Below, piece by piece: positions 1-35,054 of a stretch of DNA of 35,054 nucleotides. The DNA comes from a virus: positions 1 through 35,054 of the IMG/VR virus record IMGVR_UViG_3300045921_000956. One strand, 5' to 3'. Both the position numbers and the translations under genes were made by a program. The notes below the pieces were generated by a model. That model made no database searches. It had not been told where the DNA came from and saw only the letters and a list, made by a program, of their open reading frames with translations. The first letter of the stretch is position 1. Each line of letters begins with the position of its first letter.

Positions 1-90
1 CAGCGCACACTGGCCGGAGAGCCGGGCAACCTGCCAGCGGTGACGGGAGCGCAGGGTCCGCGCGTGCTCGGCGCCATCTACCCGGCGTAA
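1..90 (+). CDS. 3' end of a probable host gene (partial)
   Basis: Frame 1 on the plus strand is open from the first base to a TAA at 88-90 (29 codons, ending ...LGAIYPA). It runs opposite to all phage genes and stops 35 bases before the predicted prophage end, so it is best read as the tail of a flanking host gene. The visible piece is too short to assign a family. It could also be a chance open frame, because high-GC DNA often lacks stops over 30 codons. Confidence 0.4.
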   Translation, partial: QRTLAGEPGNLPAVTGAQGPRVLGAIYPA

Positions 91-124
91 CCCTCCATTT
101 GGTCCTGCAAAAGAATACGGGGGC

Positions 125-173
125 TGTAATGCGCCACTTAAAATGAGATTTTGCGCCACTTGATTTGAAATGG
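125..173. repeat. Predicted prophage right end with two tandem transposase-binding units
   Basis: A TG dinucleotide at 125-126 is followed after 5 bases by two directly adjacent 22-bp units, 130-151 and 152-173, both beginning TGCGCCACTT and then AT-rich (aaaatgag.. and gatttgaa..). Mu ends also start with TG and carry 22-bp MuA sites beginning about 5 bp inside, with R1 and R2 adjacent. The repeat is seen directly; its role as transposase sites is inferred from position and geometry. The 5 bases before it (ggggc, 120-124) would be the target duplication if the end is placed correctly. Confidence 0.65.
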
Positions 174-204
174 CTATAAACCCGCCTTTTGGGGCAGTTT
201 ATAG
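174..204. terminator. Inverted repeat between the phage end sites and the methyltransferase stop
   Basis: Perfect 8-bp arms CTATAAAC (174-181) and GTTTATAG (197-204) flank a short GC-rich centre. On the plus strand the hairpin is followed by ggcatttttt, which resembles an intrinsic terminator that would stop host transcription entering the prophage. On the minus strand it lies just after the methyltransferase stop but has no good U-run. The hairpin is visible; terminator activity is inferred. Confidence 0.45.
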
Positions 205-212
205 GGCATTTT

Positions 213-1028
213 TTACCGTCCGCTCAGGGGCTTCATCCGGTAGTTGTCGATTAAAAGCTCGGTCACCAGCTTGTCCCTTTTGGCTGTGCCCAGGCTATAG
301 TGGGTTGTCACGGACCTGATGCGGAAGCCGGAGAACAGCTTGCGGATCTCCGGGGTGTCGTTGATGGACATGATGAACTTGCCCTTCAGCTTGCGTAAAC
401 AGGCCGCCAGCGTTGCGAAATCGCTCCGCTGGAACAGACCCTTGCCGTAGTGGTTCTCGCAGCCGTAGTACGGCGGGTCGATGTAGAAGAAGGTGCCCGC
501 CCGGTCGTACCGATCGATCAATGTCGCGAATGGCATGTTCTCGACGTAAACCCGAGCCAGCCGGAGATGCGCTGCGGACAGGTCTTCCTCGATCCGCAGC
601 AGGTTCAGCTTTGGCGGTCGATCGGCCGAAATGTCCATCATCGGCGACCATAGCTGGGAACGGAATCGGGTGCGGATCAGGTAGTAGAACCGCGCCGCCC
701 GCTGGATGTCGGTCAGTGTGGTCGGGTCCACGCGCTTCAGGCGCTCGAACTCTTCCCTCGAGACCAGCACCCACTTGAAGTAGCGGATAAACTCCTCCAG
801 GTGATGCTGGATTACGCGGTATAGCGCGACGAGGTCGAGGTTGATGTCATTGATCACCTCGATCTGGGATTCCGTCTTTTTAAAGAGCAACCACGCCGCG
901 CCCGCGAATACCTCCACGTAGCACTTGTGGCTGGGAATGAGCGGGATGATTTTCCCCGCCAGCAGCGACTTGCCGCCCACCCATGAAATGATGCTTTTTC
1001 CGTCTGTCGCTGTCGTTACTTTTCGCAT
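213..1028 (-). CDS. D12-class DNA adenine N6-methyltransferase (Dam-like)
   Basis: The 271-residue product has the features of the D12 adenine methyltransferase family: W16-V-G-G-K near the N terminus, the AdoMet-binding VEVFAGAA segment (residues 38-45) and the catalytic DPPY at 184-187. It should transfer a methyl group from AdoMet to the N6 of adenine in a short DNA site; GATC is the common Dam target but the site cannot be read from sequence. It is the last gene before the right end, where Mu carries the DNA-modification gene mom, so protection of phage DNA from restriction is the likely role. An AAGAGG ribosome site lies about 7 nt before the ATG. The gene sits behind a ~160-nt leader with strong hairpins, suggesting post-transcriptional control. 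Confidence 0.9.
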   Translation of the reverse strand: MRKVTTATDGKSIISWVGGKSLLAGKIIPLIPSHKCYVEVFAGAAWLLFKKTESQIEVINDINLDLVALYRVIQHHLEEFIRYFKWVLVSREEFERLKRVDPTTLTDIQRAARFYYLIRTRFRSQLWSPMMDISADRPPKLNLLRIEEDLSAAHLRLARVYVENMPFATLIDRYDRAGTFFYIDPPYYGCENHYGKGLFQRSDFATLAACLRKLKGKFIMSINDTPEIRKLFSGFRIRSVTTHYSLGTAKRDKLVTELLIDNYRMKPLSGR

Positions 1029-1056
1029 TGCGAGCCTCTTGATTTTGGTCTTCGTG

Positions 1057-1094
1057 CTAGGCTCTCTCTGCCGCGTACGTGGCAGGGGGCCTAG
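1057..1094 (-). promoter_or_regulatory. Hairpin in the methyltransferase leader (proximal)
   Basis: CTAGGC (1057-1062) pairs with GCCTAG (1089-1094), and inside it CTGCC (1068-1072) pairs with GGCAG (1081-1085) around an 8-nt loop containing CGTACG. It lies about 30 nt before the methyltransferase start codon in the mRNA. Such a stem could govern translation or RNA stability, but that is inference. Confidence 0.5.
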
Positions 1095-1125
1095 TCCTGA
1101 CTCGCTGGTCTGGTCAGCGGGTTAA

Positions 1126-1164
1126 GGGGCCGGCGCGATGTTCGCGCATCGCGTCGGTCGCCCC
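1126..1164. promoter_or_regulatory. Long GC-rich hairpin in the methyltransferase leader (distal)
   Basis: GGGGC-CGGCGCGATG (1126-1140) pairs with CATCGCGTCG (1147-1156) and GCCCC (1160-1164), with a 3-nt bulge and a 6-nt loop. On the plus strand it is followed by ctcttttt, so it could be an antisense-direction terminator. On the minus strand it sits just after the upstream gene's stop and could act as a partial terminator or regulatory stem separating the methyltransferase from the tail operon. Direction of action is not decided by the sequence. Confidence 0.5.
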
Positions 1165-1191
1165 CTCTTTTTCAGTGGTTGCCGGTCTCCA

Positions 1192-1548
1192 TCAGCAGTG
1201 ACTCCCTTTCGGGTCGAACGGGTTGAGCAGGTTGCCGCAGATGAACGTCGCCACAATCCGCCGGCGTGACTCGGCCGGCAGATCCGCACGGATTCGCTTC
1301 AGCGTCCCCGTCAGCAACACATCGCGCGGCCGCCACCAGGCAAGCAGGCAAAAGTGCAGGTTGAGCAGGGCGTCGCAGACCAGGCCGATGGGCAGCACGA
1401 TCCAGTAGGCGATGAACCGGGCAAAGCCGGTCAGCTTGTCGCGGTTGCCGGCAAGGGTCATCACCGCCAGATACAGCACCCAGGTGGCGATGATGAAGGC
1501 GATGTCGTAGCCGATCCATTTCAGGACGGTCAGCCCGGCGGCAGTCAC
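1192..1548 (-). CDS. Small membrane protein of unknown function
   Basis: The 118-residue product starts at GTG, overlapping the previous stop as GTGA. Two hydrophobic stretches (about residues 9-34 and 44-72) suggest membrane insertion, followed by a basic region and a C-terminal end NPFDPKGSHC. Similar small proteins with an FDP..HC tail occur near tail genes in other phages, as I recall, but their job is not established. Position between the fibre genes and the methyltransferase gives no firm function. A second long frame at the same place is a shadow. Confidence 0.7.
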   Translation of the reverse strand: MTAAGLTVLKWIGYDIAFIIATWVLYLAVMTLAGNRDKLTGFARFIAYWIVLPIGLVCDALLNLHFCLLAWWRPRDVLLTGTLKRIRADLPAESRRRIVATFICGNLLNPFDPKGSHC

Positions 1549-1934
1549 AGCTTCGCCCTTTCAACGCGGATCAGGTCATCGACTTCCTTGCATCTTTGAT
1601 ATAGCCGTGTTTCCTTGAACTGCGGGAACTGATCTCCGAAACCGATGAAGAACTCGCGCAGGGCGCGGTGCGTGATCGGGTTGACACGCTCGATAGATAG
1701 AATGGTCTTGACTGGCTCAGGCAGATTGTCGGCAACCGGAGGCCCATCATCCTCATTATCAACAACAATCAAGTCGCCGCCTTGTTCGGCAATCGTCCTG
1801 AAAATTTCGAACTCAGGGAACGGCGCAGGAACGTCGATTGTTCTTGAGTGCGCTTCGCGCGCTGCCAGATATTCTGCAAGTTTTGCCCTGAACTCCGGCT
1901 CCGGGCATGGAAGCTGTGACTTGTTGACTAGCAT
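1545..1934 (-). CDS. Hypothetical protein after the tail fibre, possible fibre assembly factor
   Basis: The product is 129 residues, soluble, acidic in the middle (VVDNEDDG) with a helical-looking C-terminal half. It follows the collar-domain fibre gene by 16 bases and has a strong AAGGAG site 6 nt before its ATG. Fibre assembly chaperones often occupy this position, but I see no diagnostic motif of those families, so the role is a positional guess. AT-richer codon use than its neighbours, shared with the fibre gene, suggests the two were exchanged as a unit. Confidence 0.7.
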   Translation of the reverse strand: MLVNKSQLPCPEPEFRAKLAEYLAAREAHSRTIDVPAPFPEFEIFRTIAEQGGDLIVVDNEDDGPPVADNLPEPVKTILSIERVNPITHRALREFFIGFGDQFPQFKETRLYQRCKEVDDLIRVERAKL

Positions 1935-1950
1935 CTCACACTCCTTGTTC

Positions 1951-3045
1951 TTAAGTTTTAATAATCTTCAACACCACCGCAGACGGTTGCAGGTTGTTGT
2001 GTGCGCCGCCACCGCCTTGCGATGAAATAGTGTGCGTGTGGTCTGAAGAAACTGCTGCATTATCTGCGCTGGGGCCAATGTCGTTTATATCTTGCGCAGA
2101 TGTGACGTTTATAAACATTGCTTGACTCGAACCGCCAGTAATACCGCCGTGATTATGAGAGGGCATCTCTCCTACCGAGAGCGTATGCGTCTCAGAACCT
2201 CCGGTATTTCCAACAGAATTACCTAGCGTTCCTGTTCCTGTTCCGCCAGAACCAACAGCAACGCGGCGGCGAAAATCTGGCAATGTGAACGTAGTCGAAC
2301 CATCGCCGGCACCCCAAGTCGTTCCGATAGCGGCGAAGAGCGCTGCATAAGTCGTTCGGCTTACGTTTGCTCCATTGCATTGCAAATAACCACTCGGGAC
2401 GGCGGTGCCGGCAAAATCCACTATCGTTCCAGGTTGAACAAACTGTGCACCATCAATCCCAGATAAATCTGTCAACGCTGCGACGACGTTAATGCCATCG
2501 CATAAGAGTATTGCACGCTTGCCTTGCGCGACCACGATGCCGCTGCCGGCGGCGGTCTTCACTGTGACCGTAAACGCGCCACTGGTGTTGTTATAAACTT
2601 CCCACTGCCACTCGGTTTCATCCACGATGACATTAATATTGCCGGTCAGCACCCCGGTCAGGATCAGCTGATGGCAGCGCTGCTCCAGCGCGGTCAGCGT
2701 GACGTTCGAGGCGCCGGCGACCGACTTGCTGACCTGTCGCGGCAGCGACAGCCATGCCGGAAAGCCGCAGCGGATTTGGACGTTGGCGTTATTCCAGTTC
2801 ACTGCGGCGCCGCCGTTGCTGCTGGCCACGATATGCGTGCGCTGTGCGCGGTTCGGGCCTGACACGTAGGTGTAAAGCCCGGCCTCCCAATTGATGCCGT
2901 CCGTGACGTATCCGGGAAAATAGTTGTTCGCGCCGATGACCGACAATGGCTGAAACCCGGTCGATGCGCCGGTCACCGTATATTCGCCGGTTCCAGTGAT
3001 GTTCGCGTTGTCGAGGACGCGCTCTTTTGCGATCATTTTTGCCAT
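1951..3045 (-). CDS. Tail fibre protein with phage tail collar domain
   Basis: The 364-residue product has an N-terminal adaptor-like domain (about 1-95), a middle beta-rich region, and a phage tail collar domain at about 205-262 (PGTIVDF...PSGYLQCNG...FTLPDFRRR). The C terminus is Gly/Ser/His-rich with SHNHGG and SDHTHT, typical of fibre tips. It should form part of the distal fibre used for host attachment. Its first ~95 residues resemble the N terminus of the protein at 22637-23779. The 3' half is AT-richer than surrounding genes, consistent with exchange of the receptor-binding part. Confidence 0.88.
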   Translation of the reverse strand: MAKMIAKERVLDNANITGTGEYTVTGASTGFQPLSVIGANNYFPGYVTDGINWEAGLYTYVSGPNRAQRTHIVASSNGGAAVNWNNANVQIRCGFPAWLSLPRQVSKSVAGASNVTLTALEQRCHQLILTGVLTGNINVIVDETEWQWEVYNNTSGAFTVTVKTAAGSGIVVAQGKRAILLCDGINVVAALTDLSGIDGAQFVQPGTIVDFAGTAVPSGYLQCNGANVSRTTYAALFAAIGTTWGAGDGSTTFTLPDFRRRVAVGSGGTGTGTLGNSVGNTGGSETHTLSVGEMPSHNHGGITGGSSQAMFINVTSAQDINDIGPSADNAAVSSDHTHTISSQGGGGAHNNLQPSAVVLKIIKT

Positions 3046-3047
3046 GT

Positions 3048-3818
3048 TTAAAGTCTCTCTTTAACCGTGAAGCGGTTGCGAAAAATCCGCGCGTTCTGGT
3101 GGACCAGCGGCTGCAGCTCGGTGAGCAGCCCCCACACCGACTGCTCGGCGAGGTAGGCGCTGGTCAGGCTGTTCTGCACCACCAGCACGTCCCGCACCAC
3201 GCCCGCGGCGCGCGCGAGGGCAAACGCGTTGTCGTACATCTCCGCTTCGTTCATCCAGTTCAACTGAAAAGTCAGCACGCGGCGCTGCGCGCGCACGTCC
3301 GGGAAGGATTGTCCGCCGCGCGACTCATCCACCGGGCTAGGATCCATCGTGGCGATCTGCCAGCCATACTCCTGATTGCTCGACGGCTGCCAGCGCGGGC
3401 CGAGGAACACGCGGCCCACCTGCAGGTTGTCGGCGAGCGTCGCATCGGCAATGTCCAGCCGCCAGTAGCGCGCCGTGGTGGCCGTGAAGTCGTGATAGCT
3501 CGCGCCGTACCCCGTCTTGGCCGTACTGCCCAGCGCGCCGGTGTCGAGCAGCAGTGAGGAGAGCGCCGCGGGATCGACGTCCGACGCGCGCAGCCGGATC
3601 GTCGCCGCCGCGCTGATGTTCGCGCCGATGATGCCCAGCAACTGGCATTGCAGCGACGCCCGAAGGTCAAAGGTCAACGCTGCATCCTTCACGCCTGGCG
3701 CGGTATGCCACCGGCGCACCACATGCGGATGCTGCACGTTGGCCCCCGGCAAGGTCGTCAGCTCCGAGCTGGCCGACAGCAGCGCATCGTCCGCGCGGTT
3801 GATCCAGCCGATCAGCAT
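3048..3818 (-). CDS. Distal tail protein (minor tail component)
   Basis: This 256-residue protein sits between the 547-residue tail protein and the fibre, separated by only a few bases from each. The sequence is beta-rich (RYWRLDIADA, VGRVFLGPRW) with a jelly-roll-like look, as in discoidin or carbohydrate-binding domains found in phage tip proteins. It probably forms part of the tail tip. I cannot match it to a named family with certainty; the assignment rests on position in a siphovirus-like tail cluster. Confidence 0.75.
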   Translation of the reverse strand: MLIGWINRADDALLSASSELTTLPGANVQHPHVVRRWHTAPGVKDAALTFDLRASLQCQLLGIIGANISAAATIRLRASDVDPAALSSLLLDTGALGSTAKTGYGASYHDFTATTARYWRLDIADATLADNLQVGRVFLGPRWQPSSNQEYGWQIATMDPSPVDESRGGQSFPDVRAQRRVLTFQLNWMNEAEMYDNAFALARAAGVVRDVLVVQNSLTSAYLAEQSVWGLLTELQPLVHQNARIFRNRFTVKERL

Positions 3819-3831
3819 GCGCGCCTTTCCG

Positions 3832-5475
3832 TCACACGATCACCCGCAATTCGGTCTTGACGCCGCGCGCCGCATGGCCGACCACCCGCGCATCGGCACC
3901 GAACTGCAGGCGGTGCCGCGGGTCCGACAGATGCACCACGCTGCCGATGTCGGCGAGGAGGCCATGCAGCGGCACGGTGACGCGGAGCAGCCGCCGTGAC
4001 ACGCCCCACAAGGAAAACAGCCGTGCCGCTTCGGCCTCGGCATCCGCGGCATCGCGGAACAGGGCGGGCCGTGTGCCATAGTCGCGGGCTAAAAGATGAC
4101 GGCTTTTAATGGCAACGTCTTCGCGCGCAGCCACGCGGTGCGGCTCCGCGGCAAAACTCCGGTCCGCATCGGTCGCCAGCGCCGCCAGGTCGGGCTGCAC
4201 CGTATAGTTGCGCCCCCAAGCCACAGCGACCCGCCACGCAATCGGGTCCACCGCCGCAGGCAGCGGCTCGCGGGAGAGCTCGATGATGTCCTGGTTATTA
4301 AACGACGCCGCGGGCGCGCCGTTGGCCGCATCGATGATCGCGGTCGTGAAGGTGCCTGTGCGCGAGAACCCGCCGAACGCGCCGATGCCGGTCAGCAGTT
4401 CGTCCAGCACTTCCGCTGCCGTGACGCTCTCCGCGCCGATGTAGTAGCCGACAGGAGCGATCGCCACGCCGTCGAGATTGGCAAACGCGGTCGTGTCGAT
4501 CTCGCTGGTGTACAGTTTTGAAGCGAGTATGCGCTGCGCGATCACCGCCGTGCGGTCGGTGTAGCCGGCTGGCGGCGCGTCGCCTTCCACGTCGCAAGTC
4601 ACCTTGCCATCCGGCGCGGCACCCAGCCTGAACGTGCCCGTCGCCAGATCCGGCTGGTATTCACCAGGCGCCGGCGCGCCGAGCACCCGCGTCAACGCCA
4701 CGCCGCGATCCCGCACCGCGGGCACGTCCTGAATCGCACCGTCGTGCACCTGGTAAATCAGGTTCACCGCATCGACCAGCACCGGGCTGACATTGGCCAC
4801 CGCGCCCCAGCACAGCGGCTTCGGCTTGCCCTTCAGATCCGCACCGCCGTCGAGCCCGCCGGTGCCGCCGTAGGTGTTCGACTGCACCGGCAGCTCCAGC
4901 CGCGCCATGCCATCGGAGAGCTGGATGCGGAAGCTGTCGTCGGTCACCGTCCCGCGATCGAACACACCGCTGAAATACAGTCCGAAGTCGGCATAGTCAC
5001 CATCGGCCGGACCGATCAGCACGCGCACCGGGCGACCGTCCAGCGCGTACTGGTCGAGCAGTTCGTCCAGCGCGCCGTCCGCGTTCGAGAGAGTCAGTTC
5101 CGCGGAAACCCGCGCCAGCCCCGCGACGCCGTCACGACCGATGATCGCGCGCGACACAGCGACGTCACCCTTCAGGCGCGGCTCGTAGTGCAGCCCCAGA
5201 TCCAGCCGCGTGTAGCCGTTCGAGCTGTAGCGCAGCGTCTGCACGCCGCCCGCGGATACCGCCGCAGCGCTGCCGAAACCGGACTCGCTGAAGGCGTGGT
5301 CGCTGAACGCGCCCGACACGCCGCCGCTCGCCGCCAGCGACAGCGCCTCGATCTCCACCAGAAAACAGCGCTCGATGCCGATTTTGGCCAAAAACGCACT
5401 GAACGCCGAGGTGTCCAGCGGTGTGAAGCCATGCTCGCCAAAACCGAATTCGCCGAATGCGCCGCCGCTGAACAT
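3832..5475 (-). CDS. Tail tip / baseplate-hub-like protein
   Basis: The 547-residue product begins with a Phe/Gly-rich repeat (FGEFGFGEHGF, echoed at SESGFGS) and then a long mixed alpha/beta region. It follows the tape measure directly: its start codon overlaps the tape measure stop region at 5475. In long-tailed phages the gene after the tape measure encodes a distal tail or tip protein that caps the tube, and that is the likely role. The family is not recognised at motif level. The GFxE N-terminal pattern is shared in style with the repeat fibre at 21534-22634. Confidence 0.78.
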   Translation of the reverse strand: MFSGGAFGEFGFGEHGFTPLDTSAFSAFLAKIGIERCFLVEIEALSLAASGGVSGAFSDHAFSESGFGSAAAVSAGGVQTLRYSSNGYTRLDLGLHYEPRLKGDVAVSRAIIGRDGVAGLARVSAELTLSNADGALDELLDQYALDGRPVRVLIGPADGDYADFGLYFSGVFDRGTVTDDSFRIQLSDGMARLELPVQSNTYGGTGGLDGGADLKGKPKPLCWGAVANVSPVLVDAVNLIYQVHDGAIQDVPAVRDRGVALTRVLGAPAPGEYQPDLATGTFRLGAAPDGKVTCDVEGDAPPAGYTDRTAVIAQRILASKLYTSEIDTTAFANLDGVAIAPVGYYIGAESVTAAEVLDELLTGIGAFGGFSRTGTFTTAIIDAANGAPAASFNNQDIIELSREPLPAAVDPIAWRVAVAWGRNYTVQPDLAALATDADRSFAAEPHRVAAREDVAIKSRHLLARDYGTRPALFRDAADAEAEAARLFSLWGVSRRLLRVTVPLHGLLADIGSVVHLSDPRHRLQFGADARVVGHAARGVKTELRVIV

Positions 5476-8400
5476 TATGCGGCCTCCCGCAGGCGGCGCT
5501 GCTCGGCCAGGATCTCGTTGAGTATCGCATTCTGTTCCGCGAATTGCTTTTTTAACTCCGCGATCTGATTCTGTGATGCCTCGATCACCGACACGTCCAC
5601 GTCGCGCAGGATCTCGGCCTGAATGCCCTGCTGCTTCGCCAGCAGCTCGTTCAACTGCCGGTTGCCCTCCAGGAACAGCGCTTGGAATTCAGGGCCGGAC
5701 GCGCCGACGTCGCGGCCGATGGTCAGCGCCTGCTGCAGCACCGAGCCGAAGCTGCTGACCGCGGTGAGATCGCCGCCCATCCCGCGCTGGTAGGTGTCCT
5801 CGAGCAGCGAACGCGCCGCGCCCAGCCGCGACAGCGGCGACTGGTAATCGGAGACCGCCAGCGCATTGCGCGCGCTCTCCAGGCTCGTGATGCCGAGCTG
5901 CCCCGGCAGTCCGCGCACCGCGCCGGCCAGCGCCTGCGTCTGCCGCGCTTCGGCGACCCGCAGCTGCTCCTGCACCTGCACCAGCCGCACCAGCGTCTGC
6001 GTCGCGGATTCGTTCGCTTGGGCAAATTGCCGCAGCCTCGGCATCAATGTCAGTGCAATTTCGTCAGAAATTCCAGACAACGCCTGGGTGAATTGGGCGG
6101 TGAACTCCGGCAGCCCCTGCCCGACCATCGCGCCGCCAGAGAACGCCACTGTGCCGCTAAATCCACTCAGCTTGCCCGTGTCTAGCCCTAGACTGCTTCC
6201 GAGTTTCTCCATCGTCTCGAATAATGCGCCGACGACACTATTGAAGGACTCGTAGACTTGAGATGCTGATCCTGGGCCGTAGATGTCCGGCGCCTGTTGC
6301 CATCTAAACCCGGTCTTGCTGTTTCGAGACGTGCCGTAAAAATCTCCCTGGAATCCCTGCTTTGACACCAGGCCCTCAACGTCATAGCCGGTCCAGCTCG
6401 CCGGGCCGCCTTTACTGCCGCCGAACGCGCCGAGCATCGACGCCGCGGCGAGCGCGATGCCGACGTAAGGCAGTGCGGTGGAGATCGCCGAAGCACCGAC
6501 GGCGCCGGCACTGGAGGCCGTAGCGCCCAGCCCGGCAAGACCGAATTCCCTGGTCTGCGCCGCGAGCAGCGCGGCCTGCGATCCGGCCGCCGACGACGAC
6601 AGCCCCAGCGCCGTTGAATACGCGCCGGCACTGCTGAAAAGCCCGCCGGCCGACAGCACCGGATTGAGCAGGTCGCCGATGCCGGCGTTGAATAACCCGC
6701 CGCCACCGCTGAGACTGGCCGCGTTGCCGAGGCCGGGGATGCCAAGCCCGCCGAGCGTGGCGCCGACGGCGCTGGTGATCGGCGATACCAGGAACTTCAC
6801 CACCGGCTGCAGGATGGTGGTCTTGGCCATGTTCTTCAGCGAATCAAAAAAATTGCGCGCGAACGATTTGCCGCCCTCGAAGCCGCGGAAGATCGAGTCG
6901 GTCAGGCCGCGCGCGAGCTCGTCGTTGAAGCGTTTCTGCTCTTCGAGCATCTCCTTGCGTTTCTCGGCTGCGGCCTTCGCGGAATAAACCTCGTTGAGCT
7001 GCTCCCTGTAGCGCTGGTATTCGTTGGGGTCGAGGACGTTCTTTTTCTTCTCGAGCTCGAGCAGGGCGATGCGACGCTCGCGCTCGGCGTTCGACAGCCC
7101 CATCAGTTCGGTCTCCAGCTTTACGCGCTCGATTGCCTCATACATCGCCACGTTGGCCTCAGCCTGCGCTTTGCTGGCGTTCACGTTGATCTGCCGGATT
7201 TCCTCCTCAATGCGCGCATCCTCTTCGGCCAGCTGGAGGTAGTTCTTCCGGGCCTCGCTGGCGCGCTTGATCTCGACGATCTGTCCCTTCAGCGCCAGCA
7301 CCTCGGCCGTCTGCGCCGCGGTCAGCTTCATCGTGCCGTCGGTGAGCTTGCGCACCAGCGCGTCGTATTCGTTGCCGTCGCCGGTGAGCTGCGCCAGTTC
7401 GTTCTGCAGCTGGGTGATCAGCTGCGCGCCCTGATTGTCGGTCTGCTTGGCGAATTTCGAGCGGATGCGGGCCTCGCCCTGGGCACGCTGCGCGGTGGTC
7501 AGGTTTGCCTGATTGGCCAGCGCGGTCCATTTACGCAGCTCGGCCTCCAGCTTCTCGTTGTCGGTCATGAACTGCGACATGAACTGGCGGGCTTTTTCCT
7601 GCGCGTCGAGCGCCTCCTGCGCCGCCCGCCGATTCTGGTTCGACGTGCTGACGACGCTGCGTTCCCCGCCGTAGTCAGGCGCGCCGGTCTCACGCATTTT
7701 CACGACGTTGAAAGTGCTATACCCGACCGTGAAGAAAGCCAGCTTGTCGAGCCAGTCGCCTGACTCGACCACATTTCTCGCGTCTTTCAAATACTTCGCC
7801 AAAGACGCCATCACGCCGGCCGCAGTGCCCCCGACCGTTTCGGTCTTCCCAAGGGCCTCCAGCAAATCATCCCAGCTGTTTTTCAGATCGTTGGAGGCGC
7901 CGCGCAGACCCTTGTTCATGGCCTCGGCCACGCCGTCGAGGCCCTGCGACTTCATCACATGCAGGATCATGGTGATGGCCTCAGCCTGGCGGCCGGTCTC
8001 GACCATTTCCTTGATCATGTTCTTCTGTGCCGCTGTGAAACTGACCCCGGAGCGGGTCAGCGCGGTCAGCCCCTGTTCAGGGTGCTCCATCGCCTTGCCG
8101 AGCTGGATCATGGATGACGCGAGATCGTTGCCGGTGAGTGCAGAGAGATTGGCCGCCATCTCCAGCGCCGGCTCAAAACTCTCGCGGCCCACCTGCTTGA
8201 AGGTGAGCAGAATGGCCATCGACTTCTTGATGGTCTCGTCGCTGATGCCCAGCCGCGATTGCATGCGGCTCGCCATCTTGTCGAGCTGGTCGCCGGTGAA
8301 GCCGGACGCATAGCCGGTACCGCGCAGCACGGCTTCCAGCCGCAGCTGCGCCTGTTCGGATTCCGCGGCGGCGGCAACCGATGCCTTCAGCGAAGATACG

Positions 8401-8759
8401 AGGGCGACGCCCAGCGCTGTGCCGGCCGCGGCGGCCGTAATCCTCACGCGGCCCAGCATGGCGACCTTCCGGTCGTAGGCGTCAATGGCGGCAATCGACG
8501 CCTGCACGCTCTGCCGCTGCGCTTCGGTCAGCTTGTGCTGTGAGGATTCATAGGCCAGCGTCTGCGCGCGGGTCATGCCCAGCGTGTCGGCCTGCTTGCG
8601 CAGCTGCTCGGTATATTGCCGTGCCGAGCGCTCGGCGCCTTCGTTGCCGCGCTTCGCCGCAGCGCCCAGCTCGCTGAACGCGCGCTTGCCGGACTCGACC
8701 GCAGCCTGCAGGTCGCGATTTTCGGCGGTAAATGTAATGCCGAGGACCGGCCCGCTCAC
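5475..8759 (-). CDS. Tail tape measure protein
   Basis: At 1094 residues this is the longest protein in the window. It is helix-rich with Ala/Gln/Glu-rich coiled-coil stretches (for example about 520-640), a hydrophobic segment near 108-125 and Ala/Gly-rich hydrophobic stretches around 680-800, as in tape measure proteins that set tail length and reach the host membrane at DNA entry. It follows the two-frame tail chaperone region and starts at GTG overlapping that stop as GTGA. The length implies a long tail, and with no sheath gene in the window a flexible non-contractile tail is expected. Confidence 0.92.
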   Translation of the reverse strand: MSGPVLGITFTAENRDLQAAVESGKRAFSELGAAAKRGNEGAERSARQYTEQLRKQADTLGMTRAQTLAYESSQHKLTEAQRQSVQASIAAIDAYDRKVAMLGRVRITAAAAGTALGVALVSSLKASVAAAAESEQAQLRLEAVLRGTGYASGFTGDQLDKMASRMQSRLGISDETIKKSMAILLTFKQVGRESFEPALEMAANLSALTGNDLASSMIQLGKAMEHPEQGLTALTRSGVSFTAAQKNMIKEMVETGRQAEAITMILHVMKSQGLDGVAEAMNKGLRGASNDLKNSWDDLLEALGKTETVGGTAAGVMASLAKYLKDARNVVESGDWLDKLAFFTVGYSTFNVVKMRETGAPDYGGERSVVSTSNQNRRAAQEALDAQEKARQFMSQFMTDNEKLEAELRKWTALANQANLTTAQRAQGEARIRSKFAKQTDNQGAQLITQLQNELAQLTGDGNEYDALVRKLTDGTMKLTAAQTAEVLALKGQIVEIKRASEARKNYLQLAEEDARIEEEIRQINVNASKAQAEANVAMYEAIERVKLETELMGLSNAERERRIALLELEKKKNVLDPNEYQRYREQLNEVYSAKAAAEKRKEMLEEQKRFNDELARGLTDSIFRGFEGGKSFARNFFDSLKNMAKTTILQPVVKFLVSPITSAVGATLGGLGIPGLGNAASLSGGGGLFNAGIGDLLNPVLSAGGLFSSAGAYSTALGLSSSAAGSQAALLAAQTREFGLAGLGATASSAGAVGASAISTALPYVGIALAAASMLGAFGGSKGGPASWTGYDVEGLVSKQGFQGDFYGTSRNSKTGFRWQQAPDIYGPGSASQVYESFNSVVGALFETMEKLGSSLGLDTGKLSGFSGTVAFSGGAMVGQGLPEFTAQFTQALSGISDEIALTLMPRLRQFAQANESATQTLVRLVQVQEQLRVAEARQTQALAGAVRGLPGQLGITSLESARNALAVSDYQSPLSRLGAARSLLEDTYQRGMGGDLTAVSSFGSVLQQALTIGRDVGASGPEFQALFLEGNRQLNELLAKQQGIQAEILRDVDVSVIEASQNQIAELKKQFAEQNAILNEILAEQRRLREAA

Positions 8760-9142
8760 GATTGATCCGCCTTCTTCCGGTTCAGCACTTTGAGGGCCGC
8801 GGATTCCATCACCTGCAGATCCGAGAACACCTGCTGCGGTTTACGCACGCGGCGCATGCGCAGCGCGGCGCGCACGCCGGGATAATCCAGGCCGAGGCAC
8901 CCGCCGAGGGGGCCGGGGCGCCATTGTGTCGAGAGGCTCAAAAACACCTCCAGCGTGCTGAAATTTTCTTCCCAGACTTCAAAGTCGCCGGGCTGGTCAT
9001 CGTCGATCCCGTTTCCGTATCGTGCGTCGATCTCGCCTTCCGGGACGCCCATGCGCCGCGCATCGTCGGCCGCCTGGTCTTCCCCCGCTTCGTCATCCTT
9101 GCCGCGCAACGCCGCCGCCCAGTGGCGGGCGGCGTCCGCTAG
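8756..9142 (-). CDS. Tail assembly chaperone, downstream frame (made by -1 frameshift)
   Basis: This frame is open from CTA at 9142-9140 to the stop at 8756-8758 (128 codons) and is entered from the upstream chaperone gene by -1 slippage at A AAA AAC. It has no ATG near its beginning, only a TTG at 9107-9109, which supports expression as a fusion. The sequence resembles small phage proteins (DUF1799-like) found just before tape measure genes. The fused product of about 241 residues corresponds to the lambda gpGT type that coats the tape measure during tail assembly; the short form corresponds to gpG. Confidence 0.82.
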   Translation of the reverse strand, partial: LADAARHWAAALRGKDDEAGEDQAADDARRMGVPEGEIDARYGNGIDDDQPGDFEVWEENFSTLEVFLSLSTQWRPGPLGGCLGLDYPGVRAALRMRRVRKPQQVFSDLQVMESAALKVLNRKKADQS

Positions 9143-9480
9143 TTTTTTCTTGCGGCCGCTCTCCCGCTATGCAGCTCGATGTACGCCTTCACGAAGGCCG
9201 CTGCGACGAAAGCAATGCGCAGCAGCTCGTCGAGCGCCTCGGCGCTGAACGGGATGTCCTGGTCCTGCTCGTCCTTGAACTCGCCGGGCTTCCAACCGAC
9301 CACCACGCGGCGCATCAGCGTCAGGTCGTTGCCGCCGGCCGCATAGATCGCGTCCTGCTCATCCTGCGGCAGATCCTCGAAGGTGACGTTGGCGATGTGC
9401 TCGCGCGTGGTGCCGCCCTCGACCGGGACATGGATCGTCAGCGGCCAGGTGACGTGGCGCTTTTTAATCAGTTTGAACAT
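9139..9480 (-). CDS. Tail assembly chaperone, upstream frame (gpG-like)
   Basis: The 113-residue product lies between the tail tube gene and the tape measure, the fixed place for tail chaperones. I place the start at the ATG ending at 9480 (MFKLIKKRHV) because AAAAAGGA precedes it by about 9 nt; a start 11 codons earlier is possible but has no ribosome site. The sequence has a beta-rich N-terminal half (WPLTIHVPVEGG) and an acidic helical C-terminal half. It ends at a TAG right after the A AAA AAC slippery site, so a minority of ribosomes should make a longer fusion. Confidence 0.85.
   Translation of the reverse strand: MFKLIKKRHVTWPLTIHVPVEGGTTREHIANVTFEDLPQDEQDAIYAAGGNDLTLMRRVVVGWKPGEFKDEQDQDIPFSAEALDELLRIAFVAAAFVKAYIELHSGRAAARKN
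9142..9148 (-). promoter_or_regulatory. Programmed -1 ribosomal frameshift site A AAA AAC
   Basis: On the minus strand the upstream frame ends GCA AGA AAA AAC TAG. The last A of AGA plus AAA AAC forms the heptamer A AAA AAC in the correct register, and the stop codon follows at once. Slipping back one base continues CTA GCG GAC ... directly into the downstream chaperone frame with no intervening stop. This is the classical tail-chaperone arrangement; efficiency cannot be read from sequence. Confidence 0.85.
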
Positions 9481-9548
9481 GCGTTGAATCCTTTTTAAAA
9501 AAACGGCGGGCATGACCCTGAGGGCAGCCCACCAAACACCGCTTTATT

Positions 9549-9572
9549 GGCCGGCGGTCCTGTCCGCCGGCC
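9549..9572. terminator. Perfect 9-bp hairpin after the tail tube gene
   Basis: GGCCGGCGG (9549-9557) and CCGCCGGCC (9564-9572) form a perfect GC-rich stem with a 6-nt loop, about 26 nt after the tail tube stop. On the minus strand it is followed by aataaag, not a U-run; on the plus strand by tttattc. It may protect the 3' end of an abundant tail tube message or partly terminate transcription before the weaker chaperone genes. Confidence 0.55.
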
Positions 9573-9597
9573 TTTATTCTTGGTGCAGTGACCTTGG

Positions 9598-10527
9598 TTA
9601 GTGCGTCGAAAACACAAATTCGTCGTTGCCCGCCAGCGTCGGCTGTATGCCCAGGTCCATCGTCAGCGTCGGCGTGCCGTCCGCTTCGCCCTCGCGCGGG
9701 TTGGTCAGCTGCACCTGGCCCAGGGCCACGATGAACTTGTTGCCGGCCGCCGTGCCGTGGGTGAGCGCGATCGCGCCCAGCGTCTCGTTGCGGACGATCG
9801 TGAAAAAGTCCTTGGCGGCGATCGTCGGCAGATCGATGGTCACGCTGCCGCGCACCTTGCGGTCGATGAAGCGGATCGATTCCGAGTTCGGCAGGTTCAC
9901 GTACTGCATCACGTTACCGACGTTGATGCTGAGCGCGCGCAGATAGGCGGCGTAGCCGTGCAGGCTGAAGCTGGTGTTGGCCTTGTTGCACACCAGCGGC
10001 TTTTGCCAGCCCGTCAGCGTCGGCGCGACCGGGAAAGTGATGTCGGCGATGCTGCCGTAGAGGCCGACGAAGGTGAACCGCGCCATCGGCACGCCGCCCG
10101 CGTTGAACGACAGCTCTACGGTGCCCCGCGCGCCGTTCATCTTGCGCACCTGGCCGTCCCAGTAGAACCAGATCGTGATCGACTCCTCGCCGCTGGTCAC
10201 CGGCTCGTAATCCACCGGGCCGGTTGTCGGCGTCACCGTCTCGGCCATCGCGCAGGCGCGCAGCAGTGCGGCGAAGGCCGGCACCGTGTCCACGCCGCCC
10301 GCGCCGGCGAGCTGCACGTCGAACTGCATCGACATGGTCTGCCCGGCGATCAGCTGCTGGCCGGTGCCGAAGTGAGGCAGCGCCGGGTCGCGCTCGACAT
10401 ACTGCGGCGCGATCGGCACGGCGCTGAAGTTGTGGACCTCCATCGCGTTGGCGCTGACGGTCGGCGCCGGATCGGTGCCATAGACCGACTCGATCTTGGC
10501 GGTGATGACCTTGCGTTTGGCTTTCAT
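9598..10527 (-). CDS. Major tail tube protein
   Basis: The 309-residue product is beta-rich, starts MKAKRKVITAKIESVYGTDP (a common tube-protein opening) and sits immediately before the tail chaperones. Siphovirus tube proteins polymerise into the hollow tail through which DNA passes. The start overlaps the upstream stop as ATGA. A strong hairpin follows the gene, which fits high-level, separately controlled expression. Assignment rests on the opening motif, size, composition and gene order. Confidence 0.85.
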   Translation of the reverse strand: MKAKRKVITAKIESVYGTDPAPTVSANAMEVHNFSAVPIAPQYVERDPALPHFGTGQQLIAGQTMSMQFDVQLAGAGGVDTVPAFAALLRACAMAETVTPTTGPVDYEPVTSGEESITIWFYWDGQVRKMNGARGTVELSFNAGGVPMARFTFVGLYGSIADITFPVAPTLTGWQKPLVCNKANTSFSLHGYAAYLRALSINVGNVMQYVNLPNSESIRFIDRKVRGSVTIDLPTIAAKDFFTIVRNETLGAIALTHGTAAGNKFIVALGQVQLTNPREGEADGTPTLTMDLGIQPTLAGNDEFVFSTH

Positions 10528-10709
10528 TCATCGCTCCCGGTTGATTTTCTTGCGGCCGCGGGCTTCCTCTGCGGCACTGCTTCGGCGGCCTGCGGTTCGG
10601 AGTCCGCCGGCCGGGTCGGTTCTTCCACGCGCACGCGCTTGCCGTCTTTCATGACGTAGCGCCCGCCGGTGCCGTGATGGGGGTCTCTGTCGTGAACGTT
10701 CTGGTTCAT
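10524..10709 (-). CDS. Small hypothetical protein before the tail tube gene
   Basis: The product is 61 residues, strongly charged and probably disordered, with a short recognisable core YVMKDGKRVRVEEPT and an Ala/Pro/Lys-rich tail. It begins one base after the gp37-like stop and overlaps the tail tube start as ATGA. Mu-like phages often have a small protein (DUF2635 in Mu) at this place, but the similarity is positional more than sequence-based. Function unknown. Confidence 0.7.
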   Translation of the reverse strand: MNQNVHDRDPHHGTGGRYVMKDGKRVRVEEPTRPADSEPQAAEAVPQRKPAAARKSTGSDE

Positions 10710-10710
10710 C

Positions 10711-11148
10711 TCAAGTGCTCCTGACGATGGTTCTGGTGATGAAGTTGTCCTGCCACCACAGCGTGTAGTCGTTCATGCCGAGCAGCTGTCCGCTCACGTA
10801 CTCGCAAGGGTCGAACCCCTCGTATGGCTGCCAGCCGTGCAGCGCCGTCAGCACGGCCAGGCGCAGCGCACGCAGGTCCTTGCTCGACTCCTCGCCGCGC
10901 GCGTCGCGCAGGTTCTGTGCCGCGATGACCACGCCGAACGTCTCCGCCACCAGCTGCTGCGTGACCTCCGTTCCGGTGCGGTTCTCCGGCGCGCGGGCCG
11001 AAGCCGTGATCACGAAAGCCGCCGGCGTGCGCCGCAGATCGGCCGCGGCGCGTGCAAAATCCACCGAGCCCTTGACGTCCTGGAACGCCCTCACCTCGGT
11101 CTCGAGCCGGGCGATCGCCCACTGCGGGTCGAAAATCAGGTGCGGCAT
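10711..11148 (-). CDS. Mu gp37-like head-tail connector / tail terminator protein
   Basis: The 145-residue protein follows the gp36-like gene with a TGATG overlap. It matches the DUF1834 (gp37) pattern: N-terminal helices, VVIAAQNLRDARGE in the centre and a C-terminal beta part ending in WWQDNFITRTI. Members are thought to sit at the head-tail junction or end the tail tube. A different-frame long reading region over the same bases is a shadow. Confidence 0.82.
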   Translation of the reverse strand: MPHLIFDPQWAIARLETEVRAFQDVKGSVDFARAAADLRRTPAAFVITASARAPENRTGTEVTQQLVAETFGVVIAAQNLRDARGEESSKDLRALRLAVLTALHGWQPYEGFDPCEYVSGQLLGMNDYTLWWQDNFITRTIVRST

Positions 11149-11567
11149 CAGTAGTCGGCCAGGGTTTCACGGGTGAACTCGCGGTCGGGGCTGCTGGTCT
11201 GCGGGCCGCCGGACACCGACGGCGATTCGGACGAAGCATCCACGCCGATGCTGATCTCGCCAGCCACCACGCCCTTGAGGAACTTCACCGCGTCCTCGTA
11301 GCGCTTGCGCACCGCCTCGCTGACGCGATCGTCGTAGAGGTAGTAACGCGTCACGTCGCAGGCGATGCGGTTGATCACCGAGGGCACGGCCGACAGCGGC
11401 AGCGCGAACTTCGCCGACAGGTAGCCGTCGATTTCCGCGTCCGCATCCGCCAGCGCCTTGGCCACCACGGCCGGATCGATCGCGCCGGAGCGCGCGCGGT
11501 CGGACAGCTCGATCAGCTCCTGCTGACCGAAGCGGTCGACCAGATCCTGCTGGGTGGCGTAGGGCAT
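11148..11567 (-). CDS. Mu gp36-like protein (DUF1320), head completion/connector
   Basis: The 139-residue product opens MPYATQQDLVDRFGQQELIEL, the hallmark of DUF1320/gp36 family proteins, followed by the usual AEIDGYLSAKF segment and a Ser-rich C terminus. The family is thought to act as an adaptor between portal and tail. It lies after the capsid and its small partner and before the gp37-like gene, the same order as in other Mu-like phages. Confidence 0.88.
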   Translation of the reverse strand: MPYATQQDLVDRFGQQELIELSDRARSGAIDPAVVAKALADADAEIDGYLSAKFALPLSAVPSVINRIACDVTRYYLYDDRVSEAVRKRYEDAVKFLKGVVAGEISIGVDASSESPSVSGGPQTSSPDREFTRETLADY

Positions 11568-11579
11568 GGCCGCGGCCGG

Positions 11580-11756
11580 TTATTCCTGTCCGGGCTGGTT
11601 GCCGGGTTTCTTTTCCGGCTTGACTTTCTTGTCCCCGGCTTCCAGGTCGCCGGAGGCGAGCAGCGGCGCGGCGTGCTTTTCGCTCATCTCGACTTCGGCG
11701 TCGATCTCGTAGCGCTCGTCGCCGAACTTGATGGGGGATTTAACGATGAATTTCAT
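11580..11756 (-). CDS. Small hypothetical protein downstream of the capsid gene
   Basis: I place the start at the ATG ending at 11756 because GGAGG lies about 6 nt before it; this gives 58 residues (MKFIVKSPIKFGDERYEIDA...). The sequence is a short beta-like N terminus then a helix (MSEKHAAPLLASGDLEA) and a Lys/Pro-rich tail. Short proteins with this layout are common after capsid genes in tailed phages, but no function is established. A start 12 codons earlier lacks a ribosome site. Confidence 0.75.
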   Translation of the reverse strand: MKFIVKSPIKFGDERYEIDAEVEMSEKHAAPLLASGDLEAGDKKVKPEKKPGNQPGQE

Positions 11757-11833
11757 GCGTGCCTCCGTGATGGGTTTCGATGGGCTTATCAAAGCCCCGC
11801 CCGAGGGCGAGGCTTCAATCAGACCACCGTCGA

Positions 11834-12892
11834 TCAGGCGACCGCGGCGCTGATCAGGTAACCGGCATCAGCGCCGGCGATCACCGGGGCGTTCTCGTCG
11901 GTTACCGGATAGATCCAGCTCTTGGCGTTGCGGTCTTGGTACGGCGACTCGACCGCGGGAAAGCCGCGCAGCTGGTAGGTGTAGCCGTAGCTCGGCAGGC
12001 CCATGTCGCGGAGTGAGCCGATCTCGGTGTAGGCCAGCACCACGAACTTGCCCCACACGTCCACCAGCGCGGTACCGGCGGCGTTTTCATACACCGCGTC
12101 GCCGACCCGGACTTCCTTCAGCCCCCACAGGGCCGCCAGCAGGTCCGTGGTCACCGAATCGCGCCCGGTGTATTTGATGCGGTCGAGGATCTTCGGGTGC
12201 TGCCTCAACTTGGCAAACACCGCGGCGCCGATCACCGCCACGTTCGGGCGGCGGCCGATCTTGGCGCGGATCGCTTCCTTGCCGGTTTCGATGTCACCTG
12301 AGGGGTCAGACGTGCCGCTGTAGTCGCTCCACTGGGCGGCGCCGGCGAGCGTGATCTTGTTCGACGAGCCGTAGTTCGCCGCGGTCGTGGCCAGCACCGC
12401 CTGCGCGTATTCCTTGCGCAGCGCGATGATGTTCTGCGTCTTCATCACCGCAACCATCGCCATGTCGATGCCGGGCACCTGGTTGGCGTCCTGCATGATC
12501 TCGAACGGCACAGATCCTTCCAGCGCGTTCTGCTCCAGCGCGAAGCTCGCACCGGTGTGGCCGAACTGCACGCGCTTGGTATTGCTGCCCGGCGTGCGGC
12601 CGGTGGCATACAACCGGAAGTCTTCCTTGCCGAAGGTGATGATCTTGCCGCCGCGCTGGTCGACCGGTACCGAGGGGAACAGTACGTCGCCGGCAAAATC
12701 GCCGTTCTTGTAGCCCTGCGCTGCCGTGGTCAGCACCGGGTCGATGACGCGCGCAGCCGCCGGCGTGATCGCCAGTGATACGCCGACCAGGTCCGGGGTG
12801 AGGTGAATCGCGCCGCACAACTGCGCGACGGCGACGAGTGCGACGACCGCAACCGCGATCATGAGGTGCTGCCGGTAAGTCGAGGATTTCAT
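11834..12892 (-). CDS. Major capsid protein (HK97-type fold expected)
   Basis: The 352-residue product carries the pattern of a large phage capsid family: AARVIDPVLTTAAQGY near residue 45, DVLFPSVPVDQRGGKII, YATGRTPGSNTKRVQFG and a C-terminal RGFPAVESPYQDRNAKSW. It is preceded by a small decoration protein and the protease/scaffold, the normal order. The first ~35 residues are odd: a hydrophobic leader (MIAVAVVALVAVAQLCGAI) before the conserved capsid start. An AGGAGA site 8 nt before the ATG at 12892 supports translation from there, and no usable start codon lies next to the conserved region. This is not the Mu-type capsid (gpT), so the head is a mosaic. Confidence 0.9.
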   Translation of the reverse strand: MKSSTYRQHLMIAVAVVALVAVAQLCGAIHLTPDLVGVSLAITPAAARVIDPVLTTAAQGYKNGDFAGDVLFPSVPVDQRGGKIITFGKEDFRLYATGRTPGSNTKRVQFGHTGASFALEQNALEGSVPFEIMQDANQVPGIDMAMVAVMKTQNIIALRKEYAQAVLATTAANYGSSNKITLAGAAQWSDYSGTSDPSGDIETGKEAIRAKIGRRPNVAVIGAAVFAKLRQHPKILDRIKYTGRDSVTTDLLAALWGLKEVRVGDAVYENAAGTALVDVWGKFVVLAYTEIGSLRDMGLPSYGYTYQLRGFPAVESPYQDRNAKSWIYPVTDENAPVIAGADAGYLISAAVA

Positions 12893-12945
12893 GTCTGTGT
12901 TCTCCTGGGTGACTCGAAAAAGTGTTGCCGCCGTTACCGTGCCGC

Positions 12946-13293
12946 TTAAGCGACGTTGGGGATCAGCAGTACTTCGATCATTTCTCCGGCGGCGCCTGCG
13001 GCCTGCAGCGCGATGCCGACCTTCGCACCCGAGGTCGCCCAGGTGATGGCGCGGCCCGAGGCATCGCTCTTCAGCGAGGCGCCGGCCGCAACCGCGGCGC
13101 CGGCCTCGACGATGGCGGTGCCCATCACGTCGACGGTGATCTTGTCGGCAGATACGCCGGCATCGCGCGCGACGCCGAGCGTGTTGGCGTCAGCCCCGGC
13201 CTGCGCGCCTGCAGGGGTGACGAAGCGGTTGGCGGAAACGGTGCCGGTGAGGGTTACGGGCAGCGAAAGTATCGGGATGGCTTGTCGGCTCAT
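12946..13293 (-). CDS. Capsid decoration/cement protein (DUF2190-like)
   Basis: The 115-residue product is Ala/Gly/Val-rich with a beta-type pattern (SLPVTLTGTVSANRFVTPAG; GVARDAGVSADKITVDVMGTAIVEAGAAVAAG), as in DUF2190 capsid cement proteins that bind the outside of HK97-like shells. It lies directly upstream of the capsid gene, as usual for this family. No catalytic features are seen or expected. Confidence 0.8.
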   Translation of the reverse strand: MSRQAIPILSLPVTLTGTVSANRFVTPAGAQAGADANTLGVARDAGVSADKITVDVMGTAIVEAGAAVAAGASLKSDASGRAITWATSGAKVGIALQAAGAAGEMIEVLLIPNVA

Positions 13294-13365
13294 GGTTGTG
13301 GCTCCTGGGCTTGTTGTCTTCGGGTTTTAAGACCGATGCGTTGATGACGGGTTGCTGTTGACCGG

Positions 13366-13878
13366 CTACTGGCTCACTGCCTTGACGGCAGCGTCGTAGC
13401 CGGTGTTCGGATGCCGCTTCTGGTAGGCGATCGCCCTGGCGTGCAGCTCGAGCCGCGCGGCGTCGACGCTGTAGCCGGGCGGCGCCGCGAAGCTCACGCT
13501 GCCTTCGTCTTCGCCGGTGTCGGCGGCGGAGCGCTCGGCGAAATCCACCTGCCGGGGCAGCGCCTCGAGGAATCCGCGCAGCCAGGCGTCGGGGGCGACA
13601 GACTGTTTTTTGCTCGCGTCTTCGGGGTCCGCGAACTCGATCACGCCGGCTTCGTTCGGACCGGCCATGTAGGCCACGAGACCTTCCTGATCGCGCGGCA
13701 GGATTTTTCCGGCTTCGACCAGGTCGCCGACGAAATCGGCGATGGCCTTGCGCCGCGCCTTCTCTTCTTCGGCCCTGAGCGCCTTTTCGCGCTCGGCAAA
13801 TTCGGCCCGAGCGCGGGCCAGTGCCTCCTGATCGGCCTTGAGTTTCGCTTCCGCTTCCAGCTGCTCTTTGGTTTTCAT
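13366..13878 (-). CDS. Capsid scaffold from internal in-frame start (Mu gpZ-like)
   Basis: Codon 209 of the protease gene is an ATG (13876-13878) preceded by AGGAG with 6-nt spacing, strong enough for independent initiation. The product would be 170 residues: a Lys/Glu/Ala coiled coil (MKTKEQLEAEAKLKADQEAL...) then a helical C-terminal domain. Mu gpI/gpZ and lambda C/Nu3 use the same protease-plus-nested-scaffold design. The start signal is seen; use of it is inferred. Confidence 0.7.
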   Translation of the reverse strand: MKTKEQLEAEAKLKADQEALARARAEFAEREKALRAEEEKARRKAIADFVGDLVEAGKILPRDQEGLVAYMAGPNEAGVIEFADPEDASKKQSVAPDAWLRGFLEALPRQVDFAERSAADTGEDEGSVSFAAPPGYSVDAARLELHARAIAYQKRHPNTGYDAAVKAVSQ

Positions 13879-14502
13879 GTCCGGCTCCTGTTCATGATGG
13901 GTTTCGGCATAAGCGGCGCCGACGGCGTTGTCTCCGGGCGCGGATTCGATGTCATCGATGAGATACGAGGGCAGCACGCGGTCGGCTTCCTCGATGGTGT
14001 TCTTGCTGATGACCCACTCGCGCAGGTTGCGCAGCAGCGTGCCGAGCGAGCGCATGCGCCAGGGCACCGGCTCTGAAAACTCGATGACGCCTTCCTCGGC
14101 CTCGGCGAAGCTCGCCGGTTTCAGGCCCTTCACCGCGGGCGCGGCGGCGCCGAGAAAGCCGATGTGGCGCAGGTAGTACGCCCCGGGCGCGGGATTGTTC
14201 GGCGCGCCGGGCAGGTAAAAGCTCGCGCTGATTTTCTTGAAGCGGCCGGCGTTGACCATCTCGGCGAAACCGGCATCGACCTGCCAAGGCTCGGCCACCA
14301 GCTGGCCATCCGTGAACGCCAGCGACTTGGTCCAGCCGTACGCCGGGTCGTCCATCTTCGGATGCCCGACGACGAGCGGCGCTTCATGCTTGGCCGGATC
14401 GTAGGCGGCGGCGCAGGCCTGCAGGTCGGATTCGGTGAATTCGATCGCGGGACCGTTGACAGGGGTGTGCCGGCCGGGCTTGAATATGTGCAGGACTTTC
14501 AC
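13366..14502 (-). CDS. Prohead protease with fused scaffold (Mu gpI-like)
   Basis: The 378-residue product starts at GTG (KVLHIFKPGRHTPVNG) with AGGAGA upstream. The N-terminal ~170 residues fit the Mu gpI-type protease: EAPLVVGHPKMDDPAYGW near 40-57 with a His in the VGHP motif, and KKISASFY near 108-115 with a probable catalytic Ser. The C-terminal part (from about 209) is a charged coiled coil typical of scaffolds. The enzyme should cleave scaffold and head proteins during prohead maturation. An internal in-frame start gives a separate scaffold. A candidate activator site lies 43.5 nt upstream. Confidence 0.88.
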   Translation of the reverse strand: MKVLHIFKPGRHTPVNGPAIEFTESDLQACAAAYDPAKHEAPLVVGHPKMDDPAYGWTKSLAFTDGQLVAEPWQVDAGFAEMVNAGRFKKISASFYLPGAPNNPAPGAYYLRHIGFLGAAAPAVKGLKPASFAEAEEGVIEFSEPVPWRMRSLGTLLRNLREWVISKNTIEEADRVLPSYLIDDIESAPGDNAVGAAYAETHHEQEPDMKTKEQLEAEAKLKADQEALARARAEFAEREKALRAEEEKARRKAIADFVGDLVEAGKILPRDQEGLVAYMAGPNEAGVIEFADPEDASKKQSVAPDAWLRGFLEALPRQVDFAERSAADTGEDEGSVSFAAPPGYSVDAARLELHARAIAYQKRHPNTGYDAAVKAVSQ

Positions 14503-14538
14503 GATTGCGAGTCTCCTGTAGTCGTCTCTGAAGGTCTT

Positions 14539-14552
14539 TTAACGCCGGTTAA
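14539..14552. promoter_or_regulatory. Candidate activator operator upstream of the protease gene
   Basis: TTAAC-GCCG-GTTAA, extended by A/T runs on both sides, lies in the 54-nt gap between the gpG-like stop and the protease start. The same 14-bp sequence (reverse complement) occurs upstream of the muramidase at 26236-26249. The dyad centre is 43.5 nt from the start codon in both places. Mu has activator-dependent late promoters upstream of lys and I, so a Mor-type site is the likely meaning; no convincing -10 box is visible. Confidence 0.5.
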
Positions 14553-14556
14553 AAAA

Positions 14557-15054
14557 TCATCCCTGCCACCGGGCGCCGACCACATCGCCCATCGCGGCAA
14601 CGATGTCCTGCTCCCAATCCGGCGGCAGACCGTCGAGCGGCAGCATCTCGCGCGGCGGGATCGTGACTTCCCTGGCGAACACCGGCTTGCCGTTGACCAT
14701 GAAGCGCAGCCTGGCCTTCGGATCGGAACTTTTTGGACGGATCGTCGCGCCGAACTGATGCACCGGCGCGTATTCGAGGTTCGTGCCGATCACCACCGCA
14801 TGGCCTTCGATGGCGTAGTCAAAGCTGCTCATCAGCAGCCCTTTGTCGCGCAGCGGCTGGCCGCCGCGGCTTTTCAGCGGCCGCCATTGCCGGCCATAGG
14901 GATCGGTCCCGGTTGCGAACTGGATCTGTATCTTGGCCTTGACGACGCGGCCGACGGCATTCAAGCCCTCGCGCGGATCGCCGGCCATGCTCAGCAATCG
15001 GTCGAAGGCGGCATCGACCGCCCGGTTGTCGATGACCACGCGCGGCGCGATCAC
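14557..15054 (-). CDS. Phage virion morphogenesis protein (Mu gpG-like)
   Basis: I place the start at the GTG ending at 15054, with GGAGG a few bases upstream, giving 165 residues. The sequence matches the gpG family: N-terminal helices, FATGTDPYGRQWRPLKSRGG (residues 47-66), SSFDYAIEGHAVVIGTN, YAPVHQFGATI and PPREMLPL. The family acts in head completion or tail attachment (tail completion). It follows the F-like gene by 145 bases, as G follows F in Mu. Longer upstream starts read through non-homologous sequence. Confidence 0.86.
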   Translation of the reverse strand: MIAPRVVIDNRAVDAAFDRLLSMAGDPREGLNAVGRVVKAKIQIQFATGTDPYGRQWRPLKSRGGQPLRDKGLLMSSFDYAIEGHAVVIGTNLEYAPVHQFGATIRPKSSDPKARLRFMVNGKPVFAREVTIPPREMLPLDGLPPDWEQDIVAAMGDVVGARWQG

Positions 15055-15199
15055 GTTGCCCTCCGGCGGCCGATGGCGTAATCTGGCAAAGGCGGGTGTG
15101 ACACGGTGATATTCCCCCGGCCGTAGCACGGTGCATCGCACCGGAGCGCCATGCAGGGTTGCCGCAAAAGCGGAATGGGGGGCCCTGCCATCCGCCCGC

Positions 15200-16381
15200 T
15201 CATTTCTCGTCCCCCAGCAGTCGGCGCAGTTCTGCGTCGCGCTTGACCGCGTTACCGGACAGCCTGCGGAAACTGGTGAGGAACAGCGCCTTGCCGCTGC
15301 GCGTGGCCTTGACCACCGTGACGTAGCCGGCGTCCTCCAGCACGTAGACCATCGACAGCTCGCCGTCCCGGAACGCGCGGCCGCGTTCAACGGCTTGCTG
15401 AATGAAGGCGTAATCCGCCTGCGCGATGTCGGCATGGTGGCGCGCCTGTTTCCCGGCGCTTTCGGCTGACAACTGCACCACATGCACGGTCGCACCGATG
15501 CGCTGCGCGTCTGCGTCGGCCATGATGGCGATCGGGAACGTGCCCTCGGGCTTTTTCAGCCAGGCGCCGAACACCTCGCCGCGCACCAGGGCACTGATCG
15601 CCGCGGCCGCCAGCCGCGGATCTGCGGCTTCGAGCTTCTCGCGCGACAGCGCCAGTGCTTCGGCGCGGCGTGACGCACCCGGCGCATAGCCCCAGCCCGG
15701 ATCGACGCCGGCCGGCACGGTGAGGACCTCGCCGGTGCGCGGGTTTATCCATTGACGCGTCTCCGAATGCGGCGCCTCGTCCGGGCCTTTTTTGCCCATG
15801 CGCTCGATGTCACGCTGCGAGAGCTGGATGACCGTGCAACGGCAGTTCCAGCCGTTCGGCGGCGTGTGCGTTTCCCACCAGGGATCGTCGGCGCGCAGCA
15901 CCTTGCCGTTCCAGGCGCGATGCGCCGGGCGCGTGCGATCGTCCAGCACCGCCGAATACATCACGTAGGGCGCGCTGCGCGCGTTGTCCTCGATGCGCTG
16001 CCAGTGCCCGGCCGAGTAGGCCGTGCGCAGGTTGGTGTCGTAGATCGTGCGCAGCCGGCGCACGCTGCCGAGCTGGACGTCGACGACTTCGCCGCTGTCC
16101 GGGTCTTTCACCTCCGCGCGGCCCCACCAGCCGCGCTTGACCAGCTCCGGCCGCAGGTTGTCGATGAAGCGCTGGCGCGACCAGCCTTCGCTGATCGCGC
16201 GGTCGAGATAATCTTTCACATCAGACAGCAGATCGAGGTCCAGCATCTTCGCCACGGTGAACGCGCGGTCGTGTTCCTCGTGCAGCATGTCCTGCCAGGC
16301 GAATGACGCCTTCAGCCCCTTCTGGCGGAAGAACTCGACGGCCTTCTCCGGCGCAAGCGAGAAACTAGCCGCGATCGCCAT
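15200..16381 (-). CDS. Head morphogenesis protein (Mu F / SPP1 gp7-like) with extra C-terminal domain
   Basis: The 393-residue protein has the Mu F-like domain (about 40-190), including TIYDTNLRTAYSAG (112-125), DDRTRPAHRAWNGKV (147-161) and the C-terminal GWNCRCTV (177-184) that ends this domain. Family members ride on the portal and enter the procapsid in a few copies. Residues about 265-393 form a separate alpha/beta domain (IAIMADADAQRIGATVHVVQ; ARHHADIAQADY; SMVYVLEDAGYVTVVKAT) that resembles the barnase/EndoU/RelE-like nuclease domains (PBECR class) fused to such proteins. The start overlaps the portal gene by 17 nt. Confidence 0.88.
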   Translation of the reverse strand: MAIAASFSLAPEKAVEFFRQKGLKASFAWQDMLHEEHDRAFTVAKMLDLDLLSDVKDYLDRAISEGWSRQRFIDNLRPELVKRGWWGRAEVKDPDSGEVVDVQLGSVRRLRTIYDTNLRTAYSAGHWQRIEDNARSAPYVMYSAVLDDRTRPAHRAWNGKVLRADDPWWETHTPPNGWNCRCTVIQLSQRDIERMGKKGPDEAPHSETRQWINPRTGEVLTVPAGVDPGWGYAPGASRRAEALALSREKLEAADPRLAAAAISALVRGEVFGAWLKKPEGTFPIAIMADADAQRIGATVHVVQLSAESAGKQARHHADIAQADYAFIQQAVERGRAFRDGELSMVYVLEDAGYVTVVKATRSGKALFLTSFRRLSGNAVKRDAELRRLLGDEK

Positions 16382-17921
16382 CGGCGGTCATTCCTGAAAG
16401 CCGCGCGATGAAGCCGGCGCGCTCGAGCGACTCCACCAGTTCCTTGCGCGGCGGCGCCATCAGCAGTTCGGACAGGCGCTCGCGGAAGGTGACCAGGTCG
16501 CCGGTCTGCTCGGCAAACGCGATCAGCTCGTCGATGCGGGGGCCGATCATCTCCTGCCAGCGCGCGCTCAGTTCGCCGGCGGCCTTGTCGAGCGCGGCCT
16601 GTTCTGCCACAGCAGCCGACACGGCATCGCGCGCTGATTCGGCAAACGCCGCGCCTTCCGGGGACTGGCTGCGCGGCGCGCTGGGGTCCGGCAGCGATGC
16701 GGCGGCCTTTTTCTTCCAGCGCCCGCCGTACGTCTCGTTGACCTGATCGATGGATTCGTACTCATAACCCATCTCGTGCAGGTTCTTGTCGACCTCGGCG
16801 CGTTTGGCCAGGTCTTCGCCTTCGTCGATCTGGCGGAACACGCGCGGACATTCCGCGCCGGGGAAGTTCCACTCCGTGAGCCAGCGCGCCGGACCGGCGT
16901 TGAATGACTCGCACACCAGATCCGCATCGGACTTGACCAGGTCCTGGCGCACGTCCATCTGCACATCGGCCTTGTATTGGCCGCCGGCGGCTTCGGTGGT
17001 CAGCGTCTGCCCCAGCACCACCTTCGCGATCGCGGCGTCCATGCTGTCGTGCAGCTTCACGTAGTCGGCGGTACCCGATCGCGCGGCCTCGATCAGCTCG
17101 ATGGCCATGCCTTCGGGCAGGATCACGCCGGCATCGGTGTTGATCGCGGCCAGCGCGTTCAACAGCCGGGTCTTTTCCTCTGGGGTGGCGCTGCCGGGGT
17201 AGCTGCCCTTGGCGGTGGGCTGTCCGAACTTTTCCAGGAAGATCATCCAGAACCGGATGCCGGCGCGCTTGAAGAACACCGGCCAGTAGAGCCAGTGCGC
17301 GAGACCGATGCCGTACGGATCGTCGTCGTGATCGGCGCCGGTGCAGAAGCTCCAGAACTTCCGCTCGGGCAGGATCTCGCCGGGGTTGGGCTGCGACGAC
17401 GTCATCAGCCGCAGGCGCATGGCGCCGTCGAAGGCGAAGCGGCGGCGGTCGCGCACGCGGATCCCGTTGATGGTGACGTAGCGTCCCTCGCGGCCCCACA
17501 GCATCTCCGCCACCGCGTACCCGTAGAACACGCCGTAGAGCATGCCGTTGGTCACCGCGTCCCAGCGCACGCGCTGGAGCTGCTTCTTGAGGAACTCGGC
17601 TGCCGCCTTGTCGATCGCACGCTTGCCGCCCGGCTCGACCTCCCACGGCCGGGCGATCACGGCGAGCCGGCGCTGGGCAAAGGTTGACGCCGCCTGCGTG
17701 TCGCGCAGCACCTCGCGATAGATGTGGTAGTTGCCGGCGCCGCGCGCCATCAGCACCGGATCCTGCGGCGCGAGCTGCTGCATCGGTGATACGAAGCCGC
17801 GGGTGATGTCGCGGCCGTCTTGCGTCGTGGCGATCTCGCGCGACTCGGGCGCCGCGGCCGCGGCCTCGGCAAAGGATGCCGGCACCACCATGCCGGACGG
17901 GAGCTGGACGTAATCGGTCAT
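16365..17921 (-). CDS. Portal protein (DUF935, Mu gp29-like)
   Basis: The 518-residue product fits DUF935 portals: an N-terminal region, a long alpha/beta core with EKFGQPTAKGSYPGSATPEEK near 236-256 and QTLTTEAAGGQYKADVQMDV near 304-323, and a helical C-terminal part. It should form the dodecameric ring at one capsid vertex through which DNA is pumped. It starts directly after the large terminase stop and overlaps the F-like gene, the conserved Mu order 28-29-30. Confidence 0.93.
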   Translation of the reverse strand: MTDYVQLPSGMVVPASFAEAAAAAPESREIATTQDGRDITRGFVSPMQQLAPQDPVLMARGAGNYHIYREVLRDTQAASTFAQRRLAVIARPWEVEPGGKRAIDKAAAEFLKKQLQRVRWDAVTNGMLYGVFYGYAVAEMLWGREGRYVTINGIRVRDRRRFAFDGAMRLRLMTSSQPNPGEILPERKFWSFCTGADHDDDPYGIGLAHWLYWPVFFKRAGIRFWMIFLEKFGQPTAKGSYPGSATPEEKTRLLNALAAINTDAGVILPEGMAIELIEAARSGTADYVKLHDSMDAAIAKVVLGQTLTTEAAGGQYKADVQMDVRQDLVKSDADLVCESFNAGPARWLTEWNFPGAECPRVFRQIDEGEDLAKRAEVDKNLHEMGYEYESIDQVNETYGGRWKKKAAASLPDPSAPRSQSPEGAAFAESARDAVSAAVAEQAALDKAAGELSARWQEMIGPRIDELIAFAEQTGDLVTFRERLSELLMAPPRKELVESLERAGFIARLSGMTADGDRG

Positions 17922-19565
17922 TCAAAATCCTCCGAAATCATTGCCGCCGGCCACCGCGCCGAAGCCGGTGTCACCGGATATGGCGCGCACCGGCGCGTCG
18001 ATCATGGCTCCGAGCCGGCGCTGGCCCGTGGACTGGTATTCGATCGGCACCGCCTCGCTGCGTGCTGCGGCCCAGGCCATCACGCGCGCGACGACGCGGT
18101 CGCCGTGGCGCTGCCCGCCGTCGCTGCCCTTGTCGGATCCCGCGTCCATCGTCGGGTAGCCGTTTTTGAGCACCACCCGGCGGTGGTCGGCGATCTCGTC
18201 CTCATCGCGCGGCAGCTCGATATTGCGCCCCTCGAGCGCGGCCTTGTAGGGCGGGAAGTTCTCCGCATACCAGGTCGGCGTCGCCATCACGCACTCGATG
18301 CGCGACACGCCGAACTTCTGCAACGCGGCCTCAGCGAGCTGCTGGCCGTTGCCGCGCGCATCGAACTTCGCGTGCTCGAACAGCGGCAGGTTGGCGATCA
18401 GCCACAGGTTGACCTTCTGCTGCACATCGAACGGGATGTTGCGCAGCTCGACGGTCAGCGTCGCCCGCCACTTGCGCGGCGCGATCTCCTGCATCACGCC
18501 CTCGACCGACAAGTCGCCGCTGCGGCCGAAATCGCGCCCCAGAACCGAACGAACATTCGGCAGGTTGTCGATGACCGGCTTCAGCACGTCGGCAATCCAG
18601 CGGTCGGTCTCGGCCAGGCGGTTGGGGTTGAGCGTCCATTCCGGCGGCTTGACCCAGCGAATGACGACACAATCGTCGGACTGGCAATGCTCGACCAGCG
18701 TGCGCGGCAGGTAGACGCCGCCGCCCATCGCCGGGATGCAGTCCAGCTCCTCGGCCGCGCCTTCGCCGTACTGGGCGCGGATCGCCGTGCGCCAGGCGTC
18801 GCGCGATGCGTACTTGAACCGCGCGCCCATGACCAGCTTCACGCGCTCGAACAGCCCGTCGTTCAGCGCATCGTCGAAGGTGGTGCGGTGCAGGCTGTAG
18901 GGCAGCTTGCCGGCGCGGATGTCCTTGACCAGCAGGTTGAACGGGTTGTCCTCGCCGTTGTGCGAGCTCAAGATGCGTACTCTTCCGCCCCAGATCAGCA
19001 TCGCCATCGCGGCCTTCAAGAGGCCGGGCAGGTCATCATGGAACGCGGCCTCGTCGATGATGACCAGGCCCTGCTTGCCGCGGATCGACCGCGGGCGGGA
19101 AGACAAGGCCAGCACCTTGAAGCCGCTGTCGAAGTCGATGCGGAAGGCCTTGATCTGGCGCACATCGCCGTCGTCGGTGGTGTCCTCGAACAGCAGCTCC
19201 TGCATCGCGCCGGCCGCGCGGTTGAAGCTGCGCGCCCACATGGCGCAGTCGTCGATGAACTCCCGCGTCATGTCCTCGGAGTAGCCGATGTAGAGCGCGT
19301 CCATGCCGCCGGCGTCGGCCGTGGCGCCGGCCGTCAGCACCGCCACCGAGGCCGTGCACCAGCTCGCGCCGATCCGGCGGGACTTCTCCCAGACCGCCAC
19401 GTCGGCCGGGTCGCCGACCCACGACTGCTGCATCGGCAGCAGGACGGCCGGCGCGGCGGCCGGCTGGACCGCCTCCCGGACGGCTTGGGCGGCGGGGGCC
19501 GATCCGGGCCGTTTTTTGGCGGTTACGGGCGCGTGGGCGGTTTTTGGGGGGTGGCTCGGCGGCAT
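17922..19565 (-). CDS. Large terminase subunit (Mu gp28-like)
   Basis: The 547-residue protein shows the packaging motor ATPase: adenine-side WVGDPADVAVWEKSRRIG (49-66) with the Walker A-like EKSRRIGAS, and Walker B GLVIIDEAAF (166-175). The C-terminal part has the RNase H-type nuclease signature GRDFGRSGDLSV and the late Asp-rich HGDRVVARVMAW. It cuts and packages DNA, in Mu-like phages by headful starting near the left end. The first ~44 residues are Ala/Pro-rich and the ATG at 19565 has no visible ribosome site, so the true start could be internal (M45). Confidence 0.93.
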   Translation of the reverse strand: MPPSHPPKTAHAPVTAKKRPGSAPAAQAVREAVQPAAAPAVLLPMQQSWVGDPADVAVWEKSRRIGASWCTASVAVLTAGATADAGGMDALYIGYSEDMTREFIDDCAMWARSFNRAAGAMQELLFEDTTDDGDVRQIKAFRIDFDSGFKVLALSSRPRSIRGKQGLVIIDEAAFHDDLPGLLKAAMAMLIWGGRVRILSSHNGEDNPFNLLVKDIRAGKLPYSLHRTTFDDALNDGLFERVKLVMGARFKYASRDAWRTAIRAQYGEGAAEELDCIPAMGGGVYLPRTLVEHCQSDDCVVIRWVKPPEWTLNPNRLAETDRWIADVLKPVIDNLPNVRSVLGRDFGRSGDLSVEGVMQEIAPRKWRATLTVELRNIPFDVQQKVNLWLIANLPLFEHAKFDARGNGQQLAEAALQKFGVSRIECVMATPTWYAENFPPYKAALEGRNIELPRDEDEIADHRRVVLKNGYPTMDAGSDKGSDGGQRHGDRVVARVMAWAAARSEAVPIEYQSTGQRRLGAMIDAPVRAISGDTGFGAVAGGNDFGGF

Positions 19566-19593
19566 GGATAGGGCTAGGCGCTTTAAAGAGGCT

Positions 19594-19782
19594 TTAAAGA
19601 GCGCGCCTCGGCGCTCGGACGGGCAGACACCGCATCAAGGGGCTTCCGACGCAGCAGCGGCCGTTTTGGCGCGTTTTCGGCGGAATCGGCGCGGTGATCC
19701 TGATAAGTATCTGATTTATTTGAATGATTGTTGTAATGCTGCGACAGCCAGCAGCGCCGGCCTCGAGGACGGCCGCGTTCAT
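19594..19782 (-). CDS. Possible small ORF between terminase subunits
   Basis: A 62-codon frame starts with ATGA overlapping the small-terminase stop and fills most of the 213-base gap before the large terminase. The gap has an AT-richer patch (19700-19740) and a direct repeat GGCTTTAAAGAG near 19579-19603. The predicted product (MNAAVLEAGAAGCRSITTII...) has no recognisable features and codon use is unconvincing. It may only couple translation to the large terminase, or may not be a gene. Confidence 0.3.
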   Translation of the reverse strand: MNAAVLEAGAAGCRSITTIIQINQILIRITAPIPPKTRQNGRCCVGSPLMRCLPVRAPRRAL

Positions 19783-20339
19783 GCGGCGATCCCCAGAATC
19801 TCGCGGCGGATGTGGTCGATCGCGCCGGCTGAGAGTCCGCCTTTCTTCGCGACCTTCGCCGCGGCATCGGCCGCGGCGGCGACACGGCCGCGGATCTCGA
19901 TCTCGTGTTTTTTTTGGCTCACGGACGCGCGCGAGAGCGTGGCGACGTTCTTCGCGAGCTGGCTCAAGAGCTTCGCGCGGGCCATCTTCGACTGCTCGTC
20001 GTCCTTGCCGTCGGCCTGTTCGAGTTCCTGCAGGCTGACCAGGACGTTGAAGACTTCGGTCTGGATCATGCCCATCACCGCGCCGGAGAGCTGCCCGGCG
20101 TCATCCGGCGCCGCCTCCGCGATGATGCGCGCGGCTTCGGTGCTGGCCTTGATCGCGGCGAGCTTGCGCTCCAGGTTGCTGCCGTAGCGCTGGATGCTCG
20201 ACTTGCCGATGCTGTAGCCGCGCTCGCGCAGCTCGGACTCGAGCGCGGTGTAGCCGGCGAAGTTGCCGGACACCAGCGCGCGGTCCAGCCATTCCTTGAC
20301 GGCCGGCGGCAGCGTTTCGACTTTCGATCGTTTCGGCAC
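19779..20339 (-). CDS. Small terminase subunit (DUF3486, Mu gp27-like)
   Basis: The 186-residue protein starts at GTG and opens PKRSKVETLPPAVKEWLDRAL, then GYTALESELRERGYSIGKSSIQRYG, a helix-turn-helix-like N-terminal region diagnostic of DUF3486. The rest is a long helical oligomerisation region. Small terminases recognise the packaging start and stimulate the large subunit. It sits right before the large terminase with a short gap. The early protein at 34471-34698 resembles its N-terminal domain. Confidence 0.9.
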   Translation of the reverse strand: MPKRSKVETLPPAVKEWLDRALVSGNFAGYTALESELRERGYSIGKSSIQRYGSNLERKLAAIKASTEAARIIAEAAPDDAGQLSGAVMGMIQTEVFNVLVSLQELEQADGKDDEQSKMARAKLLSQLAKNVATLSRASVSQKKHEIEIRGRVAAAADAAAKVAKKGGLSAGAIDHIRREILGIAA

Positions 20340-20346
20340 GATTGCC

Positions 20347-20652
20347 TCAGCCCCAGTATTTTTTCGGCCGCGCGATGCCGGGCTCGGCCTCTACGGTGTA
20401 TTCGACGAAGTCAACGCCGTGGCGCGTGAGGCCGGCGAGCCAGGGCGCGCCCTCCGGCCGCTTCAGCGTGACCAGGTGCCGGTCGGACAGGTAGTCCAGC
20501 TCGCGGCGCAGGTCCAGCGCGGTGCACTGCATCGGGATCGCCTGGATTGCGGACAGCACCAGCGATTCGGCCACAGCCTCGGGGCGGCCGGCGTTCAGCG
20601 CGACCAGGATGTGCCAGCGGATGGCCTCGCGGCGGGCTTTTTCCATGTCCAT
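20347..20652 (-). CDS. Mu gp26-like small protein, winged-helix-like
   Basis: The 101-residue product has an N-terminal helical part (RREAIRWHILVALNAGRP), a helix LDLRRELDYLSDRHLVTL and a wing-like segment LKRPEGAPWLAGLTRHGVDFVEYT, which together look like a winged helix. Proteins of this size and type lie between DUF2730 and DUF3486 genes in Mu-like phages; a role in packaging or DNA binding is possible but unproven. Confidence 0.8.
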   Translation of the reverse strand: MDMEKARREAIRWHILVALNAGRPEAVAESLVLSAIQAIPMQCTALDLRRELDYLSDRHLVTLKRPEGAPWLAGLTRHGVDFVEYTVEAEPGIARPKKYWG

Positions 20653-20657
20653 GTCTT

Positions 20658-21032
20658 TCAGTCCTTCTTGTTGCGCTCGAGCACCAGATCGAGGCGCGTG
20701 TTGAGCGAATCCAGCTTGGCGGTGATGACCGTCTCGAAACGGATGTGGTCTTCGCGTCGAACGTATTCGCGCGGCAGGTCGGCCTGCAGCTTGAGCAGCT
20801 CGCGCTCGACGCGGTGCCAGTTCTGCGCCTCCTGCTGCGAATTTTTCTGCAGCTCGTCAAACCGCGCGTCCCAGCGGGCAGAGGCTTCGGATCGCAGCTG
20901 CTCCTGCGCCCTGAATTTTTCGCCGAGCCGTTTCTCGAACTGGTCGAGCAGCACCTTGCCGAAAGCACCGGACGCGGCGAAGAACGTCAGCAGCAGCGTG
21001 ATCATCTGCCACAGCTCGAGTTGCACGGTCAT
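20658..21032 (-). CDS. DUF2730-like protein (Mu gp25-type) with N-terminal membrane segment
   Basis: I place the start at the ATG ending at 21032, since GGAGAG precedes it and it overlaps the upstream stop as ATGA; the longer frame is not supported. The 124-residue product has one hydrophobic segment (about 7-27, WQMITLLLTFFAASGAFGKV) and a long coiled coil ending in RLDLVLERNKKD. This matches the DUF2730 family found before the terminase genes of Mu-like phages. Its function is not known. Confidence 0.85.
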   Translation of the reverse strand: MTVQLELWQMITLLLTFFAASGAFGKVLLDQFEKRLGEKFRAQEQLRSEASARWDARFDELQKNSQQEAQNWHRVERELLKLQADLPREYVRREDHIRFETVITAKLDSLNTRLDLVLERNKKD

Positions 21033-21241
21033 GTTCTTGTTCTCTCCTTGATTTCCTGACAGTCGATGCACAGCCGGACGCCCGGCAGCGCCGCGCGCCG
21101 CGCGGCCGGGATCTCGACGCCGCAGTCGGCGTTCTGGCAAAACAGCGCGGAGACGCCTTGCAGCGAGCGCGCCGACTGCGCCTGCAGCGCATCGCGCAAA
21201 AAGGCGGCTTCCTGCTCGGCGGCGATGTCGCAGATGTCCAT
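21029..21241 (-). CDS. TraR/DksA-type zinc-finger protein
   Basis: The 70-residue product has an N-terminal helix and a C-terminal zinc finger with IPAARRAALPGVRLCIDCQE, the TraR/DksA signature. The first Cys pair is spaced CQNADC rather than the common CxxC, and the second is CIDC. TraR-type proteins enter the RNA polymerase secondary channel and mimic DksA/ppGpp; a late-expression or host-control role is likely. It heads the head gene cluster and overlaps the DUF2730-like gene as ATGA. Confidence 0.85.
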   Translation of the reverse strand: MDICDIAAEQEAAFLRDALQAQSARSLQGVSALFCQNADCGVEIPAARRAALPGVRLCIDCQEIKERTRT

Positions 21242-21537
21242 CAGCGCGCCCTTACCGGCAGATCGATCGCGCGCACCAGCTTGCGGCCATCCGACAGCAC
21301 CGCGCGGCAGCGCAGCTTGTAATCGTTGCCGTCGACGCCGTTGCGCACCGACTGCAGCACGTCAGCGGAAGCAATCGACGCCGCGCCGTTCAACATGGCG
21401 CCGGCGGAGGGATCGTTGCCCTTGATCACGGTGATCGTGACGTAATCGACCGCATCGAGCGTCGCCACGCCCAGCTCGCCGGCGAACGGAAAGGTGACGG
21501 TGATGATTTCGTCGGGGTCTTTGGAATCAGCGCTCAT
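21241..21537 (-). CDS. Small beta-rich protein partnered with the repeat fibre
   Basis: The 98-residue product is beta-rich (EIITVTFPFAGELG; DAVDYVTITVIKG; KLRCRAVLSDGRKLVRAIDLPV) and resembles an Ig-like small structural domain. Its ATG overlaps the stop of the repeat-protein gene, so the two are co-translated and probably act together at the tail. Comparable small proteins occur beside fibre-like genes in other phages; no function is established. Confidence 0.75.
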   Translation of the reverse strand: MSADSKDPDEIITVTFPFAGELGVATLDAVDYVTITVIKGNDPSAGAMLNGAASIASADVLQSVRNGVDGNDYKLRCRAVLSDGRKLVRAIDLPVRAR

Positions 21538-22634
21538 GCGGCTTTGAACTCCCGGCTTAAATCCTGCGCGGTGAAACGGCGGACGCTGTCCCGCGCGCCG
21601 AACGCACGACGCGGATCGCCAGACTGAAACCGGCGCGCGGCATTGCGGGCGCGGAACAGCCGCACGCGGTCGGCGGCGACATAACGCGGGTCGCTCTGCA
21701 GCGGCACGAAGTGGGTCAGTGTTCCGGAGGCGGCGACGTCACCCAGCGCCGCACCCGACAGCGGTATCGCGGTGACCAGGCTCGCGGATGCCAGGACTTC
21801 GCCGGCGGCGGCGCCTGCCAGGTCGATGCCGGTCGAGAGCGCCGCCTGCGCCAGCGCATTGATCAGCGCGGCGCCGTTCAAGCGGATTTCAACCGTGAGC
21901 GCGCCATTGCCGTTGACGACGGCCGCCGCGACGCCGGCGAGCGGAATCTGCGTGGTGAGTGCGCCGGCAGCCGTGGCCGCGGCGACGGCGTCTCCTTCCA
22001 GCTCGGCGCCAGGGCCGTTGCCGCCAGTCGTCAGGTCGCCGGACAGGGTGACGATTGCCGCCGCGGCGCCGGCCAGCGGGATCTGCGTGGTCAGCGCACC
22101 AGCGGCCTGCACATTCGCTGCCGCTGCGCCCGCGAGCGGGATGCCGGTGGCCAAACCGCCGGTCATCAATGCCTGCGCCAGCGCCGCGCCGTCGAGCCGG
22201 ATCTGCGCGGTGAGGCTGCCGGTGGCCGCCGCCTGTGCCTGGGCAGCACCGTCAAGGTTGATCGGCACTGACAAGTCGCCGCTCATCGCGGCTTGTGCCT
22301 CTGCCGCGGCCGCCATCAGAATCTGCGTGGACAGCCCGCCCTGCGCCAGCGCCTGTGCGACGGCCGCGACGTTCAGGCGGATCTGCGCGGTCAACGCGCC
22401 GGATGCGACGGTTACGGCCGCCGCGACGCCGGCGAGCCTGATCTGCGTACTCAGTGCGCCTGCGGCCGTACTCACGACCAGCGCCGCACCGGCAAGCGGG
22501 ATCTGCGTGGTGATCGCGCCGGCGGCGGACGCTTGTGCCTGGGCGTCACCGGCCAGCGCGGCAGCGCCGCCGCCGGCGGATTCGTCAGGAATCGCGCCGA
22601 GCGCGGCTTCCGCTATGGATGAAAACCCGAGCAT
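21534..22634 (-). CDS. Repeat-built fibre-like structural protein
   Basis: The 366-residue protein has three parts. Residues 1-26 begin MLGFSSIAEAALGAIP, an opening seen in phage structural proteins. Residues 27-311 are fourteen tandem units, thirteen of 20 residues and one of 25, with consensus LxGAAxAxxxAxGxLTTQIx. Residues 319-363 are five nonamers of the form xAxDxxRxF. The alternation of hydrophobic beta-type and turn residues suggests a beta-solenoid or fibrous rod, an inference from periodicity. It lies in a fibre module between lysis and head genes. The extreme composition could be confused with a low-complexity shadow, but the start/stop overlap and regular repeats on this strand support it as real. 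Confidence 0.82.
   Translation of the reverse strand: MLGFSSIAEAALGAIPDESAGGGAAALAGDAQAQASAAGAITTQIPLAGAALVVSTAAGALSTQIRLAGVAAAVTVASGALTAQIRLNVAAVAQALAQGGLSTQILMAAAAEAQAAMSGDLSVPINLDGAAQAQAAATGSLTAQIRLDGAALAQALMTGGLATGIPLAGAAAANVQAAGALTTQIPLAGAAAAIVTLSGDLTTGGNGPGAELEGDAVAAATAAGALTTQIPLAGVAAAVVNGNGALTVEIRLNGAALINALAQAALSTGIDLAGAAAGEVLASASLVTAIPLSGAALGDVAASGTLTHFVPLQSDPRYVAADRVRLFRARNAARRFQSGDPRRAFGARDSVRRFTAQDLSREFKAA
21702..22556 (-). repeat. Fourteen tandem ~60-bp degenerate coding repeats
   Basis: These are the DNA units for the 20-residue repeats of the fibre-like protein. One unit (the ninth) is 75 bp because of an inserted GNGPG-type turn. Units are diverged at the DNA level, but recurring blocks such as agcgggatctgcgtggt and gcgccggc are visible. 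Unit number could change by recombination or replication slippage. Confidence 0.8.
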
Positions 22635-22636
22635 GG

Positions 22637-23779
22637 TCAGTAATCGGTCTCGATATAGACGCGCGCCACTTCGATGTTGTGCGCGGCGGCCACCGCACCG
22701 TTGCGAACCTCCGCCTTCATCGCCATCAACGTGTTCGCCGCCGGCAGGTCCGTGGTGTAGCTCGTATCAAGAACGACAACGCCGGTGCTGATGTTTTCCA
22801 CGCGCACGAAAAGCGTGGAGCTGTCACCGGGCCTGGCAAACATGGTCAGCTCATAGCCGCTGGTGGTATTGCGCGCCGCGTCCGATCCGAGGTCGACCTT
22901 GGTCGCGGTGCCGCTCCCGTCGTTGCGCATGAACTGCCAGTTACCGGTCGAAGAATCGCCAGAGTCATAGCCGACGCCGCACATATTGACCAGCGCCGAA
23001 GGCTCACCGGCCAGCGCGGCGGTCGATGCGCACAACCCGACAAAAGACTGGCCACCGTTGAGGTTGATGTTCTGACCAAAGCGCGCACGGAAGAAAAACC
23101 CGCCCTTCGATGCCTGGTTGCTCAGACACCATTGTGTGTAGCCGGTGCGCATGCCCGATGTGGTGCCGGCGGTCGTACTGGTCTGGAAACGTGTGCGACG
23201 CACGGTCTGCCAGAGGTCCTGGCTGCCGGCCGGCGCAGACTGCTGGTGCGATATTGTCGAGGCGGTGGTCAGCACACCGCCGATGACATTGGGCGCGGTG
23301 GTGCCGTTCGCGGGTGATGTATTAAAAATCGAGTTGGCGAAGAGCGCCGGCTGCAGCGGTGTATCAACACCCGAGGGTCCGATCTGCCGCAGCACGCGAC
23401 GGCCGGCGATGGGTTTCGTGTAGAGCAGCAGCCCGCTGCCTGGTGCCGGCGGATCTGCCGACAGCTCGGGCACAAACATGCGGTCAGCCAGCGCCGTGAT
23501 GAACACATCCTTGGTGCCGGCACTAAAGTTGACGGGCGATCCTGCGTTCGACGACCGCAACACGGTGCCGCGGGCGATGGCCGGCGTGGCGCTGACGTAG
23601 CTGCCCAGGCCCAGCTCCCATTCATTCAAGGTGCGATGAACGACCGCATAAAAGAACGTGTCGGCATTCGCCGCCGCGGCGCTGAATGCGATAAACCCCG
23701 ATACCGCGCCGGCCAGCGTCAGGTTGCCGGTGCCGGTCGAGGTCGTGGTCTCGCGTACGCGGTCAGCGTGAACGTGCAT
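22637..23779 (-). CDS. Receptor-binding / tail spike-like protein
   Basis: The 380-residue product has an N-terminal domain (about 1-97) resembling the N terminus of the collar fibre at 1951-3045 (GTGN.T..GA.SGF...; NEWELGLGSYVS beside NWEAGLYTYVS; V.RSSN.G). From about 165 on it is a beta-rich C-terminal domain (FFFRARFGQNINLNGGQSFVG; SGYELTMFARPGDSSTLFVRVEN) like lectin-type or jelly-roll domains. A surface-binding role is likely. It starts 9 bases after the tail-fibre-like gene. Confidence 0.8.
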   Translation of the reverse strand: MHVHADRVRETTTSTGTGNLTLAGAVSGFIAFSAAAANADTFFYAVVHRTLNEWELGLGSYVSATPAIARGTVLRSSNAGSPVNFSAGTKDVFITALADRMFVPELSADPPAPGSGLLLYTKPIAGRRVLRQIGPSGVDTPLQPALFANSIFNTSPANGTTAPNVIGGVLTTASTISHQQSAPAGSQDLWQTVRRTRFQTSTTAGTTSGMRTGYTQWCLSNQASKGGFFFRARFGQNINLNGGQSFVGLCASTAALAGEPSALVNMCGVGYDSGDSSTGNWQFMRNDGSGTATKVDLGSDAARNTTSGYELTMFARPGDSSTLFVRVENISTGVVVLDTSYTTDLPAANTLMAMKAEVRNGAVAAAHNIEVARVYIETDY

Positions 23780-23788
23780 GGCTGCGGA

Positions 23789-24307
23789 TCAGTTGTCGAT
23801 CTGGATGGTCAGCGCGCCGGCGGCAAAACTCGGCGCGGCGTCGCCGTTGTTGATGGTCTTCGACACGGTCAACGCCTGGCACAGCAGCATGTTCCCGGAA
23901 GTCGATGCGTCGAAGATCCCGAAGTGCGTCACCGTTCCCCAGTTCGCTGTCGGTGCGGGGAACGTGATGGCCGATGAGTTGCTGGTCGTGCCCGAGGTGC
24001 CCGTCGAAACGCCGGTACCGGAGTTCTGGGTGTTGGCCCAGTTCGTGCCGTTTGAGGTGACCGCCACGCGCGCGTAGCTGCCGCCGGAGACCTCGGTGCC
24101 GGTGCTGGAGTCGGAGCAGGCCGCGGTGTGCAGGCTGACGTACAGCGTGGAGGGCGCGGTGTAGGACGTGCCACGAAAAAGGTGGTCGATAATCTTGTTT
24201 TCGAGGTAGTCCGTTAGCGGACCGGCGTGCGCCGGCAACGCGGTGATGGCAACGGCGGCGAGCAGCGCCAGCAGCGCGCTGCGGAATTTAAGCGTGAGTC
24301 GTTTCAT
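23789..24307 (-). CDS. Tail-fibre-like protein with N-terminal signal peptide
   Basis: The 172-residue protein has a standard signal peptide (basic MKRLTLKFR, hydrophobic ALLALLAAVAITAL, cleavage likely after AHA at about residue 28). The mature part opens LTDYLENKIIDHLFRGTSYT, then APSTLYVSLHTA, GGSYARVAVT and NWGTVTHFGIFDA, the pattern of small phage tail fibre proteins, which normally lack any signal. GGAG lies about 8 nt upstream of the ATG. The fused signal implies export or membrane placement, or the gene was joined to a secretory leader. Confidence 0.8.
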   Translation of the reverse strand: MKRLTLKFRSALLALLAAVAITALPAHAGPLTDYLENKIIDHLFRGTSYTAPSTLYVSLHTAACSDSSTGTEVSGGSYARVAVTSNGTNWANTQNSGTGVSTGTSGTTSNSSAITFPAPTANWGTVTHFGIFDASTSGNMLLCQALTVSKTINNGDAAPSFAAGALTIQIDN

Positions 24308-24331
24308 GTGCAGTCTCCGTGTGGTTTCATT

Positions 24332-24589
24332 TCATTTACAGGCTGCGATCAGCTCGATTTCGTATGCCTTGCGCTGCTCGCGCTCGGCGAAGCACATGCG
24401 CGCCTGCTCGTGCAGCGGTGCGCCCAGCGGCAGATGGTTGACGGCGAAGTCGGGCCGCGGCGGCAGATCGCGCTTCGCTTCGACCTTGACCGGGATCTCG
24501 ACGCGCACGACGTCCGGCGCGATCGGCGTTTGCGGCGGCGTTGCGCAGCCGGCTGCCGCCATCAGCCACAGAGCAGCGGCAGCCCTCAT
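24332..24589 (-). CDS. o-spanin (Rz1-like outer membrane lipoprotein)
   Basis: The 85-residue product has a lipoprotein signal with lipobox AAGC (Cys15), followed by a Pro-rich segment (TPPQTPIAPD; RDLPPRPDF) as in Rz1 proteins. It should be lipidated and placed in the inner leaflet of the outer membrane to bind the i-spanin and fuse membranes at the end of lysis. Its start overlaps the i-spanin stop as ATGA, the separate-but-adjacent spanin layout. Confidence 0.82.
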   Translation of the reverse strand: MRAAAALWLMAAAGCATPPQTPIAPDVVRVEIPVKVEAKRDLPPRPDFAVNHLPLGAPLHEQARMCFAEREQRKAYEIELIAACK

Positions 24590-25017
24590 GGCGCGGCCCT
24601 CTCTTTTCTCAGCAGCCCGTCGATGTACAGGCGCGTGGCCTCGGCCGGGTCCTGGCCCGGCGGCGGCTGGTAGCGCGCGATCTCGCGTGCCTGGTCCTTG
24701 TGCGGTTGCGCCGTTCTCGCGGCGGCCTGGCGCTCGGCGGCCAGCACGCGCTCGGCCTCCAGCTGGGCGTCGATCAGCCTGGCGATGGCTTGAGTCTGCT
24801 CGCCGGTGAACTTCTTGAGATCGTCGAACTTCGCCGACCAGCCGCGGACCTTGTCCCGCTCGAGCGCCAGCTTTGACTTCGCTTCGATGGCGTCGGCGCG
24901 GGCAACGTTGCGCTCGATCATCATCACGCTGCCCCAGGCGCCGACGGCAAGGACTGCAACAAGGCCGGCGACGCCGGCCCCGAATGCGAGCTTGCCGGAG
25001 ATAAGGTCCGGGATCAC
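24586..25017 (-). CDS. i-spanin (Rz-like inner membrane lysis protein)
   Basis: Starting at GTG in a GTGA overlap, the 143-residue product has one N-terminal transmembrane segment (about 11-33) and a long periplasmic coiled coil (AIEAKSKLALERDKV; KFTGEQTQAIARLIDAQL), the standard i-spanin layout. It pairs with the next gene's lipoprotein. No sequence motif is diagnostic, but topology, length and neighbours agree. Confidence 0.8.
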   Translation of the reverse strand: MIPDLISGKLAFGAGVAGLVAVLAVGAWGSVMMIERNVARADAIEAKSKLALERDKVRGWSAKFDDLKKFTGEQTQAIARLIDAQLEAERVLAAERQAAARTAQPHKDQAREIARYQPPPGQDPAEATRLYIDGLLRKERAAP

Positions 25018-25301
25018 GGCGAACCCCCGAGGGTCATGCGCTGCTCGGTGATCTTGCGCATGACGGCATTGATCACCGGCAGCGCGGCGGCGATGACGGC
25101 GTAGAAGTTCACCGGCAGCAGCGGCTGCACCACGCCCAGCACCGACTCAGCCGCGGCGAGCGCGGCGATCACGGCGTTGATGGCGAGCGTGCGGCTGCGC
25201 CGGCAAGCGCCTTCGCAGCCGGCGTCGATGCGCGAATACCACCACATCAGCGCCAGCACCACGGCGACGACGACGAGGATGACCTTGAGGACTAGATGCA
25301 C
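25014..25301 (-). CDS. Holin-like small membrane protein
   Basis: The 95-residue protein has a strong N-terminal membrane segment (about 4-21, VLKVILVVVAVVLALMWW), a Cys-containing loop (DAGCEGACRR) and one or two further hydrophobic stretches (about 41-55 and 61-80), ending charged. Size, topology and location between the muramidase and the spanins point to a holin or pinholin. No holin family is recognised with certainty, and the neighbour at 25292-25621 is an alternative. Confidence 0.65.
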   Translation of the reverse strand: MHLVLKVILVVVAVVLALMWWYSRIDAGCEGACRRSRTLAINAVIAALAAAESVLGVVQPLLPVNFYAVIAAALPVINAVMRKITEQRMTLGGSP

Positions 25302-25621
25302 GACAGGGCCTCGCGTTTATTCGATTGCTCAAGCAGCTCGCGCACGCGGGTCTCCAGCTGCTGGATGCGCGCTTCCTGGCGTTCGATGACCTCTGCCGCC
25401 TGGCGCAGCAATTCCAGTTCGACGATGGCAAATTGCCGGGACTGCGGTGGCGGGCCGGTCTCGGCGCCGGCGGCCGTGGTGGCGATCAGCAGGGACGCGG
25501 CGAGGATGACCATGCCGGTACCGGCGCCGGCGAGTGCGGGACCGGCCGGCTCCAGGCGCTGGCGGCAGCCGATCGCGATCATGGCCAGCCCGAGGATCAG
25601 CAGTGCGATGCCGGCGGTCAT
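25292..25621 (-). CDS. Membrane protein in the lysis cassette
   Basis: The 109-residue product has two hydrophobic segments (about 3-18 and 30-52) followed by a coiled coil (VELELLRQAAEVIERQEARIQQLETRV). It overlaps the muramidase stop as ATGA. It could be a second holin-type protein or an antiholin, since Mu-like phages often have two small membrane proteins here. Function is not determined. Confidence 0.65.
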   Translation of the reverse strand: MTAGIALLILGLAMIAIGCRQRLEPAGPALAGAGTGMVILAASLLIATTAAGAETGPPPQSRQFAIVELELLRQAAEVIERQEARIQQLETRVRELLEQSNKREALSCI

Positions 25622-26199
25622 GACATGCCCTTGTATTTGCGGAACGCGTCGCGGATGCGCTCGGCGTAGTCGTTCGGCCGCGGGCCGTTGTAGACCTTTT
25701 TGAAATCCTGCCAGCGGTGGTCGCGCAGCTCGTCGGCCAGGCCCATCGCCTTGATGACGTTGACGAAGCAGTCGAGGTGTGCGCCCTCGCTGCGATACAT
25801 GCGGTTGATGAAGTCCTGCAGGCTGGAGGCGCCGGCGATGCGCCAGTTGAATCCCATGATCTGGAAGCGACCCCAGCTCGCGCTCATCAGCGCGGCATCA
25901 CGGTTCAGCGCGACGGCTTTTTGCAGGCGCTTGTGTTCCGCCGGGCCGCCGACATAGAGCGCCGGGTTGTAGCGCGGGCTGCTGATGTCCGGGTGCGTGG
26001 CGTCGAAGGCGCGGGCGGTCAGTCTGCTGAACCAGTGGGCCTCGAACAGGATCTTCGGCGCGATGCCGTCGGGGTCGAAGCCGCCGCCGGGCGCTTCGAC
26101 ATCGGCGACGGCGCGGATCGCCTCGGGCTCGCAGCCCAGTGCGGCGGCTGCGCGCTCGAAGTCGTCTGGTCCGATTACTTTGGGGTCATTGCGACGCAT
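25618..26199 (-). CDS. N-acetylmuramidase endolysin
   Basis: The 193-residue protein matches the N-acetylmuramidase (DUF3380) family through most of its length: VADVEAPGGGF with the probable catalytic Glu35, KILFEAHWFSRLT, ASWGRFQIMGFNW, FINRMYRSEGAHLDCFVNVI and KKVYNGP. It should cut the glycan backbone of peptidoglycan at lysis. No signal peptide is seen, so it needs the holin to cross the membrane. No clear ribosome site lies before the ATG. A candidate activator site centred 43.5 nt upstream overlaps the end of mor. Confidence 0.9.
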   Translation of the reverse strand: MRRNDPKVIGPDDFERAAAALGCEPEAIRAVADVEAPGGGFDPDGIAPKILFEAHWFSRLTARAFDATHPDISSPRYNPALYVGGPAEHKRLQKAVALNRDAALMSASWGRFQIMGFNWRIAGASSLQDFINRMYRSEGAHLDCFVNVIKAMGLADELRDHRWQDFKKVYNGPRPNDYAERIRDAFRKYKGMS

Positions 26200-26235
26200 G
26201 CCGCCGATGTTGGCGGCAGCGCGCCGGAAACTCTT

Positions 26236-26249
26236 TTAACCGGCGTTAA
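26236..26249. promoter_or_regulatory. Candidate activator operator upstream of the muramidase
   Basis: The inverted repeat TTAAC-CGGC-GTTAA overlaps the stop codon of the Mor-like gene. It matches, as the reverse complement, the 14-bp site upstream of the protease gene at 14539-14552, and both centres lie exactly 43.5 nt from the start codon. I found no other copy in the window. Mu places activator-dependent promoters at the same two genes. Confidence 0.5.
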
Positions 26250-26635
26250 TTCTTGCCGGAGGCGGGATTCGTTGCGGCGGAGGATACCACTCTGGCTTCG
26301 GCAAACAAGCGGCCCTGGTCGCGCTCGCGCACCAGCCGGGCCATTTTGCCGACGACGCGGTAGACGTGAACCAGCGTCACGCCGAACTCCCGCACCAGGT
26401 CTTCGTGGTTGTGGCCGTTGAACTTCTGCCACATCTGCTCGTCGCGTTGCGAGATTTCGTATTCCCTCCCGATGGGGATGTAGACCTGCTGCCCGCCCCA
26501 ATGCTTGCGGACGCATTCAGCGATCTTGAACGCGACTGTGCGCGCCTGGGTATCCGGAAGTCCCTCGGCACGCAGCAACTGCTCAGCGCGGGCGGCGAGG
26601 TCGGACAGCAGTTCCGGGTAGGCGGCTTCGCTCAC
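26246..26635 (-). CDS. mor: Mor-type middle/late transcription activator
   Basis: I start this at the GTG ending at 26635, which overlaps the GemA stop as GTGA; the longer frame upstream is GemA read out of frame. The 129-residue product fits the Mor family: an N-terminal helical dimerisation region, a short beta segment YIPIGREYEISQRD and a C-terminal helix-turn-helix HEDLVREFGVTLVHVYRVVGK (about 78-97). Mor-type proteins bind an inverted repeat and recruit sigma-70 polymerase. It is the last gene before the lysis operon, so control of the lysis and head genes is expected. Confidence 0.88.
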   Translation of the reverse strand: MSEAAYPELLSDLAARAEQLLRAEGLPDTQARTVAFKIAECVRKHWGGQQVYIPIGREYEISQRDEQMWQKFNGHNHEDLVREFGVTLVHVYRVVGKMARLVRERDQGRLFAEARVVSSAATNPASGKN

Positions 26636-27075
26636 ACGCCACGTCCTTTGGTGCGCGCAGCGTCCTTGTTCAGCGCCGCGACGATCGCATGCAGTTGATC
26701 CGGCGAGCAAAACTCCAGCCTTTCCACGTGAAACATCTGGCGCGCAATGCCCTCGGCATACGCCTTGCCGCGGCCTGCGGATTTCAGTTGCATGATGATC
26801 TTGCGCAGCAGCGGCTTGCGGTCGGGGCTGGCCTGGTCCACCCATGCCCATTCCGACGGCCGCGGCTTCGAAGGTTTGCCGGGTTTGAAGCCGAGCGCGC
26901 GCAGCCGCGCCAGCACGCGCTGTCTGCCTGTCCAGTCCAGGTCGCCCGCGCTTCTGACGCGAGCGACGGTGAATAGCATCGCCTCATAGACCTCTCTATC
27001 CATGCCGAGCTGCTTCGCGGCGATGTGAATCGCCGCGAGGTCTCGTCGTTTCTGATCGGGGTCAACAATCTTCAT
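26632..27075 (-). CDS. gemA: Regulatory protein GemA (DUF1018)
   Basis: The 147-residue product fits the GemA family: an N-terminal RRDLAAIHIAAKQLGMDREVYEAML, LDWTGRQRVLARLRALGF and a C-terminal VERLEFCSPDQLHAIVAALN. Mu GemA changes host gene expression and DNA supercoiling. It lies directly upstream of mor, as gp16 does in Mu, and starts inside the previous small gene with a 14-nt overlap. Confidence 0.9.
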   Translation of the reverse strand: MKIVDPDQKRRDLAAIHIAAKQLGMDREVYEAMLFTVARVRSAGDLDWTGRQRVLARLRALGFKPGKPSKPRPSEWAWVDQASPDRKPLLRKIIMQLKSAGRGKAYAEGIARQMFHVERLEFCSPDQLHAIVAALNKDAARTKGRGV

Positions 27076-27232
27076 GGTGAAACCCTTGGTTGCGCTCGGC
27101 GGCGCGCTGGTCCAGCAGCCGGATGTATTCCCGCCAGTGCGCGTTGGCCTGCTCGATGTCGCCGCGGTGGTCGGCCGCGATGGACGCAGCGAGCGCGGCC
27201 TTGATCTGACGTTCGATTTCGTCGCTGCTCAC
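27062..27232 (-). CDS. Small hypothetical early protein (56 residues)
   Basis: A GTG at 27230-27232 in a GTGA overlap opens a 56-codon frame (VSSDEIERQIKAALAASIAAD...) ending inside the start of gemA. The product is a charged, probably all-helical small protein (HWREYIRLLDQRAAERNQ). Tight coupling on both sides supports it as a gene. No function is recognised. Confidence 0.65.
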   Translation of the reverse strand: MSSDEIERQIKAALAASIAADHRGDIEQANAHWREYIRLLDQRAAERNQGFHHEDC

Positions 27233-27423
27233 GCGAAGTGCCTTTCATAAATCCGGTCGATGACCGCGATCTGCTTTTCGGTAATGCCGCGTGTGTCTTC
27301 TCCGTTCTTCGACCAGCCCACCACGGATCTGATGAAGTCGGTCTCCCAGGCGTTGATGTCCCTGGTGCCGACGAGCCCGCCCAGCTGCTTGATCTTGGCA
27401 CCAAGGGAAACGAGGCGTGGCAT
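27229..27423 (-). CDS. Small hypothetical early protein (64 residues)
   Basis: The ATG ending at 27423 overlaps the previous stop as TGATG and gives 64 residues (MPRLVSLGAKIKQLGGLVGTRDINAWETDF...). The C-terminal half (GITEKQIAVIDRIYERHF) resembles short phage proteins beside gemA and may form a compact helical domain. The longer upstream reading is out of register with the gene chain. Function unknown. Confidence 0.7.
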   Translation of the reverse strand: MPRLVSLGAKIKQLGGLVGTRDINAWETDFIRSVVGWSKNGEDTRGITEKQIAVIDRIYERHFA

Positions 27424-27671
27424 CAGCCGGCCCTCCGGTTTTCCTGCCGGTCTACGATGCGCGGGCTGTGCCACACCAGATGCCGGCGGATATTGCTTAC
27501 CCACTGCGCGGCGAGATCGTGGCTCTCGGTGAAGCCGTAGGCGCGCCAGGTGCCCATGCCGTCGCGGTAGCGCACTTCATAACGCTGGCCGCGGTCCTGG
27601 TGGCCGTAGAGTTGGCGGAAGCCGGACTTTTGCGAGTTGCGGCGCCGAGCCTCGCGATTGATGCCGGACAT
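27423..27671 (-). CDS. Small hypothetical early protein (82 residues)
   Basis: I choose the ATG ending at 27671 because GGAGG lies 9 nt upstream; an ATG three codons earlier directly abuts the GGAGG and is unlikely. The basic product (MSGINREARRRNSQKSGFRQ...) contains RYEVRYRDGMGTWRAYGFTESHD, a beta-type stretch. Stop and start overlap neighbours on both sides. No family is recognised. Confidence 0.7.
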   Translation of the reverse strand: MSGINREARRRNSQKSGFRQLYGHQDRGQRYEVRYRDGMGTWRAYGFTESHDLAAQWVSNIRRHLVWHSPRIVDRQENRRAG

Positions 27672-27739
27672 CAGCGCCATCCTCCGGTTTTGGAATGGAA
27701 ACCGGCCGGCACGCGCTTGAGGCCACGCAGCGTCATCAT
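27671..27739 (-). CDS. 22-residue mini-ORF in the coupled early chain
   Basis: ATG at 27737-27739 overlaps the upstream stop as ATGA, and its TGA at 27671-27673 overlaps the next ATG as TGATG. The 22-residue product begins MMTLRGLKRVPAGF. The exact fit of both junctions suggests a translated coupling peptide even if it has no other role. The downstream GGAGG lies inside it. Confidence 0.5.
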   Translation of the reverse strand: MMTLRGLKRVPAGFHSKTGGWR

Positions 27740-27951
27740 GTAAAAGTCCTCCGTTTGGTGATGTGCCAGCCCTGGCACAGCGGGCACGGGTAGGTGCGCA
27801 GTGCGAGGCCGCGCTGGCGCGTGGCGCGCGCGGCGACGCGTTCGGCGAGTTTTTCGTTAGTGTAACGGCGCTTGTTCTTGCAGCCGTGCACGACGCTGTA
27901 GCGGTCGCCGGGATCGCGCGGGGCCTTGCTGTGGGCGGCGTATTTATTCAT
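27736..27951 (-). CDS. Small protein with CPLCxGWH motif
   Basis: The ATG ending at 27951 overlaps the upstream stop as TGATG and gives 71 residues. The sequence HGCKNKRRYTNEKLAERVA followed by LRTYPCPLCQGWHITKR is a small basic domain with a possible metal site (one Cys near the start, CPLC and a His). Similar short phage and bacterial proteins exist with CP.C.GWH.T. A nucleic-acid-binding role is possible, not shown. Confidence 0.75.
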   Translation of the reverse strand: MNKYAAHSKAPRDPGDRYSVVHGCKNKRRYTNEKLAERVAARATRQRGLALRTYPCPLCQGWHITKRRTFT

Positions 27952-28502
27952 CAATGCTCGGCCTCCTCTTCGGCGGATTCCTTGAGCAGCGCGGAGACCA
28001 GGGCGTCGACTTCGCTCGCGGTGTCCTTGACGAAAACGACGTCGCCGGCGCCGGTGATCTCGATGCCGAGGCGCTTCAAGTCGGCGGCCGACAGGTCGTA
28101 GACGGCGGGCTTGTGCACTTTCTCCTCGACGCGGACCAGCAGCTCGGCCTGGTCCTTCGGCAGTTGCGCGCGGATGCGCTTGATGACGGCGGCCTCGTCG
28201 GCGAAGGTCACGGTGCCCTTGGCCTTCTGGTAGCCGATCTTGATGCCGTGAAAGGTGCGCGAGCGCGGTTTCTCGAACAGCTCGGGCACTGCGGCGACGC
28301 TGGCGCGCAGTGCGGCTTCGGCGTCCTTGCAGACGGCGACGCAGGCGCGGATTTCACGGATATGCTGCCGTTTGAGGGCGTCGATCTTCGACGTCAACGA
28401 TCCGACATGCTCGGCGAGTTGCCCGCGTGCCGCGGCGTAGGTCTCGACGAGCTTTTCAAGCGTGCTTAAAGTCGGTTTTTCGAGATGTTCAGCTTTGCCC
28501 AT
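27951..28502 (-). CDS. Probable host-nuclease inhibitor (Gam-like)
   Basis: The 183-residue protein has a long N-terminal coiled coil (STLEKLVETYAAARGQLAEHVGSL) followed by a conserved-looking core RTFHGIKIGYQKAKGTVTFADEAAVIKRI and a C-terminal DLKRLGIEITGAGDVVF. This two-part layout resembles Mu Gam family proteins, which bind DNA ends and block RecBCD. Position in the early region fits. AAGGAAG precedes the ATG. Assignment is by pattern only and is moderate. Confidence 0.65.
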   Translation of the reverse strand: MGKAEHLEKPTLSTLEKLVETYAAARGQLAEHVGSLTSKIDALKRQHIREIRACVAVCKDAEAALRASVAAVPELFEKPRSRTFHGIKIGYQKAKGTVTFADEAAVIKRIRAQLPKDQAELLVRVEEKVHKPAVYDLSAADLKRLGIEITGAGDVVFVKDTASEVDALVSALLKESAEEEAEH

Positions 28503-28567
28503 CGGTGCTTCCTTTCAATCAGTCCCGGCCATCGAGCGCGGCATTGCTGCCGGGGCCGGACGCAAAA

Positions 28568-28888
28568 TCAGGTTTTCAGCCGCATCTGCCCGAGCAGGTC
28601 CGGCAGAGTCAGCTTGCGCAGAGATGCCTCCAGCGTCAGCGAGTGCAGCGCACGGCTGCGCAGGAACTTGCAGGTGTCCTCCACCTCGGTGTCAGTCGCG
28701 GCGATGAAGTAGCCGGTCTTCGGGTGGCCGCAGACCGCGATGCCTTCCATGCGCAGTTCGGTCACCAGCGACCGGACGTGGCGCTTGGTGGTGCAGAGCT
28801 GGACGGCCAGCGCTTCGGCGGTGATGCCGTTGCCGGCGCCGACGTGGCGCTGCAGCGTGGTCAATGCCTGATGCTTGTTGGCGATCAT
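28568..28888 (-). CDS. Helix-turn-helix protein (early region)
   Basis: The start ATG ending at 28888 has GGAGG 7 nt upstream and overlaps the previous stop as ATGA; the longer frame is unsupported. The 106-residue product has GITAEALAVQLCTTKRHVRSLVTELRMEG, a winged helix-turn-helix (about 21-50) followed by a wing IAVCGHPKTGYFIA. It should bind DNA, likely as a regulator. A 65-base gap follows before the Gam-like gene. Confidence 0.78.
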   Translation of the reverse strand: MIANKHQALTTLQRHVGAGNGITAEALAVQLCTTKRHVRSLVTELRMEGIAVCGHPKTGYFIAATDTEVEDTCKFLRSRALHSLTLEASLRKLTLPDLLGQMRLKT

Positions 28889-29250
28889 CGTCCGCCCTCC
28901 AGTCGATGCACGCGGCCCAGCGGCGGCGTGACGTTTCGGTTCATGCCCAGCGCGCCGGCGAGCGCTCTGTGGTCGTAATGCGGCGCGCCCCTGGCCGTGC
29001 GCACCGCGCCGTCGTCGGGCCTGGTGTAGATGGCGAAGGCCTGCCCGCGTTGCGTGAGCCACCACTCATAGCCGCCACCCGATCCGCGGCGGCGATCGCG
29101 CTCAGCGTGCCCGTTCTCGCGCATGCGGTTCAACCAGTAGCTGACGGCTTCCCGGTGTACGCCCAGCTCGCGCGCGATCCGCGTGGCCGAGTTGCGGCCT
29201 TCGAGGATCAGCATCGCGCGGGCAACGGCGTAGTCGGTCAGCGCGCTCAC
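28885..29250 (-). CDS. Helix-turn-helix protein, MarR-like layout
   Basis: Starting at GTG in a GTGA overlap, the 121-residue product has a winged-helix N-terminal domain (SATRIARELGVHREAVSYWLNRMRENGHAERD, about 21-53). The C-terminal part is Gly/Arg-rich without clear fold. A DNA-binding role is likely. Two adjacent HTH genes in this place suggest local control of early functions. Confidence 0.75.
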   Translation of the reverse strand: MSALTDYAVARAMLILEGRNSATRIARELGVHREAVSYWLNRMRENGHAERDRRRGSGGGYEWWLTQRGQAFAIYTRPDDGAVRTARGAPHYDHRALAGALGMNRNVTPPLGRVHRLEGGR

Positions 29251-29363
29251 GCGATGGCCTCGACCAGTGCGACGGCGCGTTCTTGCTGCTCCAGCGCGGC
29301 GTCCATGTCATCGCCAGCGTCCAGCTTGGCGAGCGCCTCGCGGATTTTATGGACTTTGCTCAT
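29247..29363 (-). CDS. 38-residue helical mini-protein
   Basis: ATG at 29361-29363 overlaps the previous stop as ATGA and the frame ends in a GTGA overlap with the next gene. The product MSKVHKIREALAKLDAGDDM... is a short amphipathic helix. It fills the only gap between neighbours, and both junctions are coupled, so it is probably translated. No function is recognised. Confidence 0.55.
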   Translation of the reverse strand: MSKVHKIREALAKLDAGDDMDAALEQQERAVALVEAIA

Positions 29364-29554
29364 GCTTGCCTTTCCGCGGCATCGAGCCGCTGTTGAAGTT
29401 CGCGCTGGCGCGGCAGCAGGGTGTCTCCGGCCAGCGCGGCGCAGATCCGGTACGGCCGGGCGATGAATTGCTCGAACGTGCAGAACCGGCGGATGCAGGG
29501 GTTGGCGGTAAAGATCTCGCCCCAGCGCTCGAGGTGTTCGTCGCTGTAGGTCAT
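29360..29554 (-). CDS. Small hypothetical early protein (64 residues)
   Basis: The ATG ending at 29554 has GGAGG 6 nt upstream and opens MTYSDEHLERWGEIFTANPC, ending in RQRELQQRLDAAERQA. Short proteins with a WGEIF...F.QF...P pattern recur in the early region of Mu-like phages, as far as I recall. The product is mostly helical. The longer reading upstream is out of frame with the real genes. Confidence 0.72.
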   Translation of the reverse strand: MTYSDEHLERWGEIFTANPCIRRFCTFEQFIARPYRICAALAGDTLLPRQRELQQRLDAAERQA

Positions 29555-29721
29555 GACGCCCTCCGGGTGATGCGCGAGACCTTGCGGCGCGATTCCTCCT
29601 CGGCTTCGAGGCGGCGCTGCTCTTCGGCCTTCTGTTGCCGGCGGATGCGCGCGAAGGTCTTGCGGATGTCGGTCGCCGCGGCCGGCACGTAACGGAACTC
29701 CCTGTTGAGGATGTTGCTCAT
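29551..29721 (-). CDS. Small basic coiled-coil protein (56 residues)
   Basis: ATG at 29719-29721 overlaps the upstream stop as ATGA and the frame ends in an ATGA overlap. The 56-residue product begins MSNILNREFRYVPAAATDIR and continues as an Arg/Glu-rich helix (RRQQKAEEQRRLEAEEESRR). Similar short proteins occur beside the next gene in Mu-like phages. No function is recognised. Confidence 0.65.
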   Translation of the reverse strand: MSNILNREFRYVPAAATDIRKTFARIRRQQKAEEQRRLEAEEESRRKVSRITRRAS

Positions 29722-30092
29722 GCGGACCTCCTGATCTGGTTGGCACAGCGGGGACAGGCGCGCCGGAGTTCGACACGCACGGCATTGGTGGCGGCGTATG
29801 GGCGGGACTGTTCATCGACGCACTGGCGCTTGCTGATTTCGCCCAGCACCGGGCACAGCACATGCTCATGCATCAGTTCGCCACGGACTTTCTGCTCGAT
29901 CTTGTCCATCCGGCCGGCGTAGGCGTTGCCCAATGTGGCGCTGATGACCGGGCTGCTGTAACCGAGCTTCCTGGCCATGACGGTCTGCCCGAACTGGTCG
30001 CAGGCTTCGGCGAGGGCGATGACCCAGTCGGGTGCGGCCGCGCCCCAGTGGCGGCGCGCGCGGTCGACGTTGGTGTCGTTTTTCTCGTTCAT
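29718..30092 (-). CDS. Early protein with N-terminal HTH-like and C-terminal Cys region
   Basis: The 124-residue product has an N-terminal helical domain (WVIALAEACDQFGQTVMARKLGYSSPVISATLGN) that looks like a helix-turn-helix, and a C-terminal part with CPVLGEISKRQC and ACPRCANQ, four Cys that may bind a metal. This arrangement recurs in Mu-like phages just after the transposition genes. It is probably a DNA-binding regulator. It overlaps both neighbours by 4 nt. Confidence 0.78.
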   Translation of the reverse strand: MNEKNDTNVDRARRHWGAAAPDWVIALAEACDQFGQTVMARKLGYSSPVISATLGNAYAGRMDKIEQKVRGELMHEHVLCPVLGEISKRQCVDEQSRPYAATNAVRVELRRACPRCANQIRRSA

Positions 30093-30748
30093 TGATCAGC
30101 CTTTTTCGGGTCGTAAACGATCTCCCCGGTGTTGCCGTCCATCACCTGTTTTTGCGCGGTGATCATCGGTGCGCGCGGGCCGGTGTATCGCGACTTGACG
30201 AAGCGATACAGACGCTCGGCCCCGCGGCCGCCAGCCGATTCCTTCGTGACCTGCAGGTAACCGGCTCGGGCCAGTTCGCGGGCGTAGCGTTTAGCGGTGG
30301 CGTGTTCGACGACGTGCGCCTCGGTCGAGGCCGCGATCGACAGCTCGCGCGCGCCGAATTCGCCCTTGAGGGCGCGCATGGCTCGCCACATCTGCGCGCA
30401 GCCGATGCCTTGGGTGACGGGCCTGCCTTGCTTGTCCACGCGCGGCGCTTCGACGCCGACGTCCTTGACCAGGCGGAACCAGCGCAGCTCGCGCACCGGG
30501 CGATCGATCGGGCGCGCGCCGGCGTCTTCGAGGATGCCGGCGGCGGTCAGTCCCCGGATGTAGTCGATGGTCGAGTCGGCACGGGCGGCGCCGCCGAGGT
30601 CGAGCGCTTCGTCACCGCGCACGCCGGCCAGCAGCATGATCTCGGCGACGGAGAACGGTTCGCCGCAGCGGAAGCGGCGCATCGCGGCCCACAGCCGGTC
30701 GCGCGGGGTCAGCGCGCCGGCGCGTTCGAGTCGGGCGGGTTTACGCAT
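30089..30748 (-). CDS. Early protein with two winged-helix-like regions
   Basis: The 219-residue product contains two probable DNA-binding modules: FSVAEIMLLAGVRGDEALD...YIRGLTAAGILE (about 32-75) and ATAKRYARELARAGYLQVTKESAGG (about 150-175). It lies directly downstream of the MuB-like gene. Early proteins of this size with tandem winged helices are common in Mu-like phages; a regulatory role is inferred. Confidence 0.75.
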   Translation of the reverse strand: MRKPARLERAGALTPRDRLWAAMRRFRCGEPFSVAEIMLLAGVRGDEALDLGGAARADSTIDYIRGLTAAGILEDAGARPIDRPVRELRWFRLVKDVGVEAPRVDKQGRPVTQGIGCAQMWRAMRALKGEFGARELSIAASTEAHVVEHATAKRYARELARAGYLQVTKESAGGRGAERLYRFVKSRYTGPRAPMITAQKQVMDGNTGEIVYDPKKADQ

Positions 30749-30767
30749 GGCGGACGTCCGTGTTCAT
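30741..30767 (-). CDS. 8-codon mini-ORF bridging two early genes
   Basis: The MuB-like gene ends in an ATGA overlap whose ATG (30765-30767) opens an 8-codon frame (MNTDVRHA) ending at a TAA just inside the next gene. It may pass ribosomes from one gene to the next rather than make a useful peptide. It could also be chance. Confidence 0.3.
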   Translation of the reverse strand: MNTDVRHA

Positions 30768-31528
30768 GAGGTCCTCCGCACCGGTGCGTCGCCGCTGTAG
30801 AGGGCACGCTTGCCCCAGCCGTCGGCGTCGATCTTCTTGAGGCCGTGTTTTTGGCAGTGGTCGCGGATCATATCGAGGTTGACGCAGATCCGGCGCGCTA
30901 CGCCGCGGGAAACGTCACGCACGCGGCTGAGCAGTTCGGCGTCGACCTCGATGCCGGGGCAGTAATGCGCGGCAAGCTTGCGCGTGTCGTCGATGTTGGC
31001 CGGCTGCGCGAGTTCCCACACCAGGACGCGGTTGTGGAACCGCTCGAGCCGCAGCAGGTTGCGCGGCATGTTCTCTTCGCCGATCAGCAGGATGCTGGTA
31101 CGGCCGGCTTCGTGCAGGTCGCGCAGCAGGTTGATGGTCTTGCTTTCGACGAGATAGTCGCCTTCGTCGATGATCAGAGGCCGCTGCGACAGGTCCAGCT
31201 GTTCGGCGGCCTGACTCATCATGCCGGCGAGCGTGCGTGCCGGCCGGATGCCCATCTCGGTGAGGATGGCCTCGGCAAAGGACTTGCGGGTGAAGTAGCT
31301 GCGGCATTCAACATAGAAGCCATTGAACTTGTTGGCGCAGTAGCTCGCAGCCATGCTCTTGCCGTAGCCGCTGGGGCCGGTGAAGGCGACGATGCCGGGC
31401 AGGTTCGGTTCACGATTGATGGCGCGCTCGAGGGCGCGAGAACACAGGATGATGTTCTGTAGTCCGGCCCACCGCCCGCCGGGGTTGACGGGGTGGGTTT
31501 TATTTTCGATATTCACGATGTTGCCCAT
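30764..31528 (-). CDS. MuB-type AAA+ ATPase, transposition target-DNA activator
   Basis: I start at the ATG ending at 31528 (MGNIVNIENKTH) because AAGGAG lies 6 nt upstream. The 254-residue product has Walker A GPSGYGKS (51-58), Walker B PLIIDEGD (117-124) and a C-terminal helical domain. MuB-type proteins coat target DNA as an ATP-bound filament, stimulate the transposase and keep it away from its own DNA. It follows the transposase gene by 64 bases. A longer start adds an unsupported N terminus. Confidence 0.92.
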   Translation of the reverse strand: MGNIVNIENKTHPVNPGGRWAGLQNIILCSRALERAINREPNLPGIVAFTGPSGYGKSMAASYCANKFNGFYVECRSYFTRKSFAEAILTEMGIRPARTLAGMMSQAAEQLDLSQRPLIIDEGDYLVESKTINLLRDLHEAGRTSILLIGEENMPRNLLRLERFHNRVLVWELAQPANIDDTRKLAAHYCPGIEVDAELLSRVRDVSRGVARRICVNLDMIRDHCQKHGLKKIDADGWGKRALYSGDAPVRRTS

Positions 31529-31592
31529 TCGCATCTCCTTGTTGTGGTGGGTGACCGGCGCCGGGCTGTTGCTGCAGCTGCGGCGCATTCCG

Positions 31593-34031
31593 TTAAGCCT
31601 GTCTCAAATCGGGAAAATCCTCGGCCAGCTTTTCCATCGCCGACCATTCATCGCTGCCGTGATACGCGCGGTGCCACTGCGCGTCCTCTTCGCTGAGCGC
31701 TTCGCCGGCATCGATGCGCGCCTGCAGGGCGTTCCAGCGCTTGTAGTTGAACTCCGGGTTGTCGATCGCGGTGACGCGCTGTTGCGCAGCAGGCGCGGCC
31801 AGCTCGCGGTCGAGTTCGGCCATCGCGGCGCGTTCCTCGTCGTCGAGTTCGCGTGAGTGCGGTGCGGGACGTGCCAGTGGATCGCGGAACTCGCCGCGGA
31901 CGACCTTGCCGGACGCAGCCGCCGGCGCCGGGATCGCGACCGGACCTGACGTGGCGTAGGCTTTGGCGGCGTCGAGAACGGTCATGCGGATCTCGGCCTT
32001 GGCCAGTGTTTTGCTGGCGCGCAGGAAGGTCTGGCGGGCGCGGCTGTGTTCGCGGCCGGCGTTGGCGTCGTTGAAGCCCGCGGCCTGCACGCATTCGGCG
32101 AAGCAGATGTAGCGGCCGTCGATGGTGTAGACGTGGACGCCCTCGTGCAGGCGCGCTGGGTCGAAGCGCGCGACCACCTGGCGGCCGGCGTGTTCGGTCA
32201 TCTCCGGCGACCAATAGCGGTTGGCGACGCGCTCGCCGACCACGCGGCCGGCGTCGAGGGTGACCTCGCCGTTCTTGCTGCTGGCGCGCACCGGCTCGGT
32301 GGCGAGCAGCCACAGGCGGCGCTGCGCTTCGGTGGGCCGACGGATCACGGCTTGCGACGCAGCGAAGGACTCGTCGAACACGGCGTCGAAGGAACGGCCC
32401 TGGTGCATGGCGCCGCGGCGGCCGGTGCGGGCGTTGAAAGCTGCGATTTCGCGTGCAATGACCTGCTCGAGTACGGCGAGATCGATGCACTTCGTCTTGC
32501 CGTCATACTCGGGTTTATTGATCGGACTGGCGCCAGTCCAGCAGCCGGCGAGTTCTGGCGATTTGTCGACGTATTCGCCGATGCCGCCGGTGCCGAACAC
32601 GCGCTCGACCGGCTTGGCCTGGCCGTGTCCCGGCGTCGCCCAGGACACGCGCACGCTCATCAGCGCGAAGACGCCGAGCGGCTCATCCTCGCGGACCTTG
32701 AAGCGGAATCGGTGCTTGACCCCGCCGGACATGGTCTTGTTGGCCGCGGCTAGCGTGTTGTCCAGCGTGACCTGCTCGGGAATGCCGTATTTTTCGACAA
32801 CGTCGCCAAAGGACAGGCGGATGACGTCAGTGTGTTCGGTCTTGTCGGTGCGCCAGCCGATGATCTTGCTGCTGTATACGTCCTGCCACACCCAGGTCTT
32901 GGCGCGCAAGACTTCGCCATCGGGAAACCTGACCCACACGTTGTGCTTGTAGCCGTCGCCGTTGATGATCTCGAGGGCGCGCAGCGCGGATTTCAGCCGC
33001 TGTTGCGCGGGATAGAGCTGCTTGGCGGCGGTCGGTCCTTTACGGCTCAGCTCCTTGATGACGCGAGGCAGCTTCTCGAGGCGGCGCTGCAGGGTGCGCG
33101 TGGACGGCAGAATCCAGCCGCGTTCGGCGGCGATCTTCTGCAGGCGGAATATGCAGGCCGCGGCGGTCGGCTGCTCGCGACGCAGGTAGTCGGCCTTGAG
33201 CAGTTCCCAGGCTTCTGCGTCCATCTCGGCGCGCGCGGTGCGGCCGGCGTAACCGTCGGCGAGAAAATACAGCCAAGCATGCGACGGCACGTTTTTGATG
33301 TCCTTGCGCCACCGCCACAAGGTCGCAGCGGGCACCCCGAGGCGCAACTCAATCGCCTCCGCTGCCACGCCGGGTGTTGTGCCCGCATCGATGGCTTCGT
33401 GGTAGGCGCACACTACCGCGTGCTTGCGTTCGGCGCGGCGCTTGGATTTCGCGGGCCGCGACTCATACCACGCGGCGCGAGCCTCGATGTCAGAGTCGCT
33501 TAGCTGCCTTCGAGGAGCATCCCGAGATTCGGTGATATCACATCGATCATGCCCGCCATGAACCACCGCGCCGTCGTCCTGCCCAGCGCTGTGGGCTGCA
33601 GCTCCCCGTCCTCCATCTCGATGAATCCCAGTTCCAGTAACGTGCTCTCGCCCGCGTCGCGGCCGAATGTCGATCCGATTCCCAGGTCGTTGTAGCTGCC
33701 CAGCGTGAGCGCCACCAGAATCATGGCTTGCCGATGCGTCAGTTGAGTCTCGACATCTATCATCCGATAGATTTCCGCTTCTTTCGTCTCGTTTATTTTC
33801 ATGCTGTTCTCCTTGAGTGAGAATAGCCACTTGAAGCTCTGGCGGCAGTGATGCAAACAGGTATTCGCGGCGGATGCCGCGGCGGCCGCCCTGGCACGGC
33901 ACATCGCGCGCTACCGACTTTTCACGGTCTAGCCTCACTCGCATGCGATATTCGCTGGTCGGAAACCCGGGCACCTTGAGGGCCGCGAGTTCGGAAGCGG
34001 AGTAAGAATCTTTTATTGTTGTTTTTTTCAT
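31593..34031 (-). CDS. MuA-type DDE transposase with internal ~100-residue insert
   Basis: The 812-residue product has an N-terminal MuA-type DNA-binding domain (about 7-72: SASELAALKVPGFPTSE; GRRGIRREYLFASLPPEL), an interposed low-order region (about 77-177), then the Mu transposase helical domains and the catalytic core. The DDE residues are all present: Asp359 in INGDGYKHN, Asp424 in TLDNTLAAANK and Glu476 in KPVERVFG. The C-terminal domain follows. It should cut prophage ends and join them to target DNA. Mu's own protein is 663 residues; the extra length is largely the insert, which coincides with a separate gene in another frame. AGGAAGG precedes the ATG, which overlaps the upstream stop. 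Confidence 0.93.
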   Translation of the reverse strand: MKKTTIKDSYSASELAALKVPGFPTSEYRMRVRLDREKSVARDVPCQGGRRGIRREYLFASLPPELQVAILTQGEQHENKRDERSGNLSDDRCRDSTDASASHDSGGAHAGQLQRPGNRIDIRPRRGREHVTGTGIHRDGGRGAAAHSAGQDDGAVVHGGHDRCDITESRDAPRRQLSDSDIEARAAWYESRPAKSKRRAERKHAVVCAYHEAIDAGTTPGVAAEAIELRLGVPAATLWRWRKDIKNVPSHAWLYFLADGYAGRTARAEMDAEAWELLKADYLRREQPTAAACIFRLQKIAAERGWILPSTRTLQRRLEKLPRVIKELSRKGPTAAKQLYPAQQRLKSALRALEIINGDGYKHNVWVRFPDGEVLRAKTWVWQDVYSSKIIGWRTDKTEHTDVIRLSFGDVVEKYGIPEQVTLDNTLAAANKTMSGGVKHRFRFKVREDEPLGVFALMSVRVSWATPGHGQAKPVERVFGTGGIGEYVDKSPELAGCWTGASPINKPEYDGKTKCIDLAVLEQVIAREIAAFNARTGRRGAMHQGRSFDAVFDESFAASQAVIRRPTEAQRRLWLLATEPVRASSKNGEVTLDAGRVVGERVANRYWSPEMTEHAGRQVVARFDPARLHEGVHVYTIDGRYICFAECVQAAGFNDANAGREHSRARQTFLRASKTLAKAEIRMTVLDAAKAYATSGPVAIPAPAAASGKVVRGEFRDPLARPAPHSRELDDEERAAMAELDRELAAPAAQQRVTAIDNPEFNYKRWNALQARIDAGEALSEEDAQWHRAYHGSDEWSAMEKLAEDFPDLRQA
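33500..33802 (-). CDS. Winged-helix-like small protein nested inside the transposase gene
   Basis: A second reading frame on the same strand starts at the ATG ending at 33802 with a perfect AAGGAG 6 nt upstream and encodes 100 residues. The sequence reads as a real folded protein: MKINETKEAEIYRMIDVE, LTHRQAMILVALTLGSY (helix), TLLELGFIEMEDGELQPTALGRTTARWF, a helix plus wing layout typical of winged helices. In contrast the transposase frame over the same bases is Arg/Asp/Gly/His-rich and disordered-looking. The 5' part is AT-richer than the flanks. It may be an early regulator inserted into the transposase linker. Expression is inferred from the start signal. Confidence 0.7.
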   Translation of the reverse strand: MKINETKEAEIYRMIDVETQLTHRQAMILVALTLGSYNDLGIGSTFGRDAGESTLLELGFIEMEDGELQPTALGRTTARWFMAGMIDVISPNLGMLLEGS

Positions 34032-34474
34032 GCCTTCCTCACTTGTTTCATGCGCAGCCGCAGCGCCTTCTCGCGCTCGTTAAGTTCGGTTTTCGCCTGC
34101 TGGATTTTCCCCATCTCGGCGAGCAGCGCGTCCTCGCCCACCAGCACCCTGCAACCGCGTTTGCGTCCGAGCAGTTCCTGCAGGCAGACGGTGTCGCACG
34201 CAGCCTCGAAGGCCGCGGCATACTCGAACGGAAAGCGCCAGGGCGCCTTGCTCTCCGCAGTCCAGGCATCGAGCATCGACTTGCTGATGTCCTGCCCGGT
34301 GAGTTCGCTCATGCGCGCGGCGACTTCGTGCCGCGAGAGCGGGGTTTTTTTTAGTGCGTCGGAGAGCGCATAGCGCAGCTCGGTCGCGTAGTCCAGGCTG
34401 CCGCCGGTGAGCTCCGGTGACGCCGGCACATCGAACATGTCGATAGTGCGGGTGTCGGCGGCGCGGCGGGTCAT
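34028..34474 (-). CDS. Early protein upstream of the transposase
   Basis: The 148-residue product opens MTRRAADTRTIDMFDVP and contains LRYALSDALKKTPLSRHEVAARMSEL and SMLDAWTAESKAPWRFPFEYAAAFEAAC, a helix-turn-helix-like middle, with a C-terminal coiled coil (AKTELNEREKALRLRMK). Proteins of this layout commonly precede transposase genes in Mu-like phages; their function is not established. Its start and stop overlap neighbours by 4 nt. Confidence 0.8.
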   Translation of the reverse strand: MTRRAADTRTIDMFDVPASPELTGGSLDYATELRYALSDALKKTPLSRHEVAARMSELTGQDISKSMLDAWTAESKAPWRFPFEYAAAFEAACDTVCLQELLGRKRGCRVLVGEDALLAEMGKIQQAKTELNEREKALRLRMKQVRKA

Positions 34475-34698
34475 TGTGTCGGCTCCTGCAGGGAAAACCG
34501 TTTTGCCGGGTCGGCCTTGACGGCTGCTTTCAGCTTCGCCCCCACGCGCTGGAGTGCGCTCTTGCTGATGCGATGCCCGCGGCGGCGCAGATCGTCCTGC
34601 AGCTCGATGTAGCCCGAGAACCCATTGGCCATCAATTTGGCCTCAACTTCCAGCTGCACCGCGAGCGGGAGGGCGTAGAAGCGGTTGACGCGCGGCAT
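34471..34698 (-). CDS. Small HTH protein resembling the small-terminase N-terminal domain
   Basis: The 75-residue product (MPRVNRFYALPLAVQLEVEA...) contains FSGYIELQDDLRRRGHRISKSALQRVG, which parallels FAGYTALESELRERGYSIGKSSIQRYG in the DUF3486 protein at 19779-20339. It is thus a stand-alone copy of that DNA-binding module in the early operon. It starts 2 bases after the Ner-like stop. A role in early DNA recognition is possible. Confidence 0.78.
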   Translation of the reverse strand: MPRVNRFYALPLAVQLEVEAKLMANGFSGYIELQDDLRRRGHRISKSALQRVGAKLKAAVKADPAKRFSLQEPTQ

Positions 34699-34700
34699 GT

Positions 34701-35054
34701 CTATGCCGCCTCGTCCGAATGGACATTGACAGCGCCGGGGCGGGTGCTACCCTTCCGCTTGTAACGCCCGAGACCGCGCTCACCTCGCCCGCTTTTGGGA
34801 CGACCGTCCGAGTGGTACCGCGAGGGCCAGATTTGATGAGGCTGAACACCCAGCGCCTCAGCGATGATGCGTTCGGCTTTGGGCCACGGCATGGTGATCG
34901 CCAGTCGCAGCGAGCCGCTCTTGTAGCCGTGCTCGCGCGATAGTCTCTGCATGCTCGTGCCGAGCTTCCAGAGACCGCAGATGATGTCGGCTTTGTGCCA
35001 GTCCTTTGAGGCTGGTTTTTTAGGGGTGGAAATTATGCTGTTTGTTTTATCCAT
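34701..35054 (-). CDS. Ner/Nlp-like DNA-binding regulator
   Basis: The 117-residue product contains the Ner-family domain (about 18-80): DWHKADIICGLWKLGTSMQR, SREHGYKSGSLRLAIT, WPKAERIIAEALGVQPHQIW and PSRYHSDGRP. Ner in Mu is a Cro-like repressor that turns down early and c transcription. The start codon is the last three bases of the window, so its promoter and the divergent repressor gene are not visible. The C terminus (RGERGLGRYKRKGSTRPG) is a basic extension beyond the usual Ner length. Confidence 0.88.
   Translation of the reverse strand: MDKTNSIISTPKKPASKDWHKADIICGLWKLGTSMQRLSREHGYKSGSLRLAITMPWPKAERIIAEALGVQPHQIWPSRYHSDGRPKSGRGERGLGRYKRKGSTRPGAVNVHSDEAA

Follow-up and report, generated by a model that had tools for sequence, protein, structure and literature searches.

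A putative small gene nested out of frame in an inter-domain linker of the transposase gene of a Mu-like phage

The MuA-type transposase gene of a Mu-like phage, whose complete virus record of 35,054 bases we refer to as the window, contains a second complete open reading frame (ORF) that is in all probability a genuine gene, lodged out of frame in a permissive inter-domain linker, with the transposase frame reading through it. The observation itself – a 100-residue ORF with an ATG start, lying wholly within the 812-codon transposase ORF and on the same strand – is real and goes beyond chance, because a related Mu-like virus from IMG/VR (L001) shares the ORF at 55% protein identity and because none of 20,000 codon resamplings reached the identity observed.

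The early region of the window lies at its right-hand end on the minus strand. The Mu DDE core, domain Iγ and the C-terminal domains of the transposase are all present, as judged by Pfam matches above curated cut-offs, and the gene that follows encodes an AAA protein with relatives among phage DNA-transposition proteins (Table 1). In Mu, domain Iα binds the enhancer and Iβ-Iγ bind the ends. The nested ORF is shifted by +1 with respect to the transposase frame, beginning at the second base of transposase codon 77 and finishing with a stop codon that ends within codon 178, so that it overlaps transposase residues 77–178. An AAGGAG motif lies 6 nt 5′ of the nested ATG, with a Shine-Dalgarno (SD)/anti-SD duplex energy of –8.5 kcal/mol (a value of –6.4 kcal/mol or lower is reached at no more than the top 5% of positions in the gene), and the L001 ORF starts with AGGAG at the identical 6-nt spacing. 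Both the ORF coordinates and the duplex energy therefore confirm what had been proposed in an earlier sequence-only reading, namely a 100-residue ORF preceded by AAGGAG within an open transposase frame. The AT-richer 5′ part described in that reading is likewise real, the GC content being 0.45–0.49 at 33700–33850 versus approximately 0.62–0.68 in the flanks. The nested frame is open 5′ of its ATG too, with 136 residues open in the window and 110 in L001.

Table 1. Features of the transposase locus, in window coordinates.
Feature	Coordinates	Strand	Evidence
MuA-type transposase gene, 812 codons, open throughout	31593..34031	–	Pfam DDE_2, HTH_Tnp_Mu_2, Mu-transpos_C; phrog_310
Transposase residues 1–76, domain Iα	33804..34031	–	Confident model over most of 10–75; dN/dS 0.15 versus L001
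Transposase residues 77–178, extended linker, predicted disordered, encoded by the nested-gene DNA	33498..33803	–	pLDDT; dNN/dNS 1.03; absent from 87 homologues
Transposase segment 3′ of the linker	32997..33497	–	Confident model; Pfam Iγ at residues 244–345
Putative nested gene, 100-residue orphan protein	33500..33802	–	ORF; L001 relative; purifying selection; gene-like codon usage
Putative nested-gene ribosome-binding site AAGGAG	33809..33814	–	Sequence; SD energy; AGGAG in L001
In-frame GTG (transposase residue 156), candidate restart if the transposase is split	33564..33566	–	ATG at the aligned place in L001

The transposase of L001 is 73% identical to that of the window over its full length, and its frame is likewise open across a nested ORF (2690–2989). 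The two nested proteins align over 98 residues with no gaps, the identity being strongest in QLTHRQA, GSYN, DAGESTL, DGEL.PTA.GR and DVISP. Nucleotide identity in the overlap is 65%, and as two separate records this far apart carry the arrangement, an assembly artefact is ruled out. Beyond L001, no relative of the nested protein, stand-alone or nested, turned up when we queried viral contigs in five differently constructed ways and searched genome contigs, the records of phages and plasmids, and three samplings of proteobacterial genomes (399, 369 and 398), the contig scans depending on short peptide patterns that divergent relatives could escape. Two weak Burkholderiales matches (L028 and L029) were rejected as due to chance: they have internal stop codons and lack the transposase context.

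Divergence between the window and L001 at nested-frame codon positions 1, 2 and 3 is 31, 24 and 51%, respectively, which is a coding pattern. In the overlap, dN/dS is 0.38 for the nested frame and 1.32 for the transposase frame (0.15 and 0.20 in the flanking transposase parts), and an overlap-aware count yields a nested dNN/dSN of 0.51 (bootstrap 0.33–0.78; P(≥1) 0.001) and a transposase dNN/dNS of 1.03 (0.66–1.70), all of these rates coming from one pairwise comparison of the sole two carriers found. When the transposase peptides alone were held fixed in codon resampling, 40.7 ± 2.7 nested identities were expected versus the 53 observed (0/20,000); when the nested proteins alone were constrained, the 40 identities seen in the transposase frame were not significantly above the null of 35.4 ± 2.7 (P 0.07). 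The overlap-aware ratios and the two resamplings thus agree that the nested protein is conserved while the linker amino acids are not. As far as two sequences can tell, purifying selection acts on the nested frame in the overlap, where the transposase frame evolves neutrally. The sequence-only reading had suggested computing dN/dS separately in both frames, and this result is the opposite of the outcome it had named as counting against a nested gene, that is, conserved transposase-frame residues over an unconserved second frame.

The nested ORF occupies a site at which the transposase is unusually long. Measured between one fixed pair of alignment columns in all homologues, the interval between Iα and Iβ is 115 residues in the window and 118 in L001, and ranges from 19 to 66 residues (median 29) in 87 other MuA homologues. 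The excess over the median, approximately 85–90 residues, roughly matches the nested gene in length and is filled by it; the insert that had been suspected between the N-terminal DNA-binding domain and the rest of the protein is therefore found by homologue alignment exactly there. Residues 77–177 had also been read as non-globular, and AlphaFold, given the first 357 residues and an alignment of 55 sequences, predicts disorder in this stretch with confident domains on either side: pLDDT exceeds 90 for most of Iα and Iβ-Iγ and is under 50 at almost every residue from 90 to 165. In phage Mu, the Iα-Iβ linker (aa 65–89) is highly tolerant of insertions, many of which raise activity, and both the length and the composition of this linker differ among homologues (PMC3362531). 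We checked the homologues L004 (3084–3926; linker of 66) and L041 (2605–3468; linker of 58) and found no nested ORF with a start and an SD in either. The long upstream open frames of L021, L018 and L032 are not linker inserts.

In L002 and in a locus of a Burkholderiales metagenome-assembled genome (L020), the rest of the transposase is approximately 71–73% identical to that of the window, the Iα-Iβ part is different and the linker is short. The DNA switches abruptly from dissimilar to 78–85% similar near the start of Iγ (approximately 33250, residue ~260, in the window; 3217 in L001; 3135 in L002; 2124 in L020). Given this abrupt onset of similarity and the divergent Iα-Iβ part of L002 and L020, the Iα-nested-Iβ segment looks like one exchangeable module.

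Several further observations concern the same end of the locus. The Iα-Iβ DNA-binding part appears to be swapped blockwise among related Mu-like phages. Within domain Iα of the window the third-position GC content is 0.58, versus 0.81 in the remaining transposase, and synonymous divergence from L001 is near-saturated (dS 2.4 versus 0.7), so that this end of the gene appears to have had a different history. The small ORFs 5′ of the transposase gene differ between the two phages: the window has a 75-aa ORF matching the first third of Mu Gp27 (34471–34698, minus strand) and L001 has a 110-aa ORF that overlaps the transposase start (2139–2471, plus strand). Upstream in L001 there is also a divergent 158-aa ORF (733–1209, minus strand), the N-terminus of which resembles transposase domain Iα (28% identity); it is possibly the Mu c-type repressor of that phage.

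Codon usage is an established criterion for recognising the older of two overlapping frames (PMC8227390). The nested frame of the overlap scores +0.25 and +0.28, with phage genes at 0.42 ± 0.23; the transposase frame scores –0.84 and –0.71, with off-frame controls at –0.68 ± 0.16. Together with the lengthened linker, this suggests that a ready-made gene was inserted and was then read through by the transposase, the relative age being judged from 100 codons. The earlier wording that the small gene was 'inserted into, or arose in' the linker is thus supported, with codon usage favouring insertion over overprinting. We infer that the insertion preceded the read-through frame, so that the inner gene would have come first and the outer linker frame second, which is the reverse of the usual order in overprinting. 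In the scenario that we propose, a stand-alone gene of approximately 300 bp, equipped with its own ribosome-binding site, would have entered the linker between Iα and Iβ-Iγ, and the transposase would now read the insert as a flexible, neutrally evolving linker of approximately 100 residues. The same early mRNA would then give rise to the full-length transposase and, via internal initiation at the AAGGAG-ATG, to the 100-residue protein, both products presumably being made.

How much the open transposase frame contributes depends on how readily such frames arise. With the nested proteins alone fixed and genome codon usage applied, both transposase frames were open in 0.3% of resamplings, and permutation of each gene's own codons gave single open-frame probabilities of 0.037 and 0.137; the range that we quote for both being open by chance, p ~0.003–0.02, allows for shared ancestry and is partly a matter of judgement. 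Since approximately 26% of 300-nt blocks from true genes of the window phage are open in the corresponding off-frame, one open frame is unremarkable by itself, and we regard openness as moderate evidence. The case for a kept frame is strengthened by the indels that distinguish the window from L001 around the insert, which preserve the transposase frame on both sides, and by the absence of any stop codon 3′ of Iα in the transposase frame of either genome. Domains Iα and Iβ lie in one ORF and are both modelled confidently by AlphaFold, and linker length varies in the MuA family. One continuous transposase is most likely.

A split transposase, or a second isoform, is possible, and the option of a protein made in two pieces had been raised in the sequence-only reading. 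The nested gene would then still be real, and the open frame would partly reflect chance in GC-rich DNA: an Iα piece with a run-on tail would be made alongside a piece of approximately 656 residues, running from Iβ to the C-terminus and starting at GTG156 (ATG158 in L001). The weak GTG does exist, and both phages have a start-like in-frame codon at the corresponding alignment position, with SD energies that are moderate (–6.4 and –5.0), as such a restart would call for; the neutral evolution of the transposase frame across the stretch is also compatible with it, and MuA without Iα is active in some assays (PMC3362531). However, the TG of the GTG is part of a conserved Trp codon (TGG) of the nested frame, which imposes it, and the SD energies are no better than the 5–10% background points. 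Furthermore, the Iα piece would have to have gone without a stop in both genomes by chance, at the probability given above, the indels have kept the frame, and Iα and Iβ are fused in other homologues. Taken together, we consider the split unlikely.

Considerably less probable still is a +1 slip near the end of Iα that would produce an Iα-nested fusion, a repressor-like competitor of the transposase. The Mu repressor and transposase domain Iα are related domains, which lends the idea some appeal, as does the fact that in both phages the open stretch of the nested frame begins some codons 5′ of the ATG; but the good SD and ATG in both make a slip unnecessary, and in L001 only approximately 11 upstream codons are open, with no common slippery motif seen there. 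Finally, that the nested ORF is not a gene at all, the linker having simply grown with the other frame open by chance, is barely credible: off-frame ORFs are common in the GC-rich window genome, but the nested dN/dS, the overlap-aware ratio, the excess identity and the codon usage all contradict it, and a chance ORF is rejected through the comparison of the window with L001.

We return to the reading that we prefer, a genuine nested gene within a continuous transposase gene, and to what its product may be. Searches of Pfam, PHROGs, NCBIfam, PADLOC and PDB sequences revealed no significant relative of the nested protein, NCBIfam returning two chance-level matches, for the L001 copy only. The low-confidence structural model of the protein (mean pLDDT 64.6) consists of a long helix, a helix, a beta hairpin and a helix (H-H-E-E-H), an order that weakly supports the winged-helix-like character ascribed to the protein from its sequence; neither a profile match nor a significant fold match bears this out, the winged-helix regulators MarR, CggR and LmrR being listed in fold searches with this model, none of them significantly. 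Our guess, for which we would not claim the better part of the probability, is that we are dealing with a small DNA-binding protein of the winged-helix type, which may tune early transcription or transposition in step with the transposase level; nearly as likely, the gene is unrelated cargo occupying a permissive site. The full combination – a captured complete regulatory gene, with one mRNA yielding the transposase and a small DNA-binding protein that controls the transposase or the enhancer, and with the inner gene first and the outer frame second – is offered more tentatively, and we hold it to be rather doubtful.

Our searches of the open-access literature did not turn up any MuA-type transposase gene described as containing a nested gene. 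The arrangement would be a natural case of a gene entering another gene and surviving, by inserting into a disordered linker in a register that interrupts neither frame. Long, variable inter-domain linkers of phage enzymes are therefore worth searching for hidden genes that standard annotation drops. Should the nested protein turn out to act on transposition, a Mu-family transposase would have a built-in regulator for which we have found no described counterpart.

The closest parallels differ in several respects. Rz1 of phage lambda lies within Rz and is likewise an intact short gene, with a start of its own, read in the +1 frame of a longer phage gene, and in this pair the mutation-sensitive parts of one protein sit over a replaceable linker of the other (PMC5295617); however, Rz and Rz1 act jointly in lysis, whereas here an orphan protein is encoded within a transposase gene, and of the two frames it is the inner that looks older. 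In Bacillus subtilis, comS within srfAB similarly encodes a small regulatory protein in a distinct frame of the gene of a large modular enzyme (PMC12915044), although the function of ComS is established, the two proteins are unrelated in sequence and a regulatory role of the nested protein is a guess. A further parallel is the S gene over the polymerase of Hepatitis B virus, for which a review author has hypothesised that S was once a short gene separating the terminal-protein part from the RT/RNase part, the present overlap having arisen later (PMC8227390), yet the virus, the genes and the expression strategy are all unrelated. With the MuA family of phage Mu and its relatives, the window transposase shares Iα, Iβ, Iγ, the DDE core, the C-terminal domains and the AAA gene that follows; what sets it apart is a linker that extends approximately 85–90 residues beyond the median of the 87 homologues and, in all probability, carries a second gene.
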